Positions 1-64,000 of a stretch of DNA of 64,000 nt are shown piece by piece. The translations under genes were made by a program, and so were the position numbers. The notes beneath the pieces were generated by a model. It was not told the origin of the DNA, ran no database searches, and saw only the letters and a list, made by a program, of their open reading frames with translations. Origin of the DNA: a virus; IMG/VR virus record IMGVR_UViG_3300005253_000045, positions 1 through 64,000 of that record. One strand, given 5' to 3'. Each line of letters opens with the position of its first letter. Position 1 is the first letter of the stretch.

Positions 1-3000
1 CCCCCGTCTACCACCCAAGAGGGGATTGAACCGCCCGTTAGTACTACGCCGGCCCCCGTACCAACACCGCCGGCGCCCACGGCCACACCAACGCCTCCGC
101 CAGAGGCCCCGCAGTTTGACCAGCCCGCAGAAGGGTTTCAATTTCGAGCGTGGCGCCCGGAGCGTCCCTCGAATCACCCTGAGGGACTTTCGTGGGATGC
201 AACAACGGCCGGAAACATTGAGCTCTCTAGGTTCGTTGAGTTCTGGGATTCACTCAACGATAATCTGTCGGGTCTTCCGCCTAATCCGGTAGAGGACATA
301 CATGAGCTCCGTGCTTCGCTGGCAGGCGACAATCCTATGCCCCTTGATGGGAGGCAAGAGGATGTCCTGGATGCTGGCACAGGCCTCTTCCTCACGTATA
401 AGAACCTTGAGGAGCACCTGAGGCAGTACGGGGAGTTCGACCCTAAGGGCATGGAGGAGCTCGAGAGGAATGTTTCTCCGGGAGTACGATTCACCGCGGA
501 GGCTATTGCACGCTCGGGGGCACTCACCCCATGGAGGGCTCTCCTCCGCTCCCTAGAGGTCATCGAGAAGGAACACCCGGACAACTACACGCAGTACCTT
601 GCTTCTGACGCGGGGCGCATTGACCTCTTCAGTAACGCCTTGATGGCGATGTACTCTACGCCAAGAGCGTCGATGAGCATACTTCACCCGGGGCAAGATG
701 CGGGCCATCTCATTGATGAGTACATGCCTGACGTCCCCTTCTTGAAGCAGAGTCTAATCTCCACGGTCGAACTCATAGGAGACCCCCTGTTCATTGGGGC
801 CACCGTACTCTTCCCGCCGGCTGGTATCGCGGCTAAAGCAGCCCTAGGTACTAAAGTAGCCGTGGGAATGGCAGTTGGTGAAGAAGCAGCCGAAGCTGTA
901 GGAGTTCCTCCGATTGTCGGTGCCCTAGCCGGCGGTGTAGCTGGGCCTGGTGTTATTGGGTTTGGTAGGGCGACCTTGCGTAACGCCGTAGCGAAGTCTC
1001 GCTGGCGCCCAGTAGCAGGAGAGCCAGCGACGGAGATGCTCATCTCCGCGGGAGAACTTTCCTCTGGGCGAGGCACAGTGATGTTCCACGGTACTACTCC
1101 TGAGAATGCTAGGAGAATTGTATCAGGGGGTTTCCGCCAGGGGGACGAGTTATTCCTTACCTCTGAGCCCGACCTGGCCGGGCGTTTTGGGGGCCGTCAT
1201 CTTCAACGTAACTTGCTTGTGGATAAGGCCGGAAAAACACCAAAGTCCACTGTACTTGCCATTGAGGTACCCGAAGGTGTTGAGATGGGCGGCAGGGAGG
1301 CTATACGAACCATTAAGGGGGCTGATGCGGGAAAGGTAAGAATCCTGGGCGAGCTCTCAGCGGAGGAAGCCGCACTTACAGGAGAGAAGTTCCTAGCCAG
1401 GATGAACCCCTACTCCCGCAATGCGGCTAATCTTGGATACAAGCCTATCGCTGGTGGCGCCGGCGGGCCTAGTCCCGATGACTTTGCTCTGAAGATAAAG
1501 GTTCACCTCGAGCGCCCGGAGTCCCAGGACTTTCTTCGTAAGGCAGCGAAGATGGTATCAGAGCGAGTTCCGGGGGTTGGACGGCGTACGCAGGAAATCA
1601 TCAACCGTATGGCTGTTGCCGATGACCCGGCCCTGAAGGCTGCGTTTGGCTGGCAGTTCCAGTTGGCCGAAGACCAGGCGGCCCGCTTCATGTCGATGGC
1701 GGCGCTACGCGGTAAGGCACTTCCCTTCGTAGAGAACGAAATCGGGCAGATATGGGTACGGACTGGTACGGAGCTCAAGAGTAAGACCACTGGGCGTGTC
1801 TTCGGTAATCTCTTCCGTCGTGGCGAGGGCGAGTGGATTGCTGGCGGGGATGTGCTGGAGAGCGTGATGGCAGGCAAGAGTAAGTACCTGAAGCGCCTTA
1901 CTGATGAACAAGTGTCCTGGATAAAAGAGGCGGAAGAGATACTGCGGCCATACATCAGCTATGCAGAGAAGGCCGCGAAGCTAACGCTGAGAAAGCGTGA
2001 AACGTGGTGGCCTAGGTTCGCTGTTGACCCCGCGAGGAAAGCCTACAACGTTCGACCGGGCGCCGGCCGCGGAAAGCCTCCAGCCCTCTTCGCCCGTGTA
2101 TTTGAAGAGCAGCAGCAGGCTATCGCAGAGTTCGGCATCAAGTACCGCCCCGGCCTACTGAACCAGTTGGAGGGTGGCATCGAGGGGTTCCAGAAGATTA
2201 CGCGGGACAACCTCATGGGTGGGTACCTCAAGAAGCAGGGTATCATTCGTATGGGACAGCGGCGTCTAGGGGAGACATACGCTACAGACCTTGGTACTAC
2301 TATCAAGGGCATTGTGGGGGAGACTCACGCCCAGGAAATCTTGAACATCATTGGTCCAGGTACGAGGAACCCAGTGATAACTATTCCCGGCCACATCAAT
2401 GACATGATGCGTATGATGCTCACAGGTTCCATGGATGCTGGCTGGGGTTCAATTCAGCTCGTGACTCTCGCTGCAAGTCCTGCCGGTCCCGTTGGATGGG
2501 GTAAGGCGATGGGCCTAGCTTTCTTCACGGCGATGAAAGACCCGAAGTTCTTCCACCGGTACATGCGTAGTAGTGCGGCGGCGCGGCAATACGCGCAGTA
2601 CGGCGGAGACGTCAGCCTTCGGACTGAGATTACACGGGCCGCAGAAGAGGGAGCCTTTGGCCTTCCTCGTGTCCCTGTTGTATCGACAGCTATAGATGTG
2701 GCCACATTTGTCCCCCGTAAAGGTATCGAGCGGCTAACTATAGGATTCGGTTCGGCCCTGGCCTATGGCCGTGTCCTTGCATTTGAGGGAATGGCTCAGT
2801 CTGTAGCGAAACCAGGACTTATGGAGCTGGCGGTTGGGGCCAAGCCTCTTGCCGGTCAGGCCCTCCATGAAGAGATGTTCCGACTTGTCCGCTTCACAGA
2901 GTCCCTGTTGGGTACGCCGCGGCTGGGTGGTGTTATTACGGCATTGCAGCATCAGATAGAATCTGCATTCGTCTGGTTCGCCACTCGTTACACCCGGTCA

Positions 3001-4611
3001 TTCTTTGGCACTGGCGCCTACATGATTGGAAAGGGCGCCACTCCCGCGCAGGCGCGAGCGACTATGGCCCGAATGGTGATAGGCGGTATGTCAATCATGT
3101 CGGGTCTCATCACGGCCAAGGGTATAGCCAATGGGCTAAGCGAGGACTCTATCCTCAAAGAAATCTCTACAGCCCTCAACCCCGCCGCTGGTAAGAAGTT
3201 CATGTCCATGGAAATTGGAGGTAGCTGGTATGGTCTGGGCGGTACGTATCGTTCGCAGATGGCTCTTATCGCAGGAATGGCCAACAAGGACAACTGGGAC
3301 TTCGAGAACTGGGAGGAATCCCTCTACGACAACCCCATAGTCCGCGGCTGGAGAGGACGCGCAGCACCCTTCACAGGCCAGGTCATGAACTTCGGCCCCA
3401 GTCTTGCCGGCCTCCTAACTGGTAACTCCGACGTCTCTGGTTCAGACTACCTTGGGTACGAGGTCAACATATCCGAGATGGTTGATGACCCCCGGGTCCT
3501 GGGGGACTACGCCCTAGACAACTTCGCTCCTATCACTCTCGATGCCCTGCTTCAGGGCCATGAGTGGGACTGGAAGACTAACCTCCCTCGGTTTGCGGCT
3601 GAGTTCATGGGCCTACGAACCTCGCCGGAGACTGCATTTGAGGCGCTCGAGCCTGTGATGAACCGTGTTTCCCAAGACCGGTTTGCTATGAACTACCGCG
3701 ACCTTGAAAACAACCTTCCAGCGCAGGACTATATTCGGAATCATCCTGATGTGGTTGCTGTGACTGAGGGGCAGATTCGCCCTATTCGGGAACGTGAGCA
3801 GTCGAAGTTGTGGCGGAAGTATCGTGAGGGGCGCGACGGTATACGAGACACCCACCTCCAGACGCGGGAGAGGGCCGAGATAGCCTACACTACCAGCCGT
3901 ATAGATGGCTCTGACTACCGGGAACAGTATGGTGAGGCGCAATCGGCTGAGTACTTCGAGCTTCGCGGCTTCAGTGAGGGCATGGGTATCGAGTTTGATG
4001 ATGAAGAGGCCGAAGCCGGTACTGTAAACGCCGCTCTGGACGCCTACTTCAGTGTCAATCTCGACGACTACCGAGATAAGAAAACCCGCGTACCCGACTG
4101 GGAAGCCTTCTACTCCGACAGGGATGCTGCTTTGGCCCTGGTTCCGCGGGAGCATATCCCCCTCGTGGAGCAATGGTTACGGCGCCGAGAGACAGAAGTA
4201 CGCCGCCATATGAGGGTAAGGTTTGGAGAGGTCGTTGAGTCCTCGGGGTACTTCCGGGTTCGAGAAAACGTAGCAGTGAACCTAGGCATCAATCTCAGTG
4301 ACCTTGAGTCAGATATTGTTCGGGGTCTGGTGGGTAGGAATCAACGAGCTACTCCAGGGGACGTCGCCCGGATAGTAGACCAGATACTGAATAGCGTGTT
4401 CTCAGAGGTGAATCCAAACGCTCCCACCATCTCGCAGCTACGGCAGGCTATGAGGGAGGCGAATCCAGAACTTGACGCCGAGCTCTTCCGGCAGGGGTTC
4501 TCTACTACGGTACGCTCTGAGGTGGCTCAAGAGACGCTTAAAGCCTATGCTCAGCGGTGGCCGAATATGGGTTACTTTGAGGCCCCACTCGCAGGCAACA
4601 TCGACGACTAG
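1..4611 (+). CDS. Very large polyvalent virion protein with ADP-ribosyltransferase-like segment (5' partial)
   Basis: The frame is open from the first base of the window to the TAG at 4609-4611, so at least 1536 residues are visible and the true start lies outside. The visible N-terminus is Pro/Thr rich. Around residues 358-480 a segment starting MFHGTTPENARRIVSGGF resembles the opening of ADP-ribosyltransferase/PARP-like folds. Hydrophobic Gly/Ala-rich stretches near residues 260-325 and again past residue 1000 could be membrane-active. Size and composition fit the polyvalent internal virion proteins that phages inject; T4 Alt is an example of an injected ADP-ribosyltransferase. The gene ends just before the capsid promoter. 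Function is inferred from fold resemblance and position, and no catalytic triad was confirmed. Confidence 0.75.
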   Translation, partial: PPSTTQEGIEPPVSTTPAPVPTPPAPTATPTPPPEAPQFDQPAEGFQFRAWRPERPSNHPEGLSWDATTAGNIELSRFVEFWDSLNDNLSGLPPNPVEDIHELRASLAGDNPMPLDGRQEDVLDAGTGLFLTYKNLEEHLRQYGEFDPKGMEELERNVSPGVRFTAEAIARSGALTPWRALLRSLEVIEKEHPDNYTQYLASDAGRIDLFSNALMAMYSTPRASMSILHPGQDAGHLIDEYMPDVPFLKQSLISTVELIGDPLFIGATVLFPPAGIAAKAALGTKVAVGMAVGEEAAEAVGVPPIVGALAGGVAGPGVIGFGRATLRNAVAKSRWRPVAGEPATEMLISAGELSSGRGTVMFHGTTPENARRIVSGGFRQGDELFLTSEPDLAGRFGGRHLQRNLLVDKAGKTPKSTVLAIEVPEGVEMGGREAIRTIKGADAGKVRILGELSAEEAALTGEKFLARMNPYSRNAANLGYKPIAGGAGGPSPDDFALKIKVHLERPESQDFLRKAAKMVSERVPGVGRRTQEIINRMAVADDPALKAAFGWQFQLAEDQAARFMSMAALRGKALPFVENEIGQIWVRTGTELKSKTTGRVFGNLFRRGEGEWIAGGDVLESVMAGKSKYLKRLTDEQVSWIKEAEEILRPYISYAEKAAKLTLRKRETWWPRFAVDPARKAYNVRPGAGRGKPPALFARVFEEQQQAIAEFGIKYRPGLLNQLEGGIEGFQKITRDNLMGGYLKKQGIIRMGQRRLGETYATDLGTTIKGIVGETHAQEILNIIGPGTRNPVITIPGHINDMMRMMLTGSMDAGWGSIQLVTLAASPAGPVGWGKAMGLAFFTAMKDPKFFHRYMRSSAAARQYAQYGGDVSLRTEITRAAEEGAFGLPRVPVVSTAIDVATFVPRKGIERLTIGFGSALAYGRVLAFEGMAQSVAKPGLMELAVGAKPLAGQALHEEMFRLVRFTESLLGTPRLGGVITALQHQIESAFVWFATRYTRSFFGTGAYMIGKGATPAQARATMARMVIGGMSIMSGLITAKGIANGLSEDSILKEISTALNPAAGKKFMSMEIGGSWYGLGGTYRSQMALIAGMANKDNWDFENWEESLYDNPIVRGWRGRAAPFTGQVMNFGPSLAGLLTGNSDVSGSDYLGYEVNISEMVDDPRVLGDYALDNFAPITLDALLQGHEWDWKTNLPRFAAEFMGLRTSPETAFEALEPVMNRVSQDRFAMNYRDLENNLPAQDYIRNHPDVVAVTEGQIRPIREREQSKLWRKYREGRDGIRDTHLQTRERAEIAYTTSRIDGSDYREQYGEAQSAEYFELRGFSEGMGIEFDDEEAEAGTVNAALDAYFSVNLDDYRDKKTRVPDWEAFYSDRDAALALVPREHIPLVEQWLRRRETEVRRHMRVRFGEVVESSGYFRVRENVAVNLGINLSDLESDIVRGLVGRNQRATPGDVARIVDQILNSVFSEVNPNAPTISQLRQAMREANPELDAELFRQGFSTTVRSEVAQETLKAYAQRWPNMGYFEAPLAGNIDD

Positions 4612-4624
4612 GAAAAAACCTAGA

Positions 4625-4650
4625 GTCACTGACAATATATTGTGGGTGAC
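4625..4650. promoter_or_regulatory. 26-bp near-palindromic operator next to the late promoter
   Basis: The right half TATTGTGGGTGAC is exact and the left half GTCACTGACAATA differs at two bases from perfect symmetry. The same element occurs as a perfect palindrome at 48467-48492. It abuts the -35 box at 4651, with its centre about 50 bp upstream of the expected start, a position compatible with an activator or a repressor. Confidence 0.7.
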
Positions 4651-4680
4651 TTGACATTAGGCATTCTCCACAGCTATAAT
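4651..4680 (+). promoter_or_regulatory. Sigma70-type promoter for the capsid genes
   Basis: TTGACA at 4651-4656, an 18-bp spacer and TATAAT at 4675-4680 give two consensus hexamers. Transcription should start near 4687, leaving a short leader that contains AAAGGAGG before the ATG at 4710. The operator at 4625-4650 touches the -35 box. Confidence 0.88.
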
Positions 4681-4709
4681 GAAGCTAGAGATGAAAGGAG
4701 GGCACATCA

Positions 4710-5735
4710 ATGCCCCCAGATGGAACACAAGCTACGTCAGCAATGGTGAATCAGGTGGGTGGCCTCGAGGAGGCCGAGTTGAACTTGAAGGATGGAACGG
4801 TAAAACCTTTGACGGCCGAGAATCCAGCCGAAACTTCATCTGAGGCTTCTAACGTAGGAGCCGCAGTGGAGCCGGTAGCTCAGCCCGCAGAGGGGACGCC
4901 TCCAGCCCAACCCACAGCAGTACCGCCGGCCGCTCCCATACTTGGGACGACGCCGCCGCCCGTAGAGGTCACTTCTGGCCCGGGGGCGGTAGCTAAGACA
5001 GCAGCTCCAGCCGCGGCCGCGCCAGCCGAGGCAGAACCGAAGGAGAAGCCTTCGGAGGGGCCAACCGAAGCCGAGCGACTCGCAGGTCTAAAGACCTACG
5101 GGGAGGAACAGGCCGAGACGGCGCGAAGAGCAGCGCAGGCAACAGCCGATAAGCGTGCCTCGGTGGTCGACCGTCAGTTGCAGGATGCAAACGAAGCGAC
5201 TAAGGTTCTCAAGAACGATATTCGGGAGCTTCAGGGTCGTGAACTGACGGAGGAGGAGCGTGCTACAGCTCGTGCGAAGTACGAGCAGGATGACCGGTCG
5301 GAAGGACTCGATACCCAGCAAAAGGAATTGCTGGCCTTGCAGCGAGATGTCTATATTGACAGTCTACTGCTCGAGTTCAAGGAGATTGGTGTAACACGCG
5401 AAGCATTGGAGCAGATAGAGACGGCCGAGGAAATGGAACTCTTCTGCGAGCGCCAGACGTCCAGCTCTCTACGGGAGCAGATTAAGAGTGGTACAGAGCC
5501 CCAGCCGGCCGCTGCACCAGAAGAGAAGCCCGCAGAGAAACCTGCTGCAACCACAGAGAAACCCGCGGAGCAACCGAAGCCGCAGGTTCCAATTCCAGCG
5601 GGGGCAAGTGCTCCTAGCGATGTTGGGGGTAGCGGGGCGCCGGTGGATGATAAAGCCTTCAACCAGAAGCAAGACGCGGGCGCAATGCGCGAGAACCTAA
5701 ACAACATGGGCTGGTCGACAGTCCGGTTGCAATAG
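4710..5735 (+). CDS. Probable capsid scaffolding protein
   Basis: This 341-residue protein is Ala/Pro/Glu rich over about residues 20-130, has a charged helical, coiled-coil-like middle (about 130-235) and a second Pro/Ala/Lys linker before a short C-terminal segment. It lies directly upstream of the major capsid gene behind the consensus promoter. That composition and position are typical of scaffolding proteins, which assemble the procapsid and are then removed. No protease motif was seen. AAAGGAGG at 4694-4701 sets the start. The assignment rests on composition and synteny. Confidence 0.75.
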   Translation: MPPDGTQATSAMVNQVGGLEEAELNLKDGTVKPLTAENPAETSSEASNVGAAVEPVAQPAEGTPPAQPTAVPPAAPILGTTPPPVEVTSGPGAVAKTAAPAAAAPAEAEPKEKPSEGPTEAERLAGLKTYGEEQAETARRAAQATADKRASVVDRQLQDANEATKVLKNDIRELQGRELTEEERATARAKYEQDDRSEGLDTQQKELLALQRDVYIDSLLLEFKEIGVTREALEQIETAEEMELFCERQTSSSLREQIKSGTEPQPAAAPEEKPAEKPAATTEKPAEQPKPQVPIPAGASAPSDVGGSGAPVDDKAFNQKQDAGAMRENLNNMGWSTVRLQ

Positions 5736-5769
5736 GCCTAGACCTAACACCTTAGGAAGGAACAATTCA

Positions 5770-6990
5770 ATGCCAGGTACAACTGAAACCATGCGTTTCG
5801 CTGGTATGCCAGATAGTGGCTACCCCGCAGAGTTCTTGCTTGACGGTTCTACGTCACTGCGAGTTCGCTGGGTGGCACCGCTTCTGGTAAACATGGCCGA
5901 ACGCTCCACGGACCTGCTAAAGTACACCGGTGGTGTCGAGCAGTTCCAGTACACACACGCTCGAATTGAATGGGTTGAGGACGACCCATGGAACCGTCGC
6001 CCAACTATTGGCTCTCGTAGCGCTGCAAGTGTAGCGAACGAAGTCCAAGACCTAACGGTTACGGGTGCCGCACATAGGTTCCCCGTGGGCACTGTGCTCT
6101 TTAACCGCCAGCGAGACGAGTTCGTCCGCGTTACCGGCCATGTCGATGGCGACACGCTGTCCATCATGCGTGACATCACCGGCCGTATCGACGAGACGTC
6201 TGTTGCGTGGGTTGCCACCGACGAAGTGTTTGTCGCCGGCTTCTCCATGCACGAGAACGACAACTGGGTGTTCCGGCCCACCAGCCTGACCACCATGCCG
6301 TACAACTACTCTCAGGTTCACTCTGTGGGCGTCCAGGCGACGTTCCGCATGATTGAGACTCAGCAGTACGGCCTTCAGGGGAACGACCTGGACAAGCAAG
6401 CTGCCGACACCGTAGCGGAGCAGTTCGTTACGATGGAGCAGGAGTTTGTTCATGGTGACCGGTTCGCCGGTACCTCTGCGATTCCTGCTCTAATGGGCGG
6501 TATCTTCGACTTCATCACGGCCGCGAACGGCGCCCAGGTCACTGACCTGTCTGATGCGGCTCTCGTCCGTAGTGACATTGATGACATACTTCAATCCCTC
6601 TTCTACGAGGTAGGTGGTGACAAGATGGCTAAGACCATCGTATGCGCCGCCTGGCCAAAGAGGAAGCTGTCCAGCTTCTTCAGTGGCGCCGAGCGTCTCG
6701 GCCCGGGTACTGGCCAAACGGCTGGTGTCGTGGTTGACCGCTTGAACACTGACTTTGGTGTCTTGGACATTCTTATGCATACGGCGGTGCGTCAGGACGA
6801 ACTGTACCTCCTCCGGCAGGAAAATCACCGGATGGGTCATCACGGAACGCTTGGCCGGCCTCAGCTACGCCAGCTTCCCCCGTCCTCGACTGGCCCTCGT
6901 ATTCAGCAGGCATTCTACGCGGATGTGAGTGCAATCCACTCCGGCCCGCGTGCTGAGGCCCGCATTCATGGAATGAGCACTACGACCTAA
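5770..6990 (+). CDS. Major capsid protein, SU10/DUF5309-like
   Basis: This 406-residue protein follows the scaffold gene by 34 bp with an AGGAAGG ribosome site. It has the feel of the DUF5309/SU10-like coat family: an N-terminal segment ending in a W-rich strand, a central region ending VEQEFVHGDR-like, a GG-containing loop near residue 237 and a C-terminal strand with repeated hydrophobics. It would form the icosahedral shell with an HK97-type fold. Length suits the family, about 300-420. Position between scaffold and head proteins supports the call. Confidence 0.82.
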   Translation: MPGTTETMRFAGMPDSGYPAEFLLDGSTSLRVRWVAPLLVNMAERSTDLLKYTGGVEQFQYTHARIEWVEDDPWNRRPTIGSRSAASVANEVQDLTVTGAAHRFPVGTVLFNRQRDEFVRVTGHVDGDTLSIMRDITGRIDETSVAWVATDEVFVAGFSMHENDNWVFRPTSLTTMPYNYSQVHSVGVQATFRMIETQQYGLQGNDLDKQAADTVAEQFVTMEQEFVHGDRFAGTSAIPALMGGIFDFITAANGAQVTDLSDAALVRSDIDDILQSLFYEVGGDKMAKTIVCAAWPKRKLSSFFSGAERLGPGTGQTAGVVVDRLNTDFGVLDILMHTAVRQDELYLLRQENHRMGHHGTLGRPQLRQLPPSSTGPRIQQAFYADVSAIHSGPRAEARIHGMSTTT

Positions 6991-7023
6991 GGGGCGTAGT
7001 GACTAAGGAAGAGAGACGAAACA

Positions 7024-7500
7024 GTGAGTCAAACCTCAACTGAGGGTAGGGAAGTAAGAGACGTCGCTTCAGTGCCAATGGGCCTGAAGGTGGCTAAGTA
7101 CACCATCAACGGCGGAAAGACCCGCAATGGGGACAACCTGTTCCTATCGGATACGACCGTCATCCTTGATGGCCCTCCCCTCATAGCAGGTGACCTAATC
7201 CTGAACGTCGTAACAGACTGTGAAGAGGTATTTGGTGACGCCGATAGTGGCGACAACACAACTCTGAACATTCGCTTCAATGACGGCTCTACGCAAACCG
7301 ACATTGTAGCTGCGACCTCGATTGGTGGCGCCCCGTACAGTACGGTGAGCCGCGTCTTGAGTATCCAGGATTTCGCTACTGCGGGTGACTGGCTCAAACT
7401 GACCCTTCCTACTCGAGTAGAAGTGGTCGTGGGTAATGACCAGAACATTGATGATGGTCTGATGCACGTTTACGTATTCTACGTGAGTCCAAAGGGGTAG
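7024..7500 (+). CDS. Small beta-rich head or decoration protein
   Basis: This 158-residue protein starts with GTG behind GGAAGAGAG. Short alternating hydrophobic strands, Asp/Gly/Thr loops and few charged helices suggest a beta-sandwich. It lies immediately after the major capsid gene, where decoration or head-fibre proteins usually sit. No catalytic motif is visible. The exact role is unknown. Confidence 0.6.
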   Translation: MSQTSTEGREVRDVASVPMGLKVAKYTINGGKTRNGDNLFLSDTTVILDGPPLIAGDLILNVVTDCEEVFGDADSGDNTTLNIRFNDGSTQTDIVAATSIGGAPYSTVSRVLSIQDFATAGDWLKLTLPTRVEVVVGNDQNIDDGLMHVYVFYVSPKG

Positions 7501-7509
7501 GAGAACGAC

Positions 7510-9282
7510 ATGAAAGTAACAGACGCAATCACGTACCGTCTTCAGGACATTCTTCATCGAATCCTGACTAAGGTATCGGGGAGCCAGTCGACCATTAACC
7601 CGGTCTATGGCGATAGCGTCAACCTGCCCGACATCTTCTACGTCGATTCGGGTAACGGCTCTGACACTAACGATGGCCGTGACCCGGCCTTCCCCCTGGC
7701 GACTATTGACGCCGCCATCAACAAGTGTACGGCTAGCCAAGGTGACGTCATCATGGTGCAGCCGGGACACTCTGAAACGCTGACGGCTGCCATTGAACTA
7801 GACGTCATTGGCGTCAGTGTCATTGGTGTTGGCGAAGGTACACTTCGCCCGCAGCTGACACTCGCTGCCGACGACAACGGCATCGAAGTATCTGCTGTCA
7901 ACTGTAAAGTCGAAAACATCTACTGCAACGAGCGAACGACTACGCCGACGAGCAACAACGCTTACGTCGATGTATCGGCCGCGAACTGTAAACTTCTCGA
8001 CCTACATTTCGATGTGGGTGCAGAAGACCTTGACTCCATCACCCTTGCTGCCGGCGCCGACTCGTGCGAGATTGGCCGATGTAAGTGGGTGACAACCGCA
8101 GATGGCCCGGATTCTGCCATCCGTATTGAAGCCATCATCGACCTCCCTCATATTCACCACTGTGTGCTTGACGGCGGTACGGTGGCAAACGCCTTTGACG
8201 AGGGCCACATTGTTTCGGGCTCCGTTCACACGAACTGCCTAGTCGAGTACAACACGCTCCACGCCATTGTCAACAACTTTGGTCTACTCTTCACCGATGC
8301 AGCGACCGGAGTGATTCAGTTTAACACGTTTAGTCTCGGTACGCTAGGCGGTATGCTCGACCCGGGGTCTTGCATGTGCATCGAGAACTACGAGCAGGAT
8401 GCGGTTGATGAGAGCGGGCTTCTAGTCCCGGGAGTCAACCCCGCCGCACCAGGTGTCGGTGGCGCCCATGGTACCCTCAACGACGCCACAACTGATACCC
8501 TTCATGGTAAACTTGGCGAGGACTCTAACTACGGTGACCGCTCCCTCTGGGACCAGATGGAAGGTGACGGTTTTGTTGGTGCTCCTTCTGCAATCTATCC
8601 AGCCATCAATACCAACATACAGGACATCCTTCTGTGGCTGGCAGATGGTCTACGCAAGGGCTCTGGCTCTGCACTTGGTACCAATGAGTCTGTGGCGGAC
8701 GTCTTGTATGGCGCCAACGGTATCGTCGGCTCATGGCCGGCTTCCGGTGCGCCTACTGGTACGGGTGTGTCGATTGCTCAGGCTCTTCGGTACATCTCGG
8801 AAAACATTCGGAACACGACTGGTGCCTTTGCACCTGGTCTTGGTCTGGCTGTTGTTCGAGCTGCTGATAACGTTTTGCATGACGGCGACACGACCGCTGC
8901 GTTTACCATTGCCGGCGGGCGTGTACTTATCACAGCCCTGTTCGCTGAAGTGACCACTGCCGCTATAGCCGGTGGTGCGTCGAACTTCCAGTTTGTCGCT
9001 AACCCGTCTGCGGGCGCCACACAGGATATGTGTGCCAACCTGGATATTGATGGTGATGCTATTGGTACTCAGTATTCCATTGACGGTGTAGCTGCAACGG
9101 CCCTTCTGGTCGCTGAGCAGGGGATGGTACTAGCAATGCCGAATGGTGGACGCGGACAAATCCTCCAGCCCGGTACCATCGACGCAATTTCTGCTACCGA
9201 CAAGACCGCCGGCGGGTCACTGATTCAAGTGACGCTCTACTACATCCCGATGGATTCGGGCGCAACAGTCGTAGCTGCATAA
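7510..9282 (+). CDS. Right-handed beta-helix virion protein
   Basis: The protein is 590 residues. After a short N-terminal anchor (1-45), the motif YVDSGNGSDTNDGRDPAFPLAT opens a typical pectate-lyase-like parallel beta-helix, with repeated short strands and Asn/Cys positions to about residue 310. A linker follows, then a compact C-terminal domain (about 440-590) rich in Ala and Gly. Such proteins form head or tail spikes that bind or cleave surface polysaccharide. The location among head genes, not fibre genes, makes a head fibre as likely as a tailspike. No active site could be assigned. Confidence 0.7.
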   Translation: MKVTDAITYRLQDILHRILTKVSGSQSTINPVYGDSVNLPDIFYVDSGNGSDTNDGRDPAFPLATIDAAINKCTASQGDVIMVQPGHSETLTAAIELDVIGVSVIGVGEGTLRPQLTLAADDNGIEVSAVNCKVENIYCNERTTTPTSNNAYVDVSAANCKLLDLHFDVGAEDLDSITLAAGADSCEIGRCKWVTTADGPDSAIRIEAIIDLPHIHHCVLDGGTVANAFDEGHIVSGSVHTNCLVEYNTLHAIVNNFGLLFTDAATGVIQFNTFSLGTLGGMLDPGSCMCIENYEQDAVDESGLLVPGVNPAAPGVGGAHGTLNDATTDTLHGKLGEDSNYGDRSLWDQMEGDGFVGAPSAIYPAINTNIQDILLWLADGLRKGSGSALGTNESVADVLYGANGIVGSWPASGAPTGTGVSIAQALRYISENIRNTTGAFAPGLGLAVVRAADNVLHDGDTTAAFTIAGGRVLITALFAEVTTAAIAGGASNFQFVANPSAGATQDMCANLDIDGDAIGTQYSIDGVAATALLVAEQGMVLAMPNGGRGQILQPGTIDAISATDKTAGGSLIQVTLYYIPMDSGATVVAA

Positions 9283-9347
9283 CAGTAAGCGATTAGGCGC
9301 CCTGGGGGGTGGCGCAAGAAGTAACCCCCTAAGAGAGGAAATGAATA

Positions 9348-9776
9348 ATGCCCGGATTTGAACCCCAGACCGATGTAGGCCTTGCCGTAGTGCCGTTTGA
9401 CGCTGCGATGGAGACTACCCCTACGGTCGTTGAGGTGACGCTACTGGCTTGCCCTACGGGGGCGAACGTACGGCTTGAGCTACTCAGCATTGGCTTCCGC
9501 TGCAACACGCTCCCGGTGGACAGCGCCGGTACCGGTACCGTCCTAGTGGACATTGAACATATCGATGACTCCGACTCGGATACTGTGAGCAACATTCGAG
9601 CGGCGTATGACCTTGAGGCTGCTACCGTCCTTGTGTATAACAAGGTATGGAGTGGCAGCAAGATTCTCGACGCCGGCGATGCCATCAACGCGGAAATCGC
9701 GTCTGACGGAACGTTGAATACAGCGTCTGAGGGCGGTGCCTTCATCGTTGAGTATCGAGTGCTGAAGCACTCCTAA
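9348..9776 (+). CDS. Small virion protein, first copy of a tandem duplication
   Basis: This 142-residue protein is strongly similar to the next gene along its whole length: both share FEPQT, TLLACPTG, FIDDSDSD/HIDDSDSD, the run GSKILDAGDAINAE and the ending IVEYRVL. It is predicted beta-rich and acidic. AAGAGAGGAAATG precedes the start. The two copies probably form related subunits of one head or decoration structure; function is unknown. Confidence 0.7.
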   Translation: MPGFEPQTDVGLAVVPFDAAMETTPTVVEVTLLACPTGANVRLELLSIGFRCNTLPVDSAGTGTVLVDIEHIDDSDSDTVSNIRAAYDLEAATVLVYNKVWSGSKILDAGDAINAEIASDGTLNTASEGGAFIVEYRVLKHS

Positions 9777-9788
9777 GGAGGAGCACCG

Positions 9789-10205
9789 ATGTCTTTTGAA
9801 CCACAGACAGCCGTTAGGTTCTGTACCATACCGATTGACGCTGCCTTAGAACAGGGTCCTACTGTTACTGAGGCAACGCTTCTGGCCTGCCCTACTGGGG
9901 AGAATATGCAGCTTGAGCTGCTTGCTGTTGGCTTTCGTGCTAATACACTACCAATAGACGGCAGCAATGACGTTGACGTTGACCTCGAGTTTATCGATGA
10001 CAGCGACAGCGATTCCGTGACCGACTTTATCACGGACTACGACCTTACGGGAGGTACTGTGTTGGTGTATAACTCCATTTGGAGGGGAAGCAAAATCCTC
10101 GATGCGGGTGACGCCATCAACGCAGAGTTCACAGTAACGACCCCAGACACGGCCTCTGAGGGCGCTGCACTCATCGTAGAGTACCGCGTATTGCGGAGGT
10201 CGTAA
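9789..10205 (+). CDS. Small virion protein, second copy of a tandem duplication
   Basis: This 138-residue paralogue of the preceding gene lies 12 bp downstream with the ribosome site AAGGAGGAGCACC. Core motifs are retained while the termini and surface loops differ, so this is an old duplication, not a recent copy. Both copies are intact. Confidence 0.7.
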   Translation: MSFEPQTAVRFCTIPIDAALEQGPTVTEATLLACPTGENMQLELLAVGFRANTLPIDGSNDVDVDLEFIDDSDSDSVTDFITDYDLTGGTVLVYNSIWRGSKILDAGDAINAEFTVTTPDTASEGAALIVEYRVLRRS

Positions 10206-10224
10206 TCAAGATGCGCCTAACGAG

Positions 10225-10263
10225 CGGTGGGGGGTCATCTCGATGCACCTCCGCCTCCCACCG
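10225..10263. repeat. Intergenic hairpin
   Basis: CGGTGGG at 10225-10231 is the reverse complement of CCCACCG at 10257-10263, a 7-bp stem with a 25-nt loop in the gap before the gene at 10294. No T-tract follows, so termination is not supported. Confidence 0.4.
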
Positions 10264-10293
10264 TTCGTAGGTGAGATGTAAAGGAGAGGAACA

Positions 10294-10905
10294 ATGGGAA
10301 ACGCAGGATTTGGTGACAGTGGCGCCCCGACTGAGGGCGAAGTCACCCCCCAAGCAAAGGCAGAAGTGACAGATGGTATTCAAGGCAGCCAGGCTGCTTC
10401 CTCTGCATTCCAGAAAGAGGAAGAGGTAGCTCCAGTCGATGACGGCTTAGTAGCCTATGTCGCGGCCAAGGAGTTCGCCAATAGCCGCTTCCTCGTCGTC
10501 CACGGCGTGCCCGTCAAGGCCCCCATCGCGGCTGGCGGCTCTGTAGGTATTACCCCACTCATTACCCGTGAGGGCGACGTGTGGGCAAAGTTCGTCAATA
10601 GTGTTCTGGTGACTAATGACCAGAAGGTTATTGAGTGGTGCGACGCGCACACAAAGATTTGTCGCCGCTCAGATGACCCGATGACGAAGAGTTGGGTTAC
10701 TGTGAAGGCCCTTCAGGCCCGCCTCGCAAACCGCGAGCGCCTTCTCGACACGAGTGAGATGGACGCAGATGAGTCCTTCCCGCCGGGTCTAGTGGGTAGC
10801 CTACAAGCACAGGCCGCTCAGCCCAGAAGTGCCGGCAACACCGCTGTCGACAACGCAGAAGCCGCCAAGGAGAGCCTTCAGCAGAACCGTGCTGCCGGAC
10901 AGTAG
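10294..10905 (+). CDS. Virion-region protein of unknown function
   Basis: The 203 residues start behind AAAGGAGAGGAACA. The first 55 residues are acidic and disordered. A central domain (about 55-150) contains VVHGVPVKAPI and a Cys pair (WCDAHTKIC). The C-terminal 50 residues are Ala/Gln rich. It sits between duplicated head proteins and an adaptor-like set. It could be a head-completion or chaperone protein, but no family was recognised. Confidence 0.6.
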   Translation: MGNAGFGDSGAPTEGEVTPQAKAEVTDGIQGSQAASSAFQKEEEVAPVDDGLVAYVAAKEFANSRFLVVHGVPVKAPIAAGGSVGITPLITREGDVWAKFVNSVLVTNDQKVIEWCDAHTKICRRSDDPMTKSWVTVKALQARLANRERLLDTSEMDADESFPPGLVGSLQAQAAQPRSAGNTAVDNAEAAKESLQQNRAAGQ

Positions 10906-10915
10906 GGGCTAAGCG

Positions 10916-11302
10916 ATGCCTGTACGTATTGCGCAAATAATTGACGCCACTCTTGACGATACCCTTGGCTCTATTGCAGGGACGTGGGATTTCAATGGGG
11001 TATCGCCTAAGCGGGTCTCTTTATATGTAGCGGTAGCGGAGTCTGGCTCTGGCGCCACAGTGACGCTAACTGTGGAACTATCACCGGATGATGGGCAGAC
11101 GCTCATATCGTACGACAAGCTCCTCACACACGATGGCAATGACGCCCCACAGGCGAGCGAAATCTACACTCAGACAGAGGACGACGTACTATCGCTCTCG
11201 CCCGAGGATGTACTGGACTACATTAAGGTAACCCTGACTGGAAACTCGGTGACTGGCGCGAACTACTATGCGTGTGATGTCTGGCTTTGCTACTCCTACT
11301 GA
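10916..11302 (+). CDS. Beta-sandwich virion protein of unknown function
   Basis: This 128-residue protein has alternating hydrophobic strands such as VTLTVELSPD and a C-terminal strand ending in aromatic residues, resembling small decoration or tail-tube-associated beta-sandwich proteins. It lies 10 bp after the previous gene. No catalytic residues are visible. Confidence 0.6.
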   Translation: MPVRIAQIIDATLDDTLGSIAGTWDFNGVSPKRVSLYVAVAESGSGATVTLTVELSPDDGQTLISYDKLLTHDGNDAPQASEIYTQTEDDVLSLSPEDVLDYIKVTLTGNSVTGANYYACDVWLCYSY

Positions 11303-11314
11303 TAGAGGCCCTTT

Positions 11315-11773
11315 ATGGAAAACTCCAAAGAGCGTTACTACCGTCTCAAGGGAGAGGGTAAGTGTGTCAACTGCGGAATCCGCGAACCGTTACGACGGAC
11401 TGTTAAATGCGCTCAGTGTGCCGCCTATCAGGCCAACTATCAGGTACGAACCACGCTACAGCGCCGGACGTACTCCCGTTCTCGCCATCTGAAGCGTAAG
11501 AAGCGGGTACTGGCTGCCTATGGCGGCGAGGAATGCGTTTGCTGCGGTGAGTACCGGTTAGAGCTACTCTCTATCGACCATGAAAGAAGGGACGGCGCCG
11601 AGCATAAGCGGCAGATAGGGCACAACCTCTACTGGTGGTTGGAGAAGGAAGGCTACCCCCAAGACTTAGGGCTGCGTGTCCTCTGCTTCAACTGTAACTG
11701 TTCCCTTGGGTACAACGGCTATTGCCCTCATGAGATAGAGAGACAGTCGGCCTACCTTCGGGAGGTGTCTTAG
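11315..11773 (+). CDS. HNH homing-type endonuclease
   Basis: This 152-residue protein has paired Cys motifs at the N-terminus (CVNCG, CAQC), an internal CVCCG, the metal and catalytic segment LLSIDHE, and a C-terminal CFNCNCSLGYNGYCPH signature. Its closest relative in the window is the protein at 36708-37229. Freestanding HNH endonucleases cut recipient DNA and spread with flanking sequence. It interrupts the virion operon between the gene at 10916 and the paralogous adaptor genes without breaking either. Confidence 0.85.
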   Translation: MENSKERYYRLKGEGKCVNCGIREPLRRTVKCAQCAAYQANYQVRTTLQRRTYSRSRHLKRKKRVLAAYGGEECVCCGEYRLELLSIDHERRDGAEHKRQIGHNLYWWLEKEGYPQDLGLRVLCFNCNCSLGYNGYCPHEIERQSAYLREVS

Positions 11774-11775
11774 CT

Positions 11776-12393
11776 ATGGCCCTCACAGTGGACGAACTCC
11801 GCGACGAGATGTCCCATCATCTCCAAGACCCTGCCCGTCTGCTAGTCAATGACGACCAGCTCCTAGAGTTCATCAACTCCGCGGCGTGGGATGCTGCTAA
11901 CGAGGGCTGGGTAGTCGACCTCGATGAGACCGAAAGTACCACCCTCTCCTCAGGCACCTACGCCTATGATGTTCCAGCCTCGTTTGTCTACGTGCATGAA
12001 CTTATCGTAGCAGACGCGGCCGGCGACTACCCCCTGTCTCAACTCATCCCCTGGAGTAAGTGGCAAATTGTCATGAATGGCGCGACAGTTCAGTTCCTAC
12101 TGAGTAAAGACCGATTCACGATTACAGACGGTAGGGCGGTTAAGGTGCGCGGCCAAGCCCGGCCGACGGCGGAGTACTCAGCCGACGGTAGCATCGACGC
12201 CGGTATGGAGTCATTCATACGCGAGCGTGCTATCATGTATGCTGCTCGGAACCTGTCCCGCCATAGTGGGGGGCACGCTCAGCAGTACGCTCAGTTGATG
12301 GTAGAGGCTAAGGCGACTAGTGACGAGCTATTTACGCGGCAGGCAGAGTTGTTCCAGCCAAAGACCATGAGCAGGGTGGTTCCCTCGAGGTAG
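11776..12393 (+). CDS. Adaptor/head-completion-like protein, paralogue 1 of 3
   Basis: This 205-residue protein shares with the next two genes an N-terminal motif of the form DELRDEMSHHLQDP then LLEFINSAAWDAANEGW, a central YDVP strand, FSI/FTI-like strands and a C-terminal IRERA helix. The pattern resembles phage adaptor proteins (DUF6682/P22 gp4-like) that join portal and tail. This copy has no inserted domain. Confidence 0.65.
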   Translation: MALTVDELRDEMSHHLQDPARLLVNDDQLLEFINSAAWDAANEGWVVDLDETESTTLSSGTYAYDVPASFVYVHELIVADAAGDYPLSQLIPWSKWQIVMNGATVQFLLSKDRFTITDGRAVKVRGQARPTAEYSADGSIDAGMESFIRERAIMYAARNLSRHSGGHAQQYAQLMVEAKATSDELFTRQAELFQPKTMSRVVPSR

Positions 12394-12395
12394 CT

Positions 12396-13334
12396 ATGAC
12401 GCTCAACGAAATGTACGAAGCCCTCGCTAACCACCTGCGCGACCCGATGCTGAGGGTGCTCTACCCCCATCAGCTCTTAGAGTTCATCAACTCCGCGGCA
12501 CGAGACGCAGCAGGAGAAGGGTTCTTCATAGCCCTTGAGGACGACGAGTCTCTCAGTCTCGTGACATCAACGTACGACTACGACGTCCCTTCAGACTTCG
12601 CCCTAATCCATGACATCTGGCAGGAGACGACTGCGGGTGGCGGTGTATACGACCTGTGGATTCCGCACAACCACTGGGCGCTCCGCTACAACGGCAGCGC
12701 CCCCCAGATACACTTTGACGATGACCTCTTCAGTATCACCAACGCGAGAGTCCTGAAGATTCTCGGACAGGCTCGGCCCAGCGAGTATAGTCTGGCTCAA
12801 GCCGGCGTCAACGAAGTGCAGCGGGTTAGCCACGACGGTACAGGCGGTACATTCACGCTGACGTTTGCCGGCCAGACTACATCGGCCATTGATTGGGACG
12901 CGACCGCGGCCGCTGTCGACACCATCATGCAGGCTCTATCGAACGTCACGGCCGTAACGATAACGGGTGGAGACCTACCTGTCGCCATAGACATTGAGTT
13001 CACCAACCCCGGCGCACAGAACATCGCAGAGATGACGGCTAACGCCGCTAGCCTCACAGGGGATACAGTAGGCGTAACCATCGCTACGGTGACTCAAGGT
13101 GCTTTAGCTGTCGCCGCCGGCGCCACCAGCATTGACACAGGTCTTGAGGCCTTCATTCGCCAGCGTGCTATCCACTACGCCTCGACCTATATGGCAGTGG
13201 CTGCTGAGGGCGATGAGGTTGCCCTCTATGAGAGAATGGCCGCTAGCGCACTTACAGCAAGCGAGGCCTTCATACAGGCGCAGAGGGCACACTTTGGCCC
13301 GAGGCGCTACTCCCGGCCGGTGCCTTCGAGGTAG
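12396..13334 (+). CDS. Adaptor/head-completion-like protein, paralogue 2 of 3, with inserted domain
   Basis: The 312-residue protein has the same frame as its neighbours (NHLRDPML, LLEFINSAARDAA, IRQRAIHYA) but carries about 95 extra residues near 145-240 that begin with a GTFTLTFAGQTT strand and contain Thr/Ala-rich strands. This resembles a beta-sandwich domain often inserted in environmental phage virion proteins. It overlaps neither neighbour and has a 2-bp gap upstream. Confidence 0.65.
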   Translation: MTLNEMYEALANHLRDPMLRVLYPHQLLEFINSAARDAAGEGFFIALEDDESLSLVTSTYDYDVPSDFALIHDIWQETTAGGGVYDLWIPHNHWALRYNGSAPQIHFDDDLFSITNARVLKILGQARPSEYSLAQAGVNEVQRVSHDGTGGTFTLTFAGQTTSAIDWDATAAAVDTIMQALSNVTAVTITGGDLPVAIDIEFTNPGAQNIAEMTANAASLTGDTVGVTIATVTQGALAVAAGATSIDTGLEAFIRQRAIHYASTYMAVAAEGDEVALYERMAASALTASEAFIQAQRAHFGPRRYSRPVPSR

Positions 13335-13337
13335 ACG

Positions 13338-14222
13338 ATGACGACGGTAAACGAGCTTCGAGACGACATCTCATTAAACGTTGGTGACCCAATGATGGAA
13401 CGGGCCAATCGGGACCATGTGCTCGGGTTCATCAACCGTGCTGCCCGCGATGCGCAGAACTCTGGCTGGCTACTTCGAGTTGAGGACGCCGAGAATATCG
13501 GGCTACTCGGCAACGAGTACGAGTACGACGTCCCCGCACGATTTGCCTACGTCAAAATGCTCAAGATTGGTGACAAGAACGTAGACAATGCCTCTACCGT
13601 AGACACCGGTACGGAGTTGGGTGCCGCTATCGCCGACACTACAACGACTGCCATCACGGTAGACGACACTTCCATCTTCGTCGTCAATGACCTCATCCAA
13701 GTAGACAGCGAGATAATGTTCATCACGGCCCTCACGAGCGCCACTGTCCTGGCTGTGACTCGCGGGTATTTTGGAACGACTGCGGCCACACACGACAACG
13801 ATTCTTCTATCCTACGCCCACTTGCGGATGTTGCCTTTGAGTATACCATCCCGCGGGCGTACTGGACGATGAGGCTACAGTCAGGCGGGGCTAACACTAA
13901 AACGGCCGCGCTTGGTTCCCGGCCCCAGTTCGTCTTCAACAGCGACCTCTTCAGCTTCACTGCCGGCACGCCGGTTCAGGTGATTGGACAGCGCCGGCCT
14001 ACTACGGCCTACGTGAGTGGGGATACGATAGACGACCAAACTGAGTCATTTATTGCTGAGCGGGCCACAGCCTACGCCGCCCGCTTTATCTTTGCTCAAG
14101 GGAATGCTCCTGATATGAATCAGGTGTATCTCCAGTCCTGGGCGAACAGTATTGCTTTCCTACGCTCCCATCCCGCCGAGTTTCGAGTTCGACCAAATAG
14201 CACCCGCGTACCAGGACGGTAG
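13338..14222 (+). CDS. Adaptor/head-completion-like protein, paralogue 3 of 3, with a different insertion
   Basis: The 294 residues keep the shared N-terminal NELRDDISLNVGDP and FINRAARDAQNSGW motifs and the C-terminal IAERATAYAARF helix. About residues 88-160 are an insertion with TTAITVDDTS, a DSEIMFITALT strand and a TRGY turn. A closely similar module occurs in the downstream gene 14225-16510. The three paralogues probably form a ring or stacked rings at the neck. Confidence 0.65.
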   Translation: MTTVNELRDDISLNVGDPMMERANRDHVLGFINRAARDAQNSGWLLRVEDAENIGLLGNEYEYDVPARFAYVKMLKIGDKNVDNASTVDTGTELGAAIADTTTTAITVDDTSIFVVNDLIQVDSEIMFITALTSATVLAVTRGYFGTTAATHDNDSSILRPLADVAFEYTIPRAYWTMRLQSGGANTKTAALGSRPQFVFNSDLFSFTAGTPVQVIGQRRPTTAYVSGDTIDDQTESFIAERATAYAARFIFAQGNAPDMNQVYLQSWANSIAFLRSHPAEFRVRPNSTRVPGR

Positions 14223-14224
14223 CT

Positions 14225-16510
14225 ATGAGCGATGCTGTCGCCGATGATGGTGAATATCAGGACGATACAATCACGCTGAATGGCGTGAAGCTAGCCGTCA
14301 ACAGCCCTATACGGGCCGGAATGGTCTCCGAGTTCAGTACGGGCATGAAGGTGGGTAAGGCAACCTATGATGAGCGCCTGCACGCCTTTTGGATAGCTCT
14401 CGATGATTTCTCTGGAGGATTCGGCTTCAGGCAGTTAGACGTCCGAGAAGCGGGCGGAACTCACTTCGACAATGTGGGGGGCGTTGACCTTCGCCGGCCG
14501 CGCCACATCACCCTCCCCGCACGGCGGGACACACTAGACCCTCCGTCCGACCCTGCCCTCAGTACTCTTATTTCCTGGCAGGACTCCATGATTTACAGCG
14601 ACATCTCGGGCGCTGAGCGTCTCTACGTAGCTATCTTGGAGGACATCTTCTACTTAGACATTGAGCGTAGCGTCCTTACCCGGGTCTACGATGGGTCGGC
14701 CGACCCCGACGGTGCTAATGCCCCGCGCTTTGGGCGTATCATAGAAGGGGTGGCGTCAGACGGTACACGCTTCCTCCTAGCCACTGGCGTGGATGCTACC
14801 GGCTCTGAAGAATACGTCCGCACGGAGGATGGGGGTACTTGGGTAAAGAGCTCGGGTATTCCAGCCACACCTGCCGCTAATGCCTCTATGCAGCTCTCAG
14901 ACGCTATCTGGTGGAATGGTCTTGTCATAGCACATGGCGAGGGAGACCAAATTATTGGTTCCTCCGATGGTAAGGCTTGGGACGTTGACGAGGCAGGCCT
15001 TCTCGACCCGCGCTGGCGCACCGGGGGTAGTTTTGTTCGCTTTGTCGGTACTGCTATGGCCCCATGGGGCTATGATGCCCCCTACTTCCTCAGCAAAGGG
15101 CATTTGTGGATACTAGACTGGTATCTTTACAATGCCGTCAAAGTCGAAGACCTGGGCGATAGAAACGTACTACGCGCCGGTGTCGTTTGGAATGGCTCCA
15201 TCATCGTTACAGATGGGTGGAACATTTGGGAGTACAACCCCGGCAACGCCCAGACGGTACGGCGAATTGGTCTCTTTGGAAAAGACGGTCCTCCCCCCAG
15301 CACCAGGTCTGACACCGGACACCCTGGACAAGCCGATAACTACTATATCACTCACTTTATCCCCGGCACATCCGACCTATTTGCTATCTGCCGGAGCCTG
15401 ACTGGCGCCGGCGCCGCGGTAGGGGCACCCTCATGGCGCTTAGCGGTCTACAATGGGGTTGGGTGGAGCTGGTTTGGGTCTGAAGTAACCTCTTCACAGG
15501 CGTACGCAGGGATTATGGGGATATTCCCCTCTGCCCTCTCACTCCAACTACCAACTAGGACTATTGACGTGGTGGCTATCGCGGACCAGAATAGTACCGA
15601 CTGGAACCTGCACACTATCCACCTTCCCCCTGTAGGCGACATCCCAGTCCCCGGCCCAGGCCAGCGCTTTGAAGACGGCCCTCTATCCTTTGAGACGGGA
15701 TGGTTTGATGGCGGGTTCGCCGAGTTGGAAGGAGCACTTCTCCAACTGTCATTCGATGGGTACTCTATGAGTGACACGGAAACTGTACTCGTCGAGTACC
15801 GTCTGAATAATCAGACGGAGGCCACGTATGAAACGCTAGGCACATTCAAGAAGAACAGCCAGAAGATATGGTTCTCCGACGACCACAGGGGGGTACCCTT
15901 TATGTCGGTGCAGTTCCGTATCTCTCTTGACCGTGGTATTGGCGTGAAGTTCTCCGACGCGGGCACAAACGTAAGTGATGCTGCCTTCGATGCAGGAGAC
16001 GTTAGTGTCACAGTTCAGGATAGTTCCCTTTTCCGCATTGGAGACGTCGTGCGCTTTGATGAAGAGCAGTGTCTAATCACCGCCATTACCGCGGCCTCGG
16101 AGCTACTCACCATCACCCGCGGGTACAACAGTACTACCGACGCAGGTCATAGCAATGGTATCGACGTGTACGCCGAGGAGGGCGTAAGTCCCGAGATTAA
16201 GGCTCTCATCCTTGTCTACGACAAGGTACCGAAGATGCGTACCGCCTGGACTATTCGTATCGATGTGAGCAGGATGATAGAACGTCCGTTCAGCATAGAT
16301 GAGGAAACAGCCACTACAGAGAGTATCTGGCAGTTCCTGAAGTCCCTGGTAAACACCCCAACCCTCACAAAGATGGTGGTTCCCTCCATGGAGAGTGGGG
16401 GCGTCAATGTACGAATTACAGACATGCCTGCCACTATCTCCGACTTCCGTACGGCGATGGGCGGCAGAGGTTTCATCGAACTTCAATTGATTGAAACGGT
16501 CGGTGAGTAG
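14225..16510 (+). CDS. Large tail protein with propeller-like repeats
   Basis: The 761 residues contain repeated Trp/Gly/Asp strand patterns between about 90 and 480, including segments resembling BNR/propeller blades (EDGGTWVKSSG, SSDGKAWD). Near residues 578-645 lies a module with SVTVQDSSLF, CLITAITAAS and TRGYN that matches the insertion in the preceding adaptor-like gene. The product is probably a tail hub or nozzle component or minor tail protein. The start at 14225 follows the previous TAG directly. Confidence 0.6.
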   Translation: MSDAVADDGEYQDDTITLNGVKLAVNSPIRAGMVSEFSTGMKVGKATYDERLHAFWIALDDFSGGFGFRQLDVREAGGTHFDNVGGVDLRRPRHITLPARRDTLDPPSDPALSTLISWQDSMIYSDISGAERLYVAILEDIFYLDIERSVLTRVYDGSADPDGANAPRFGRIIEGVASDGTRFLLATGVDATGSEEYVRTEDGGTWVKSSGIPATPAANASMQLSDAIWWNGLVIAHGEGDQIIGSSDGKAWDVDEAGLLDPRWRTGGSFVRFVGTAMAPWGYDAPYFLSKGHLWILDWYLYNAVKVEDLGDRNVLRAGVVWNGSIIVTDGWNIWEYNPGNAQTVRRIGLFGKDGPPPSTRSDTGHPGQADNYYITHFIPGTSDLFAICRSLTGAGAAVGAPSWRLAVYNGVGWSWFGSEVTSSQAYAGIMGIFPSALSLQLPTRTIDVVAIADQNSTDWNLHTIHLPPVGDIPVPGPGQRFEDGPLSFETGWFDGGFAELEGALLQLSFDGYSMSDTETVLVEYRLNNQTEATYETLGTFKKNSQKIWFSDDHRGVPFMSVQFRISLDRGIGVKFSDAGTNVSDAAFDAGDVSVTVQDSSLFRIGDVVRFDEEQCLITAITAASELLTITRGYNSTTDAGHSNGIDVYAEEGVSPEIKALILVYDKVPKMRTAWTIRIDVSRMIERPFSIDEETATTESIWQFLKSLVNTPTLTKMVVPSMESGGVNVRITDMPATISDFRTAMGGRGFIELQLIETVGE

Positions 16511-16512
16511 CC

Positions 16513-17079
16513 ATGCCGCGGCGCCCGTCCGAGCTGTCTACACGCAAGCCCCTTGTAGCGCCCAGAACACCTAGGGCACCTGGCCGTAAGGAGGCATTCG
16601 AGCGGGAGGGCGTAGAACTGCGCCCCCTAGCCGGCCCCGCTATTCCTATCCCGCCTGAGCAGGAAGAAGCTCTCCTTGCGCGTTATGAGGGGTGGAAGGC
16701 ACAGTGGAACGGGTCACTGCCAGAGTTCCTCGTCTTCGAGTTTCTCACTATCGAGAAGAACCTCATACCGAACTTCGACTTTGTATTTCAGCACCCGCTC
16801 TTTGGAGGTAGAACACGCTGGGGCGGGTTCATTCTTGACTTCTTTTTCAACATGCGCCAGGAAGGATGGCGTGTAATGGGTGAACGCTACCACCTCGAGC
16901 AGCCGGCCGACCGCGCCCGGGACGCTGTTGCAGCTACCCAACTCATGGCCCAGGGTATCAAAGTCATTGACCTCTGGGAGAGCGACTTGATGACCCGAAG
17001 GGACTTCGTTCTCAACCTAGCCTGGGAGCAGGGGGCCAGTGTCATATCGCGTGCGCCCTTTGGGGCGGGGGCTGTCTAA
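16513..17079 (+). CDS. PD-(D/E)XK-like nuclease-fold protein
   Basis: The 188-residue protein contains, after a Pro/Arg-rich N-terminus, LDFFF, then GERYHL, RARDAVAATQLMAQGIKVI and LWESDL. This order (D, E-x-x-H, DxxxxxxL, Gi.Vi.l) resembles DUF559/Vsr-like restriction-fold nucleases. The second acidic position is not certain. It lies between tail genes, so it could be packaged, or be a homing-type insertion. The stop overlaps the next ATG. Confidence 0.45.
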   Translation: MPRRPSELSTRKPLVAPRTPRAPGRKEAFEREGVELRPLAGPAIPIPPEQEEALLARYEGWKAQWNGSLPEFLVFEFLTIEKNLIPNFDFVFQHPLFGGRTRWGGFILDFFFNMRQEGWRVMGERYHLEQPADRARDAVAATQLMAQGIKVIDLWESDLMTRRDFVLNLAWEQGASVISRAPFGAGAV

Positions 17080-20000
17080 TGGCCACCTACCGCGTAGCAG
17101 TGGTCAATGAGCAAAAAAGACCCATTGCCGGCGTGGTGGTCGAGGCCGTATCCCTCAACAACTGGCCTGACGTCACCACTACTGCGGAGACCGGGCGCAA
17201 TGGTACCGTACAATTCACGGGCATCAGCGGCCCTCACTGGTTCCGCCCCCGTACTCGACGCACCTCCACCGCAGTAGGTGGTCGGGTCTACACTGGTGCA
17301 GTGGAAGTACAGGTCGTAAACTCAGGGGGAGAGAAGGTGTGCGTTGACTTCGTTGTTGACTGCGATGGTATGGGCACGCACACCACCCTTGCCGCGGCCA
17401 TCGCTCAGGCTATCACCGACCAAGCTAATCGCGTCATCTTCCTCTGCTGTAGTGTCACAGAGTCCGACATCGAAATCGGTGGGCTGGCTGGCGGCCAGAG
17501 CATTACCATTATCTCGCATCAGAACCGCCGCGCCATCATCACTACTAACTCCGACGAGGATATGTTCAAGCAGACGTCTAATGGCGGAGGGTCGCCTGAC
17601 GGCGGACTGTTCCTCAAGGATATTGGGCTGACGATAACTACAGCAGGCTACGCCGTATTCCTGTGCGACACTGGCACAGAGATAACGAATATCTCGGCGG
17701 AGCGTGTAGACTTCAATGGCGGTTACTTTGTACGGAACGATTCTGCCCAAGACGCGATGGGCAACCTGGACATTCGGATTGTTGAGTGTATAGGGGGGCT
17801 AACAGGCTTCTACCAAAACGAGGGCTCCACCCCCCCTAACGACCTTTACGCCCTCGACAACGATATGACACTGACGCACTGGTGGAAGGAACTGTCTGCC
17901 GGCGCAGAAGGGGCAGAGACCAACGCTGCAAACAGCTCCAATGTGGTTGGGGGGAGCTATACCGTCTCAGAGTGGATGACGATTGCGCTCTCTGGGAACT
18001 TCAATAGGTGGGCATTCAAGGACTTCATCCTAACCAGTGGCTGCTCGGGTGCACACTTCCGCCACAGTGCCACGGATACCAATCACCGCGGGGTACACTA
18101 CTCCGACATCCTGTTCATCGCTACAGCGAATGACACCGACTTTGGTGACTTCCAGGGGCCGGCCGCCAATCCGCAGGATAACCTATACATTGTAGGTATC
18201 CATGGGGTTGCGCAATCGGGCGTGACTCCGAGTGGTACATTCCTCGCAGTAGATACAGACCAAACAAACCCCTATGTCGCGGACATCTGGGCGCCCGCAT
18301 GGCCTACCGTCTACAGTGGCCCCACCATCACGCCCGCAGTACCTCCTGTTATAGACCACGACGACCTAGCCAATGTTACAAGTGACCAGCACCACGCACT
18401 GAGCCATGATATTCTCTCCACCGACCACCCCGACACCCTCGCGGCATCTGTTGTACGGGGCGACCTCCTATTAACCAACGCAACACCAGTGCTAGCACGG
18501 CTACCGATTGGCGCAGCATCCACCTATCTGAAGTCAGACGCTACCGACGCTGCATGGGCCGCTATCCAGGCCGCAGATGTCGGACTGCCTATCATCGGTA
18601 CTCCTACTTATGATAGCGTAGAAGGCCTGAACACCGTCTTCCACTCTGCTGGCTGGATTAGTCCTGGTGGGGTAATTTCTGATGCTGGGGGGGCGACAAT
18701 CAATGTCACTGCCGGTGATGGGATGCTCCGTTCCTCAGATAGCCCAGTGGCTCAACTTAAGTTCATTGAGTGGCCAGCATCGAACGGTCTGGCCATCACC
18801 GCAGATAGCATCCGCTACATCGGAGTAGAACTCAACGACCCTAATGACCCACAGGTCGTCGTCCGCACGACCAACAACTTCAACAACAACACCGACTTCA
18901 TACTCGGCACAGTAGTCAATGACGGAGGCGTGCTACACGTCCAGAACGCACCGTGGGAGGTTGGCGACCATGCCAACTTTATGATTCAGCGGACGCGCGG
19001 GACGGCTCCCATCGCCCGCGACAAAGAGGTCGGCGGCATTATCTTTTCGGAGAGTGGCACGCGACGAGTAGTTGTCAGTGCGGGCCAACTTTGGAGGGGG
19101 CTGACGGCCTTCGTCATAGGTGCCCTTGATACCGACCCTGGCGGCGCTGCCGACACCTTCGATGAATACTCATCACAAGGCAAGGAAAATACCGGCATCG
19201 CTCAGTGGCCAAACACGCTCTATGACAACGGTTCGGGTGGAACCGGCTCGTTGCAAACGATGGGAAACAACAAGTGGGCGAACCTCTGGTGGTACATCGA
19301 ACTGGACACCGAGCTGGTCATGGTCTACGGGACAGCTCAGTATAACACCCGGACCGAGGCTGAGAACGAAGACATTCCTAGTACCTTGCCGGACAGATTG
19401 CAGGTGCATGGCATTCTGGCTGCGAGATTCATCTTCCAGAAGTCTGCGGCTACGGCGGCGGAGATACTGAGCGCCTTCGATACCCCCTTCACGCCGAGCG
19501 GAGTGACGCTCCACGCCGACTTGGGCACTGTTACGTCCGGCCAGCACCACACTCAGGCTCATAAGGACGAGCATGACCCCGAAGACGGAGCTGACGCCCT
19601 AGACACGGCCAACGCCGCAGAGATTAGTGTGGTTGTCGCTGCCGGTACAGGCTCGTCTCACTCCCTTGCCCGCGCAGACCACGTTCACGCCATCGTCCAC
19701 GCTATCACAGACAACCATATCGTCACCATCGACGGTGGTGGCGCGGGTGCTCCTGCCAGTGGGGAGTATGCGAAGTGGACAGCTAGTGGGTTGGAAGGAA
19801 AGAGTGCCGCTGAAGTAGCAGGCGACATCGAGGGGAGTATTGACCACGGTTCTATTGGCGGTCTTGGAGATGATGATCATACGCAGTATGCTCTACTTGC
19901 GGGGCGGACTGGTGGTCAGATTATTTACGGCGGAGAAAATGCTAGTGCATTCTTGGTTCTTCGCTCTACTAGTCATGGGACAAAGGGCGACATTGCACTT

Positions 20001-20402
20001 CAACAGGCCACTATCATTACCTTGACGGCGGATATAGCCGTAGATGTGTATAGTGGGGACAAACATACAATTCAGTGTACGAGTGCCGGACAGGTGTTAC
20101 TTCTTGGAGGTATTAGTACGGGTATCGTCATTGGCGCAGACGTACATCTCTATCGCGCTGAAGCTGATTTGCTGGCCCTCGCCGCAGGAGATAATCTGAA
20201 TCTCGTTCAGGGATACATCCAGCTAGAGGATATGTCAACGCCGTCTAACCCTTCCTTTGATGACATGCACTTCTTCACACGTATAGCAGGAGGCCGCATC
20301 CAATTCATTGGGCAGGGGCCAACAGGTGAGGAGTGCGTAATTTGCGACGTGTCTAACACCGTCGCCCCAGCAAATGTTCTTACACTCAACTGGATTGAAT
20401 AG
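17079..20402 (+). CDS. Large tail fibre/tailspike
   Basis: This 1107-residue protein begins with a small Ig/carboxypeptidase-regulatory-like domain (about 1-85, with PIAGVVVEAVSL), followed by a right-handed beta-helix with repeated short strands (about 90-400). Two junctions of the form DDLANVTSDQHHALSH and LGTVTSGQHHTQAH, and GLGDDDHTQYALL near residue 930, are typical of long phage fibre shafts. It should bind or depolymerise host surface glycan. It overlaps the preceding stop by 1 bp. Confidence 0.78.
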   Translation: MATYRVAVVNEQKRPIAGVVVEAVSLNNWPDVTTTAETGRNGTVQFTGISGPHWFRPRTRRTSTAVGGRVYTGAVEVQVVNSGGEKVCVDFVVDCDGMGTHTTLAAAIAQAITDQANRVIFLCCSVTESDIEIGGLAGGQSITIISHQNRRAIITTNSDEDMFKQTSNGGGSPDGGLFLKDIGLTITTAGYAVFLCDTGTEITNISAERVDFNGGYFVRNDSAQDAMGNLDIRIVECIGGLTGFYQNEGSTPPNDLYALDNDMTLTHWWKELSAGAEGAETNAANSSNVVGGSYTVSEWMTIALSGNFNRWAFKDFILTSGCSGAHFRHSATDTNHRGVHYSDILFIATANDTDFGDFQGPAANPQDNLYIVGIHGVAQSGVTPSGTFLAVDTDQTNPYVADIWAPAWPTVYSGPTITPAVPPVIDHDDLANVTSDQHHALSHDILSTDHPDTLAASVVRGDLLLTNATPVLARLPIGAASTYLKSDATDAAWAAIQAADVGLPIIGTPTYDSVEGLNTVFHSAGWISPGGVISDAGGATINVTAGDGMLRSSDSPVAQLKFIEWPASNGLAITADSIRYIGVELNDPNDPQVVVRTTNNFNNNTDFILGTVVNDGGVLHVQNAPWEVGDHANFMIQRTRGTAPIARDKEVGGIIFSESGTRRVVVSAGQLWRGLTAFVIGALDTDPGGAADTFDEYSSQGKENTGIAQWPNTLYDNGSGGTGSLQTMGNNKWANLWWYIELDTELVMVYGTAQYNTRTEAENEDIPSTLPDRLQVHGILAARFIFQKSAATAAEILSAFDTPFTPSGVTLHADLGTVTSGQHHTQAHKDEHDPEDGADALDTANAAEISVVVAAGTGSSHSLARADHVHAIVHAITDNHIVTIDGGGAGAPASGEYAKWTASGLEGKSAAEVAGDIEGSIDHGSIGGLGDDDHTQYALLAGRTGGQIIYGGENASAFLVLRSTSHGTKGDIALQQATIITLTADIAVDVYSGDKHTIQCTSAGQVLLLGGISTGIVIGADVHLYRAEADLLALAAGDNLNLVQGYIQLEDMSTPSNPSFDDMHFFTRIAGGRIQFIGQGPTGEECVICDVSNTVAPANVLTLNWIE

Positions 20403-20455
20403 GGGTTGTTTCTAGCCCTCTGATTGTGTTACCATGAAGTTAACTAAGGAGTAAT

Positions 20456-21424
20456 ATGGCATTTCCAGCAGCACCAACAGAATCGGGCAGCGCTAAACTT
20501 CACTTTCTAACGACTGACGGAAATGTCGCAGCCGGATGGTTCGCCATCGACACAGGCGCTACTGGCACCGGCACAAATACTGTTGGTTTTGCCGCCGTCG
20601 CTACTCATGTCCATGATGACGCCGCGGGTGCCCCTGGTGGTCTAACGACGACCAGTGTTCCGCTGGTACTTGTTGGTGGCGTTCGTGATGATGCTCTTGG
20701 CGGCCTAACACCCGTAGAAGGTGATGCTGTTTATCTTCTGGTGGACGCCAATGGCGCTCTTTGGACGCATGACAACGCACTAGACGCTGCCCTGGCGGGC
20801 ACGGAGCTTCAGGTCGACATCGTGGCCGCATTGCCCGTAGGCGCAAACGCTATCGGCAAGCTCGCAGCCAACTCCGGTGTCGACATCGGTGACGTGGACG
20901 TGACCTCCATCACGGGCCTCACGATGCTTAACGCTGCGGCACAGGTGACAGGTGACGAGGCTCATGATGCGGCCGACGCAGGAAACCCAATCAAGCTGGG
21001 GGGACGCGCACAGACTTCAGAGGCGCAGCCTGACGAAGTAGCAGATGAAGACAGAGTAGATGCACTCTTCGACCGTAGCGGCTATCTCAGAGTGCGAGGA
21101 GACTTCGACCCCAGCTTCGCAGACATCAATGACAGTGCTTCTGGAAACAACACTATCATTGCAGCGCAGGCGGCAGGGAAGCGTATCGCTGTCTGGGCCA
21201 TTCTCATTGTTGCAGACGGGACTGTAGATGTGCGCTGGGAAGATGGCGCAGCCGGTACACCCTTCACCGGACAGGTTCCTCTTCAAGCGCGTGAAGGCTA
21301 CAGTATCAGTGCTGGTGGTATCGTGCCTCTGTTCGTTGGCACCGCCGCTACACTTCTCAATTTGGAACTCTCGGCTAACATCGTTGTTCATGGATTTGTT
21401 AGTTATACAGTAATTGACGATTAG
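20456..21424 (+). CDS. Tail fibre-associated protein
   Basis: The 322 residues are Ala/Gly/Asp rich with many beta-strands. A central segment with VTGDEAHDAADAGNPIKLGG and DRVDALFDRSGYLRV matches a motif common in virion fibre-like proteins. The C-terminal third resembles a small jelly-roll. Its ribosome site TAAGGAG lies a few bases before the ATG. Probably a distal fibre or head fibre subunit. Confidence 0.6.
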   Translation: MAFPAAPTESGSAKLHFLTTDGNVAAGWFAIDTGATGTGTNTVGFAAVATHVHDDAAGAPGGLTTTSVPLVLVGGVRDDALGGLTPVEGDAVYLLVDANGALWTHDNALDAALAGTELQVDIVAALPVGANAIGKLAANSGVDIGDVDVTSITGLTMLNAAAQVTGDEAHDAADAGNPIKLGGRAQTSEAQPDEVADEDRVDALFDRSGYLRVRGDFDPSFADINDSASGNNTIIAAQAAGKRIAVWAILIVADGTVDVRWEDGAAGTPFTGQVPLQAREGYSISAGGIVPLFVGTAATLLNLELSANIVVHGFVSYTVIDD

Positions 21425-21432
21425 GAGGAAGC

Positions 21433-21642
21433 ATGGCGCTGAAGGACTACAACAAGGCACAGGCCAAGAAGACCAAGAAGGAAACGGCCGCGCAAAGACC
21501 AGCCACACCCACTGGCGTAGCCTGTACCGAGCGACAGTGTGACGGGGAGATGTGCTGGCTGATGCCGCCTCAGAAGCACCCGCAGCTAACGGAATTGGCG
21601 CGGGCAGTATGTAGCGAATGCGGATGGAGGGGTTGGTGCTAA
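21433..21642 (+). CDS. Small zinc-ribbon-like protein
   Basis: The 69 residues are Lys-rich at the N-terminus, then have Cys positions CTERQCDGEMC and CSECGWRGWC that could bind zinc. AGGAGGAAGC precedes the start. Its 3' end overlaps the next gene. Role unknown. Confidence 0.55.
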   Translation: MALKDYNKAQAKKTKKETAAQRPATPTGVACTERQCDGEMCWLMPPQKHPQLTELARAVCSECGWRGWC

Positions 21643-22139
21643 GAGCCTACCTCGTCCTAGGGCCCGAATCCAGCGGGACTCGCATGATGACCGAGATACT
21701 CATAGCTGCCGGCTGTGTCGGCGACCCTGGGCACGACCAACACTTCGACCAGGAGTTTCCGACCGAGGAGACTATTGTCTGGCGGCGTAGTGTTCCTCAT
21801 GGGGGAGAATGGCCCCCCCTTGACCTGATGATTCATCGCCTCAAGCAATCGGGATACGCGGTCTTTGCTGTTGTGACAATGAGGGACTGGACGGCGATGG
21901 CTCGCTCCCAGGTGGAACACTGGAACCATAGTTTCGATAGCGCCATCAACAACATACGCACAGCCTACCCTTACATTTTCTCCTCGATGCTCAAGTTCCA
22001 GGTGCCCTATATCATGACCAGCTACGAAAGCCTGAAGGAGTACGGTCCGCAGAAAGACCTGTTCTCCGCTATCGGCTTGGAGGCCCCTGCCTTTGAAGTA
22101 CGAGATGAAAACCGAAAGCGACTGGAGGTAATGTCTTGA
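21636..22139 (+). CDS. Sulfotransferase-like P-loop protein
   Basis: Starting at GTG 21636 (GGAGGGG five bases upstream) gives 167 residues; an ATG at 21618 would add six. LVLGPESSGTRMM near the N-terminus is a P-loop of the type that binds PAPS in sulfotransferases, and SYESLKEYG plus a C-terminal basic segment fit the compact phage/cyanobacterial members. It would sulfate a glycan or protein substrate, perhaps a virion or host-surface sugar. It overlaps the previous gene and is followed by a GT-like gene. Confidence 0.6.
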   Translation: MLRAYLVLGPESSGTRMMTEILIAAGCVGDPGHDQHFDQEFPTEETIVWRRSVPHGGEWPPLDLMIHRLKQSGYAVFAVVTMRDWTAMARSQVEHWNHSFDSAINNIRTAYPYIFSSMLKFQVPYIMTSYESLKEYGPQKDLFSAIGLEAPAFEVRDENRKRLEVMS

Positions 22140-22603
22140 AGATTCTAAAGGTGCGCATTCACCGGGGCAAAGAGGGCGAGGACATGATGGTGTACCCTAG
22201 CCGGTATCGGGCACAGGAGGTAGACCGCAACGGACTAGGACCGTTGAACGTCAACAAATCCAATGCCTACTCGGGGCATATTGCACGGGGCGGCGACGAG
22301 GCTTGGTGCTTAATCATCCTCGAAGATGAATTGGCCGACGAGTACGCTTTCGATAAGGACATGAAGATTATCACGCCACACGTCGCGGACGCTCTTATGG
22401 AAGAATGGCGTGTGGCGAAGGGCGAATCCGAGGAGGTAGTGCAAAGTCCTGAGCGAATGACGGCCATTGCCGCAAAGCAGGCGGCTGGTCTCTCGTTGTC
22501 GGCTGAGGACTTGCAGGCACTTGACCCAGCGCACCCGATACCCGGCGTGAACAAGAGACTGGCACGGAAAATGGTGGATTTTCTGCCAGCGTTGGGGAAG
22601 TAG
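22136..22603 (+). CDS. Protein of unknown function
   Basis: The 155 residues start at an ATGTCTTGAAG junction, overlapping the sulfotransferase-like stop by 4 bp. A basic, beta-rich N-terminal half precedes a helical C-terminal half with PIPGVNKRLARKMVDFLPAL, which looks like a helix-hairpin or winged segment. No family was recognised. Translational coupling ties it to the neighbouring modifying enzymes. Confidence 0.55.
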   Translation: MKILKVRIHRGKEGEDMMVYPSRYRAQEVDRNGLGPLNVNKSNAYSGHIARGGDEAWCLIILEDELADEYAFDKDMKIITPHVADALMEEWRVAKGESEEVVQSPERMTAIAAKQAAGLSLSAEDLQALDPAHPIPGVNKRLARKMVDFLPALGK

Positions 22604-22604
22604 G

Positions 22605-23186
22605 ATGCCAAATCGAGTATGTATCTCGATTCCCACTAAGGGAAGTGTGCGGGCGGAGATGATGGAGTGGACACTTCGCGCCTTCGTTGAGTTAGCACCA
22701 GAGGTCGAGGTGCAGATTGTGAATGAGGGCTTGCCGCTAGAGCATGTGCGAAATGTTCAAGCGCAACGCTTTCTTGCCACCAAATGCAGCCATCTCTTCC
22801 TACTCGATGCGGACTGTGTACCGGTGCAAGGGACTATTCAGCGCCTACTATCACATGACCTGCCTATCGTGAGTGCCCCTCACCCGACGCTGAAGGGGCC
22901 TGACCGCGTATTGATGGCACTGACAGCGAGCAATGGCGCTTACACGGAACACCGGCCTCAACAGGGCCTACAGATGGTGGATGCCGTCGGCAGTTCGGGA
23001 CTTCTCATTGAACGAAGCGTATTTGAGAAGCTGCCTCGTCCATGGTTCCGTTGTCAATACGACGAGGATGGATTGTTATACCGAACCGAGGACTTCTACT
23101 TCTGCGAACGAGCAAAGGAGCATGGCTACGACATCTGGGCGGATTACGAGCTCGTGCAGGCGCACATCAAAGCAATGGCTGTCTAA
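22605..23186 (+). CDS. GT2-like glycosyltransferase
   Basis: The 193 residues have the GT-A layout: CISIPTKGSVR near the N-terminus, the nucleotide-sugar metal motif LLDADCVP near residue 68, VGSSGLLIERSVFEKL (about 127-142) and the acceptor-side EDFYFCERAKEHGYDIW. GT2 enzymes transfer a sugar from a nucleotide donor. Length is that of a minimal GT2 domain. Its stop TAA overlaps the next ATG. It may decorate a virion protein or the host surface. Confidence 0.78.
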   Translation: MPNRVCISIPTKGSVRAEMMEWTLRAFVELAPEVEVQIVNEGLPLEHVRNVQAQRFLATKCSHLFLLDADCVPVQGTIQRLLSHDLPIVSAPHPTLKGPDRVLMALTASNGAYTEHRPQQGLQMVDAVGSSGLLIERSVFEKLPRPWFRCQYDEDGLLYRTEDFYFCERAKEHGYDIWADYELVQAHIKAMAV

Positions 23187-23848
23187 TGGCGAACGTCATC
23201 TCGGGAGACCACGTAGCAGACAAGCACTACCTACACTCAGGATTCTCCGCATCAATCACGAGTAGCTACGCATCTCCTGACTCGCTGACACTAGGTATAA
23301 CTTGGGACGGCACGAATGTCCTCTCAGCAGATAACGTAGCTAAGCACTACCTCCACTCAGGATTCTCGGCATCAATTACGAGCAGCTACGCATCAGTGGC
23401 AAGCCCGACAGGTATTTCCTGGGACAGCGTGAATGTAGTCTCAGCAACGTCTCTAAAACACTATCTCCATTCCGGCTTCTCGGCGACAATCACCAGTAGC
23501 TATTCATCTCCTAGCAGCAACTCTCTTGGTATCACTTGGGATGACACGAACGTCATCTCAGCAGATGCCGCGGCAGACAAGCACTATCTCCATTCAGGAT
23601 TTTCAGCAAGCATCACGAGCAGTTACGCCGCCCCTGCTGCCGACTCGTGGGGTATTAGCTGGGATGGAACGAACGTTGTCTCGGTGGATATTGTTGCAGA
23701 CAAGCACTACCTCCACTCAGGATTCTCGGCATCAATCACGAGTAGCTACACTGCTCAGGGCAATCCGACGGGTATTACATGGGACGGGCGTTATGCGGCG
23801 GTGGCCGCCCTCGCAGCACAGCGCCTAAAGGTTGGGCATGGGCGGTAA
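23186..23848 (+). CDS. Five-repeat virion/receptor-type protein
   Basis: Starting at the ATG overlapping the previous TAA gives 220 residues almost entirely of about 40-residue repeats with consensus KHYLHSGFSASITSSY then GITWDGTNV and SAD. Repeats begin near nucleotides 23222, 23342, 23459, 23579 and 23702, so units are about 117-123 bp. Near-identity at the DNA level would allow unequal recombination and change of repeat number. A beta-repeat adhesin or fibre tip is likely. An in-frame upstream ATG at 23042 lies inside the glycosyltransferase gene and is unlikely to be used. Confidence 0.7.
   Translation: MANVISGDHVADKHYLHSGFSASITSSYASPDSLTLGITWDGTNVLSADNVAKHYLHSGFSASITSSYASVASPTGISWDSVNVVSATSLKHYLHSGFSATITSSYSSPSSNSLGITWDDTNVISADAAADKHYLHSGFSASITSSYAAPAADSWGISWDGTNVVSVDIVADKHYLHSGFSASITSSYTAQGNPTGITWDGRYAAVAALAAQRLKVGHGR
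23222..23760 (+). repeat. Five tandem coding repeats of about 120 bp
   Basis: The motif AAGCACTACCTCCACTCAGG and close variants recur at about 120-bp spacing inside the gene 23186-23848. The third unit has diverged most. This is coding repetition and not a CRISPR array, as there are no unique spacers of constant length. Confidence 0.8.
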
Positions 23849-23860
23849 GAGGGCACAGTC

Positions 23861-23869
23861 TGCTATAAT
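23861..23869 (+). promoter_or_regulatory. Extended -10 promoter with leaderless-like start
   Basis: TGC plus TATAAT (23864-23869) is an extended -10 element. The next gene's ATG begins 6 bases after it, so the transcript would start at or next to the start codon. No good -35 and no Shine-Dalgarno sequence are visible. Confidence 0.6.
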
Positions 23870-23875
23870 GTAACC

Positions 23876-24097
23876 ATGGGCAAACCAAGCTACTTCCGCA
23901 AGATACTTATCTCTATCGACCAACTCTTCAATACAATCCTGGGGGGTTGGCCGGATGAGACGATTTCCTCGCGCCTAGGAAAGAAGGCACGCGAGGGGAA
24001 CCCCTGGGCGAAGTATGCGTGCTGGCTCATCGGTAAGGTCTTCTTCCACAACACCCGCCACTGCTCTGAGGCGATAGAGGAGGATGAAGGTGACTAG
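23876..24097 (+). CDS. Small phage protein upstream of holin-like gene
   Basis: The 73 residues contain GGWPDETISSR and WLIGKVFFHNTRHCSEA, a pattern shared by a widespread phage protein found beside lysis genes. It has an amphipathic N-terminal helix (FRKILISIDQLFNTIL). It starts just after the extended -10 box and overlaps the next ATG. Function is not established. Confidence 0.65.
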   Translation: MGKPSYFRKILISIDQLFNTILGGWPDETISSRLGKKAREGNPWAKYACWLIGKVFFHNTRHCSEAIEEDEGD

Positions 24098-24359
24098 TAC
24101 AGAAGCGCGTTTAGATACCATTGACGACGCCCTCGACCAGGTATTCGACAAGGTTGAACACCTAGCTGACTGGACCCACACGCACGATGAGGAGCACGTC
24201 AACGAGGACAAGCGAATGAACCTTCTCCTCACTCAGCTAACAGAGCATGACACCAACCACCACGGGCGGGCTTCAACTATCAAGCAGAGCGGATGGGTTG
24301 CAGGCGCCCTGACTATAGTCTACGTGGTCGCCGAACTTCTCCGGCAGTTCCTAATCTAG
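24084..24359 (+). CDS. Holin-like membrane protein
   Basis: The 91 residues form a charged, His-rich coiled coil (about 1-65) followed by one hydrophobic segment near residues 70-88 (VAGALTIVYVVAELLRQF). This is the layout of XhlA/hemolysin-like class holin accessory proteins. It overlaps the previous gene and ends the rightward block, meeting the opposite-strand gene with a 4-bp overlap. The endolysin-like gene is nearby on the other strand. Confidence 0.55.
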   Translation: MKVTSTEARLDTIDDALDQVFDKVEHLADWTHTHDEEHVNEDKRMNLLLTQLTEHDTNHHGRASTIKQSGWVAGALTIVYVVAELLRQFLI

Positions 24360-24667
24360 TCGACCGTTTCCCCCACCGGAGGCCCCTCTTCCTCAGTTTC
24401 GCCCTCCTCCTCCGAGTTCGTAGGAAGCAGGTGCACCAACTCTTGCTCGAGGGTCTCAGCCCGCTCTTTCCAGTAGTCCCGCTCTAGGGTTAAGGCTCCT
24501 ATACGGGCCATGAGGTCCTGGTTGGTAATCCGGGGCACCGCCCCTCCCATTTTTGTTAGCACTGCCTTTGCCCTCGCCGCGACGTTCGTGGCCTTGGATA
24601 GGGTTCGTGCAGCCATCCGCTCTGTAGCGCGCTTAGACCTGTCGCTATTCGGTTTCTTCTGGCTCAT
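24356..24667 (-). CDS. Small coiled-coil protein of unknown function
   Basis: Using the ATG at 24667 with GGAGG upstream gives 103 residues: a basic N-terminal region rich in Lys/Arg/Ala, then a helix (LMARIGALTLERDYWKER) and an acidic Glu-rich tail. It overlaps the upstream gene by 23 bp and its 3' end overlaps the convergent holin-like gene by 4 bp. No family recognised. Confidence 0.55.
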   Translation of the reverse strand: MSQKKPNSDRSKRATERMAARTLSKATNVAARAKAVLTKMGGAVPRITNQDLMARIGALTLERDYWKERAETLEQELVHLLPTNSEEEGETEEEGPPVGETVD

Positions 24668-25136
24668 TCGATACCTCCATCTTTCTGTTGTCTTCTCCGA
24701 TGTCCTCATTCTCGTAGACCATGAGGGTGAATGCCTGCCACGCGACGTGAGCCATGTGGGGCAGGCCGGAATCTGGGTCAATGGACTCCCCCGCCCTATA
24801 TGCCTCCACATGCCGCATGAGGGCCGCCAGAATGCGTCTGTAGGTCATTCCCCTCAGGTAATTCACATCGCCGTACTTTGCGGCGCCATGGGTGTAGACC
24901 TTAGCGAGCTGCTCCAGGGCGTACGGTGGGATAAGGTCAAAGCGCAACTTTTCGGAGTCGAACTTAAAACCACTCTTCGCTTCTTCTCTGTGCGCTCCGG
25001 GACAGTCATCTCCAACGTAGTGGGTCTCTCCCTGGTTAGGGGGATGGCAGACGTCACAGCCGCCTCTTCGCGCTGGAACGCCACAGCAGCCTACTGTGTC
25101 GTCATCGCAGTCTGTACAGTGTCGATTGGCGCCCAT
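24645..25136 (-). CDS. dATP/dGTP diphosphohydrolase-like protein (DUF5664)
   Basis: This 163-residue protein has the DUF5664 signature: KLRFDLIPPYALEQLAKVYTHGAAKYG, then RRILAALMRHVEAYRAGE and DPDSGLPHMAHVAW. Family members are MazG-related and hydrolyse purine deoxynucleotide triphosphates; MazZ in 2-aminoadenine phages is a related example. An N-terminal extension of about 50 residues is Cys/His rich and may bind zinc. No purZ-like gene was found here, so a Z-genome pathway is not supported. Confidence 0.75.
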   Translation of the reverse strand: MGANRHCTDCDDDTVGCCGVPARRGGCDVCHPPNQGETHYVGDDCPGAHREEAKSGFKFDSEKLRFDLIPPYALEQLAKVYTHGAAKYGDVNYLRGMTYRRILAALMRHVEAYRAGESIDPDSGLPHMAHVAWQAFTLMVYENEDIGEDNRKMEVSNEPEETE

Positions 25137-26078
25137 CTACTCCCCTCCCCCGATACGAAGCTCGGCTTCGAGTTGGTCTAACAAGTCTGCCATCCTACCT
25201 ATATGCTCCGGGGAGAACCTATCTATTATCGAGCCGGAGGTGTTGTGCTGCTGAATATGGATGGCCAGCGCGTTCTGGGCAGCGGTGGCTGCCTCTCTCA
25301 ACTTCGAGATTCGGGCAGTAGTCGATACGGCGCCGGCCGCATGGTAGCCGCGGTGGAGGAGCTGGTGCAGTGTCACCGGCCCATCGCTGCCATAGATGGG
25401 GACGTTCATCGTCAGGAGCTCCCCCATGATACTCTGGACGGACTGGGTCGGCTCTCCGAATGTCTGGCCATAGACGAGCTCAGGGTTCACGATGGTATTA
25501 CGGTCGACGAACTGCCCACAGATGTGAGTGCCACCAGACCACTGCTCCATGAACACCTGGTCATCCTGCCACCCGCCGTAGCGTAACGTCGGGTAGTCGA
25601 AGTCTGGGTGCTTGTCCCATATAGCGTTCCATAGAGGAGTACCACGGTCAGATACGGCCGAGGAGTTACCGGGTATGACGTAATTCCTCCAGGCGTTGTA
25701 GCTTGTGTATAGGACAGCCCTCTTGCCCAGCTCCTCTACCCAGTCGATGGCCTGAAGGATGTTGGGGATGGCAATACCGCGTAGTTCGACATCGACGGCT
25801 ACGAAATCAAGTGCGTCCCATAAGTCGTTAGGCACCCCGGCGCGTCCGGAGTCAATATGGTAGGCCCCCCCATAAACGTCATTCAGGCTGATATAGCCGG
25901 CTATGGAGAGCCCAGCCTCCTGTGCTGTGCGAAGGCTAAGGACTCGAGGCCCCGGCTGCTCTGTCGCCGTCCATAGGCACTGTACGTAGACAGGCCAGCG
26001 CGCACTCTTGAGGCACTGCGCCTCCTCAAGTGTCAGTTGGTCAAAGCTAGCATCGACCGCTCGTGTGGGTAGTGGCAT
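25137..26078 (-). CDS. Probable endolysin, GH25/DUF1906-like
   Basis: The 313 residues contain VDASFDQLT at the N-terminus, GYISLNDVYGG, DFVAVDVE (catalytic-type acidic strand), ATQ-like LYTSYNAWRNYV and EQWSGGTHICGQFVDRN, a layout resembling GH25-like muramidases and DUF1906 proteins. About residues 205-313 are helical, possibly a wall-binding or coiled region. It should cut peptidoglycan and work with the holin-like gene at 24084. Start ATG couples to the previous TAA as TAATG. Confidence 0.7.
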   Translation of the reverse strand: MPLPTRAVDASFDQLTLEEAQCLKSARWPVYVQCLWTATEQPGPRVLSLRTAQEAGLSIAGYISLNDVYGGAYHIDSGRAGVPNDLWDALDFVAVDVELRGIAIPNILQAIDWVEELGKRAVLYTSYNAWRNYVIPGNSSAVSDRGTPLWNAIWDKHPDFDYPTLRYGGWQDDQVFMEQWSGGTHICGQFVDRNTIVNPELVYGQTFGEPTQSVQSIMGELLTMNVPIYGSDGPVTLHQLLHRGYHAAGAVSTTARISKLREAATAAQNALAIHIQQHNTSGSIIDRFSPEHIGRMADLLDQLEAELRIGGGE

Positions 26079-26338
26079 TACTGGGTTACCTCCTCAGGGT
26101 ATACATCTCCATTGTCTAAGATTTTGCGGTCTTCGTAGGGCGCCGTCACACGCCGGTTGAACTCTGTCAGAGCCCCCATCAGGGCACCATTGATGTCGTT
26201 GATGGTCTGGTAGCAGAGGCCTTGCATAGCTAGGTAGGCCAATACTACCCGAGTGAGCGAATAGTTCAATTCTCCGGGTCGTATGGGGGGCAGTCTCCCA
26301 TCTAACCGCTCTCGTGTTTGTAGGTCAATGTATGGCAT
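26078..26338 (-). CDS. DUF6899-like conserved phage protein
   Basis: The 86 residues contain GELNYSLTRVVLAYL and FNRRVTAPYEDRKILDNGDVY, the hallmark of a widespread small phage family (DUF6899). It is coupled to both neighbours. Function is unknown. Confidence 0.7.
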   Translation of the reverse strand: MPYIDLQTRERLDGRLPPIRPGELNYSLTRVVLAYLAMQGLCYQTINDINGALMGALTEFNRRVTAPYEDRKILDNGDVYPEEVTQ

Positions 26339-26793
26339 TACACCGTCTCCTGCCTCGGCACCATCATGTAGGTGTCGATGAACTCTAGTGCCCCCTCGAG
26401 TGAGTCGGCAATGTAGGTCGAGATGCTGGCGACAAAGGCGTTCTTCCGCCCCTGCTTCCCCGCATCGATGCTAATGATGGGGATACCCAGCGCCCAGGCA
26501 AGACCCACCTCAATACACGACCCGTAGGAGGCCACGTCCGCGGTGAGCCATAGGAGCATGTCACTTATTTCAATACCATGCTTGTCCTTGAGGCAGATGG
26601 TATTGAGGGTCAGCTCGCTTTGGTCGTCTTGGATGTTCCGGCGCCGCTTCAGGGAGTCGTACTCGCCGGCGAGAGGGTCAATGGCGGCCCAGCCATACTC
26701 TGCGAGGGCGGCCGTTGCCTCCTCCCGCTCCTCCCGCATCTCCTTAGTAGAGCGCCCAGTCACCGAGCCACATAGATAGATTCGTAGGCTCAC
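26338..26793 (-). CDS. Nucleoside 2-deoxyribosyltransferase-like protein
   Basis: The 151-residue protein opens with IYLCGSVTGRS and has a later EVGLAWALGIPIISI segment. These match the nucleotide-binding core of nucleoside 2-deoxyribosyltransferase/DUF4406 proteins, which exchange bases on deoxyribose or hydrolyse nucleotides. GTG at 26793 is used as start and overlaps the stop of the 33-codon gene upstream as GTGA. A role in the nucleotide pool fits the neighbouring DUF5664 gene. Confidence 0.7.
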   Translation of the reverse strand: MSLRIYLCGSVTGRSTKEMREEREEATAALAEYGWAAIDPLAGEYDSLKRRRNIQDDQSELTLNTICLKDKHGIEISDMLLWLTADVASYGSCIEVGLAWALGIPIISIDAGKQGRKNAFVASISTYIADSLEGALEFIDTYMMVPRQETV

Positions 26794-26891
26794 AGAGTTC
26801 TCCTTAGGAGCTGGAAGACGAAGATAGCGGCCGTGGCCCCGAAGGAACCAACAGCGCCCAGGAAGATAGACTCCTTGATGAGGTCAATCAT
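26790..26891 (-). CDS. 33-residue membrane microprotein
   Basis: An ATG at 26891 with AAAGGAGG upstream opens 33 residues with a single hydrophobic helix (ESIFLGAVGSFGATAAIFVF) and a basic C-terminus. The start overlaps the preceding TGA and the stop overlaps the next GTG as GTGA. The double coupling argues that it is translated. Confidence 0.65.
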   Translation of the reverse strand: MIDLIKESIFLGAVGSFGATAAIFVFQLLRRTL

Positions 26892-27756
26892 CAGGGGCCT
26901 CCTTTACGCGAATTGCCTTTAGATTTTTCTTCCTTTTACTTACCGGCCATGTGATAGAGACCCCTATTTGGCCGTAATTGTCATTGGAGTCGGCATGTCC
27001 TGTAATGGCGAAGTTATGCGCGTATATACCCCAGGAGCGACGGGAGCCACCGTTACTGGAGAAAATACGGGGGCCTCTATGGGGGCCGGTTCTACGTAAG
27101 GCTTCCCCCTGGGCTTTCCGATATTCATTCGTCTCCTCCTCTGATAATGGGGGCATTCCTGCCTTTACGGGTACCTCGTACCTGTTCTTCAGCGCGTCTA
27201 TAAGACTCTTGGCGGGAATTATCGAAGCCACGTAGTTCTTTCTTGCTGACGGGTTTATCTTGTCGAAAATGTGGACGCACTGTAGTACAATAGTCGGCAC
27301 TTCTGCTGAGCTATTCCACGCTATATAGTCGGTACATTCTCTACGGCAAGTATCAAAATCAAGCCATAAGGACTCTATTCGGGCATGCTGAACCCGCCAT
27401 CCCTCTTCATAAGGGCGTATGGCGCCCCATAGAGTAGTGGAGGCATAGATACTACCAGTTCTCTCTGCTTGTAGGGAAAGTACGTTACGAGCAGCGTAGA
27501 TGCCACATCCACAATTAGTTTGAGGAGCAAGTAAGTGCTTCTCTGCTCTTTTTCTCGTATCTGATAGGTACTCATTGACGAGAGGAAGAGAAATACGGCC
27601 TTCATCATCGCGCCAGCATTGTGAATGTAAAGCCCTTCCAGGTATCCAGCACTCAGCCGTGAGCTCTCGCTGTATCCAATCCGACCAGATTCCTTGTAGT
27701 ACTATTTTATCGTCGGCGTCCTTACAAACGGAAAATGCTCGCCAGCCGGTAATCAT
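26884..27756 (-). CDS. Protein of unknown function with Cys-rich core
   Basis: Starting at ATG 27756, with AGGAGG seven bases upstream, gives 290 residues. The core contains NCGCGIYAARNV, then LWGAIRPYEEGWRV, a pattern seen in several actinobacterial and phage proteins of unknown role. C-terminal residues are basic (KRKKNLK). It precedes a metallophosphoesterase on the same strand. Confidence 0.6.
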   Translation of the reverse strand: MITGWRAFSVCKDADDKIVLQGIWSDWIQRELTAECWIPGRALHSQCWRDDEGRISLPLVNEYLSDTRKRAEKHLLAPQTNCGCGIYAARNVLSLQAERTGSIYASTTLWGAIRPYEEGWRVQHARIESLWLDFDTCRRECTDYIAWNSSAEVPTIVLQCVHIFDKINPSARKNYVASIIPAKSLIDALKNRYEVPVKAGMPPLSEEETNEYRKAQGEALRRTGPHRGPRIFSSNGGSRRSWGIYAHNFAITGHADSNDNYGQIGVSITWPVSKRKKNLKAIRVKEAPDD

Positions 27757-27805
27757 TGATGCACCTCCTAGTACATACAACGGCTCGAAGCCGAAAGTGT
27801 TACAC

Positions 27806-28960
27806 CTAGCGCTTAATGATGTTGATGTCCCTCACTTCTTCTGCGGAAGCCAGATGGATTCGGTGGCGGTGGGTAATGCCCTTATCTGGGTGAACGAAGA
27901 ACATCTCTTGACTCGGGCGGTTGGCCCGCGGCCGGCGCATCTTTAGGGCCAGTAGGGACGGGCCAACGAAGCAGCCGTTGCTGATAACGTCGCCATCAAT
28001 CTCTTCCTCGCGCTCTGAGGCGGTGTGGTGGTGACCCAACACCATGTAGTTGAGAACCTGGCCTACGATAGAGTTCATAGCCAACTTGTTCTCTACTACT
28101 CCAGTGTAGGTGGCGTGTAGGTTCACCCCATCTCCATGGCGGAGGTAGAAAGAGTAGCCAAGAATGTCCACTATCTGGAAGAAGGAGGGACTGATGTCGA
28201 ACGTGAACTTGCCCGGCGCCGCCAACTCGCAGCGGGCGGCGATAGTCTGCCACGCCATAAGCTCGATGTTGTCCGGGTCGAACGCATCCTTCTTACTGCC
28301 AGACATACGGCCGTGGTTACCAAACACCTTATACACATGAATCTTCTCGAACCGGGACTGGAGAGAGACGAGGACGTCAGTCATGTCGGCGACGAAACCA
28401 AGGAACTGGAAGTATGGGGACAACTCCATCTCCATCGCCTGGGTGCCATACATATGGCCGTTGCCCTCCATGTCGTCGCCAAGGGCGAGGATGTGGAGAA
28501 CAGGGACGTCTAGAGTCGTTTGCATCATTTGCGTGAAACGTAACACTCCGTCCCGCCAGTCGGTTAGGCGGTAGCGGGCGGTGGCGACGTCGTAACCACC
28601 GATACCCCCAGTCACCTCTGGGTCTACCTTACTTCCAAAGTGGTAGTCAGAGAAGCAGGCAATCGCGTGCTGTGCTGTCTTGAACCCCATATCCTCCACC
28701 TTAGTAGCGAGAATCTTGGCGGGTACAGGGGGTAGGGGGACGCGCTCTGTGAGGAGCTTCGAGGCCCTCTCCTCGAACTCCTCGGTGGTCATGCCCTGCT
28801 CGACCTTGGCTGTAGTGGTCTTGTTCGTCGGGGCGTTCCTATTGGCGTAGGCAAGCTGGGCCGCACGTATGCGGCACTTGTCGCTACAGTATATTGACTT
28901 CTCTCGGGTGGGCGTGGAACACTTGGTGTAGGCGCACTTAGCTTTAACCATGCTATTCAT
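27806..28960 (-). CDS. Calcineurin-like phosphoesterase with N-terminal zinc finger
   Basis: The 384 residues begin with a Cys finger (CAYTKCSTP, IYCSDKC). The phosphoesterase core has CFSDYHFGS, LGDDMEGN, FGNHGR, LRHGDGV and LGHHHT, which align with the metal-binding motifs DxH, GDxx, GNHx, H and GHxH. Family members hydrolyse phosphodiesters, often DNA ends or cyclic nucleotides. The DxH is seen as DYH. The finger suggests a nucleic-acid substrate. Confidence 0.75.
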   Translation of the reverse strand: MNSMVKAKCAYTKCSTPTREKSIYCSDKCRIRAAQLAYANRNAPTNKTTTAKVEQGMTTEEFEERASKLLTERVPLPPVPAKILATKVEDMGFKTAQHAIACFSDYHFGSKVDPEVTGGIGGYDVATARYRLTDWRDGVLRFTQMMQTTLDVPVLHILALGDDMEGNGHMYGTQAMEMELSPYFQFLGFVADMTDVLVSLQSRFEKIHVYKVFGNHGRMSGSKKDAFDPDNIELMAWQTIAARCELAAPGKFTFDISPSFFQIVDILGYSFYLRHGDGVNLHATYTGVVENKLAMNSIVGQVLNYMVLGHHHTASEREEEIDGDVISNGCFVGPSLLALKMRRPRANRPSQEMFFVHPDKGITHRHRIHLASAEEVRDINIIKR

Positions 28961-29384
28961 TATACCCTTTCATACCGGGAAGAAGCAAGTCTGAACCCGG
29001 GCTCTTAGGTACGACTATACCGCTTTCTGTTGTCTTATCGCCAATGAGGGGCTCGTATCGCGGCACTAGGTCTATGTCGATAGCGTTGGGCGTGTCCTCA
29101 GCCGGCTTGATACTGAGGCCGAGGCCCCGCGCTATCACGTCGATGAGTGCCCGCCGTACGTCGTCAGGCAGGCTGTTCAGTGCATCGCCCCAATAGCCAA
29201 CCATCAAGCGCATGTTCTGGTGTGTGAGGGCCAGGAGACTGTCTCTCATCGCCAGCGCCCACGCCTGGAACTCAGTCTCGGCCTTGACCTCTAGCACCTT
29301 GTCCATGTGCGGGTGCCAGGATGTTGCTGGGATGTGCATTGTGACCTTGATGGTCGCCTGTTTGTTCTCACACTTTTTCGTCAT
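28953..29384 (-). CDS. Protein of unknown function
   Basis: The 143 residues are a mixed helical domain with a middle segment WALAMRDSLLAL and a Pro-rich C-terminus. The gene overlaps the upstream start of the phosphoesterase by 8 bp. No family was recognised. Confidence 0.55.
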   Translation of the reverse strand: MTKKCENKQATIKVTMHIPATSWHPHMDKVLEVKAETEFQAWALAMRDSLLALTHQNMRLMVGYWGDALNSLPDDVRRALIDVIARGLGLSIKPAEDTPNAIDIDLVPRYEPLIGDKTTESGIVVPKSPGSDLLLPGMKGYNE

Positions 29385-29386
29385 AG

Positions 29387-29533
29387 CTATCCCTCAGCCC
29401 CGTCGCGCAGTGCGGTAAACTGTAGGCGTAGGTCAGTGATACACTGACTGCAAATCAGTAGTCTTGTCTCCGGCAACTTCACTACAAGCCGCCCACGGGC
29501 ACAAAAATCACAGACTGGTGGTGTGGCTTTCAT
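29387..29533 (-). CDS. Small zinc-ribbon protein (48 aa)
   Basis: GGAGGAGG precedes the ATG at 29533 and the protein carries CDFC and CSQC pairs, consistent with a zinc ribbon. Its ATG overlaps the stop of the upstream gene (TAATG), and it ends just before the next start. Confidence 0.65.
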   Translation of the reverse strand: MKATPPVCDFCARGRLVVKLPETRLLICSQCITDLRLQFTALRDGAEG

Positions 29534-29721
29534 TACTGTTCCTCCTCCAAGAACTCTATTTCGTCTCGGTAAAATCGCCAGTGGGTGCCATCCTTAAACT
29601 CTACCACCACCAGCTCAAGGGTAGTATTGATGCGCTCGTGGTTAATCACTTTACCGATAGCCCCGACCTTCACGGCCCGGTAGGGAGACCCTTTGACTAG
29701 TACTCGGGCCATCGTATCCAT
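29533..29721 (-). CDS. Small beta-rich protein (62 aa)
   Basis: The 62 residues contain two-stranded segments such as LELVVVEFKDGTHWRFYRDE, like a small SH3-type fold. It is coupled downstream by TAATG and lies just after the stop of the gene at 29723. Function unknown. Confidence 0.55.
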   Translation of the reverse strand: MDTMARVLVKGSPYRAVKVGAIGKVINHERINTTLELVVVEFKDGTHWRFYRDEIEFLEEEQ

Positions 29722-29722
29722 A

Positions 29723-30001
29723 CTAATTCATGAAGAGAGTGCTGGGTAGGGTAGCACGGTCAGACCCTACTACGCCCCATAGCAGCGCGTAAACATGGGC
29801 CGGAGTGTCCACGGAGGGAGACAGGGACTTCCCAGGATGGGCGCTCCCCTCGACTAAAGCCCGTACCTCGTAGGGTAAGAGGGGGGAAGGCGCGTCCTCG
29901 CCTGGGGCAACAGCAGAGAGGCGGGGGATGCTGACATGCTCCAAGTCGCATTCCTGGCATGTGTGGATGGGGTAGAGCTCCTGAAATCTACTCACGGGCA
30001 T
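29723..30001 (-). CDS. Small protein with Cys motif
   Basis: The 92 residues contain a CQEC pair near residue 15 and a Pro-rich remainder. It overlaps the upstream 46-residue gene by 14 bp. Function unknown. Confidence 0.45.
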   Translation of the reverse strand: MPVSRFQELYPIHTCQECDLEHVSIPRLSAVAPGEDAPSPLLPYEVRALVEGSAHPGKSLSPSVDTPAHVYALLWGVVGSDRATLPSTLFMN

Positions 30002-30128
30002 CGTACTTATCTCGCGTTAATAAGTTCACCAACATCTGTTGAAGCCGGGAGTTCTGCTCTCTGAGCATATCGATAACCGCCCAATGCCTAGGGAAGAGTC
30101 TCCGCGCAATGCGTTCTGTTATACTCAC
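29988..30128 (-). CDS. Small helical protein (46 aa)
   Basis: GTG at 30128 overlaps the preceding TGA as GTGA. The product is one long amphipathic helix (MLREQNSRLQQMLVNLL). The tight overlap is the main evidence. Confidence 0.5.
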   Translation of the reverse strand: MSITERIARRLFPRHWAVIDMLREQNSRLQQMLVNLLTRDKYDARE

Positions 30129-31057
30129 GGCAACTCCTTTGGCAGGAACTCCTCGAGCCACTGGTACTTTTGGCGGCAGTTGGGACAGGCCAAAATCACA
30201 ACCTTCTCCTCTTCAAGTTCCTTCTGTCGGGTCTTGTCTATGTCGTCTCTATTCACTAACGACACCCGGGGCTGGTTCATTACATCCCAAGAGGACATAG
30301 ACCCTACGGCTCGGAGCTGTGTGCCGCATCGCTCGCAGTCCATAGCCACCGGCGTGCTATCCTTCAGCAAGTCCCGTTGGTCGGGGTCGGCCTCCTCGCC
30401 CTCGAACTCAATGTTCAGGTATTTCCATCCACTCTCTTCCTCGAGGTAGCCGGGTTCGTGTCCCTCCTTAAACTTGAAGTGCTTATCGATAGCACGGGGG
30501 TCTATGCCGGACTTCTTCTGGCGGTTGTAATCTGCCCAGTTCCTTTCAATCTCCTCCTCGCTCATATCAGCAGGAGCGGGCGCTTCAAAGTGCGAAGGAT
30601 GGCATGAGCCCCCCGCTATCGGGGACATGTACGCTAGCATAGCTAGGTCGCGTTTCGACGTGAGGTAGGGTTGTATCTGCGCACATATCCCTCGCACAAG
30701 TTCCTTGTACTGCACCACCCACTGCCAGCTAGGTTTCTTAGCGAACGCTTGTGCGCCGTTAGGACTTACGTAGTCAGGACGTGGCTCGCGGTAGTACACC
30801 GTCCCACACCCAGTCAGGCGGAGCATAGTGGCGATGGTCTCCACGTCGGTGGAGTAGAAGTCTACCCCCATAGGTGAGATTTGGTCGACATCATCGAGGC
30901 GGTCTCGAGTGTGTGCTCCTATGGGTACCCAAACGCCTGGTTTGAGGCGGCCGCGCAGTCTAATGGAACCTTCCCCTTCTATCATAGCGCCTACCCAGGC
31001 TGCCTCTACATCGGACATGGTGCGAACGGTTTGGTCGGTGCGTTTACCTTTGTACAT
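30125..31057 (-). CDS. LAGLIDADG-type homing endonuclease with zinc ribbon
   Basis: From the ATG at 31057 there are 310 residues. VEAAWVGAMIEGEGSI near the N-terminus is a LAGLIDADG motif and LRLTGCGTVYYREPRPD plus the following Trp/Tyr strand fit the fold; only one motif is clear, so it may act as a dimer. The C-terminal 80 residues have CERC and CPNC, a zinc ribbon. An upstream TTG at 31093 is the -35 box of the promoter, so it is not the start. Confidence 0.7.
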   Translation of the reverse strand: MYKGKRTDQTVRTMSDVEAAWVGAMIEGEGSIRLRGRLKPGVWVPIGAHTRDRLDDVDQISPMGVDFYSTDVETIATMLRLTGCGTVYYREPRPDYVSPNGAQAFAKKPSWQWVVQYKELVRGICAQIQPYLTSKRDLAMLAYMSPIAGGSCHPSHFEAPAPADMSEEEIERNWADYNRQKKSGIDPRAIDKHFKFKEGHEPGYLEEESGWKYLNIEFEGEEADPDQRDLLKDSTPVAMDCERCGTQLRAVGSMSSWDVMNQPRVSLVNRDDIDKTRQKELEEEKVVILACPNCRQKYQWLEEFLPKELP

Positions 31058-31063
31058 ATTGGC

Positions 31064-31093
31064 AGTGTACCCTACACACTTGGTGTCTGTCAA
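31064..31093 (-). promoter_or_regulatory. Sigma70-type promoter for LAGLIDADG gene, leaderless-like
   Basis: Reading leftward: TTGACA (31093-31088), an 18-bp spacer, TACACT (31069-31064), six bases, then ATG at 31057. This architecture is identical to that at 36672-36708. Confidence 0.7.
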
Positions 31094-31105
31094 GAGTATG
31101 ACAGG

Positions 31106-31318
31106 TCAAGCTACCGATACCTCCACTATCGTTAGAGGGAAGCATTCTAGGGGGCCTTCAAAAGACACCATACCCTTGTCTGAAAATATCGCGCGTACAT
31201 GTGTACACGGACAGAGTGGGTGATTGGGTGAGAAGACGTTGGTGTGTCTAAAAGGTCTGTCCCAACTAGGGCTTGTGTGCTCAATAGTTACCAGGCCTAT
31301 AGGGATGTTCCCGCTCAT
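31106..31318 (-). CDS. Small protein with CPC motif
   Basis: ATG at 31318 overlaps the previous TGA (ATGA). The 70-residue product carries HPLCPCTHVRAIF. It ends near the LAGLIDADG promoter and could be a real small gene or chance coupling. Confidence 0.4.
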   Translation of the reverse strand: MSGNIPIGLVTIEHTSPSWDRPFRHTNVFSPNHPLCPCTHVRAIFSDKGMVSFEGPLECFPLTIVEVSVA

Positions 31319-32757
31319 TCCACGCTCACCTTAGGCTCCAGACCTATATCGCCAAGGGGATGGTTCAGAGCCCCAAGCTCCTTGACCTTCTCCTCCCACT
31401 CCATCGGCTCCGCCTCAGTATACCCAACAATACTTGCCCGGAGCCAGCGGTTGTAGCGCGTCCCCCCTTCTGACTCTAGCCAGTGAGCCGTACTCCCCAT
31501 GTTGATGAGTGAGACGACTGCAACGTCTAGTAGGTCATCAACTGAGCCCATGAGGGCAAAATGTAGGAGTTCGGGCGCTGGTAGCCCCCAGGGGGAACGT
31601 CTCCCGTAGAGCGTTGCTGACCGCCGGGCGAGCGTATACTGGTCAGTCAAACGTATGATGCCAAGGCGTAGGTTAGGTAGCTTCTTGTCTATATGCTGCG
31701 CCTTGATAAGCTGGGGGCTCTCCGGCATCGCGGCCGCCCAGTCAGGGTACAGCCAGCTTAGAAGAGCTTCGTCCTCGCCACATACCATCCACAGTAAGAA
31801 GGAGTTGGCCTCCTTAGAGCTGAGCTCCAGATAGCTGCTAAACTCGGCAAGTGGGCTCCTGCCCCCTCGCAACCACCCGGAAATTGTGGGGTCCTTGGTG
31901 TAGTACGCGAGAACCTTGAATAGGAGCCAGTCGTAGGTTAGCTTCCATCGTGTACCCTCCAAGACCTTAGCTTTAGGGAATGTCTCATGGTGCCGTACCA
32001 CGGGGAGCCCCACTTTCCGATAGAAGCTGGGGGCTTCCAGGGCTAGGCCCGGCCCGAGGACAGCGCAGTCTAGTGCGTCTTTGAGGGGGGATAAACCCCG
32101 GGCAACAGGACGTCCTGTGGTGTACTCCAGCACAGTCATGTCGTGGATGATGTTAGGTAGTATTGGATTGAGGTTGTCGTCGGGCGCCTCATCAAACCAA
32201 GAGCTTAGGCCGCGGATGAGCTCCCCCGTGTCTCGAGTAACAAGTGCCGGCGCCACTCGCTCCGCCTTCAGCGCCCGTTCGATGATACCCCGGATGGGGC
32301 CTGTGTACTCATTCTTCGTTACGAACCAGCCTTGAGCCTTAATAGCTAGTGCTATCTCGTTGGCAGTAGCGGAGATGCCTACGGGGGTCTTCTCTACTTC
32401 TGACCCCATCTGTAGTAGCCACTCCCCCAGTGCCCCCATACCCTCCGCATCGTCGACGATGCGATAAGGCCACTCCCCTAATCGCCCTTCGGCCGGCCCA
32501 CTGCCCTGGTCGGACGGTACTGCTCGTACAGACCCCGCCACTCCTTCGTCTGTTTGGGCGTCAGCAGCCGTTCGTTGGTCTTCTCCTCTATTAGGGCGCT
32601 CAGGGCCGTCAGGTTCGCTAGCATCACTAGGAACTTCTGGAGTAGCCACGGGACGTCGTACTCCTCCTTCTTCTGGTAGTTGTTCCGTGCCCAATTCAGA
32701 CGGGAGTTCCACGTCGGCCAGATCTCCGCGGGTCTTTCTTCGTTTCCGTTTTGCCAT
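31315..32757 (-). CDS. Catalytically degenerate PolA-family protein (pseudo-polymerase)
   Basis: The 480 residues align by eye with family A polymerases without the catalytic residues. At motif A, TYDWLLFKVLAYYTKDPT (274-291) replaces DYSQIELRVLAxLSGDxx, and the Asp is Thr. At motif B, ANSFLLWMVCG (317-327) replaces K-x-x-x-x-G-x-x-Y-G. The GRR (385-387), MGSVDDLLDVAVVSL (403-417) and PLGDIGLEPKVSV endings match the palm. At motif C, IVGYTEA replaces VHDE. A degenerate exonuclease-like part is at about 98-260. The N-terminal 95 residues are charged, low-complexity and overlap another open frame (32478-32762), so a later start is possible. Confidence 0.65.
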   Translation of the reverse strand: MAKRKRRKTRGDLADVELPSELGTEQLPEEGGVRRPVATPEVPSDASEPDGPERPNRGEDQRTAADAQTDEGVAGSVRAVPSDQGSGPAEGRLGEWPYRIVDDAEGMGALGEWLLQMGSEVEKTPVGISATANEIALAIKAQGWFVTKNEYTGPIRGIIERALKAERVAPALVTRDTGELIRGLSSWFDEAPDDNLNPILPNIIHDMTVLEYTTGRPVARGLSPLKDALDCAVLGPGLALEAPSFYRKVGLPVVRHHETFPKAKVLEGTRWKLTYDWLLFKVLAYYTKDPTISGWLRGGRSPLAEFSSYLELSSKEANSFLLWMVCGEDEALLSWLYPDWAAAMPESPQLIKAQHIDKKLPNLRLGIIRLTDQYTLARRSATLYGRRSPWGLPAPELLHFALMGSVDDLLDVAVVSLINMGSTAHWLESEGGTRYNRWLRASIVGYTEAEPMEWEEKVKELGALNHPLGDIGLEPKVSVE

Positions 32758-32762
32758 GACAT
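32478..32762 (-). CDS. Small helical protein overlapping the pseudo-polymerase N-terminus
   Basis: The 94 residues form a well-composed helical protein (WLLQKFLVMLANLTALSALIEEK) and its codon third positions look natural. GGGAG at the right distance from ATG 32762 favours it over the start at 32757. It shares about 280 bp with the neighbouring gene in another frame. Function unknown. Confidence 0.6.
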   Translation of the reverse strand: MSWQNGNEERPAEIWPTWNSRLNWARNNYQKKEEYDVPWLLQKFLVMLANLTALSALIEEKTNERLLTPKQTKEWRGLYEQYRPTRAVGRPKGD

Positions 32763-32777
32763 GACTACTCCCTAGGC

Positions 32778-33008
32778 TTAGGCCTGTGCCGCTGGAATCT
32801 TACGGAAGGCGAAGCCTCCCCTTTTCACGAGTGCGCTGAATGCACTACCAATGGAGTCAGCAAACAGGACGTCCAGAACGACCTCATTTGATACGCCATC
32901 GTACTCGTAGAAGCTATCCTCTCCAAACTGGACGACTAGCCTGCCGGTCTCCCGTTCAAACTTGATTGCGGTCATTGCCGCCGATACTACCGGTACGAAC
33001 TTTGCCAT
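32778..33008 (-). CDS. KTSC-domain-like protein
   Basis: The 76 residues contain IKFERETGRLVVQFGEDSFYEYDGV and a later SIGSAFSALV, resembling the KTSC fold (a lysyl-tRNA-synthetase-associated domain). Such small proteins in phages have unclear roles. The ATG is preceded by GGAGGTG. Confidence 0.65.
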   Translation of the reverse strand: MAKFVPVVSAAMTAIKFERETGRLVVQFGEDSFYEYDGVSNEVVLDVLFADSIGSAFSALVKRGGFAFRKIPAAQA

Positions 33009-33064
33009 GGTGGATTACACCTCCTTCAGTATGTACAACGTTCTTAAACCCACTGTATATCACT

Positions 33065-33694
33065 CTACATTGTTTCTTTCTTCACATCAAGTATCTCGCC
33101 CTCGATTATTTCAGAGCCGTCATACATCTTCAAGCCTTCGAGCATACCCATACTCTCAAGCTCCTTACGCTGTTGAACACTGACGTCCAAGCCACGGCGC
33201 AACTTCTCTAGGGCGATACGCTGGCCAGCCGATAGGTGAGTGATATTGACGTCGCCCTCTATCTTGCGGATGTCCTTGAGATGCCCAGCCGCCTTCATCA
33301 GGTCGGCCCACATGCGCGCCCGTACCGTATCGTTGGTAGTATTAACGTAGATGGTATCCTTGTGGCTACATTTGGAACAGATATTTGTGACTTTGATGGT
33401 CTTGTTGGCCTCGAGAAGTTCCATGGCTATGTCGGGGAGGCGCTCCTGCAACTCCGTAAATCTTGCCGCGGTTGCGTCATGAGCGCTCTGAAAGAACTCC
33501 TCGTGTGCCCGAAGGAAGGCGGGGTCGTCTCGCAGCCACCTAGTTACCTGCGCCGACTTAATGCCCACGCCATCGCAAGCATCCCTCTTAGAGCCGTTAC
33601 GTGATAGAAGGTCGAAGTATCGCCGCTGGGTGGGGAGTAGCCCGTCTTCTCCTCGAGCGCGGGGCCTCCCTATTAGCGCTCTGTCGTTGTTCAT
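33065..33694 (-). CDS. Helix-turn-helix protein, possible small terminase
   Basis: Starting at ATG 33694, whose TGA-overlap (ATGA) with the 48-residue gene fixes it, gives 209 residues. LPTQRRYFDLLSRNGSKRDACDGVGIKSAQVTRWLRDDPAFLRAHEEF is an HTH with the phBC6A51/terminase-small pattern. A CSKC zinc pair lies in the middle. It could be TerS or a DNA-binding regulator; the large terminase is not in the window. Confidence 0.55.
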   Translation of the reverse strand: MNNDRALIGRPRARGEDGLLPTQRRYFDLLSRNGSKRDACDGVGIKSAQVTRWLRDDPAFLRAHEEFFQSAHDATAARFTELQERLPDIAMELLEANKTIKVTNICSKCSHKDTIYVNTTNDTVRARMWADLMKAAGHLKDIRKIEGDVNITHLSAGQRIALEKLRRGLDVSVQQRKELESMGMLEGLKMYDGSEIIEGEILDVKKETM

Positions 33695-33837
33695 GGAGAC
33701 GTCCCTCGAAAAAGAGATGATATAAGTCTCGGTACTTGACCGGTACCGCCGCAGGTAGGGCACTTCGCCCAGTTTCTGCAAAGGGGACTTGGGCAAGGAA
33801 CCATAATAGGAGGCCGTCTAAGTGTACCCTCATTCAT
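33691..33837 (-). CDS. Small zinc-finger protein (48 aa)
   Basis: This 48-residue product contains CPTCGGTGQV, a DnaJ-type Cys motif, plus a second Cys pair upstream. The start lies directly after the TAA of the 43-codon gene, and the stop overlaps the next ATG. Confidence 0.6.
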   Translation of the reverse strand: MNEGTLRRPPIMVPCPSPLCRNWAKCPTCGGTGQVPRLISSLFRGTSP

Positions 33838-33838
33838 C

Positions 33839-33970
33839 TTAGTTCCTTCCGGGGCGGACCCACTGGGCGAGAGTACAGAACTTTGCCCAGATGCGCCGCT
33901 TAAGAGACATGGATTCTTGGTGCCGTACCTTATCGCACCATACGCAGGGGATATTGCGGTAAGTCCTCAT
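33839..33970 (-). CDS. Small Cys-motif protein (43 aa)
   Basis: ATG at 33970 with GAGAGGAACC upstream opens 43 residues with CVWC near residue 10 and a basic C-terminus. It is part of a chain of coupled small genes below the polymerase. Confidence 0.55.
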   Translation of the reverse strand: MRTYRNIPCVWCDKVRHQESMSLKRRIWAKFCTLAQWVRPGRN

Positions 33971-34009
33971 AAGAGGTTCCTCTCATTCTATCGTCCTTTC
34001 CCTCGCTTG

Positions 34010-36658
34010 TCAAACCGACTTCAGGCTACCGAAGGACTGACCAATTTGCACATCGACGGGTATCTGCCACCCCAGCTTCTCCCCATTTGTCAGCACGGTG
34101 TTCATTGCTATGTCCTGCCATAGCTCTTTCACTGTGACGGCCGCTTCCTCTAACCGGTCTAGTGGGGCGTACATTGCCAGGCTGTCGTGCATCTCCATGA
34201 TAGGCTCGACCCAGGAGGATAGCTCCCGCTCAGTAGCGATGTGGGCTAAGGAGTGTAGGTCGTGGGCTCCTGACTGCACGGGCATGTTGAACCCCTGACG
34301 GACGACGCCCTCTAGGTCCCCCCGGTACCGCAGGGCTTTGAGGATGGGCACCTCAAGGAATTGCCGGCGCCGGCCAAACTTGTTGCCGATAGACCCCCGC
34401 TGGAACATCTCCTCCCGAACGCGAAGGAAGAAGGGCGCCATGTTTGGAAAGATGTACTGGATGTAGTGCGCGAGGAGTGGAGCAGCCTCTTGTACCGAGC
34501 ACCCAAGGCGTTGTGCCGCGCCCTCTTCAGTCAGGCCATAGTTCATACCGAAGACAAACGTCTTACCGCGGTCACGAATCGTCTTGTACTTAGTCTTCCA
34601 CTCCTCGAGAGAGAGGCCGTCGTCTACGATGTCGGCGGGGAACCTGCTGGAAACTCCCAGCTTACATAGCTCTCGAGCAACGTGAGCATGGATGTCGGCC
34701 CCACTCAACAGAAGATTGAGGAGCACCTCATCCCCAGTCTCGTAGGCCATGACCCAGACCTCGGCCTGGCTCCAGTCAGCATTTATCATCCCAAAACCAG
34801 GAGGCGAACCGAACATATCCCGGACGGCATCGTCCGAGTCAATCCCATACTTCTCGTCGTGGATAGAGATGTCCTTAGGGGGGTTCATGAGGTTAGGATA
34901 CTCGCAGGAGAAGCGTCCTGTTGCTGCTCGAGCGGAGTTCCAGCGGGCGTGAATGCGGCCGTCCTCCCGGATGTGGAACCGGAAACCGCCGTCCTTTCCC
35001 CCGTCCATGTAGGTACCCGAGAACTTCTCAAGGTGGCGAATGTCGACGAGAATGGGTAGTCCCTCATGTTGTACCCGCTCATTCAGCTCTTTCAATTCGT
35101 CGGCGCCCGTCTTCGCGTGTTGGGATGAGCACGGCGCCTGTGCCTTTTTACACTTCTGGCACTCCTTACGCGCACTGTCTATAGGGGTGGCGGTAAGTGG
35201 TAGCCCCCACTCCTCGAAGACGAGCTTCTGCACAGTCTGGTAGTAAGAAGGCTTCTCTACCTCACGGCCTACGAACTCGTTCAGCCTCTCCTTCTCCGTA
35301 TCTAAGCGGTCTCGGTAGTAGAGGCAGAGTTTGTCGAAGTGCTCTTGGTCTATGTATACTCCCCGCTCCTCTAGCTTTGTGGCGCAGCGAATGAGAGGGA
35401 TGCTGATATTATCGTAGACCCACAAGGACTTTTCTTCTTCTACCTGTGAGTGGAGGATGGGAACTAGGGTCTGTACTACGTCGACGTCGGCGCCGGCGTA
35501 CTCCCATAGTTCCTTGTCCGGGACTTCCCACATTTTCGATTTCATGGATTTCAGCCCAGCCTCGTAGTACGGTATGTCCGTATGAAGTGCCGTTAGGAGG
35601 GTGAGGTTGGCTGGAGTAGACTCTGACATGAGCGTCGATAGAAGACGGGTGTCCTGCTGGACATTGTTGACGTGGAACCCAAAGGCGGTAGAGACAGTGA
35701 CCACCTTCTCGTCGACGCTACGCTCCAACATCCTGAGGTCGAAACCAATGTTCTGCCCGGCCTTTGGCTTATCCGAGCGGAGGATTTCGTCGAGGATTTC
35801 TATCACCTCGGGTAGTTCGGTATCCAAGTCCCAGTAGGGTACTGGGCACCACTCTGTCTCAGGAACCTCCTTACGATTCTTCCCCCGCCCCTTCATTTTC
35901 ATGACTGTGCACTCGCCGCGGTGAAGGATAGGGACAGCGTACCCTATGCCCTCATCGGCTGTGAGACTTACGCAGAGCAGCTCTGAGTCCATCCAGCTTA
36001 ACCCCGTCGTCTCAGTATCAACAGAGATGATGGAAACGTCAGGCCCTAACAGGTAGTCTCGCAGGGCTCGAAGGTCTTCTAGGGTCGTGATGCCTGCGTA
36101 TGAGCCGTACTTCTCGGCGACGCCTCCCTGCTCCATGATGCGCTTGGCCTTGCGGAAGTGTGCTAGCACCAAGGCCGCCTCATCCCAGTGCCCACGAGAA
36201 ATATAACTGGGGTGGTAGGTTGGAATCACAGGTATGCCCGGGAGCTCATCGTTATAGAGGGTGAAGCCCATCACCTCCCGTACGCCGACCCCCGGTTTGT
36301 ACAGGGAGCGGATAGCCGGGCCTCCAAGGGCGACGATGACTGAGGGGTTGACGGCCCGCAACTCCTCTATGAGGTAGTCATGGCAGGCGTCTATCTCTGA
36401 AGGCTTCGGGTTTCGCTCGCCCCAGCAGCGCGTGGCGTTTGTGTAGTAGGATAGATGCTGGTTGATACCGGCCGCCCACTCCATGATGCGGAGTACACGG
36501 CCCGCCTTACCCACAAAGGGGCGCCCCTTCTGATTCTCGAAGGCACCTGGGCCCTCACCAACGAAGGCTATCTTAGCGTGTGTTGGCCCTGTGCCGTTGA
36601 CCACACACTTCCGCCCTTGAAGAGCTGGGCAGCGGCTACAGTCCTTAGGAGGAGGCAT
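34010..36658 (-). CDS. Uracil-DNA glycosylase / 3'-5' exonuclease / DNA polymerase A fusion
   Basis: The 882 residues begin with a family 4 UDG domain (1-175): Cys at 7, 10, 78 and 92 fit a 4Fe-4S cluster, GEGPG at 34-38 and HPSYI at 149-153 are the active-site motifs. Exonuclease DTETTGL is at 214-220. Pol motif A is INADWSQAEVW (D628), motif B GKTFVFGMNYG (about 699-709) and motif C MHDSL (824-828), where HDS replaces the usual HDE. A zinc-type Cys triplet sits near 500-510. The fusion would excise or sense uracil while replicating. No SD is obvious before the start. Confidence 0.85.
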   Translation of the reverse strand: MPPPKDCSRCPALQGRKCVVNGTGPTHAKIAFVGEGPGAFENQKGRPFVGKAGRVLRIMEWAAGINQHLSYYTNATRCWGERNPKPSEIDACHDYLIEELRAVNPSVIVALGGPAIRSLYKPGVGVREVMGFTLYNDELPGIPVIPTYHPSYISRGHWDEAALVLAHFRKAKRIMEQGGVAEKYGSYAGITTLEDLRALRDYLLGPDVSIISVDTETTGLSWMDSELLCVSLTADEGIGYAVPILHRGECTVMKMKGRGKNRKEVPETEWCPVPYWDLDTELPEVIEILDEILRSDKPKAGQNIGFDLRMLERSVDEKVVTVSTAFGFHVNNVQQDTRLLSTLMSESTPANLTLLTALHTDIPYYEAGLKSMKSKMWEVPDKELWEYAGADVDVVQTLVPILHSQVEEEKSLWVYDNISIPLIRCATKLEERGVYIDQEHFDKLCLYYRDRLDTEKERLNEFVGREVEKPSYYQTVQKLVFEEWGLPLTATPIDSARKECQKCKKAQAPCSSQHAKTGADELKELNERVQHEGLPILVDIRHLEKFSGTYMDGGKDGGFRFHIREDGRIHARWNSARAATGRFSCEYPNLMNPPKDISIHDEKYGIDSDDAVRDMFGSPPGFGMINADWSQAEVWVMAYETGDEVLLNLLLSGADIHAHVARELCKLGVSSRFPADIVDDGLSLEEWKTKYKTIRDRGKTFVFGMNYGLTEEGAAQRLGCSVQEAAPLLAHYIQYIFPNMAPFFLRVREEMFQRGSIGNKFGRRRQFLEVPILKALRYRGDLEGVVRQGFNMPVQSGAHDLHSLAHIATERELSSWVEPIMEMHDSLAMYAPLDRLEEAAVTVKELWQDIAMNTVLTNGEKLGWQIPVDVQIGQSFGSLKSV

Positions 36659-36671
36659 TAGGTATGAGCCC

Positions 36672-36701
36672 TTGACAGGACAGTGATTTGTACGGTACTA
36701 T
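36672..36701 (+). promoter_or_regulatory. Sigma70-type promoter for HNH gene, leaderless-like
   Basis: TTGACA (36672-36677), 18 bp, TACTAT (36696-36701), then six bases to ATG at 36708. This is the same spacing as the promoter at 31064-31093 on the other strand. Confidence 0.75.
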
Positions 36702-36707
36702 GGGTGT

Positions 36708-37229
36708 ATGGAGAACCCACGAGACCGGCGACGTAAACGCCTTCAAGCAGAGGGTTTGTGTGTATCGTGCGGCGCAGAACCCGTAGTGCCTGGGAGAAAA
36801 TGGTATGGGGTAAAATGCCAGCAGGCCAGAACCGACACACATATGAAGAAATGGTATCAGCGAAAAGCTGATGGTTTGTGCGTTTACTGCGGCGTAGCCG
36901 CGCCGGTCGAGGGGAAGCTCCCCTGTGCCCCCTGCCTGAGGGCGCAGAATAGCCGCTCTAAGAAAAGCAAAGAGGCGCTTCGTCAGGAGATGTTTAGTCA
37001 CTACGGTTGGGTTTGTACCTGCTGTAAGGAGCCCCGACAAGAGTTTCTGGCTCTTGACCATATAGATGGTAGCGGGGCACAGCAACGCAGGGAGCACCCT
37101 ACCCGAAAGAGCCCCGGCCTTTATAGCTACTTGAGGACACAGGGGTGGCCGGCTGGGTTTCGGACTCTTTGTCATAACTGTAACTTCAGTTTGGGGGCAC
37201 ATGGCTATTGCCCTCACGATAACGAATGA
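36708..37229 (+). CDS. HNH endonuclease inserted against the operon
   Basis: The 173 residues have CVSCG, CVYCG and CAPC pairs, an LALDHIDG metal motif and a CHNCNFSLGAHGYCPH C-terminus, matching the gene at 11315. It is the only rightward gene in the leftward block, sits between a resolvase-like gene and the polymerase and has its own leaderless-like promoter. These features suggest a mobile gene. Its 3' end overlaps the next leftward gene by 44 bp. Confidence 0.85.
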   Translation: MENPRDRRRKRLQAEGLCVSCGAEPVVPGRKWYGVKCQQARTDTHMKKWYQRKADGLCVYCGVAAPVEGKLPCAPCLRAQNSRSKKSKEALRQEMFSHYGWVCTCCKEPRQEFLALDHIDGSGAQQRREHPTRKSPGLYSYLRTQGWPAGFRTLCHNCNFSLGAHGYCPHDNE

Positions 37230-37530
37230 AGTCCCCGACTTCTAATACGACAAATGTTTGGGCTCCATGACCGCGGCCAGGCTTTGTTCGTATGACTAGC
37301 AAGGGCAGGTCATCTGTCCCTTGCGCAGCCTCCTGAATCTGGCGCATTCCTTCGGTAATATAGGTGGATACACCCGACCGCTGTTTTACTTGCGCTACAA
37401 ATCCAGGGCCTGCTACGTCCGCGTCTCCTTTTTTCTTCCACTCCCCAGCATGAAGACGCCGGCCGCCCAGGAGTAGAGCGACGTCCCGCTCTGCCTGTTT
37501 CGATTGCGCTACTGTACTACGCCTGCTCAT
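37186..37530 (-). CDS. Resolvase-like PD-(D/E)XK nuclease
   Basis: From ATG 37530 (GAGGG five bases upstream) there are 114 residues. GGRRLHAGEWKKKGDADVAG and FVAQVKQRS resemble the core of archaeal Holliday-junction resolvase/VRR-type nucleases: E, D and a Q/E-x-K. It would cut branched DNA. An upstream ATG at 37542 is possible. It overlaps the HNH gene at its 3' end. Confidence 0.55.
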   Translation of the reverse strand: MSRRSTVAQSKQAERDVALLLGGRRLHAGEWKKKGDADVAGPGFVAQVKQRSGVSTYITEGMRQIQEAAQGTDDLPLLVIRTKPGRGHGAQTFVVLEVGDFIRYREGNSHVPPN

Positions 37531-37789
37531 AGCAACCCTCATCCTCTGGAGGTACTCTAAAGCCGCGTTGTTCGAGAAAGGCGAAGCATACTGCCGCTAC
37601 TTGGATGGCTTCCTTCACCATTCCTTCCTCGTCCCTCTCGAGGATAGCCTCACAGAGCTCACCGTACTCCTCACCAAGAATGGTGGCCCAAAGCGTGTCA
37701 TCTAAGTGGCGTTGGCTGCCCCACTTGATGTCTTGCCGCTGCCGTTCGGAGTAGACAGCGTGCGTAACTCCTTCAAAGGTAAAGTTCAT
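37517..37789 (-). CDS. MazG-like nucleotide pyrophosphohydrolase
   Basis: The 90 residues contain ILGEEYGELCEAILE followed by a helical segment MVKEAIQVAAVC, the MazG/dUTPase-like EExxE fold in a minimal form. It would cleave NTPs or dNTPs to monophosphates. It precedes the split Rad50 genes in the same operon. Confidence 0.65.
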   Translation of the reverse strand: MNFTFEGVTHAVYSERQRQDIKWGSQRHLDDTLWATILGEEYGELCEAILERDEEGMVKEAIQVAAVCFAFLEQRGFRVPPEDEGCYEQA

Positions 37790-38436
37790 GACCTATCCTC
37801 CGTTCCAGATTTCAGTGGGGTCAATGTCCCACCGGGGTTCACTAGATACGCCACGTCCGCGGCGTCGAGGACTTCATCCTCATGCGACGAAAATATCAGT
37901 TGGAAGCCTAGGCGCTCCGTTATCTCCTTCACCAGTTGGCAGAGAGCGGGGCGCTGTTCGGTAGCGACCATCGAAAATGGTTCATCGAGTGCCTCCAGCC
38001 GGCGCCACTCGGGGTGCTGCGATGTCGTCATGAAGTGGCGGAGTAGGTAGGCGAGGACCTGCACAACTGAACCCCCGGTGCCACCCTTGAGCCTCACACG
38101 CTTACCGTCCTTGACCAGTATGATGTCAAGGCTAGCCACTCCCCGCTTGATTGTGGACTCAAGGAGCACCTCGTACTCGGCGTCAGTGAAGACAGCGTTG
38201 ATACCCTGCCCGCCTAAGGCGGCAAGGGCCTTCTCGTAGTGACCCCTCCAGGTTTTTTCTAGGGACTGGAGAACTATGAGGGCCTTTGCCTGCACGTCCT
38301 CCTGCTCGAGAGCCGCGGCCTTCTGGTTGTCCAGCTTAGCCTTCTGCCCTTCGAGGAGCTCGCCCTGACCCCGCCATCCAGCACACTGCCTCTGAAAGAA
38401 GTCGAGTTCGGTGCGTAGCTCAGCTACTTCACTCAT
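37786..38436 (-). CDS. Rad50/SbcC C-terminal half (split gene)
   Basis: From ATG 38436 there are 216 residues. After a coiled coil (1-75) come LKGGTGGS (117-123, ABC signature), RLEALDEP (Walker B, 147-153) and FSSHEDE (H-loop near 177). No Walker A is present. It completes the N-terminal half at 40376-41341; the halves should assemble into a DNA end-processing ATPase with the Mre11-like gene between them. Confidence 0.75.
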   Translation of the reverse strand: MSEVAELRTELDFFQRQCAGWRGQGELLEGQKAKLDNQKAAALEQEDVQAKALIVLQSLEKTWRGHYEKALAALGGQGINAVFTDAEYEVLLESTIKRGVASLDIILVKDGKRVRLKGGTGGSVVQVLAYLLRHFMTTSQHPEWRRLEALDEPFSMVATEQRPALCQLVKEITERLGFQLIFSSHEDEVLDAADVAYLVNPGGTLTPLKSGTEDRS

Positions 38437-38707
38437 TGCGGGGGATGTCTTTCTCCGTTGTGTCGGGGAGTCCACATCGTACGCCAGCTTTAATGAGCTT
38501 TCGTGCTTCGTCTGTCCTCCCCCATCGGCCGAATAGCAGGGAGGTACGTACTCCGAATGACTCGGCCCTCGTCTCTCTCACTGGTTGAGCTTCGACAATA
38601 AGACCGAAGTCATCTACGCTACGGTTCTGTAAGCTATCAAACGCCTGCCACTGGTCAGACGCCTCGACTATCTCGTCGATGTTCTTACTAGTTAGAAACC
38701 ACTTCAT
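38429..38707 (-). CDS. Small protein in the split Rad50 cluster
   Basis: The 92 residues contain no recognised motif. It overlaps the neighbours on both sides (ATGA-type overlap downstream), so it is co-translated with the recombination genes. Function unknown. Confidence 0.5.
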   Translation of the reverse strand: MKWFLTSKNIDEIVEASDQWQAFDSLQNRSVDDFGLIVEAQPVRETRAESFGVRTSLLFGRWGRTDEARKLIKAGVRCGLPDTTEKDIPRNE

Positions 38708-38957
38708 CGCTCGGCGCCTCCTTCTTTAGTGCCTGTATCTCCTCCCGGACGGCCGTGACAGCGATGTCGACGTCCCCACGTATCTGGGTGGCGGCGCCGG
38801 TAAGGTCGCTAGGGTCTAGGCCCAGCTCAGTAGCCTCGGCCTCGAGCTTAGCCAGCTCCGTCTCCGCACTCTGCTGCTGACCCTCGAGACGGGCCAGGTC
38901 AGTGTGAGCTGAGGCAATATCCTTGCGGAGCTGGTCGACAGTTGGTATCGTGGGCAT
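38688..38957 (-). CDS. Coiled-coil protein between the Rad50 halves
   Basis: The 89 residues are a long heptad-rich helix (ARLEGQQQSAETELAKLEAEA) with a charged C-terminus. It may be a separated piece of the Rad50 coiled coil or an independent helper. It overlaps both neighbours. Confidence 0.55.
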   Translation of the reverse strand: MPTIPTVDQLRKDIASAHTDLARLEGQQQSAETELAKLEAEATELGLDPSDLTGAATQIRGDVDIAVTAVREEIQALKKEAPSDEVVSN

Positions 38958-39181
38958 TATGATGCCTCCTTATCGCAGTTGTGTTCGCACCCACAGACTC
39001 GATTTGAATAGCTCAGACCGAAAGTAGCGCCGTCGCAATGACATGTGGGGCAGGTGTGTACTCTTGTTTCGGTGAACTTCTGGTCGTAGGTACAGTCGCC
39101 GCAGCAGTCGCCTTCGGCCTTGTGGCATACCGCGCAGCCGAAGCAGCTACCACAACCATCCCATCCAATGGCGTGGGGCAT
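38957..39181 (-). CDS. Cys-rich protein (74 aa)
   Basis: The 74 residues hold about 14 Cys in CxxC patterns (CGSCFGCAVC, CCGDC, CPTCHC, CGCEHNC), so several zinc ions could bind. It is coupled to the Mre11-like gene by an overlapping start (TAATG). Confidence 0.55.
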   Translation of the reverse strand: MPHAIGWDGCGSCFGCAVCHKAEGDCCGDCTYDQKFTETRVHTCPTCHCDGATFGLSYSNRVCGCEHNCDKEAS

Positions 39182-40191
39182 TAGGAAGCCTCCTCTAAGT
39201 GACGCTGCACCTCTGCCTTTACCTTTGGCTCGAGGTCTCCGAGCTCCGCCAGCAGCTCGGGTATGGACATCTGGTCTGCGCGTATACCCTGGCCCAGGAG
39301 CTCGACGAAGTTGCTTATCTCATCTGCATCCACGCCCTCTAGCTCCACAGTGTCGTCGGGGCTACGCCGGCCGAACACTTCAAGGGCGGGGAGGACATCG
39401 GGAAGAGGTACCTCCTCAACCGACACCCCATCCTTGTCCACACCTACTAACAAAACCTCTATGGTTCGGGCGTAGCTGGCCAGGTCTCGGCGTGTGCGGG
39501 CCACACTGCCAGGGTTGGCGAAGACGGTAGTACCCACCTGCACCACGCCCAGAGACTCGTGGATATGCCCAGATACCAGCAAATTGTAGTCCTCGAGGCC
39601 CGGTATCTGGCTGACGTCAACAGTGGGGTACTGGCGGCTATCGCCTGGTGCTACAAGGGAGCCGTGGGCCAGGCCAATGACCGGGGCCTTCTGCCCGCGT
39701 ATCTTTTCGTGCTCCTCCTCAGTGAGGGCGTAGTAGGAGGGGTCAGTCACACCGGTGTGGACGCCTTCGGCAACAGCGTTGTAAGGCCGCGGGACAATCC
39801 AGAACTCAGGGTTACCGTCCTTCACCCCAAAGCCCTTCATCTCCATCAACAGTTCGATAGCCCCTGCCTTCTCCAGGGTTCCCAGAGGTTGCCGTGGGAG
39901 ACTATCGATACCCTCGGGGCCGTAGTCATGGTTCCCTGGAACGACATAGACGGGGCAGGGGAAAGCCTTGAAGGCGCCGATGAGCCGTTGCACGAGACCA
40001 TGGCTGACCCTATTGGGCTGCTTTACGTGGTAGATGTCACCTGTAAAGAAGGCATGTTCGACCTTGTGCTTCTTGCAGAGCGCGGTGATACTCTCTAGCT
40101 TACCCAGCATGGTCTCCATGTAGTCATCTACCCGACCGCTAGGGGCCTTGTCTGCAATGTGCAGGTCACCTGCAAAGAGGAGGTTCATCAC
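39181..40191 (-). CDS. Mre11/SbcD-type nuclease
   Basis: The 336 residues contain LLFAGDLHIAD, FTGDIYH, VPGNHDYG, GLAHGSL and SGHIHES, the five metal-binding motifs of Mre11/SbcD phosphoesterases. With Rad50 it resects or trims DNA ends. It lies between the split Rad50 halves. The C-terminal region includes an acidic helix. Confidence 0.82.
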   Translation of the reverse strand: MMNLLFAGDLHIADKAPSGRVDDYMETMLGKLESITALCKKHKVEHAFFTGDIYHVKQPNRVSHGLVQRLIGAFKAFPCPVYVVPGNHDYGPEGIDSLPRQPLGTLEKAGAIELLMEMKGFGVKDGNPEFWIVPRPYNAVAEGVHTGVTDPSYYALTEEEHEKIRGQKAPVIGLAHGSLVAPGDSRQYPTVDVSQIPGLEDYNLLVSGHIHESLGVVQVGTTVFANPGSVARTRRDLASYARTIEVLLVGVDKDGVSVEEVPLPDVLPALEVFGRRSPDDTVELEGVDADEISNFVELLGQGIRADQMSIPELLAELGDLEPKVKAEVQRHLEEAS

Positions 40192-40376
40192 CCCACCAAC
40201 CTTGTCAGTGCCCAGAAGGCACTGCCGGCAAAGAGTCCCGCAAAGCTACCCCCAATAGCACGCTCCGTGATGTCCTTGAGATTGAGGTGTCCCCGCCATC
40301 GGAACGGCCCGAAGCGGCGCTCTGGGGGTATGTTAAATACGGAAGCTATGCCCTGACTGGTACATCTAGCGCACAT
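40188..40376 (-). CDS. Small protein with a hydrophobic C-terminus
   Basis: The TAATG at the end of the Rad50 N-terminal half fixes ATG at 40376, giving 62 residues. A CARC pair is near the N-terminus and a hydrophobic helix (GGSFAGLFAGSAFWAL) near the C-terminus. The stop overlaps the next ATG. Confidence 0.5.
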   Translation of the reverse strand: MCARCTSQGIASVFNIPPERRFGPFRWRGHLNLKDITERAIGGSFAGLFAGSAFWALTRLVG

Positions 40377-41341
40377 TACGCACACTCCTTATGGTCAAGG
40401 AGACCACCACACTTCTCGCAGACACCGGCCTCTTCGCAGGCCGCCGCATATTGCTCCTCAAAGCTCTCTAATGCTGCCTTATTGTCGCTTATCCTGCCCT
40501 TCAGCTCGTCGACAGAGCGCTGGGCATCCGGTAGGCGTCGAGTGATTTCCTGCACACTGGCCGCTCTCTCTAGGCCCGCGGCCGCAAGGTCAAGCTGTTC
40601 CCTCAGCGGGGCAACGTCGACCGCCACGGCCCGGGAGCGTACCTCCGCTATCAGGTCATCAAGCTCCTGGGCCCGGCGGACGAGGGTCATACTGTCTTCG
40701 ATTGTTTGGAGGTTCTCGGCTACTGTATCAGCTCGAGCCTCCAGTGCCTCGTAGTCTGGGATAGAGGCCAGGCCCGCCTCTACTCCATCGAGTTCTGATG
40801 ATGCTGTCTCGGCCTCCCTGTGCGCCTGGTCACGTTCCTTCTTGCACGCCATTTGAGCAGTAACAACAGTATCAAGCCGTGTCGCCTTACCCAGGATACG
40901 AGCACGCTTGCTGCCTGTCTCATAGATAATAAAAGGGGCATCAAACTGGTCGGAAAGTTGTGGTGTAATGTCACTAGTAGCATCGATGTTGATAAGACCG
41001 ACGCCGAGCACCGAGGCAATCTCCTCTGGTACATTACCTCCCGTCTTGGTGAACTCTTTCTCCCCAAGGCGATAGCAACCCCCCTGCTTCTGCTTCTTCC
41101 ACCATTCGATAACCGTACCGTCCTCTAGGGTGAGAGCTACCTCTGTCTGTTTCTCCCCATGGCGAATATCCTCGTCGCTGGCATCATTCAAACAGAGGGC
41201 GCGGAAGGCCCGGAGTATGGCGCTTTTTCCCGCATCACCAGGCCCCACCAAAACTGTGAGATGGCCCAACTCAATAGTAGCGTCAGCTACAGATTGGAAG
41301 TTTTTGACTGTGAGTGACTTGACGGGCGAGTAGCTAGGCAC
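40376..41341 (-). CDS. Rad50/SbcC N-terminal half with zinc hook (split gene)
   Basis: The 321 residues start with a KSLTVKNFQSVAD strand and GPGDAGKS (33-40, Walker A). A long coiled coil spans about 170-300, and the protein ends in CEKC (308-311), the zinc-hook motif. The C-terminal half is 2 kb downstream. The hook should dimerise two halves, and Mre11 binds near the base. Confidence 0.78.
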   Translation of the reverse strand: MPSYSPVKSLTVKNFQSVADATIELGHLTVLVGPGDAGKSAILRAFRALCLNDASDEDIRHGEKQTEVALTLEDGTVIEWWKKQKQGGCYRLGEKEFTKTGGNVPEEIASVLGVGLINIDATSDITPQLSDQFDAPFIIYETGSKRARILGKATRLDTVVTAQMACKKERDQAHREAETASSELDGVEAGLASIPDYEALEARADTVAENLQTIEDSMTLVRRAQELDDLIAEVRSRAVAVDVAPLREQLDLAAAGLERAASVQEITRRLPDAQRSVDELKGRISDNKAALESFEEQYAAACEEAGVCEKCGGLLDHKECA

Positions 41342-42368
41342 TTGGGTGGCCCCCCTTCAAGATTTCCCCGAGGGCGTCTAGTATCTCAGGATGTTCCTCG
41401 AGCTGCGCCTCGAAGTCGTCGCGGCGGAAGGGTTTGTTCTTCTCCCCGAATCGATACCAGCCCCCCGAGTGGGTAATGGCGCCCCGCTCTTGCAGTACGT
41501 CTAGGGCAGACCCAAAGAAGTCGGGGCCAGTCGCATCATAGAAGTCAAACTGTCGGGAGAAATCCTTACGGGTACAGGTCTTACAGTCCGCCACGGTGCA
41601 GCCCGCTATCCGTGTATCAATCAGGGTGGCAAGGATGTGGTGACCAATAGGACTGGTTGGGTCATCCCCAAACTTAGTCTTCTCCTGAAGGCGGATGGTG
41701 GTCATGGCAGCGTGGCCCAACGGGTCTTCCCCCAACCAGCTAGGTGCAGGGGCGCCCCAGGCGCCCAGGTTAATCTTCTGGCGGGGCTGAGTGGTGACCA
41801 CCAGGGCGATACGCTGCCGGTTCACAAGGTTGCTCATGACCCGAAGTTCTCGCTTGATGAGAATGGCCTGGGCGCCTAGCCCCTGCTTCTTACCCTCAAC
41901 TTCCTTCGCCATGGGGGCTCCCGCTATGGAGTCCAGTACGATAACGATACTTTCATCGTCCGTAAACTCATTGCGTGCGGCATGAATCATTGCCTTCACT
42001 CCATCAAAGGCTTCCTCTAGCGTATCGGGTTGGGCAATGATGAGCTTATCGATGTTGACACCTAGCTTCTCCGCCCGGTCGAAGTTGAGCCGGCCTTCTG
42101 TGTCGAAGATAACGGCCTGGCCTCCCGTCGCCTGGGTCTCGGCCAGGATGTTCAGGCAGATGGTACTCTTCCCAGACCCGTAGGCTCCTATGAAGAGCGT
42201 GATGCCCCCCATAGGGATGCCCGGCTTACCAATGAGGTAGTCCAGGGTCGGGTTCCTCGTACTGACGTAACCTGTGGGTTCGGCGATGATAGGACCGTCC
42301 TTGCCCAACTGAACCGTCAGGTCAGCGTCCTCCTGGAGGCGTTTGACTACTGCCTTGGGGTCGGACAC
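41334..42368 (-). CDS. RecA-like recombinase (UvsX/Sak4 type)
   Basis: The 344 residues carry FIGAYGSGKST (Walker A, near 59-69), AVIFDTEG, a Walker B strand IVIVLDSIAG and TTQPRQKI. A CxxDCxxC segment near residue 255 is unusual. It would pair and exchange strands in recombination-dependent replication. It overlaps the Rad50 gene by 8 bp. Confidence 0.78.
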   Translation of the reverse strand: MSDPKAVVKRLQEDADLTVQLGKDGPIIAEPTGYVSTRNPTLDYLIGKPGIPMGGITLFIGAYGSGKSTICLNILAETQATGGQAVIFDTEGRLNFDRAEKLGVNIDKLIIAQPDTLEEAFDGVKAMIHAARNEFTDDESIVIVLDSIAGAPMAKEVEGKKQGLGAQAILIKRELRVMSNLVNRQRIALVVTTQPRQKINLGAWGAPAPSWLGEDPLGHAAMTTIRLQEKTKFGDDPTSPIGHHILATLIDTRIAGCTVADCKTCTRKDFSRQFDFYDATGPDFFGSALDVLQERGAITHSGGWYRFGEKNKPFRRDDFEAQLEEHPEILDALGEILKGGHPSA

Positions 42369-42371
42369 TGG

Positions 42372-43400
42372 CTACTCCTTAGCCTGGTTCTTACGAAGGC
42401 GGGCGATAGCGGCCGCCGGGTCACTCTTTGGGGGGATGGTCGAAGCACGGGCGTCGCCTTTTTCTTCCCCCTCATTGGAACCATCATCGATGACGGTGGA
42501 CTCCGGCGGGGCTGACTCCGGCTCGCCGCCCTCCTCCTCTTCTTCCTCTGCACCACCAAAGCGGTTCTGTTCGACCGGCGCCGTTGCAGTCTCGGTAATC
42601 TGAGGGGCTGCTGGCGGTGGCGCGATTGCCACGGCTCCTGTGGCGCGGCCTTCGATAGTAGCCATCATCTCTGTGGGCTCGAGGATTGTCACGACCTCTG
42701 TGAGATTGACCAATCCTTCCTCAAGCAACTTGCTGGTGCCGGGGAATGGACTTGGGTCGGCGACAGAGAACTTGAGATGCTGCACCTCATAGTCCCCCGA
42801 CGTCTCATCCTTGGCCTTAATGAGTAGGTCTCGGCCGGTCACGACATTCGAGATGTCCCCATACTTCCTGAAGAACTCGAACAGCGGGAGCTCACTCTCC
42901 TCGTCAGGGTCGTACTCAACACCTCGCCTACCGAGGAACTGAAGTTGGTTTAACCCCAGGAGATAGACCTTCGCCTCATCCTCGCCCTCTTTGATGACGA
43001 GCTCCCCCTTCTTGTCGATGTGTACGACGTTGAGGAACGTACGGATGGATGCGCGGAGCTGTCGTGACTCTGCCTCGGCGCCCGCGTCATGTAGCTCCCA
43101 GCGGAGAACACAGGCCGGGCACTCACCAATCTGGGCCTCCTTCAAGCACACCACTATGCGGTTGCTCGGGCCTAGGTAGTGGACGGGTACGATTTGGTAA
43201 GGGTTCTCCCACTCCGGGCGCTTCGGGCAGATGCGCCGGAAGTTGAGAATGTACTTCTTGGGGTCTGATTCCAGCTTATCCCAGGCCTTCCCGTCTGCCT
43301 GTAGCTCATTGATGAGCTTCTGGGTAGAATCCAAGTTTATCTCGGAATCCCATGCGCTCAGGTCGTTCACGACTTCTTGAGCCTTAGCCTTAGTTACCAC
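42372..43400 (-). CDS. gp32-like single-strand DNA-binding protein
   Basis: The 342 residues hold a Cys pair (CPACVLRWEL), an OB-like middle and a long acidic, Glu/Gly-rich C-terminus typical of phage SSBs. FLNVVHIDKKGE is a gp32-type segment. It overlaps the primase by 11 bp and precedes the RecA-like gene, matching a replisome order. Confidence 0.65.
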   Translation of the reverse strand: MVTKAKAQEVVNDLSAWDSEINLDSTQKLINELQADGKAWDKLESDPKKYILNFRRICPKRPEWENPYQIVPVHYLGPSNRIVVCLKEAQIGECPACVLRWELHDAGAEAESRQLRASIRTFLNVVHIDKKGELVIKEGEDEAKVYLLGLNQLQFLGRRGVEYDPDEESELPLFEFFRKYGDISNVVTGRDLLIKAKDETSGDYEVQHLKFSVADPSPFPGTSKLLEEGLVNLTEVVTILEPTEMMATIEGRATGAVAIAPPPAAPQITETATAPVEQNRFGGAEEEEEEGGEPESAPPESTVIDDGSNEGEEKGDARASTIPPKSDPAAAIARLRKNQAKE

Positions 43401-44367
43401 TATGTGCCTCCTTCATTGCCTCTATTCCAAGTTGATGGGTGACAGGACGCGCAGATTGTATTGCGTCCAAAATGTTCGTGTCTGTGGCCGAGTCCGGGTC
43501 GACGCCATCGGGTAGGTTTGCTATCTTCACGTCCAACATCGCCTCACTGAGGGCCTTAGCGTCCTTAATTGCCGCATCGCGTCCAGCATCATCGGCGTCT
43601 CTAAGAAGTACAACGTATCGGGGCTTCAAACGTTTCACTAGATTGCGTTGCAGCTCTGTGACGTGTGCGCCCAACGTAGCTACTGCCTCACCGTACCCCG
43701 CCCTCCACATCCGCATCGCATCGAAGACACCCTCGACAAGTATGATGTCTTGCCAGCGGCTCCTATGAGTGATGAGCTGGTCGTAACCAAACAGCGCCCG
43801 CTCTGCCTGACTACCGGCCGGCATCAATACCTTCTTCTTCGCGTCGTTCAACCATGAGCGGGCGACGAAGGTGCGCATCGCGCCCTGTGTAAACACGGGA
43901 ATGATAACCCTATGCTTGTAGTACCCCGTTAAGCAGAAGCCTATCCCCTCATACACCGCCCGAGTCAAGTCTACTCCCCGACTCTCAAGATACTGAGCCG
44001 CACTAGTGCCCCGACCAGCTAGGTCTGTGGTCAGCGGAAAGAACCCCTTAGGCAGGGAGACAGTCGCCGCCGGCGCCGGGCGGGAGACGATGAGACCAGG
44101 TACCTGCTTCTTCCCCGCCAGAAGGGACATCTCTGTGGGGTACGCCTCATTCGCCGGCATCTCGCAGACGTTGAGGAGGAGGTCACGGAGGCCACCACGT
44201 TCGTCACATTTGAAACACAACCACGCCCCTGTGTCCGCGGCGATGTAGAGCTTCCGCTCTTCGGAGAAGCATAGGGGGCAGGCAACTACCAGCTCCGTCT
44301 CGTTCTCCGCCAAGGCGACACTGAGGTCGTGGTCTTCTAGGATGTCAATGAGCGCCTTAGTGTTCAT
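43390..44367 (-). CDS. DNA primase with zinc finger and TOPRIM domain
   Basis: The 325 residues begin with a zinc finger (CPLC...CFKC, about residues 30-56). The TOPRIM core shows ILVEGVFDA and LLRDADDAG with conserved Glu/Asp metal ligands. It would synthesise RNA primers for lagging-strand synthesis. It is separate from the helicase, unlike T7 gp4. Start ATG overlaps the preceding TGA (ATGA). Confidence 0.78.
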   Translation of the reverse strand: MNTKALIDILEDHDLSVALAENETELVVACPLCFSEERKLYIAADTGAWLCFKCDERGGLRDLLLNVCEMPANEAYPTEMSLLAGKKQVPGLIVSRPAPAATVSLPKGFFPLTTDLAGRGTSAAQYLESRGVDLTRAVYEGIGFCLTGYYKHRVIIPVFTQGAMRTFVARSWLNDAKKKVLMPAGSQAERALFGYDQLITHRSRWQDIILVEGVFDAMRMWRAGYGEAVATLGAHVTELQRNLVKRLKPRYVVLLRDADDAGRDAAIKDAKALSEAMLDVKIANLPDGVDPDSATDTNILDAIQSARPVTHQLGIEAMKEAHSGN

Positions 44368-44507
44368 GTGACTCGATTTCCGTATCGTCGTTCATGCTCG
44401 TCTAGGTCGTACGCCATAAATATAGCGCACACTTGTTCGTAGCCTATAATAACAGGGTGCTGGTCTTTCAGACGCCCACAACACTTGCACCATTTGGCGT
44501 ATCTCAT
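44364..44507 (-). CDS. Small zinc-ribbon protein (47 aa)
   Basis: ATG at 44507 overlaps the helicase TGA and its own TGA overlaps the primase ATG. The 47 residues contain WCKCCG. Both overlaps strongly suggest translation coupled to helicase and primase. Confidence 0.65.
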   Translation of the reverse strand: MRYAKWCKCCGRLKDQHPVIIGYEQVCAIFMAYDLDEHERRYGNRVT

Positions 44508-45778
44508 TCGTTAAAGTCATCGAACGACGGGTTGTAGGTGAAGCCAGGCCAACCTCTATTTCCCCTCCCGAACTTCGTAGTGTACCGAGACCACTGCCCC
44601 TTCGACCCATGGACAGTATCTTTCAAAATCCATAGCTTAACTACCGGCCCCAACGGGTCATCGCGTTCGTCGGGGGTCTGACTCATACCAAGGCAGAGGT
44701 GCGCCTTCTGGGCTTTAGCGAATGCGTCACCAATGTACTTGAGGCTAATCTTGGCCTTCTCTACAGCATCCTTATTGAGCTGCACGGTTGTCCAGACAGG
44801 ATAGCCTAGCCCCTGACAGACGTTGATACGAAGGTCTCGGTAGATTTCCTTGTACCCCTCGTAGGACTTAGAGTACTGACGGCTTGGGGACAGGTCATCG
44901 GCTGAGTCAAGTAGCACCAGGTCAATGTCCTCCGTCTCCAGCCGGCGCTCAAGGTCAGCGACAGTATGGATGTTGGAGCCATCATCGATGACAAGGGAGC
45001 CCTTGTCAATCTGCTTCTTCTCCCGGAAAGCCATCAAATCGTCGACGATAGTAGCTGGATTAAGTTCCTGCTTTGGTATCTCAAAGAGTCCGGTCAGGAT
45101 ACGCTCGGCGACTTGGGTCTTAGTCAACTCATACGTGAAGTACAGTACCCTCTTGTTGTGGAAGTAGGCCGATGCTGCGAGGTGGCAGAGGAGCATACTT
45201 TTTCCAAGATTAGTGTCGCCGGCCGCCAGAGCTAGTTCCCCCGGGTAGACCCCACCCTCCCAGGCCGCATCAATTCGTTCTATACCCGTAGGGCAGGCAT
45301 CCTCCTCTGTAGGCCGAGCCGCCAGCAGCTCCCCGAGACGTTCGTCTGCCAGACTGACGGGAGGTTCTGCCTCCGCCTCTCCCGTCACCTCCCGTAGGTT
45401 AAGGAGCTCGGTGAATGCCGACGTCCGGTCGCCGGCGACAAGGGCAGACCGCGCCCGGTCTAGTGCCATGCCGATGTGATAGTCCTGTATCCACTCCTCG
45501 GCCGCGGCCCATGCTGACTCCCGGCTTGAGTCAGTGATAGGGTAGGCCGCTGCGATGTCGCTGTATATCTTGAGGTACTCTTCATGGAGGTCGGGGTCTT
45601 CTACCCCGCTGTCCACCCAGTAGAGAAAAGCCGGGTAGTCCATGAGCTTCTTGTACAGGTCCCAGTGCTCTAGGGCCGCGGCTAACAGGAACCTCAGCGG
45701 GCCCCGGGATAGGGAGGAGGGCACGAGGGTACTCCTCCACTTCTCCAGGAATGTGGAGTCGGAGAGTACTAGGCTCAT
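44504..45778 (-). CDS. DnaB-like replicative helicase
   Basis: Starting at ATG 45778 gives 424 residues. A helical N-terminal part (1-150) precedes GELALAAGDTNLGKSMLLCHLAASA (Walker A), YFTYELTKTQV and VLLDSADDLSPSR (Walker B), a RecA-fold helicase core with DnaB-like motifs. It would unwind duplex DNA at the fork. The upstream region to 45907 is open but overlaps the neighbouring gene and is not needed. Confidence 0.75.
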   Translation of the reverse strand: MSLVLSDSTFLEKWRSTLVPSSLSRGPLRFLLAAALEHWDLYKKLMDYPAFLYWVDSGVEDPDLHEEYLKIYSDIAAAYPITDSSRESAWAAAEEWIQDYHIGMALDRARSALVAGDRTSAFTELLNLREVTGEAEAEPPVSLADERLGELLAARPTEEDACPTGIERIDAAWEGGVYPGELALAAGDTNLGKSMLLCHLAASAYFHNKRVLYFTYELTKTQVAERILTGLFEIPKQELNPATIVDDLMAFREKKQIDKGSLVIDDGSNIHTVADLERRLETEDIDLVLLDSADDLSPSRQYSKSYEGYKEIYRDLRINVCQGLGYPVWTTVQLNKDAVEKAKISLKYIGDAFAKAQKAHLCLGMSQTPDERDDPLGPVVKLWILKDTVHGSKGQWSRYTTKFGRGNRGWPGFTYNPSFDDFNE

Positions 45779-45795
45779 CGTCCAGAAGAGGCCAG

Positions 45796-46173
45796 TTATG
45801 AGGATACCCCCGGGGCATCGGCGCAGTACCAGCCGTAGCCACAGTGTTGTGGATGCGCCTTGCTTCGCTGTCGTCGCATCATTACGCTCTCGCTTGGTGT
45901 GCCACATTTAGTACAGTTAGACACCTCCATAACAGCCCCACCTGTGTTAGGATAGTCAGTCATAGAGTGTTCGCTGCCATCGGGACATTTATAGTCTCGA
46001 ACAGGTGTTTTCGGTGGCAGGTCAGGCGTTTCGTTTCGCTCTGTACACGCATGTACATGAGATTGTAGCGCGTAGGCGTCGGCTAGTTCCATTACGTCCC
46101 CCCTGCTACCAGTACCAGTAACTTTGGTCACCGTTCTGTCCAGCGCCGCCCGCGCCTCTTCAATCTTGCTCAT
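45796..46173 (-). CDS. Protein of unknown function with zinc motif
   Basis: The 125 residues have an N-terminal helical half and a C-terminal half with CTKC and YCADAPG; a Cys/His cluster suggests zinc. It overlaps the upstream gene by 4 bp. Function unknown. Confidence 0.5.
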   Translation of the reverse strand: MSKIEEARAALDRTVTKVTGTGSRGDVMELADAYALQSHVHACTERNETPDLPPKTPVRDYKCPDGSEHSMTDYPNTGGAVMEVSNCTKCGTPSESVMMRRQRSKAHPQHCGYGWYCADAPGVSS

Positions 46174-46523
46174 CGCGCCTCCCCCAATAGGCTCCCGCCC
46201 GATTGCTTCAGCTTGATGGAGAAAAAAATTAGGGAAGATTCGTAGTCCGTCGTTCGGAACTCCTCGCCATGGTCTAGGCGGCAGGCACGGGCCTGAGCCT
46301 TCAACTCACGCACAGTGTACTTCTTAAGAAGCTGCCTCGCTACCCGCATCTCAATAGCTGTCCGTGTGAAGGGTACCCCCATCTTCTCGCACTCCCCCGC
46401 CCAGATGTCGAGGAACTGGAGGTGTGGGGGCTGCTCTCCGGCCCCAGCCTCCGCCACAGCGACGTCCTCGCGGACCCTAAGGCTGAAGCGATGGCCTCCG
46501 TCTGAGACAGTAAGCGTCTTCAC
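46170..46523 (-). CDS. Protein of unknown function
   Basis: The 117 residues contain RVARQLLKKYTVRELKAQARACRL, a helical segment that could bind DNA. It is coupled to both neighbours (ATGA downstream). No family recognised. Confidence 0.5.
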   Translation of the reverse strand: MKTLTVSDGGHRFSLRVREDVAVAEAGAGEQPPHLQFLDIWAGECEKMGVPFTRTAIEMRVARQLLKKYTVRELKAQARACRLDHGEEFRTTDYESSLIFFSIKLKQSGGSLLGEAR

Positions 46524-46524
46524 A

Positions 46525-47019
46525 CTAGCTCTTCTTAGCTGCCTTGCGTGGCGGAGCCTTCGCCTTTTGGTAGGGGCAGGTACTGTGCTTCTCCCAATCA
46601 GACATCTCGCCGCAGTCGGCGCAGTATATGTGACTGTGTTCCTCTATTGAAGCGGTGTAGATGTCATCACCAGAGTCTTCATCCGCCTCCTGGAAGTAGA
46701 GGTCGGATACCCGGAAGTGCCGCCTGTCCGAGGGGAAGGTATCCCCCTCGGCCTGGACGGTGAAGATGATGTCTGCCTCGGGCTTACATACCAGGCAGTA
46801 GCCCTCATTCCGCCGGTCGGTTACAACAGATACGACATCCCCTGTACGGTCTGTGTAGACCACCACCGTAGGTACACTCGTTAGATACTCGAGTAGGAAG
46901 AGACCGCCGCATCCTGCACAGGATTTACTAGGCGGGGGGGCCGCGATGCCAGTGGGGATGTCACGATAAGAACTCAATGGCTCCGTGATGACAGCTTTTC
47001 TCTTGAGTGGGTTTTTCAC
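46525..47019 (-). CDS. Zinc-binding protein of unknown function
   Basis: The 164 residues hold CAGCG, CLVC and CADCG pairs, so two or three zinc ions are likely. The C-terminus is Lys-rich. GTG may be the start. It lies 1 bp after the previous gene in direction of translation. Confidence 0.5.
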   Translation of the reverse strand: MKNPLKRKAVITEPLSSYRDIPTGIAAPPPSKSCAGCGGLFLLEYLTSVPTVVVYTDRTGDVVSVVTDRRNEGYCLVCKPEADIIFTVQAEGDTFPSDRRHFRVSDLYFQEADEDSGDDIYTASIEEHSHIYCADCGEMSDWEKHSTCPYQKAKAPPRKAAKKS

Positions 47020-47042
47020 GATGCAGTCCTCCTGCTAGTCTC

Positions 47043-47141
47043 TCAATGCTTGTTCAGTGTACTGTATTTGAGGTCGTCGCGCAAGTACTGCGGCCACATC
47101 AAAATCTCACGCGCTAGGTTGGTCAGTTGTAGTCCGAGCAT
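47043..47141 (-). CDS. Possible 32-residue protein
   Basis: An ATG at 47141 opens 32 residues (LTNLAREILMWPQYLRDDLK) but no SD is visible. It fills a 170-bp gap. Listed with low confidence. Confidence 0.3.
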   Translation of the reverse strand: MLGLQLTNLAREILMWPQYLRDDLKYSTLNKH

Positions 47142-47189
47142 TAGATGAAAGTCTATAGAAACCCAGACTAGATAGCAAAAGGGTTCATG

Positions 47190-47522
47190 TTACCAGTCCT
47201 CGCTACACTCTTTGTCCCGATGATTCATCATGCAGTGGTCGGAGCAGATGGGCGTGCCACACAGACATTCGTCTCCGTCGTCCTGGTAGTACTCATCACC
47301 ACACCACCCACAAAGCACTCTGATGTCCTCCTCTGCTCGATGCCATTGAAGTATAACCGTTGGCTCAAACAGGGCGCCAGGCTTATCCCGGCCGCTACAG
47401 CGAGCGAAGCCTTTCTCCTCTAGCGCCCTGAGGGTCACCAACGGCTCTTGTAGCTGGTAGGCAGTCTGCCCCCGCTTCCCGAGCTTGGCCAGTACACGCT
47501 TCTGTGCCTTTGTGAGCTGCAT
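47190..47522 (-). CDS. Winged-helix/zinc-ribbon protein
   Basis: The 110 residues start with a wHTH-like segment (LTKAQKRVLAKLGKRGQTAYQLQEPLVTLRALEEKGFA) and end with CGWCG, CLCGTPIC and a His cluster. It may regulate transcription. The palindrome at 48467-48492 is upstream but no link can be shown. Confidence 0.55.
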   Translation of the reverse strand: MQLTKAQKRVLAKLGKRGQTAYQLQEPLVTLRALEEKGFARCSGRDKPGALFEPTVILQWHRAEEDIRVLCGWCGDEYYQDDGDECLCGTPICSDHCMMNHRDKECSEDW

Positions 47523-47564
47523 TAGTCCTCCTCCTCTATCCTCAACGTTGTAGCATGGAAAACA

Positions 47565-47768
47565 TTACCCATAGCGTAGTCTCCTTGCTGCCTGGCGGAG
47601 GATGAGAGCCCCGGACAGTAGCATTGGCTTCTCATCCTCCCGAGCATGGTACTCACGGGCTCCAGCCCACACCTCTAGCGTAGTAGCTAGCTCATCTGAT
47701 GTGAGGTCTCTACCAAGGCTGATGTGTGCGGCTTGGTCTAGGGTCAGCACAGTGGCTTGAGCACTCAT
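47565..47768 (-). CDS. Small helical protein (67 aa)
   Basis: The product is Ala/Leu rich with a helical C-terminus (ALILRQAARRLRYG). ATG is coupled by ATGA overlap to the stop of the 39-residue gene upstream. Function unknown. Confidence 0.5.
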   Translation of the reverse strand: MSAQATVLTLDQAAHISLGRDLTSDELATTLEVWAGAREYHAREDEKPMLLSGALILRQAARRLRYG

Positions 47769-47884
47769 GGGCAGCAGATGAGGGGGCAGTTGTCGCAGGC
47801 GGCGCAGCAGTGGTTGCAGCCCTCATACAGGCACAGCCAATCGTAAGGACATCCAAACAGGCGATGCCATAGTCTTCTCATCAT
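47765..47884 (-). CDS. Cys-rich microprotein (39 aa)
   Basis: ATG at 47884, behind GGAGGTGAAGGT, opens 39 residues with ten Cys in the pattern CPYDWLC, CNHCCAACDNC and CC. It may fold around zinc or disulfides. Its stop overlaps the next ATG. Confidence 0.6.
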   Translation of the reverse strand: MMRRLWHRLFGCPYDWLCLYEGCNHCCAACDNCPLICCP

Positions 47885-47912
47885 ACCTTCACCTCCAGTA
47901 CTGCTGTTCCCT

Positions 47913-48059
47913 TCACGAATGCCTTAGGATGGAGTAACGCCCACCAACGCCTCCAAGCCCTGTTATGGCCCTTGCTAGGGCGAGACTGCACATCGTTTTG
48001 GGCCTGCTGCGGTGTAAGGACTTCTGACGTCTGGCTGTGCGGGGGTCAAAGTGTTTCAT
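47913..48059 (-). CDS. Small basic protein (48 aa)
   Basis: ATG at 48059 overlaps the stop of the 30-residue membrane gene (ATGA). The 48 residues are basic (DPRTARRQKSLHRSRPK). Function unknown. Confidence 0.5.
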   Translation of the reverse strand: MKHFDPRTARRQKSLHRSRPKTMCSLALARAITGLGGVGGRYSILRHS

Positions 48060-48148
48060 GGGGCCCCCCATACTAGGAACCCTGTTCCAAAGCCTAGTAT
48101 CCACATGAATACGCCTAAGGTAAGGGTTAGCTGTCCGTCGTCGTCCAT
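48056..48148 (-). CDS. 30-residue membrane microprotein
   Basis: AAGGAGGGAGACTGA precedes ATG 48148. The 30 residues hold one hydrophobic segment (GVFMWILGFGTGFLVWGA). Stop overlaps the next ATG, so it is likely translated. Confidence 0.55.
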   Translation of the reverse strand: MDDDGQLTLTLGVFMWILGFGTGFLVWGAP

Positions 48149-48334
48149 TCAGTCTCCCTCCTTGTCTAAGGCATTCTCGAATCTCTCTATCCATTCAGAC
48201 ATGAAGCGTTGGTGTTGGGCCAGGGCTTCAGTTAGGAATGAGCTGGAGTGACGCATAGTCTCGGCGGACGCCTGTATGGAGCTGGCGGCATTCCTAACCT
48301 GCTCTGCTCCAACTAGGTGAACGAAGTTCTCCAT
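48149..48334 (-). CDS. Small helical protein (61 aa)
   Basis: The 61 residues are one or two amphipathic helices (SSFLTEALAQHQRFMSEWIERF). AAAGGAGGACAG precedes the ATG. The upstream 130 bp hold the palindrome and possible promoter. Function unknown. Confidence 0.55.
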   Translation of the reverse strand: MENFVHLVGAEQVRNAASSIQASAETMRHSSSFLTEALAQHQRFMSEWIERFENALDKEGD

Positions 48335-48466
48335 CTGTCCTCCTTTATCTGTTGTGGGTTACTCGTGGTTTCCCGCGTCTTTCTGAGCCTAATGACGAGT
48401 GAGTGACTGGGGGTTATAGGGCTACTATACAAGCTCTCTCACACTCAACACCCCCACTAAAGCAAA

Positions 48467-48492
48467 GTCACCCACAATATATTGTGGGTGAC
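48467..48492. promoter_or_regulatory. Perfect 26-bp palindrome, second operator copy
   Basis: GTCACCCACAATA is followed at once by its reverse complement. It matches the site at 4625-4650 in 24 of 26 bases. It lies 4 bp after the HNH stop and about 130 bp upstream of the next leftward gene; a TATAGT at 48424-48429 could be a -10 box, but no good -35 is visible. Confidence 0.7.
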
Positions 48493-48495
48493 ACC

Positions 48496-48774
48496 CTATT
48501 GTATGGTACACCCGTATTTCCTGCGCTCTGCTGTACGCATACGGTGGCAGTTGGAGCAGACTAGCTCGCATTTCTCGAGCTCCTCTGCTATCTCCTTCCA
48601 AGACGCTATGGGCAGCATCCTTCCGATTGCCTCTCGCTTTCCCCACATATGGTCGAAGTCGAATACCTCTGGGTAGCCTGGGAAGGTAGCCCCACAGTCT
48701 TTACAGGAGCCTCCCATTACTTCCACGGCCATTTTCTTTCGGCGCTGTCGTTTTTGAGTTAGGGTCTCTTCCAT
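48496..48774 (-). CDS. HNH endonuclease (92 aa)
   Basis: ATG at 48774 overlaps the preceding TAA (TAATG), giving 92 residues with SCKDCG, VFDFDHMWGK and CELVCSNCHR, the compact HNH pattern common in phage genomes. It differs from the larger HNH genes at 11315 and 36708. It could be a homing enzyme. Confidence 0.78.
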   Translation of the reverse strand: MEETLTQKRQRRKKMAVEVMGGSCKDCGATFPGYPEVFDFDHMWGKREAIGRMLPIASWKEIAEELEKCELVCSNCHRMRTAERRKYGCTIQ

Positions 48775-49037
48775 TATACGTTGGGCTCCGGCGTCCCTGT
48801 GTCCTCCGGTATGGTGGGGGGCTCTTCCGCCTCTACCTCTTCTGGCACCCACACGTCTACTGCGGCGAGGCGTTCCCCCGGAGCACTGGCCTTGATGCAG
48901 ACAATACCGCCGGCGTCGATGACACCGCCCTTCTCCAACGCCTCATTGACGGCATCGGAGAGACCAGCGGCGCTGATGTCGCCGGCGAAAAAAATCTCAA
49001 GATTCAGCGTTTGGTCTACTGTCTGGACGTGCTTCAT
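48774..49037 (-). CDS. Small acidic protein of unknown function
   Basis: From ATG 49037 (AGGAGAAAGG upstream) the 87 residues include a VEIFFAGDISAAGLSDAVNEALEKGG-like fold and an acidic Pro tail. It is coupled to the HNH gene. Function unknown. Confidence 0.5.
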   Translation of the reverse strand: MKHVQTVDQTLNLEIFFAGDISAAGLSDAVNEALEKGGVIDAGGIVCIKASAPGERLAAVDVWVPEEVEAEEPPTIPEDTGTPEPNV

Positions 49038-49263
49038 CGGTCTTTCCTTTCTCCTGACAGGCTGTGCAGAACAGCTTGCGTTCAACTAGGTGGCCCGGGC
49101 AGTCGGGAGAGCTCGGGCACCTCACGTACCCCTGACATGAGGGGTCTGTTAGCTCGTCTATGTTGGTGAGTTGCGTGCGCCAGTCCTTGAAGGTTGTTGG
49201 GCACTCATCTGCGGGGACGCCGCATGTTGAGCAGTAGGCGAGGAGCTCTTGTTGCTCTGTCAT
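48997..49263 (-). CDS. Zinc-binding protein (88 aa)
   Basis: The product has CSTCG, CP-x-CPGH and CTAC elements, suggesting zinc fingers. It overlaps the next gene. Function unknown. Confidence 0.5.
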   Translation of the reverse strand: MTEQQELLAYCSTCGVPADECPTTFKDWRTQLTNIDELTDPSCQGYVRCPSSPDCPGHLVERKLFCTACQEKGKTDEARPDSRPNAES

Positions 49264-49442
49264 GCGTCACCTAGTACTGCTACATCCTTGCAGTTCTCGC
49301 AGGCATCTCGGTCGTCTAGGAACTCATCGGTATCCTCTGAGGTTACGTCATCGCTGAGTTCTACTAGCACGTAGCCTACCGGTAGATTGCATAGTGTGAG
49401 CGTCCGGTCGTACTGGTTTTCGGCCCAGTGTAGTGTACTCAT
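49260..49442 (-). CDS. Small acidic protein with CENC motif (60 aa)
   Basis: The 60 residues have an acidic middle and a CENC pair at the C-terminus. ATG start couples by overlap with the membrane gene upstream. Confidence 0.5.
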   Translation of the reverse strand: MSTLHWAENQYDRTLTLCNLPVGYVLVELSDDVTSEDTDEFLDDRDACENCKDVAVLGDA

Positions 49443-49804
49443 TCAGGCGCCTCCAAGCATTCTATCCGACGCATTACCTCGGCCCACGCCGCCGTGAGAA
49501 ACGGGCCTAGGACAAATGCGAAGACCCAGGCGACGGCCGGCAGCTCACTTGGTGCGACGATGAGGGCGGTGATGAGAGCCCCCCAGGTGACGACGAAGGC
49601 TATCTCTGTACCGAAGCATAGCCGGCACGACAGCCCGGCGTAGAAGAGTTTGAAGGCTGAGCCAGCGCCATTCCTGTACTTCTTGAAGAGACGATTTCGT
49701 AGAGGCTCAAACAGCGAGCCGTCGCTGATGACTCGGGTGAGCTGCCACGTCACCATGCCTAGGGCTAGAGTTCCGGCGAAGATAGCTACGAGGTGTTCAA
49801 TCAC
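49439..49804 (-). CDS. DUF1360-like membrane protein
   Basis: The 121 residues have several hydrophobic segments (near 1-20, 65-85 and 90-110) and a CRLC motif in the middle; the layout resembles DUF1360. It is an integral membrane protein of unknown role. Confidence 0.55.
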   Translation of the reverse strand: MIEHLVAIFAGTLALGMVTWQLTRVISDGSLFEPLRNRLFKKYRNGAGSAFKLFYAGLSCRLCFGTEIAFVVTWGALITALIVAPSELPAVAWVFAFVLGPFLTAAWAEVMRRIECLEAPE

Positions 49805-50132
49805 CTGTTGGTACCTCCTCCTCTAGCGGTACGGGCTCGTACTCCTCGGCTAGCTCCTGCGCAATCATGTCGCCCCCCCAGTACACCTCTAAGCCTGCTT
49901 GGCGGGGCTCGCCCGGCACCTGGCGCAGGCGTCCCAGCATCGACTGGAACTCTGGTACGTACTCTGCTAGCACCCGGTCGCCTGTGATGTCGAACATCTC
50001 ATCGTCGTCATCGGTGAAGTGGCGGGCGGTGAACCATTTGCAGCGGTAGTCCCCGTCTGTGTAGTAGAGGACGGCGACGCCCTGACTGCGCTTGCGCTCG
50101 ACTTCCGATAGTGTTGGTTCGCCTAGTATCAT
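49797..50132 (-). CDS. Protein of unknown function
   Basis: The 111 residues are mixed alpha/beta with no clear motif and an acidic C-terminus. It overlaps both neighbours by a few bases. Confidence 0.5.
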   Translation of the reverse strand: MILGEPTLSEVERKRSQGVAVLYYTDGDYRCKWFTARHFTDDDDEMFDITGDRVLAEYVPEFQSMLGRLRQVPGEPRQAGLEVYWGGDMIAQELAEEYEPVPLEEEVPTGD

Positions 50133-50305
50133 GCTTCCCTCTCATCCTCTCGCCGGATTACCTTATGTTCGATGTAGGTCCAGATGACACTTCCGATGTT
50201 GTGCTCAAGGCAAAGGTCTACCAGAGTGCCTCCGCTGGTTTGTGTGATTATCTGGCAGCCGCATCTTGCCTTGCCGCTTGATTGCGGGAAGAAGATGGTG
50301 TTCAT
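50129..50305 (-). CDS. Small protein (58 aa)
   Basis: ATG at 50305 is coupled to the helicase stop (ATGA). The product contains CGCQ and CLEH Cys positions. Function unknown. Confidence 0.5.
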   Translation of the reverse strand: MNTIFFPQSSGKARCGCQIITQTSGGTLVDLCLEHNIGSVIWTYIEHKVIRREDEREA

Positions 50306-51732
50306 GGGCAAACCTCCTCAAACTCGACCTGACTACAAGTGTAGGCCGGCTGACTACTGTACGTTTTCAGTCGCTTCTTAGAGTGTCCCTCCAGGTACTT
50401 CCCTCTATCCATAAAGTCGAAGCAGAAAAGTCTCTCCTTACCCTCTGACAGCCTCATGCCTCTCCCGACTCTCTGAACAGTGAGGTGCGGGGCCTTACCT
50501 CCCCCCGCCATAATCAAGAAGGTTAGGGGCGGTATGTCAAGCCCTTCGTCGGCTATCTTGCTGATTACGAGGAGGTTCAGCTTTCCGGCTCGTACGTCAT
50601 CGTACGCCTGCTGCCGCACTTTGGTTGACTGCTTCCCCGCGATGAATGGGCAGTCCAGCATCTTCGCCAGCTTCGTCCCGTGCTCCAGGCGTTCCACGAG
50701 GATGGCGACGGCGCCGCTCCTACTCTCGTTCAGGCGCCGGGCGAGGTCAACGATGTAGCTGTTGCGTACTGTGTTGCTAATGATACCATATTCGACGGCT
50801 TCCGGCCACTTCTTCCAGCTTATCCGGTTCTTTGGCATTGCTATCATGAAGACATCAACAGCCACTAGATGGCCTTGCTCGGCGAGCTCATCGGCTCCAA
50901 CGTGGTGGATTGTGGGGCCGAGCCAGGAGCAGACTTTGAAGAATGTCTCAAGGTCTTCCTCCTTATACGGGGTCGCGCTGTAGCCGTAGCGCCATTTTGC
51001 AGACCAAAGGTTGGCCATCACCCGCTCGTAGCTCTTGGCGGGGAGGTGATGGGCCTCGTCAACGTGTACCTGCCCTATCTCCTCGCGTAGCCAGGTCTCG
51101 ATGCCCTCTTTCCCCTTGAGGCGGCGGTAGAGGGTCTGGAAAGTGGCGACGGTGAGGACGCGGGGTTCCCACTTGCCGTCACCAATGACGCCTATGACGT
51201 CCTGTTTATCGAAGTCCTCTAGGCCGCGGCCTAAGCCTAGTGTTTTGATAGCACGGTCGGCTGTTTGAGTCATGAGGTCTTTCCGGTGTACCAGTATCAA
51301 CCCCGGCAGACCAATGCGCCGCGCTAGTTCTAAGAGGACTTCCGTTTTGCCTGCCGCCGTTGGGTGCCATACCACGCCCCGCTCTCCCTGTTCCGCCTTT
51401 TCTATGGCCTCCGTCTGGTGTTGGCGGAACACTGTGCTGTTGTGGAGCCCGGCGAGACGGAAGTCCACGGTGGGAGCGGCCGGCCGCTCTTCTACCACCT
51501 CAACGTCGATTCCCTCCGCGTGGAGACGTGCGGCTAGCCAGGGAGTGAGGCCGGCGGCGAATCGGCCGCTCGGCGACATAATTTTTACCCAGCCGTCCCA
51601 GCCCCCGCGCTTGTATGCCCGCGTAAAAATGTATCCCTTCTGTCGATACGACAAGAGGGTACGGGCCTGATAGATATTTGGCCCCTCGAACCGGGCGTGA
51701 GTGTTGGTGACTGTGATGATGTTATGCGCCAC
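50302..51732 (-). CDS. SF2 helicase, UvsW-like
   Basis: The 476 residues contain WHPTAAGKTEVLLELA (Walker A), VDEAHHLP (DEAH box), YSATPY (motif III) and QRVGRGMRL (motif VI). UvsW-type helicases unwind D-loops and recombination intermediates. It follows the AAA gene with an overlapping stop/start. Confidence 0.78.
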   Translation of the reverse strand: MAHNIITVTNTHARFEGPNIYQARTLLSYRQKGYIFTRAYKRGGWDGWVKIMSPSGRFAAGLTPWLAARLHAEGIDVEVVEERPAAPTVDFRLAGLHNSTVFRQHQTEAIEKAEQGERGVVWHPTAAGKTEVLLELARRIGLPGLILVHRKDLMTQTADRAIKTLGLGRGLEDFDKQDVIGVIGDGKWEPRVLTVATFQTLYRRLKGKEGIETWLREEIGQVHVDEAHHLPAKSYERVMANLWSAKWRYGYSATPYKEEDLETFFKVCSWLGPTIHHVGADELAEQGHLVAVDVFMIAMPKNRISWKKWPEAVEYGIISNTVRNSYIVDLARRLNESRSGAVAILVERLEHGTKLAKMLDCPFIAGKQSTKVRQQAYDDVRAGKLNLLVISKIADEGLDIPPLTFLIMAGGGKAPHLTVQRVGRGMRLSEGKERLFCFDFMDRGKYLEGHSKKRLKTYSSQPAYTCSQVEFEEVCP

Positions 51733-52865
51733 TACCGCCCGCCTAATCCTATCGCTGCTCTTGTATGGCCCTTCGCTCCAGTGAATCCTTCTGCTGCTGC
51801 GTAGAGTTCTGCTAACGTGTACGCCTTTGTCGCTGTGCCTTCTACTTTATGCTCTGTGAACCAGGCTTGGGCCTCCTCGGTGGTGAGCGGTTTGAACTCT
51901 ACCTCGGCGGCGCAGCGTCCCGGTCTACCCACTGCGGGGTGGAGCTTGCCCAGCGGTTCGTTCGTGGTCACGAGGGCTATGACCCTCATCCCCTGGCCAA
52001 TCATTCCATCGGACAGATTGAGGAATCGGGATAGGGCCTGCCCCTCTCTTTGGCGGGCGTCCTCCGCCAGTAGCTCACCCGCATCCTCTAGTATTAGTAG
52101 CCGCCACTTACCTTGTTCGGCGTTTGGGTGCGGAGAAGCGCGAGGTCTCGTAATGGCCGAGTCTCCGTTGTTCTCGCCCATGACTACACCCATCATGTAG
52201 GCGGCCGAACCGAAGAAAGCCTCAGGGTCAACAATATATTCGGTATTGCACCAGTGTCGCCAGGAGTATGCGAGTGCTCTCAGCGCAAAGGTCTTTCCTG
52301 TCCCTGGAGGGCCATGCCATAGTACAAGCCGCCCTCCGTGCGCGGGTTGAAACTGGGCCATTAGTTCGGTTAGAGGGGCAGCGGCTAGCTGTGAGTAGTT
52401 GCCACTGATGTCTTCCCAGTCAGGGACATCAATACGTCTTGATTGCTCAAGTGCCCCGCTGGGGCCAAGCATCCAGAAGCGAATCTGAATTGTCTTATCG
52501 TCCTTCGGGGTAGCGACTGGAAAGAGCTGTCTAACCTCATTGACGAAGTGTAGATGGGGAGTAGCGGCCAGGTCGGGGAAGGCTGTAACTACTGAAACTC
52601 CCGACCTTTCTACCATCACAAGGCCAATCCCCCCGTCGTCAAGAGTAAGGAATAATGTACCCCTCTGCATGTCCTGGTAGATGACCTTGCCTCTCCCCCC
52701 GTCGAGCTTGATGAGTTTTTCCAGCGGAGACCCAAGGTCGATAGTCCAGTTGGTGGATTGAAGGTAGGGTTTGTTCTGCGCAAGTGCCTCGTTGGTAAAT
52801 AAGTTCCATGGAAGGGCACTTACACTTGTTGAGGCCAGGTCGATTGTTGTGTCAATGGCCTTCAT
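51732..52865 (-). CDS. AAA+ ATPase, DUF5925-like
   Basis: The 377 residues have an N-terminal domain (1-165) resembling DUF5925 and a C-terminal AAA core: LWHGPPGTGKTFAL (Walker A), LLILEDAGELL (Walker B), VTTNEP (sensor 1) and GRPGRCAAEVEF (arginine finger). Homologues are common in actinobacteria. Role unknown; it may remodel a complex at the fork. Confidence 0.72.
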   Translation of the reverse strand: MKAIDTTIDLASTSVSALPWNLFTNEALAQNKPYLQSTNWTIDLGSPLEKLIKLDGGRGKVIYQDMQRGTLFLTLDDGGIGLVMVERSGVSVVTAFPDLAATPHLHFVNEVRQLFPVATPKDDKTIQIRFWMLGPSGALEQSRRIDVPDWEDISGNYSQLAAAPLTELMAQFQPAHGGRLVLWHGPPGTGKTFALRALAYSWRHWCNTEYIVDPEAFFGSAAYMMGVVMGENNGDSAITRPRASPHPNAEQGKWRLLILEDAGELLAEDARQREGQALSRFLNLSDGMIGQGMRVIALVTTNEPLGKLHPAVGRPGRCAAEVEFKPLTTEEAQAWFTEHKVEGTATKAYTLAELYAAAEGFTGAKGHTRAAIGLGGR

Positions 52866-52867
52866 TG

Positions 52868-53038
52868 TTACACCTCCTGCTCGTAGCTTACTAAGCCCTC
52901 GCTAGAGAGTTCGGCGAACGCAGCGCGTACAGCAGTCTTGCTGCTCCTCAGGACGCCAATGAGCTCTTCCATCACCAAGTTGGTACCCTCGGGCTGCGCC
53001 CTCAGGTGCTTGTACAGCGCGTAGGCTATTGGTGAGAT
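52868..53038 (-). CDS. Winged-helix protein with apparent AUC start
   Basis: The 56 residues form a clear wHTH: ISPIAYALYKHL, then RSSKTAVRAAFAELSSEGLVSYE. No in-frame ATG, GTG or TTG exists upstream of the domain before a stop-free stretch ends, but ATC at 53038-53036 lies 6 bases after AGGAGG. Its stop is just before the AAA gene. It may be a regulator. An alternative is a longer or shorter start not identified here. Confidence 0.5.
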   Translation of the reverse strand: MSPIAYALYKHLRAQPEGTNLVMEELIGVLRSSKTAVRAAFAELSSEGLVSYEQEV

Positions 53039-53151
53039 GCTGCACCTCCTCTGTTTCTCATGGTCTCGCGCCTGTTGCCTCTCAACGTGGGCCTCCCGCA
53101 GGAGAACTCACCCGCGTCAGTGGCGTGTACACATTACTCCTCATACCCCAC

Positions 53152-53180
53152 CTACCTGGGAGCACTTGCTACGAGGTAGG
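53152..53180 (-). repeat. Hairpin downstream of the tmRNA-like RNA
   Basis: CCTACCT (53152-53158) and AGGTAGG (53174-53180) form a 7-bp stem with a 15-nt loop about 25 bases after the CCA. No U-tract follows, so a classical terminator is not supported. Confidence 0.4.
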
Positions 53181-53205
53181 GAGAGGCACAGGCGTGAACC
53201 CATGA

Positions 53206-53287
53206 TGGTGGAGGTGGCCAGTGTCGAACTGGCGTCCGGCCGGCCGCGCCTTAGCGCGTTATCCAACCGTCGAGCCCTCTCACCCCC
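53206..53287 (-). ncRNA. Minimal tmRNA-like RNA (tRNA-like domain only), candidate
   Basis: The 82-nt RNA starts GGGGGTG and ends CACCTCC-A-CCA. These make a 7-bp acceptor stem with a G3-U70 pair and A73, the known alanyl-tRNA synthetase identity. The segment GGCTCGACGG matches the tmRNA D-loop region, and GGAC directly before the T-stem GCCAG/CTGGC with loop TTCGACA matches the tmRNA 3' end. Between them GGTTGG pairs with CCGGCC and CGCGC with GCGCG around a UAAG loop, replacing the long mRNA-like domain and pseudoknots. There is no anticodon arm and no D-stem. CCA is encoded. A TATAAT five bases upstream would start transcription at G1. Function is inferred, not shown. Confidence 0.65.
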
Positions 53288-53292
53288 ATACT

Positions 53293-53298
53293 ATTATA
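53293..53298 (-). promoter_or_regulatory. -10 box in front of the tmRNA-like RNA
   Basis: TATAAT on the minus strand ends 5 bases before the RNA 5' end, so transcription should start at or near the mature first G. No clear -35 hexamer is present. Confidence 0.6.
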
Positions 53299-53303
53299 AC
53301 GTA

Positions 53304-53492
53304 TTATCGACGCGAGCGTTTCACCTTGTTACTCCGCGCCTTGCGCCGGCGCCAGCACTTGTCTGCTCCGGTCAGGCAGAGCCATACGTTGTCTCTCCCA
53401 TAGTAACGGCACGCCCGCTCCATCCGGCAGGTAGCGCACCGCTGTAACTGGTCTATGGGCTCTTCGTTTAGGCCGTCGTTGCACTCATCCAT
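53304..53492 (-). CDS. Small zinc-finger protein (62 aa)
   Basis: ATG at 53492 gives 62 residues with CATC and a basic C-terminus (RRRKARSNKVKRSRR). It overlaps the upstream gene. The tmRNA-like RNA begins 17 bp after its stop. Confidence 0.5.
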   Translation of the reverse strand: MDECNDGLNEEPIDQLQRCATCRMERACRYYGRDNVWLCLTGADKCWRRRKARSNKVKRSRR

Positions 53493-53742
53493 GACAGCAC
53501 TTACCCGTAGGGTTGAGCATTTCACGCTTCGCTATCGCGTTCTTTGGTATCTTCTGACGCCACGCCCGGCGACCTTCTACCACCATCTCTAGACCCTCGG
53601 TTAGCAGCCACAGACGCGGCGGGTTTCCAATAGTTATTGCCCCGAACTGCCATAGCCAGGGGGGTGTCGCGTAGACGGTCATGTCCCCACGTTCGTCAGA
53701 GGCGAGAAGGGCGGTCTCCCCGTCGTATAGTGTGTACTTCAT
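53485..53742 (-). CDS. Small protein of unknown function (85 aa)
   Basis: The 85 residues are Trp-rich (PPWLWQFGAI) and mixed beta. It overlaps the next gene by 8 bp. Function unknown. Confidence 0.5.
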   Translation of the reverse strand: MKYTLYDGETALLASDERGDMTVYATPPWLWQFGAITIGNPPRLWLLTEGLEMVVEGRRAWRQKIPKNAIAKREMLNPTGKCCHG

Positions 53743-54248
53743 TCTGATACCTCCTCAAAGTTGCGGCAGGTTGGGCAGGGCGTACCATACGGCCCTGTGT
53801 CCAGACCCATGACTCTATCACAGGCGAGGACGCTAGTCCATGTACAAGGCAGCCTGCCTTGTGCTCGGCGGGCGCACCTCTCGCAGTATGCTTGTGTTCC
53901 CTTCTCATCCATGAGTATAGCCTCTCCGGGGCACAGGCGCATGGAGCATCCGCCGCGGCCGGCCTTCGACTCCGCAGTGAAGACTCGATGATTGAACGCC
54001 TTTAGTACCACCTTGCGGCGCGGCGGGGTACTGAGAGCCGTGCAGCGAAAGAGGTGGTACATCGGGGCGGTCGGGCAGTATCCCCCGTAGACGATGCGCC
54101 CGGTTCCCCGTTCGTGATTGTGAATGATGCCAGACGGTCGGTTGTTAAGCTGGCGGTCTCCGCGTAGAGCCCGACGTCGTATGTCCTGCGGTATCGGCCC
54201 CATCATGGTGCTCCACTGCCTCGGCATGTCAGCTTTTATTGGAGTCAT
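53739..54248 (-). CDS. Zinc-binding protein of unknown function (169 aa)
   Basis: The 169 residues have CERC and CPTC pairs and a basic N-terminal half. It overlaps the upstream gene by 20 bp. A later Met start is possible. Confidence 0.45.
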   Translation of the reverse strand: MTPIKADMPRQWSTMMGPIPQDIRRRALRGDRQLNNRPSGIIHNHERGTGRIVYGGYCPTAPMYHLFRCTALSTPPRRKVVLKAFNHRVFTAESKAGRGGCSMRLCPGEAILMDEKGTQAYCERCARRAQGRLPCTWTSVLACDRVMGLDTGPYGTPCPTCRNFEEVSE

Positions 54249-54684
54249 CGCCCTCTTCCCCCTCTGCGAAGTTCGCCCTCCATTCCCCTGGCTTGATGAG
54301 CGCGAGCAGCGTTATTGCCCGCCGCCACCAGGGGCTAGCCTCGTCATGGGGTCGGGTGAGAAAGAGCCCTACCTCACGATGGTCTTCATCGATAGCGATG
54401 AGGCCCACCATTGACTCTGAGTCGATAGCATCTACGACCCCGCCCCTGTAGCCAATGGCGAGGACGGCGACGGGCTTGGGGTCGCTGTTCGCCACGAGTG
54501 CGATGGTAAACTGGTCTCCGCTCTCATGTATCTCATCGTAGAGATGACCGGCCCCGCAGACATGGCAGTATACGCCCATTTGGTCTATGTCGTATCCTTC
54601 TCGTGTCCATACGCCGTTGCTATCGAGAGGGTACTCGAATGTCTCGCGCATGACGAGCTCCCCGTCGCAGTTCAAGCAGTTCAT
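54229..54684 (-). CDS. Zinc-ribbon protein (151 aa)
   Basis: CLNCDG at the N-terminus and CHVCG near residue 40 form a zinc ribbon; the C-terminal part has beta and helical segments. Function unknown. Confidence 0.5.
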   Translation of the reverse strand: MNCLNCDGELVMRETFEYPLDSNGVWTREGYDIDQMGVYCHVCGAGHLYDEIHESGDQFTIALVANSDPKPVAVLAIGYRGGVVDAIDSESMVGLIAIDEDHREVGLFLTRPHDEASPWWRRAITLLALIKPGEWRANFAEGEEGDDSNKS

Positions 54685-54890
54685 ACGCGATTCTCCGATT
54701 CGGCCTTGTCTATGACATGGCCCTCGAATACAGCCACGACGAAGGCACCCTCGCGGGCCGAGTCTTCGCGAAGTGCCGCCTCAATAGCGTGCTCGACTGT
54801 GGGCGCCTGTACCCATGCAACGTAGGTGTCCTGCTCCCGGCTGTCAATGTAGAAGCCGACGACGGTGTATGGTAGTAGCTTTCTGCTCAT
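54681..54890 (-). CDS. Small protein of unknown function (69 aa)
   Basis: The product contains a VVGFYIDSREQDTYVAWV strand segment. It is coupled by overlap to the neighbour. No family recognised. Confidence 0.5.
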   Translation of the reverse strand: MSRKLLPYTVVGFYIDSREQDTYVAWVQAPTVEHAIEAALREDSAREGAFVVAVFEGHVIDKAESENRV

Positions 54891-54900
54891 CTTGCCCCTC

Positions 54901-55248
54901 CTATCCCCGCCGTATCAGGTAAGTCGTACCGTCGAACTCGACGGAAGTGTAGTCCCTTTGTACGTCTTTGGCCCACCGCTCCCAGTCTATGTAGGATTCC
55001 ATTTGACTGCCGGGGTCAACATATCCTACGTCATAGGCGAAGTCTCGGGCATAGTCCTCGAACTCCTCCTCTGGGATGAGTGTCCTGTCTCCGTGGACGC
55101 TGTCTAGGTCGCCGCCTAGGTCAGTAGTGAGAAGCTTGAGTGCGGCCCAGCGCAAGCTATCCTCTTCGTCAAGTCCCCCATTGGACTCGGCGAGGTCGTT
55201 GAGCTCGTCTAGTTCTTGGGCAAGGTCGTCTAGGTCTAGGTACTCCAT
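54901..55248 (-). CDS. Acidic protein of unknown function (115 aa)
   Basis: The N-terminal half is an acidic helix (LDLDDLAQELDELNDLAE). The acidic surface is compatible with a DNA mimic or an inhibitor, but nothing specific was recognised. Confidence 0.5.
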   Translation of the reverse strand: MEYLDLDDLAQELDELNDLAESNGGLDEEDSLRWAALKLLTTDLGGDLDSVHGDRTLIPEEEFEDYARDFAYDVGYVDPGSQMESYIDWERWAKDVQRDYTSVEFDGTTYLIRRG

Positions 55249-55257
55249 GGTAGCCTC

Positions 55258-55503
55258 CTATCCTGTGTAGTCGAATACGATGTGCCCTATGAGCGCCACG
55301 AATGTGGCAACCTCCCACCATGCCTCTTTGATGCCCGCTCCTACCTGCTTGCAGCGTAGACACCCGAAGCCCACATTCGCTTCGTGGCCTCCACGTGAGT
55401 GCCGGAGCTTGAGCACCTGCACCATGCGGCGGGCATCCGTGAGCAGATGGACAGCGAGGAATGCCAGCGCCACGAGCGCTAGTAGCTCGCTTACCGGCAG
55501 CAT
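55258..55503 (-). CDS. Two-segment membrane protein (81 aa)
   Basis: From ATG 55503 with AGGGGAGAC upstream, two hydrophobic segments (ELLALVALAFLAVHLL and WEVATFVALIGHIVF) flank a CLRC motif. Role unknown; could be a superinfection or lysis factor. Confidence 0.5.
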   Translation of the reverse strand: MLPVSELLALVALAFLAVHLLTDARRMVQVLKLRHSRGGHEANVGFGCLRCKQVGAGIKEAWWEVATFVALIGHIVFDYTG

Positions 55504-55757
55504 GTCTCCCCTACCATGTGCAGCACTGGCCCCGGACGCCCGCAGGGGCAAGGCTCTTCCGAGCTCGCCGCGTTGTCTACGGATACCCACACCCACGCCT
55601 GCACGTAGGCTCCATCTTCGTCGGCATTGTGGCACCGTGCCGAGTCCTCCGGCGGATGGTCGTGAGCGCGGCTAACATTGGCGTCGCTGTCTATCTCTAT
55701 CTCGCCGTCGTGGGCGTATTGACTGCGTGCCAATTCCCTGTACTCTTCGTCGTTCAT
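55491..55757 (-). CDS. Small acidic protein (88 aa)
   Basis: The product is acidic and His-containing with a C-terminal CPCG and CC. It overlaps the next gene by 13 bp. Function unknown. Confidence 0.45.
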   Translation of the reverse strand: MNDEEYRELARSQYAHDGEIEIDSDANVSRAHDHPPEDSARCHNADEDGAYVQAWVWVSVDNAASSEEPCPCGRPGPVLHMVGETCCR

Positions 55758-55808
55758 GTCGTCTCTCCTAGCTTCCTGGGTCGTTTCGCGTTGCGTGCGA
55801 CGCTCTCT

Positions 55809-56018
55809 CTAAATGGCGAGCGTGCTATTAGCTAGTTCTGTCACGCCCATCCCGTTGCCAAACTCGGTCAAGGTGTCTATGGCCTCTTCGTACTCTTCAT
55901 CCGTGAAGTGCTCGACTTCCTTGTACGTATCATACGTGTTGCTCTCATTGAAGCCGGACAGTACGCGGGTAAGGAACCGTGCTGCGTCTTCCGCCTGTCG
56001 TATCTGGTCGCTAATCAT
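55809..56018 (-). CDS. Small helical acidic protein (69 aa)
   Basis: The product is mainly helical with an acidic Tyr/Glu-rich middle (YDTYKEVEHFTDEEYEEA). No family recognised. Confidence 0.5.
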   Translation of the reverse strand: MISDQIRQAEDAARFLTRVLSGFNESNTYDTYKEVEHFTDEEYEEAIDTLTEFGNGMGVTELANSTLAI

Positions 56019-56033
56019 TGCCTTCTCCTCTCT

Positions 56034-56363
56034 CTACGTGATTGCCGGGCCGGTTAGTACCGTGTGGCTGAGATACACGGCCTTTTGGTCTAGCCGTTCC
56101 TTGATTGTATCTCGCCCCGTATCCATAGCGGCGCACAAGGCGACAGACGATTCGTATGCTATCGTATAGATGCGTACGGGCTCGTAAATATCTTTGGTGC
56201 CATCGCACCAGACGCCGCGACCATCGACGACTGTGAATCCGCCGAAGGTAGAGCCGATGAAGTATTCAATCGCCTCTAACCGGCGGGCATATTCGGCTGG
56301 CGCTATCTTACCGCCCTTGTTCGGCATCGATGGTATGACTAGCTTTGCCTCTAGCCACGTCAT
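56034..56363 (-). CDS. Protein of unknown function (109 aa)
   Basis: ATG at 56363 overlaps the stop of the 25-residue gene (ATGA). The 109 residues show a mixed fold with a central FGGFTVVDGRGVWCD strand pair. Function unknown. Confidence 0.5.
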   Translation of the reverse strand: MTWLEAKLVIPSMPNKGGKIAPAEYARRLEAIEYFIGSTFGGFTVVDGRGVWCDGTKDIYEPVRIYTIAYESSVALCAAMDTGRDTIKERLDQKAVYLSHTVLTGPAIT

Positions 56364-56437
56364 TGCTCCCGCTCCCATCTGCGCAAGGCGAGTAGTAGTG
56401 GGCCGAGTCCCAGCATAATCAGCAGTAGCGTTCGCAT
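56360..56437 (-). CDS. 25-residue membrane microprotein
   Basis: GAGGAGGCGTAGA precedes ATG 56437. The 25 residues carry a single hydrophobic helix (LLLIMLGLGPLLLAL) and basic residues at the end. The stop overlaps the next ATG, so translation is likely. Confidence 0.55.
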   Translation of the reverse strand: MRTLLLIMLGLGPLLLALRRWEREQ

Positions 56438-56438
56438 T

Positions 56439-56627
56439 CTACGCCTCCTCTTCATCGCTTATCTCTGCCCCTATTATCCCGGCCAGGACGGCACACTCTG
56501 CGCATATCTGTATCAGCGCCGCGCTCTCGATGTTGACGCGCTCTTCGTTCTCTTCGTCGCATACGTCACAGTTGAATGTGCCTGATGAGCGATAGATGCC
56601 GGTGTCGTGCCCGATTGTATGTGTCAT
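56439..56627 (-). CDS. Small zinc-finger protein (62 aa)
   Basis: CDVCDEEN and CAEC pairs sit in an otherwise acidic 62-residue product. GAGGAGGCGTAAA precedes the ATG. Confidence 0.5.
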   Translation of the reverse strand: MTHTIGHDTGIYRSSGTFNCDVCDEENEERVNIESAALIQICAECAVLAGIIGAEISDEEEA

Positions 56628-56628
56628 T

Positions 56629-56841
56629 TTACGCCTCCTCGTACCCGTCGAACCATACGCCCGCCTTGTGCGTGTCGTCGCGCTGGCAGTGCGCTCGCGC
56701 GTCCGCTAGGAGCAATCTGCGGCGCATTATCTTGCGTCGGCCCGATACCTTGAACATGCGTACTACGTTGTAGCGCTTGGGTGTGCAGTCGCCGCAGCAG
56801 CTACCCTCGCCGTTGTCTTCGGCCTGTGGATTCTCGCACAT
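56629..56841 (-). CDS. Small basic protein with Cys cluster (70 aa)
   Basis: The product holds CCGDC and a basic segment ([11 protein letters not shown]). Function unknown. Confidence 0.5.
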
Positions 56842-56875
56842 GGTCTCTCGCTCCTCTCTCGGTTATAAGCCCGTC

Positions 56876-56904
56876 CCCGCGTCCCTCTAGGGGAGAGACG
56901 CGGG
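56876..56904 (-). repeat. Hairpin, possible terminator-like element
   Basis: CCCGCGTC and GACGCGGG form an 8-bp stem with a 13-base loop that contains a further CTC/GAG pair. No U-tract lies beyond it on either strand, so it may protect a transcript end. Confidence 0.45.
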
Positions 56905-56911
56905 CATCGGC

Positions 56912-57151
56912 CTACCCCCGGTCGTTTGGGAAAACGGTCTCCTCTCCTGGCCGTAGGCAGTCGTGGTCGGCTGCGAATGGGCCTAATAAGGATATGATAA
57001 TGCCCGCTTCCCCTAGAAGCCGCGCCACACCCTCGATGCCGTGTAGGTCGAAGGCACGGCGTAGACCCTTCACTGTGTCTGCCCGTAGCTCTGCGAGCTC
57101 GCGGGTAGCGGCCCGCTCATTGTCTGCCTGTATCTCTGCTAGTCCTCGCAT
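56912..57151 (-). CDS. Small helical protein (79 aa)
   Basis: The product is helix-rich (ATRELAELRADTVKGLRRAF) with a C-terminal CLRPG. Role unknown. Confidence 0.5.
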   Translation of the reverse strand: MRGLAEIQADNERAATRELAELRADTVKGLRRAFDLHGIEGVARLLGEAGIIISLLGPFAADHDCLRPGEETVFPNDRG

Positions 57152-57224
57152 CTCTGTTCGCCTCCTCTACTACTATTGTCGGTACGTTGACGATATTCTG
57201 AAGGGGCGTCAATACCTCCTATGT

Positions 57225-57329
57225 CTAGCTCTCGTAGGACTCCGTCCCGCAGTCCCGACAGCGCCACCATGACAGACTGCCGAGAGTCCCTAGCAGTTCT
57301 AGCCTCTGCCCGTTACAAGCTGGACACAT
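57225..57329 (-). CDS. Zinc-ribbon microprotein (34 aa)
   Basis: ATG at 57329 after GAGAGGAGCG opens 34 residues with CPAC and CRDC. It fills the gap between genes at 56912 and 57345. Confidence 0.55.
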   Translation of the reverse strand: MCPACNGQRLELLGTLGSLSWWRCRDCGTESYES

Positions 57330-57344
57330 GATGCTCGCTCCTCT

Positions 57345-57587
57345 CTAATTTAACCAAGCGTCCGATTCTAACCGGGCTGCTGTGCGTATCTCCGGGTTGT
57401 CGTGGTACTCAAGGTCGCTAACGGCGATTCTCCAACGTGGCCATAGGTCGGGGTAGCCGTCGCGGTCGAACGCTGCCCGTGCTGCCGTAACTGCGGCTAT
57501 CACCTTGCGAGGGTCGTCACTGTTCTGCGCCCGCGTTAGTGCGCCTTTTGCTTTCCGATATGCCTTGTTTAGTGCGTCATAATCCAT
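57345..57587 (-). CDS. Small helical protein (80 aa)
   Basis: From ATG 57587 with GAGAGGGGAAG upstream the 80 residues are helical (AYRKAKGALTRAQNSDDPRK). Upstream lies the structured repeat at 57612-57750. Confidence 0.5.
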   Translation of the reverse strand: MDYDALNKAYRKAKGALTRAQNSDDPRKVIAAVTAARAAFDRDGYPDLWPRWRIAVSDLEYHDNPEIRTAARLESDAWLN

Positions 57588-57611
57588 TGTCTCTTCCCCT
57601 CTCTCTACTGA

Positions 57612-57750
57612 TAGTGAGAGAGGGTCGCCGGTTGGCACTCAACGGCCCCGCGCACGCCACCGCGCCACGGGCATGACTGGTAGGTGCTGCATTGAGCGCG
57701 TGGGTAAGAGCCATGCGCCCTGGCCATCGTACCGGCGACCCTCTCCTACT
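57612..57750 (-). ncRNA. Structured intergenic element closed by a 15-bp perfect stem, candidate RNA
   Basis: GAGAGGGTCGCCGGT at 57618-57632 is the reverse complement of ACCGGCGACCCTCTC at 57731-57745, with several further matching bases outside. About 100 nt of GC-rich sequence between them has no convincing gene. It could be a structured leader or processing element in the leftward transcript. Confidence 0.4.
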
Positions 57751-57781
57751 ATATATTGTCGGCACTTTTGGGCAAAACTGT

Positions 57782-57811
57782 ACCCCCTACGCCGGTTAGG
57801 ACGTAGGGGGT
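57782..57811. repeat. 10-bp stem hairpin between small genes
   Basis: ACCCCCTACG (57782-57791) pairs with CGTAGGGGGT (57802-57811) around a 10-base loop. No clear U-tract on either side;a transcript-stabilising or weak terminator hairpin is possible. Confidence 0.5.
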
Positions 57812-57820
57812 AGTCCGTTG

Positions 57821-58048
57821 CTAGGCGTTCGATACTCTTAACGCCAGGTTGAACGCGGGAGCTCCATCGCCCATACCGGCGAACGGGTGAAACGTCCGTG
57901 ACTCTTGGCAGCCCGCATCCTTACAGACGCCCTCAATGTTTCCGCGTGTTAGGCGCTCTGTGTAGAGCTCGCCGTCATACTCGCCGCCGACAATGCGCCG
58001 GCGAGACTGTAGGCAAGGCTCTAATGCCCATCTGTGTACGTGTGTCAT
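57821..58048 (-). CDS. Small protein (75 aa)
   Basis: From ATG 58048 after GAGGAGAGCG the product has Cys and His residues (MTHVHRWALEPC, CKDAGC) and a basic middle. Function unknown. Confidence 0.5.
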   Translation of the reverse strand: MTHVHRWALEPCLQSRRRIVGGEYDGELYTERLTRGNIEGVCKDAGCQESRTFHPFAGMGDGAPAFNLALRVSNA

Positions 58049-58050
58049 GG

Positions 58051-58218
58051 CTAGTCGCTCTCCTCCTCTTCCTCGTTTAATGCTCTTGCTTCCGCGCTTG
58101 CTTCCACTTGCGTTGTAGCTAAGCAAACCACTTCCCCGTCGCTTGTGTCTACTACTTCCCAACCGTGTTGGCACGGGAAGCCACCTTCAGCTGCGCGTTG
58201 GTAGGTGAATCGCTCCAT
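58051..58218 (-). CDS. Small acidic protein (55 aa)
   Basis: ATG at 58218 after GAGAGGAGGCG opens 55 residues ending in a Glu-rich tail (ALNEEEEESD). CQHG and a second Cys are present. Function unknown. Confidence 0.5.
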   Translation of the reverse strand: MERFTYQRAAEGGFPCQHGWEVVDTSDGEVVCLATTQVEASAEARALNEEEEESD

Positions 58219-58245
58219 TCGGCCACGCCTCCTCTCTGTTGTAGT

Positions 58246-58313
58246 GTATCCGGCCCTAGTATTGGGTACGCTCTATGAGCCGCCGCTAACCAGTGGGCGC
58301 TAGGGCCGGATAC
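58246..58313 (-). ncRNA. 68-nt three-way-junction-like RNA element, candidate
   Basis: GTATCCGGCCCTAG (58246-58259) is the exact reverse complement of 58300-58313. Inside, in the leftward sense, CGCC pairs with GGCG and GCTC with GAGC, giving three helices around a 10-nt tail. It lies between two small genes, just after one stop and before the next ribosome site. Function unknown. Confidence 0.45.
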
Positions 58314-58314
58314 G

Positions 58315-58446
58315 TTAGGCTATACGCTTGACACTCTTAACCGACGTCGGCCGGCCGTTGCGAGAGTCGAAGTGCAGCAGAGTCTTACGCGCTACCGTCT
58401 GTTCGTCTCGCGTGCCGTCTGCATACTTGATTCTGTAGGTAGGCAT
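58315..58446 (-). CDS. Small basic protein (43 aa)
   Basis: ATG at 58446 opens 43 residues with an N-terminal strand pair (YRIKYADGTRDE) and a basic end (SVKSVKRIA). GAGGAGTAG lies a few bases upstream. Confidence 0.5.
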   Translation of the reverse strand: MPTYRIKYADGTRDEQTVARKTLLHFDSRNGRPTSVKSVKRIA

Positions 58447-58484
58447 AGTCTACTCCTCTGTGGGGACTTCCGATGTACTAGCGG

Positions 58485-58679
58485 TTATTCGTATGCGTGT
58501 TCTGGTAGACCAGGCGCGAACGTGCGGCCACAGCCGCTATCTATTACGCCTTGCAGCACGTCCTTGCCCCCTTGCCCGCATGTTACCGCCTCTGTAACCG
58601 CCTCAATTTCTGTGTTGATAAGGTTACAGTCGGGGCATATCCAGTCATACCCGCTGGCGATTAGGTCAACTCTATCCAT
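58485..58679 (-). CDS. Small zinc-ribbon protein (64 aa)
   Basis: CPDC and two later Cys (CG, CG) suggest a zinc ribbon. The start follows AGAGGAGCAG. Role unknown. Confidence 0.5.
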   Translation of the reverse strand: MDRVDLIASGYDWICPDCNLINTEIEAVTEAVTCGQGGKDVLQGVIDSGCGRTFAPGLPEHAYE

Positions 58680-58706
58680 CGTCTGCTCCTCTACCTGCTA
58701 GAATGC

Positions 58707-58725
58707 CGAACCCGTGACGGGTTCG
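58707..58725. repeat. 8-bp hairpin with three-base loop
   Basis: CGAACCCG and CGGGTTCG flank TGA. It lies between two small genes next to the left arm of the 58735/59269 bracket. No U-tract follows. Confidence 0.5.
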
Positions 58726-58769
58726 CATTGATAGAGACGTCCGGTAGCCGCAGGGCTAGCATGGTCGCC

Positions 58770-59015
58770 TCAGTAGGCGGGTACAAACGTTGGCCCTGTT
58801 GCGTGGTCTCGATGGTCATGCACCGCCTCTTCCAGCGCCTCAAGCGCCCTCATGTGGAGAAGCTCTGAGTCGCTGTAGGGTTCGCCGTGGGCGATTGTGC
58901 CCTCGCGGGGGTCTGTAAACTCCGTTTCGTAGTGTCCCCGCCATTCGCAACGCTGGCAAGCGATGACAACGCCAGCCATACCGTCTGACACTACGCGGAA
59001 CGCCGATTCAAACAT
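58770..59015 (-). CDS. Small protein with zinc motif (81 aa)
   Basis: From ATG 59015 the product has CQRC in the middle and an acidic C-terminus. A GTG at 59042 is also in frame. It lies inside a 26-bp inverted-repeat bracket with the upstream gene. Confidence 0.5.
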   Translation of the reverse strand: MFESAFRVVSDGMAGVVIACQRCEWRGHYETEFTDPREGTIAHGEPYSDSELLHMRALEALEEAVHDHRDHATGPTFVPAY

Positions 59016-59026
59016 GATGATACCCG

Positions 59027-59245
59027 CTAGCACCGTGGGCACTCCATGCTATCAGGCTCTTGGTTTGGTACAAGCCCTAGCCGTAGCTCGCCAGCATATA
59101 CGGCTTGACTGAATCCTGCGTTGGGCGATTGTAGCTCTTCGTTAGAGTATGGCTCGCCGTTGTCGGACGCCCCCATTACATCCTTGAGTGCAGACGTGGT
59201 CAGTACCAGTGCGGCTCGTAGCTGTTCGTTAGTAGCGTTGGGCAT
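59027..59245 (-). CDS. Small protein (72 aa)
   Basis: The 72 residues are helical at the N-terminus and end in ECPRC. It shares the bracket with the downstream gene. Function unknown. Confidence 0.5.
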   Translation of the reverse strand: MPNATNEQLRAALVLTTSALKDVMGASDNGEPYSNEELQSPNAGFSQAVYAGELRLGLVPNQEPDSMECPRC

Positions 59246-59297
59246 GGTCGTTACTCCTATCTGTTGGCGCTAACCCAGCGGCTACCGGATGTCTCTT

Positions 59298-59602
59298 GAG
59301 ACCAGCGAAACACGGCGCGTTAGCATGCGGTTACTTCGACGGGATGCCGCAGTCTGTACAGTTTTCGGGGCAGCAATTCGGGCAGTGGCCGTCGCTGGGT
59401 GTAACATGTCCTGGCTCCTCGGTGCATTCTCCGGCCACACAGCATTGCGGTTCGGTTAGCTGGACGCAGGGTTCGCAGCTACACACGCAGCTATCCTTAC
59501 CCGTGCAGAATGTATAGGCGTCGTTACAGTGATTGATTGTTTCGTCGTGTGACATTGCGTGTTGCTCCTCTCTATGCTAACGCGCCGTGTTTCGCTGGTC
59601 TC
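59298..59602. repeat. Perfect 28-bp inverted-repeat bracket
   Basis: The 28-base left arm 59298-59325 is the exact reverse complement of 59575-59602. They flank the Cys-rich gene 59331-59555 by 5 and 19 bases. Confidence 0.85.
59331..59555 (-). CDS. Cys-rich protein (74 aa)
   Basis: The 74 residues contain about 15 Cys, many as CxC, CxxC or CC (CVCSCEPC, CPNCCPENCTDC). It may bind several zinc ions. It is enclosed by a perfect 28-bp inverted repeat. Confidence 0.55.
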   Translation of the reverse strand: MSHDETINHCNDAYTFCTGKDSCVCSCEPCVQLTEPQCCVAGECTEEPGHVTPSDGHCPNCCPENCTDCGIPSK

Positions 59603-59637
59603 TTGAGGGGACACAGAGAGCGGGGCGTCATAGTTCC

Positions 59638-59814
59638 CTAGGCTCTCGCTATTAGCCATTCTATACGTGTCCGTGGGCGCTTCCAGCCTATGCCGTGGCA
59701 TGGCCGGTGCATCTTGTCATGGTCACATGTCGAATTGCAGTCAAGGCAGTATAGGACGCCCTCGCCTTCACAGGTAATACATATGAGCCAGTCGGTATCC
59801 TTGTATCGGAACAT
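59638..59814 (-). CDS. DnaJ-zinc-finger-like protein (58 aa)
   Basis: From ATG 59814 the product contains CITCEGEGVLYCLDCNSTCD, a Cys pattern like DnaJ zinc fingers. No strong SD was seen. Upstream coding overlaps are absent. Confidence 0.5.
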   Translation of the reverse strand: MFRYKDTDWLICITCEGEGVLYCLDCNSTCDHDKMHRPCHGIGWKRPRTRIEWLIARA

Positions 59815-59821
59815 GGCGCAC

Positions 59822-60085
59822 TTACTTGACCGCGAATCCGGCAACCTTGCGGGCAATTCTAACATGGCCGGACGTCGTAACGCGGTAGAAGCCTTCAGAC
59901 GGTACAGCGTGACCGCCTACGGTTACTTGCTCGCGGGCCGTGTAGTTGAATACTACCGGTACATTGTTTCGCCATTCCCCGATACAGAGTTCGTACGAAT
60001 GGATTGTCCGGCCGTCTGTATGCATGTGTGCGCTAGCGCCGGCCTGACCGTTTGCCCAGGCTTGCGCTACCTGTTGGTTCGTCAT
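59822..60085 (-). CDS. Small protein (87 aa)
   Basis: The 87 residues show a beta-rich fold (NNVPVVFNYTAREQVTV) with His-rich N-terminus. Function unknown. Confidence 0.5.
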   Translation of the reverse strand: MTNQQVAQAWANGQAGASAHMHTDGRTIHSYELCIGEWRNNVPVVFNYTAREQVTVGGHAVPSEGFYRVTTSGHVRIARKVAGFAVK

Positions 60086-60110
60086 TGGCGTGTCTCTCCC
60101 TTCTCCCTCA

Positions 60111-60502
60111 AAACCCCTTGTCAGTCACTCCATGTATTCGCCTAGCCTTTGTACCGTGGGTTCGGCACGGGTACATAGGCCGGCTCTTCCGTCTCGTAGG
60201 CGTCGCTCCCATCCTCATTCCATACGTCGCAGAAGCCTGTATATGCCATCGCATCCGGCCCGCGTAGCTCTGCTGGTATCAGTAGGACTCGAATCGAGTC
60301 ACTGTATCGCTCCAACGCGTTCCGCCCGAATGGGTTATTGTCGGCATCTACTAGCTCAAGGTATCTGGTCAGCGCCTCTTCTACGTTGTGGAAGGCACCA
60401 GACTGCATCATGTAGCCGCTACCTCGCGGGTGTTGGACGTGTGCGTGGTACAGCATAGTCGTTTACTCCCTTCGGTATTGGGGAGTGACTGGCAAGGGGT
60501 TT
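60111..60502. repeat. 21-bp inverted-repeat bracket
   Basis: Arms 60111-60131 and 60482-60502 match 20 of 21 bases as inverted repeats and flank the gene 60142-60456. Confidence 0.75.
60142..60456 (-). CDS. Protein of unknown function (104 aa)
   Basis: The 104 residues have an N-terminal YHAHVQHPRGSGY strand and a C-terminal acidic Pro/Tyr segment. GAAGGGAGTAA precedes the ATG. It sits inside a bracket of inverted repeats. Confidence 0.5.
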   Translation of the reverse strand: MLYHAHVQHPRGSGYMMQSGAFHNVEEALTRYLELVDADNNPFGRNALERYSDSIRVLLIPAELRGPDAMAYTGFCDVWNEDGSDAYETEEPAYVPVPNPRYKG

Positions 60503-60512
60503 CGAGAGTGTG

Positions 60513-60804
60513 CTACCAGATGCCACCTACAAGGGGTTCCGCGTTGCTGTGTGTTGCTATCCTGCCTTCTGTACCGTTTCAAGACGCTCATAACTTGTTC
60601 GGAATCCCTATTGCTCCCCTATTCTCTCAGAGCTGCAATATGCTTTATGAAACACACGCTTAAACCTGCATCTTGCACTAATTCTCGTAACCATGCTTCA
60701 CTGTCTGTTTGTTTCATCCGTAGATAAGCATGGATAATCTCGTGAAGATTCATGTTTGATTTCCTCCTGTTGGGGCGAAACCCCCTGTAGGTGACACCTG
60801 ATAA
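60513..60804 (-). repeat. 30-bp inverted-repeat bracket, fully pairable in the leftward RNA
   Basis: Arms 60513-60542 and 60775-60804 differ at six positions, all U-G or G-U pairs in the minus-strand transcript, so the 30-bp stem is unbroken. They enclose the gene 60619-60753. Confidence 0.8.
60619..60753 (-). CDS. Small AT-rich gene (44 aa)
   Basis: ATG at 60753 after AGGAGGAAATC opens 44 residues, helical and charged. Codon use is A/T rich (ATT, TTA, AAA), unlike neighbours, suggesting transfer. It is enclosed by the 30-bp bracket. Confidence 0.55.
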   Translation of the reverse strand: MNLHEIIHAYLRMKQTDSEAWLRELVQDAGLSVCFIKHIAALRE

Positions 60805-60816
60805 CGGAGCGTTGCC
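60791..60816. repeat. 26-bp direct repeat, copy 1
   Basis: GTGACACCTGATAACG and ten more bases recur exactly at 61453-61478. It includes most of the right arm of the upstream bracket. Confidence 0.75.
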
Positions 60817-61151
60817 TCAATACCTAGAGTCAGTCACTCCATGTATTCGCCCTAGTTGCCTGTTGCGGCCTTGCGTGGCTGGGCCGCTTCCGTTGTCCCT
60901 AGACGCTCTACCGTCCGTATAGCGTCCGCCCTGTCTACACAAGGTATGGTTTGTATCTGCGAGTTAAGCGGCCCAGCGAACCAACCGTATGGAGTGCTCC
61001 ATACCTGGCCGATGATACGCCCTTCACTGTTACGGATACCGTGTGAGCCGCGCTCAACTGGCGCGTCCGCTTGGAATCTCCCTGTCCGGCTATCTTGTGT
61101 CATTGTGCGCTCCCTTCCCAATAGTGGGGAGTGACTGACTCTAGGTATTGA
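60817..61151. repeat. 24-bp perfect inverted-repeat bracket
   Basis: Arms 60817-60840 and 61128-61151 are exact reverse complements and flank the gene 60852-61103. The left arm follows directly after the 26-bp direct repeat. Confidence 0.85.
60852..61103 (-). CDS. Small protein (83 aa)
   Basis: From ATG 61103 with GGGAAGGGAGCG upstream the product is Gly/Arg rich with a central PYGWFAGPL turn. Function unknown. It is inside a perfect 24-bp bracket. Confidence 0.5.
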   Translation of the reverse strand: MTQDSRTGRFQADAPVERGSHGIRNSEGRIIGQVWSTPYGWFAGPLNSQIQTIPCVDRADAIRTVERLGTTEAAQPRKAATGN

Positions 61152-61157
61152 GGGTGT

Positions 61158-61467
61158 GCTACCAGATGCCGCTGACAAGAGGTTCCCGTGCTGCCTATTA
61201 GACGGTTACGTATATATACTTTCGCGTGTCCGTGTGCTTGAAGCCCCACTCTACATGGCCCCGCCACGGCGTTCCGTGCATCAACATGTATTCTTTGGGG
61301 TTGCGGCCGGTGGCTATGAGTGCTTGCCACACGGCATCCCATTGTGGGCTGTCACGTTCTGCGAATATGTAGCCGTTTGGGTTCGAGTCTACCGTGCCGT
61401 CTGGATTGAACGTAGCCATGGTACGCGCTCCTATCCCGGAAACCCCTTGTCAGTGACACCTGATAAC
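61158..61467 (-). repeat. 30-bp inverted-repeat bracket, nearly fully pairable in the leftward RNA
   Basis: Arms 61158-61187 and 61438-61467 differ at seven positions; six are G-U or U-G pairs in the minus-strand RNA and one is an A-C mismatch. They enclose the gene 61198-61419. Confidence 0.78.
61198..61419 (-). CDS. Small protein (73 aa)
   Basis: The 73 residues include ATFNPDGTVDSNPNGYIFAERD and a C-terminal strand ending YIYVTV. AGGAGCG lies a few bases upstream of the ATG. Role unknown; bracketed by the 30-bp repeat. Confidence 0.5.
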   Translation of the reverse strand: MATFNPDGTVDSNPNGYIFAERDSPQWDAVWQALIATGRNPKEYMLMHGTPWRGHVEWGFKHTDTRKYIYVTV

Positions 61468-61478
61468 GGAGCGTTGCC
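61453..61478. repeat. 26-bp direct repeat, copy 2
   Basis: This matches 60791-60816 exactly. It overlaps the right arm of the bracket 61158/61467. Confidence 0.75.
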
Positions 61479-61549
61479 GTGTGGCGAGTCTGACGTCCCG
61501 CTCTCTGTGTCCCTCTCTATTTATTTACCGAGTGAGCCTCACGAGGTTG

Positions 61550-61795
61550 CTACCCGTTGCCCCTCTGTCCGCCTCTGCTAGTGCGTTGTCCGTGCGTGCT
61601 AGCTGCGCGGGGGCCGTAGTCACCAACCCCTGTCCGGTATGCTCCTGGCCGGCCATACGGGCCGCTATGCCCTGCCGGCCATTGGAGTGCTGTGTCTTGG
61701 CCTATCTCATCAGATACGGGCGGCCATTCCCGTATGACTACCGCCATAGTTTCGACTGTGCTAGGCGTATCTGCTCTTAGCTTCCGTGCTAACAC
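61550..61795 (-). CDS. Doubtful small protein (81 aa)
   Basis: GTG at 61795 would start an 81-residue, Gly/Arg/Thr-rich product. No SD is convincing, and it overlaps the better gene at 61761-61904. It may be non-coding. Confidence 0.25.
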   Translation of the reverse strand: MLARKLRADTPSTVETMAVVIREWPPVSDEIGQDTALQWPAGHSGPYGRPGAYRTGVGDYGPRAASTHGQRTSRGGQRGNG

Positions 61796-61904
61796 CTAAC
61801 CAACATCGGGTACATACCCATACGATACCGTTGTACCGTTCAATCTTGCTTCCGCACTCCCCGCACGGGCTTTCGGCGTGTCGCCATGCATATACTCGTG
61901 TCAT
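61761..61904 (-). CDS. Zinc-ribbon microprotein (47 aa)
   Basis: From ATG 61904 with GAGGAGGAGTAG upstream the 47 residues contain CGECG and CTRC. A TTGACA-17-TAGACT promoter lies 35 bases upstream. An earlier in-frame ATG adds ten residues. Confidence 0.6.
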   Translation of the reverse strand: MTRVYAWRHAESPCGECGSKIERYNGIVWVCTRCWLGVSTEAKSRYA

Positions 61905-61938
61905 TGTCGCTACTCCTCCTCTCGCCTCTATCATCGGT

Positions 61939-61967
61939 AGTCTATCATAGACCTGAAGGGCTGTCAA
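61939..61967 (-). promoter_or_regulatory. Sigma70-type leftward promoter
   Basis: TTGACA (61967-61962), 17-bp spacer, TAGACT (61944-61939). It would start the leftward small-gene operon at the gene 61761-61904. Confidence 0.7.
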
Positions 61968-62046
61968 GGGTATGGAGCTAATCAAGGCCAGGGGCAACTG
62001 CGGCTAATGGCGAGTGCCTCACTCTAGGTATCAGGGGTATGGGCGG

Positions 62047-62277
62047 GCTAACCAGGTGTGAGGGACAATGGGTTGTCAGTGACTCGGGGTGCTGGGTGCG
62101 CTAACCAGGTGTCAGTGACTCGGGGTGCTGGGCAGGCATGCGACATCATCTCGCATGATACATCATCCGCACGATACATGTCTAGTCGCGCCATACATCA
62201 TTCGCGCCCGCGCAGGGTCGTCCGTGCTGGTACGGGGGCGTTATGGTGTGTTATGGGAAGGGTGACGTTATGGTGTG
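62047..62277. repeat. Repeat-rich non-coding region, candidate origin or control region
   Basis: The interval between 61905 and 62432 has no convincing gene. GCTAACCAGGTGT occurs at 62047-62059 and 62100-62112; GTCAGTGACTCGGGGTGCTG plus GG at 62075-62096 and 62111-62132; ACATCAT at 62143, 62160 and 62195; CGTTATGGTGTG at 62239-62250 and 62266-62277. The 62100 copy resembles the left arms of the small-gene brackets, while the ACATCAT set looks iteron-like. Confidence 0.6.
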
Positions 62278-62432
62278 GGTGTTGGGAGTGATAGGTTAGA
62301 CCCCACACACTCTACGCTGAAAATTGGAGAGAAATTGAGAAAACCTGCCGCCACAGGCTGGTTTCACATAGGGGGTGTCGTAAGGAACAGGGCATCACCT
62401 CCTTCGTTTAACGGGTGTAGCCTACTCGTGCT

Positions 62433-62609
62433 TTACTTGACTTTGGCCCGCTCATTGTGGTGTCGCGCCTCTTCCTCCGCAGCGTCGAGGTCCCAGAGCA
62501 CCCTCCGTACCATGTTGCCGAAGTCGAACTTCCAGCCGGCGCCGCTTTTCGGCAGCAAATTGGCCACCCGTTGCAATTCGGCCCGGTCGATGGCTGTTGT
62601 CATTGACAT
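62433..62609 (-). CDS. Small helical protein (58 aa)
   Basis: From ATG 62609 with GGAGGCAGGAGGC upstream the 58 residues have a helical N-terminus (TAIDRAELQRVANLLPKSG) and a charged C-terminus. A TATAAT lies at 62628-62633. Role unknown. Confidence 0.5.
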   Translation of the reverse strand: MSMTTAIDRAELQRVANLLPKSGAGWKFDFGNMVRRVLWDLDAAEEEARHHNERAKVK

Positions 62610-62627
62610 TTCGCGCCTCCTGCCTCC

Positions 62628-62633
62628 ATTATA
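62628..62633 (-). promoter_or_regulatory. -10 box upstream of the 58-residue gene
   Basis: TATAAT in the minus sense lies about 20 bases before ATG 62609. No matching -35 hexamer was found. Confidence 0.5.
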
Positions 62634-62639
62634 GCGCAT

Positions 62640-62923
62640 TTTCGCGTGCTACGCCGGTCCACCCGGTCGAAACAGGCCGCCAGAACCGCTTTCGGCGGCT
62701 TCAGAGTGCCTATCGCGCCACTAATACCTGCCCGAGGGGGATTTCTGGTACTCTGATGTCATTCTCCACCGGTTTAGCCGGCGACGCGGCGTTTCATCGT
62801 ATGAGCCGGGGTGTTCGAGTGAGTGACACCCGATAAATGTTATGGCTGGTGCGCAAAAAAAGAAACGACCGCCACGGATTACGAGAATATACGCGCAATC
62901 GCGTAGGCTAGGGGATTATTCGC
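62640..62923. other. 284-bp intergenic region
   Basis: No convincing gene is seen. A GCCGCC/GGCGGC stem near 62678-62701 and a T7 tract on the minus strand near 62856-62862 are present but too far apart for a classical terminator. GTGACACCCGATAA at 62821-62834 is a divergent copy of the repeat arms to the left. Confidence 0.5.
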
Positions 62924-63682
62924 CTAATCGTCCGGTTCAGACTCTAGTTGGGGGTGCTCGTGTGTGCCTATAGGCTCCCAGCCATCTTCGTCCGTAGCTC
63001 GAATTAAGTCTCGGTGAGCTGCCTCGGCTCGCTCTGCCCTCTCGTTTTCATCGTTGGGGACACACCCGCAGCACTGGCCGTCGTTAAAGGGGTTGATGCA
63101 CCAGTAGTTGCCGTCCATGCAGGGGCCGTCGTCTCGGCGCCACCCTTCCTCCTGGAGGTCTATCTCTACTCCACAGCCCGGACAAGTTGTGTTGGGGGGT
63201 AGGTCATAGTTACGCTCTGCGAGCTCGACGTCGAAGTCGGCCCACTTACGTCTTTCCTTTTCCTCTGCTTCGGCCTCTGCCACCCGTACACGGGCGGCTA
63301 TTTCCTTTTCGCCTGAGTTTTCTAGGGCTGTAGCTAGTTGTTTAAGTGTATCTGCGGCACTCCTCGCGGCCTCTGCTTCCATAATTTCCGTGGCACCCAT
63401 TTCGGCCGGAGGGTCTTCAAGCTCCCACACCTCAGCATAGTCCGAGACGGTCTTGATGAGGCACTTCGTGCATTCCCACCACCAGCAGGTCTCTTCCCGG
63501 TCGACGTCAGCGTAGTACACCTCGTAGTAGGATGCCCAGGGACGGAACGTGTCGCAGGTGTCGCATCTCTTGAAGTACCTGCGTGTGGGCTCCTGAGTCC
63601 AGGCGTTGGCTGTACCGTGTGCGCATCCACCGTGGAGGTCTTGTCCTTTCATTTTGAACACCTTGCTATGTAGAAACTTCAC
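62924..63682 (-). CDS. Cys-rich protein of unknown function (252 aa)
   Basis: GTG at 63682 overlaps the preceding TGA (GTGA). The 252 residues hold several CxxC pairs (CDTC, CTKC, CPGCG, CCGC), a long charged helix in the middle and an acidic end. It probably binds two or more zinc ions. A later start near residue 11 is possible. Confidence 0.55.
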   Translation of the reverse strand: MKFLHSKVFKMKGQDLHGGCAHGTANAWTQEPTRRYFKRCDTCDTFRPWASYYEVYYADVDREETCWWWECTKCLIKTVSDYAEVWELEDPPAEMGATEIMEAEAARSAADTLKQLATALENSGEKEIAARVRVAEAEAEEKERRKWADFDVELAERNYDLPPNTTCPGCGVEIDLQEEGWRRDDGPCMDGNYWCINPFNDGQCCGCVPNDENERAERAEAAHRDLIRATDEDGWEPIGTHEHPQLESEPDD

Positions 63683-63885
63683 CGTGACACCCCCAAGAAC
63701 TCTAGGAGGGCCGTCACCTGCGCCGGCGACAGCAGCACGCGGTCGACGAGTCTTTTGCTCTCTCTGTCGTACTGGTCGATACCGATGTGGCCACGCACCT
63801 TACCCCCCGTAGCGTCGAAACTAACGGGCCATCTGAAGTTGCGCTTGCCGCCAGGTATCTTCTCGCTGTAGACTGTTCGTTCCAT
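63679..63885 (-). CDS. Small protein (68 aa)
   Basis: The 68 residues form a small mixed fold (FDATGGKVRGHIGIDQYD) with a helical C-terminus. The stop overlaps the next GTG. Start ATG lies immediately after the TAG of the partial gene. Confidence 0.55.
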   Translation of the reverse strand: MERTVYSEKIPGGKRNFRWPVSFDATGGKVRGHIGIDQYDRESKRLVDRVLLSPAQVTALLEFLGVSR

Positions 63886-64000
63886 CTAATCCTCCTGCTC
63901 CCACGCCTCAATCTCTTCGTCACCCAAGCCGCACATGAAGACATGGTCCTCGTTTGGGTGGGGGGTTGGTAGTAGGCAGCGACTTTGCCCCAGTTCTACC
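63886..64000 (-). CDS. Partial gene, C-terminal fragment
   Basis: The last 37 codons before TAG at 63888-63886 are open to the window edge and end EAWEQED. A CG pair precedes an acidic C-terminus. The rest lies outside. Confidence 0.5.
   Translation of the reverse strand, partial: VELGQSRCLLPTPHPNEDHVFMCGLGDEEIEAWEQED

Follow-up and report, generated by a model that had tools for sequence, protein, structure and literature searches.

The minus strand of the window (the 64,000-nucleotide stretch of viral DNA analysed here) carries at positions 53287–53206 an 82-nt tRNA-like domain (TLD) of a tmRNA from which the message half is absent. Model matches and family conservation support the assignment of this element as a tmRNA reduced to its TLD. 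The fold, the motifs, covariation throughout a family of related elements, a strict alanine identity pair and the spread across phages are established here. As to function, we propose that the phage gene may encode a coding-sequence-less tmRNA acting as a competitive antagonist of host tmRNA via SmpB and EF-Tu, a reading to which we give about an even chance.

Along the minus strand, the element runs GGGGGTG, AGAGGGCTCGAC, GGTTGG, ATAA, CGCGC, TAAG, GCGCG, G, CCGGCC and GGAC, followed by GCCAG, TTCGACA, CTGGC, CACCTCC, A and CCA (Table 1). The tmRNA D-loop segment reads GGCTCGAC. The features characteristic of the tmRNA TLD are all present (a 7-bp acceptor stem, G3–U70, A73, a TTCGA T loop, GGNTTCGAC and GGAC, and no anticodon arm), as are the encoded CCA, the 5-bp T-stem and the TTCGACA loop that the preliminary description had listed for an 82-nt minus-strand element. 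The 31-nt insert between CGAC and GGAC folds as a single hairpin: GGTTGG pairs with CCGGCC and CGCGC with GCGCG, with ATAA and G facing each other in the internal loop and TAAG at the tip. It thus consists of an outer P2 helix of 6–8 bp and an inner stem of 4–5 bp, separated by an asymmetric A-rich internal loop. Both of the short helices described earlier exist, but they are parts of this one hairpin. In the minimum-energy fold the acceptor pairing is shifted; the centroid contains acceptor, P2 and T arm, and z is −2.3 relative to shuffled sequences.

Table 1. Features of the element and its upstream region (window coordinates)
Feature	Position	Strand	Basis
TATAAT, resembling a −10 box, 5 nt upstream of G1 and lacking a good −35	53293..53298	-	consensus match only
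Acceptor stem 5' strand GGGGGTG (nt 1–7)	53281..53287	-	sequence, RF00023, R1
G3 (of the G3–U70 pair)	53285	-	
D-loop-like segment AGAGGGCTCGAC (tmRNA GGNTTCGAC motif)	53269..53280	-	sequence, family statistics
P2 helix 5' strand GGTTGG, directly after CGAC	53263..53268	-	fold, covariation
ATAA, 5' side of A-rich asymmetric internal loop	53259..53262	-	fold, family statistics
Inner hairpin CGCGC-TAAG-GCGCG, caps P2 and replaces pseudoknots and mRNA-like domain	53245..53258	-	fold, covariation
P2 helix 3' strand CCGGCC, directly before GGAC	53238..53243	-	fold, covariation
GGAC joint between P2 and T arm	53234..53237	-	sequence; in all family members but imposed by scan pattern
T arm GCCAG-TTCGACA-CTGGC (5 bp, 7-nt loop)	53217..53233	-	sequence, T-stem covariation
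Acceptor stem 3' strand CACCTCC, A73 and encoded CCA	53206..53216	-	sequence, family
U70; discriminator A73; CCA	53212; 53209; 53208–53206	-	

An insert of 31 nt is too short to leave room for a tag frame and pseudoknots, and the mRNA-like domain (resume codon, tag frame, pseudoknots) is absent from the element, as had been stated at the outset. We therefore class the element as a coding-sequence-less tmRNA and not as a working tagging tmRNA. It has the structure of this class: a TLD homologous to that of tmRNA, acceptor halves made contiguous by a closed P2, and no tag frame.

The Rfam tmRNA model RF00023 matches the element with 53 bits (E = 5e-18; curated gathering cut-off, 47 bits), and the match spans model positions 1–374, and hence both model ends, within 82 nt. 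RF02544 was in the same library, and RF00023 was the best match. (In E-value mode on a short stretch, Rfam returned a misleading truncated alignment.) Forty-four related virus records score 47.7–81 bits over the corresponding element. Our family covariance model R1 gives 75.5 bits for the window element, which is itself one of the 18 R1 seed rows. ARAGORN calls neither a tRNA nor a tmRNA in the window or in the remainder of the record, and the tRNA model RF00005 has no match in the whole 75.6-kb record; neither detects a cloverleaf with an anticodon stem-loop in the element, and a canonical tRNA is thus rejected. The preliminary description had proposed the RF00023 search and a search for covariation in related phages as checks, and had named a canonical tRNA fold as one finding that would overturn it; both checks, the second of them strongly (see below), bear it out.

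We collected related elements from IMG/VR with two pattern scans. The first, which constrained neither position 70 nor the P2 region, returned 35 contigs. L002, L015, L018, L025, L033 and L034 were dropped on inspection as chance matches; all others have T70, A73 and the same closed P2. The second scan, built on the 3' side with T70 fixed and position 3 free, returned at least 120 contigs. Together the scans yield at least 105 distinct sequences (window included) from at least 139 loci, which cluster into 63 at 80% identity. G1, G2, T6, G7, TYGAC, GGAC and TTCRA, and in the second scan A73, were imposed by the patterns and do not count as evidence.

P2 was not imposed. Since MAFFT misaligned the acceptor, P2 covariation was first tested on motif-anchored columns, with no structure-fitted alignment, by comparing nucleotide i after CGAC with nucleotide i before GGAC. 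Pairs 1–6 are standard in 98, 96, 90, 93, 92 and 79% of the 105 sequences, compared with 41–44% for shuffled partners and 23–48% when the partner is slid by 1–2 nt, and all six standard pair types occur at pairs 2–6. In the alignment fitted by R1 (101 matches), 97.6% of cells pair and the covariation score is 0.73, as against 0.14 for shuffled and at most 0.09 for slid columns; changes on both sides are found at every pair of P2 and of the inner stem and at four of the five T-stem pairs. Family members score 45–93 bits with R1 overall. In one R1-scored source set, clear members reach 56–90 bits and all other sequences, among them ordinary tmRNA 3' ends, tRNAs and attP copies, stay at or below 38 bits.

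These compensatory changes bear on whether the element could be a functionless remnant: a degenerate ssrA, an attachment-site copy or a decayed tRNA. Phages do carry ssrA 3' ends as attP, as in Mycobacterium phages Adephagia and Milly, where they lie beside an integrase. However, compensation extends over 101–105 sequences in P2, the inner hairpin, the acceptor and the T stem, and the record has no integrase or resolvase family match. For the family, covariation refutes a remnant or pseudogene, and with it the degenerate RNA that the preliminary description had kept as an alternative; we give this reading a next to negligible probability. The earlier dismissal of an attP copy of an ssrA 3' end stands, given that the element retains its 5' half, an acceptor complete on both sides and a covarying P2. 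True attP copies score poorly with R1 (Adephagia, 15.5 bits; Milly, none among the matches listed), and matches in Mycobacterium cluster K are attP, not members of the family. Single copies may nonetheless be dead, such as the second one in L109. The L109 virus has two copies 1.3 kb apart (5–81 and 1317–1392); in the first, the T loop has diverged to GGCAGTA, and the copy with this loop is possibly a decaying duplicate.

The insert is 25–33 nt long in nearly all members of the window class. Scans for other insert lengths, in which true elements have all seven acceptor positions paired, reveal a class with 12–16-nt inserts, about 66 nt in total, that has a single short hairpin and accounts for most of 73 contigs, and a longer class with inserts of about 52–76 nt (27 matches) and totals of about 110–125 nt. 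Across classes, the insert thus ranges from 12 to 76 nt; the TLD is constant and the cap varies, so that the TLD looks like the working part. Mid-size forms with inserts of about 60–73 nt occur in L285, L286, L292, L293, L299, L303, L305 and L314; some share motifs (CAGTAGGTGAAAATGCCC...GAAGACACTGAAAA in L293, GCGGGACGATTATAGCCC in L309), and such coding-sequence-less forms may hold a pseudoknot.

Upstream of the family, −10-like hexamers peak sharply 6 nt before nucleotide 1. Such a spacing would place the transcription start at the mature 5' end or beside it, but several contributing members are mutually related and the prediction is suggestive only.

The G3–U70 wobble is the major identity element for alanyl-tRNA synthetase (AlaRS). 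Position 3 is G in all 105 sequences and never A, although it was free in the second scan, in which T70 was fixed; a mirror scan of IMG/VR with C70 in place of T70 gave no matches. Taken together, these results indicate that the wobble is actively kept. Such strict conservation would be expected if charging matters.

Short elements of this kind (minis) are also present, unannotated, in cultured phages: Streptomyces phages LuckySocke (inside a tRNA array) and BRock, Pontimonas phage phiPsal1 (between the prohead protease and capsid genes) and Stenotrophomonas phage Jojan60 (overlapping a hypothetical CDS). R1 confirms all four with 76–90 bits. ARAGORN, the usual tRNA/tmRNA finder, misses minis: on 60 viral loci it called none and reported one false long tmRNA, in L003 (1436–1922), where it fuses the 3' half of a mini to upstream sequence that is unrelated to it and calls a 25-aa 'tag'. 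Published counts of one-piece phage tmRNAs obtained with ARAGORN may include such false cases, and phage annotation needs separate models for coding-sequence-less tmRNAs.

Bacterial genomes hardly ever contain minis. Among 84,980 genomes of bacteria and archaea, 102 stretches matched the same pattern; seven of them are real minis, in records of Acidimicrobiaceae, Sinomicrobium, Prochlorococcus, a cyanobacterium, Mycobacterium, Phytoactinopolyspora (near a terminase gene) and Cellulomonas. Wide chromosomal occurrence is rejected, as most of the 102 rows are ordinary tmRNA 3' ends preceded by chance by GG...TG (for example, in Vibrio and Lachnospiraceae). Six of the seven mini-bearing genomes also have a full-length tmRNA; Prochlorococcus has a permuted form, which the model used need not detect.

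The window belongs to a 75,628-base virus record (G000) that encodes phage proteins, among them a major head protein, a tail fibre, a DnaB-type helicase and a DNA polymerase. Searches with blastn of the window and of the element against INPHARED revealed no near phage, and the helicase, used to seek relatives at the protein level, gave distant matches only. SmpB (PF01668) was not found in G000 or in 48 related records, many of them fragments. Elsewhere on the minus strand, 61696–61757 is probably a type II hammerhead ribozyme (RF02276, Hammerhead_II, positions 1–66 of 66; 39 bits, cut-off 37), and a 115-aa ORF (54901–55248) has weak similarity to the anti-restriction family phrog_2059 (E 8e-7) and to phrog_25535 (E 2e-12).

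The tmRNA model finds a single place in G000, which also argues against a two-piece tmRNA, in which a message part encoded elsewhere would join the element in trans. In permuted tmRNAs, the acceptor halves are on separate RNAs joined via an open P2. Here, a single 82-nt stretch holds both halves in standard order, and P2 forms a closed hairpin that covaries; so, although two-piece tmRNAs occur in some bacteria and marine phages (PMC9004378), we reject a permuted form and regard the two-piece reading as very improbable.

We envisage that the 82-nt RNA would be charged with alanine by host AlaRS during infection, bound by SmpB and EF-Tu of the host, and delivered to ribosomes that have stalled on broken mRNAs, where it would take the place of host tmRNA. 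Since neither G000 nor the related records show SmpB, the host protein would be used, and the normal tmRNA of six of the seven mini-bearing bacterial genomes means that a tmRNA is available to compete with. Trans-translation could then not finish, there being no resume codon or tag frame; nascent chains would be neither tagged by SsrA nor degraded, and SmpB and stalled ribosomes would lose their host tmRNA to the mini. The function suggested in the preliminary description, an alanylated RNA that may act at stalled ribosomes or compete with tmRNA/SmpB, is compatible with the evidence. We favour antagonism of tagging because an RNA resembling the TLD-only RNA of mycobacteriophage DS6A is reported to inhibit tmRNA strongly in E. 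coli, irrespective of charging (PMC4131195, PMC11915505, citing Mao et al. 2009), perhaps by titrating SmpB (PMC4131195).

Two observations speak against antagonism. The strict G3–U70 exceeds the needs of a pure SmpB sponge, the reported inhibition being charge-independent, which suggests that charging adds something in nature, for instance delivery by EF-Tu or the ability to accept the nascent chain. Also, one 123.6-kb virus (G006; L056) carries both an 82-nt mini (46486–46567) and a 392-nt full-length tmRNA (77588–77979, 94 bits), which is odd for a pure antagonist or simple sponge. Both points would fit a rescue without tagging, in which the alanylated mini with SmpB takes over the nascent chain, and drop-off or hydrolysis of the peptidyl-mini then makes ribosomes available to phage translation while the product is spared. 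Such a role has been suggested for coding-sequence-less mitochondrial tmRNAs, and the conserved charging signal suits a peptide acceptor better than a passive sponge. In 41 of the 60 viral loci, ARAGORN finds no tRNA gene in the examined stretch, as if the mini were kept for its own sake, and the mitochondrial forms co-occur with SmpB (PMC11915505). However, the sole TLD-only RNA test reported showed inhibition of tmRNA (PMC4131195), and no known step recycles the ribosome after transfer to a message-less TLD. The strict G3–U70 keeps tagless rescue a serious rival, albeit a doubtful one. In a separate case, Tunturiibacter phage Tunturi_4 (PP885687; L270, 43879–44293) has a 132-nt sub-threshold tmRNA match (41 bits) adjoining a 115-aa CDS annotated as an RF-1 domain peptide chain release factor; this may be a further reduced tmRNA with an ArfB-like rescue factor next to it.

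AlaRS and EF-Tu recognise the acceptor identity, the T arm and A73, and some copies lie within phage tRNA arrays. The mini might therefore act outside trans-translation as a small alanylated RNA, either by sequestering AlaRS, EF-Tu or a host factor that targets tRNAs, or by donating alanine. AlaRS and EF-Tu alone, however, have no need for the tmRNA-specific GGNTTCGAC and GGAC or for a P2 placed as in tmRNA, and we consider this role unlikely.

These findings make a concrete question testable, namely whether phages block or bypass trans-translation and whether alanine charging of a message-less tmRNA is selected; the combination of a strict G3–U70 with variable inserts leads to sharp predictions for mutants. 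More broadly, we see an even chance that small alanine-charged tRNA-like RNAs, arisen by convergence or held in common, serve phages infecting many bacterial phyla by seizing stalled ribosomes with the help of host SmpB. If true, these RNAs would give phages a general means, unannotated until now, of countering trans-translation or of replacing it without tags, with several size classes and a conserved P2 module of their own.

The element is not a new kind of molecule, as TLD-only RNAs are known from DS6A, a plastid and coding-sequence-less mitochondrial forms. DS6A is reported to have a TLD-only tmRNA (PMC4131195, PMC11915505) and resembles the minis in being a phage-encoded tmRNA with little beyond the TLD and in its inferred action on tmRNA/SmpB. 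It is, however, the one TLD-only phage in the literature searched, compared here by description, whereas the present family has at least 105 distinct, structurally constrained sequences with size classes, a broad host spread and covariation, some of them unannotated in published genomes. The coding-sequence-less plastid tmRNA of Mallomonadaceae (about 65 bp; PMC11915505) likewise has both acceptor halves and a T arm and no tag frame, and by description its size is near that of the phage class of about 66 nt; unlike the minis, it is organellar and presumably reductive. Jakobid and oomycete mitochondrial tmRNAs (RF02544) have also lost the tag frame and retained the RNA, with SmpB in the cell, but are mitochondrial. 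Full-length phage tmRNAs (Streptomyces phage Daubenski; Mycobacterium phages Alice and HyRo) share with the minis a phage-borne ssrA and the same TLD, but are annotated as full (related phages list tag peptides), are about 370–410 nt long where measured, and have a long interrupted P2 in place of the short closed hairpin; the closed P2 module is absent from the full-length tmRNAs compared. As far as the searched literature shows, the breadth among phages, the closed P2 module, the size classes, the covariation and the conservation of the identity pair are new.
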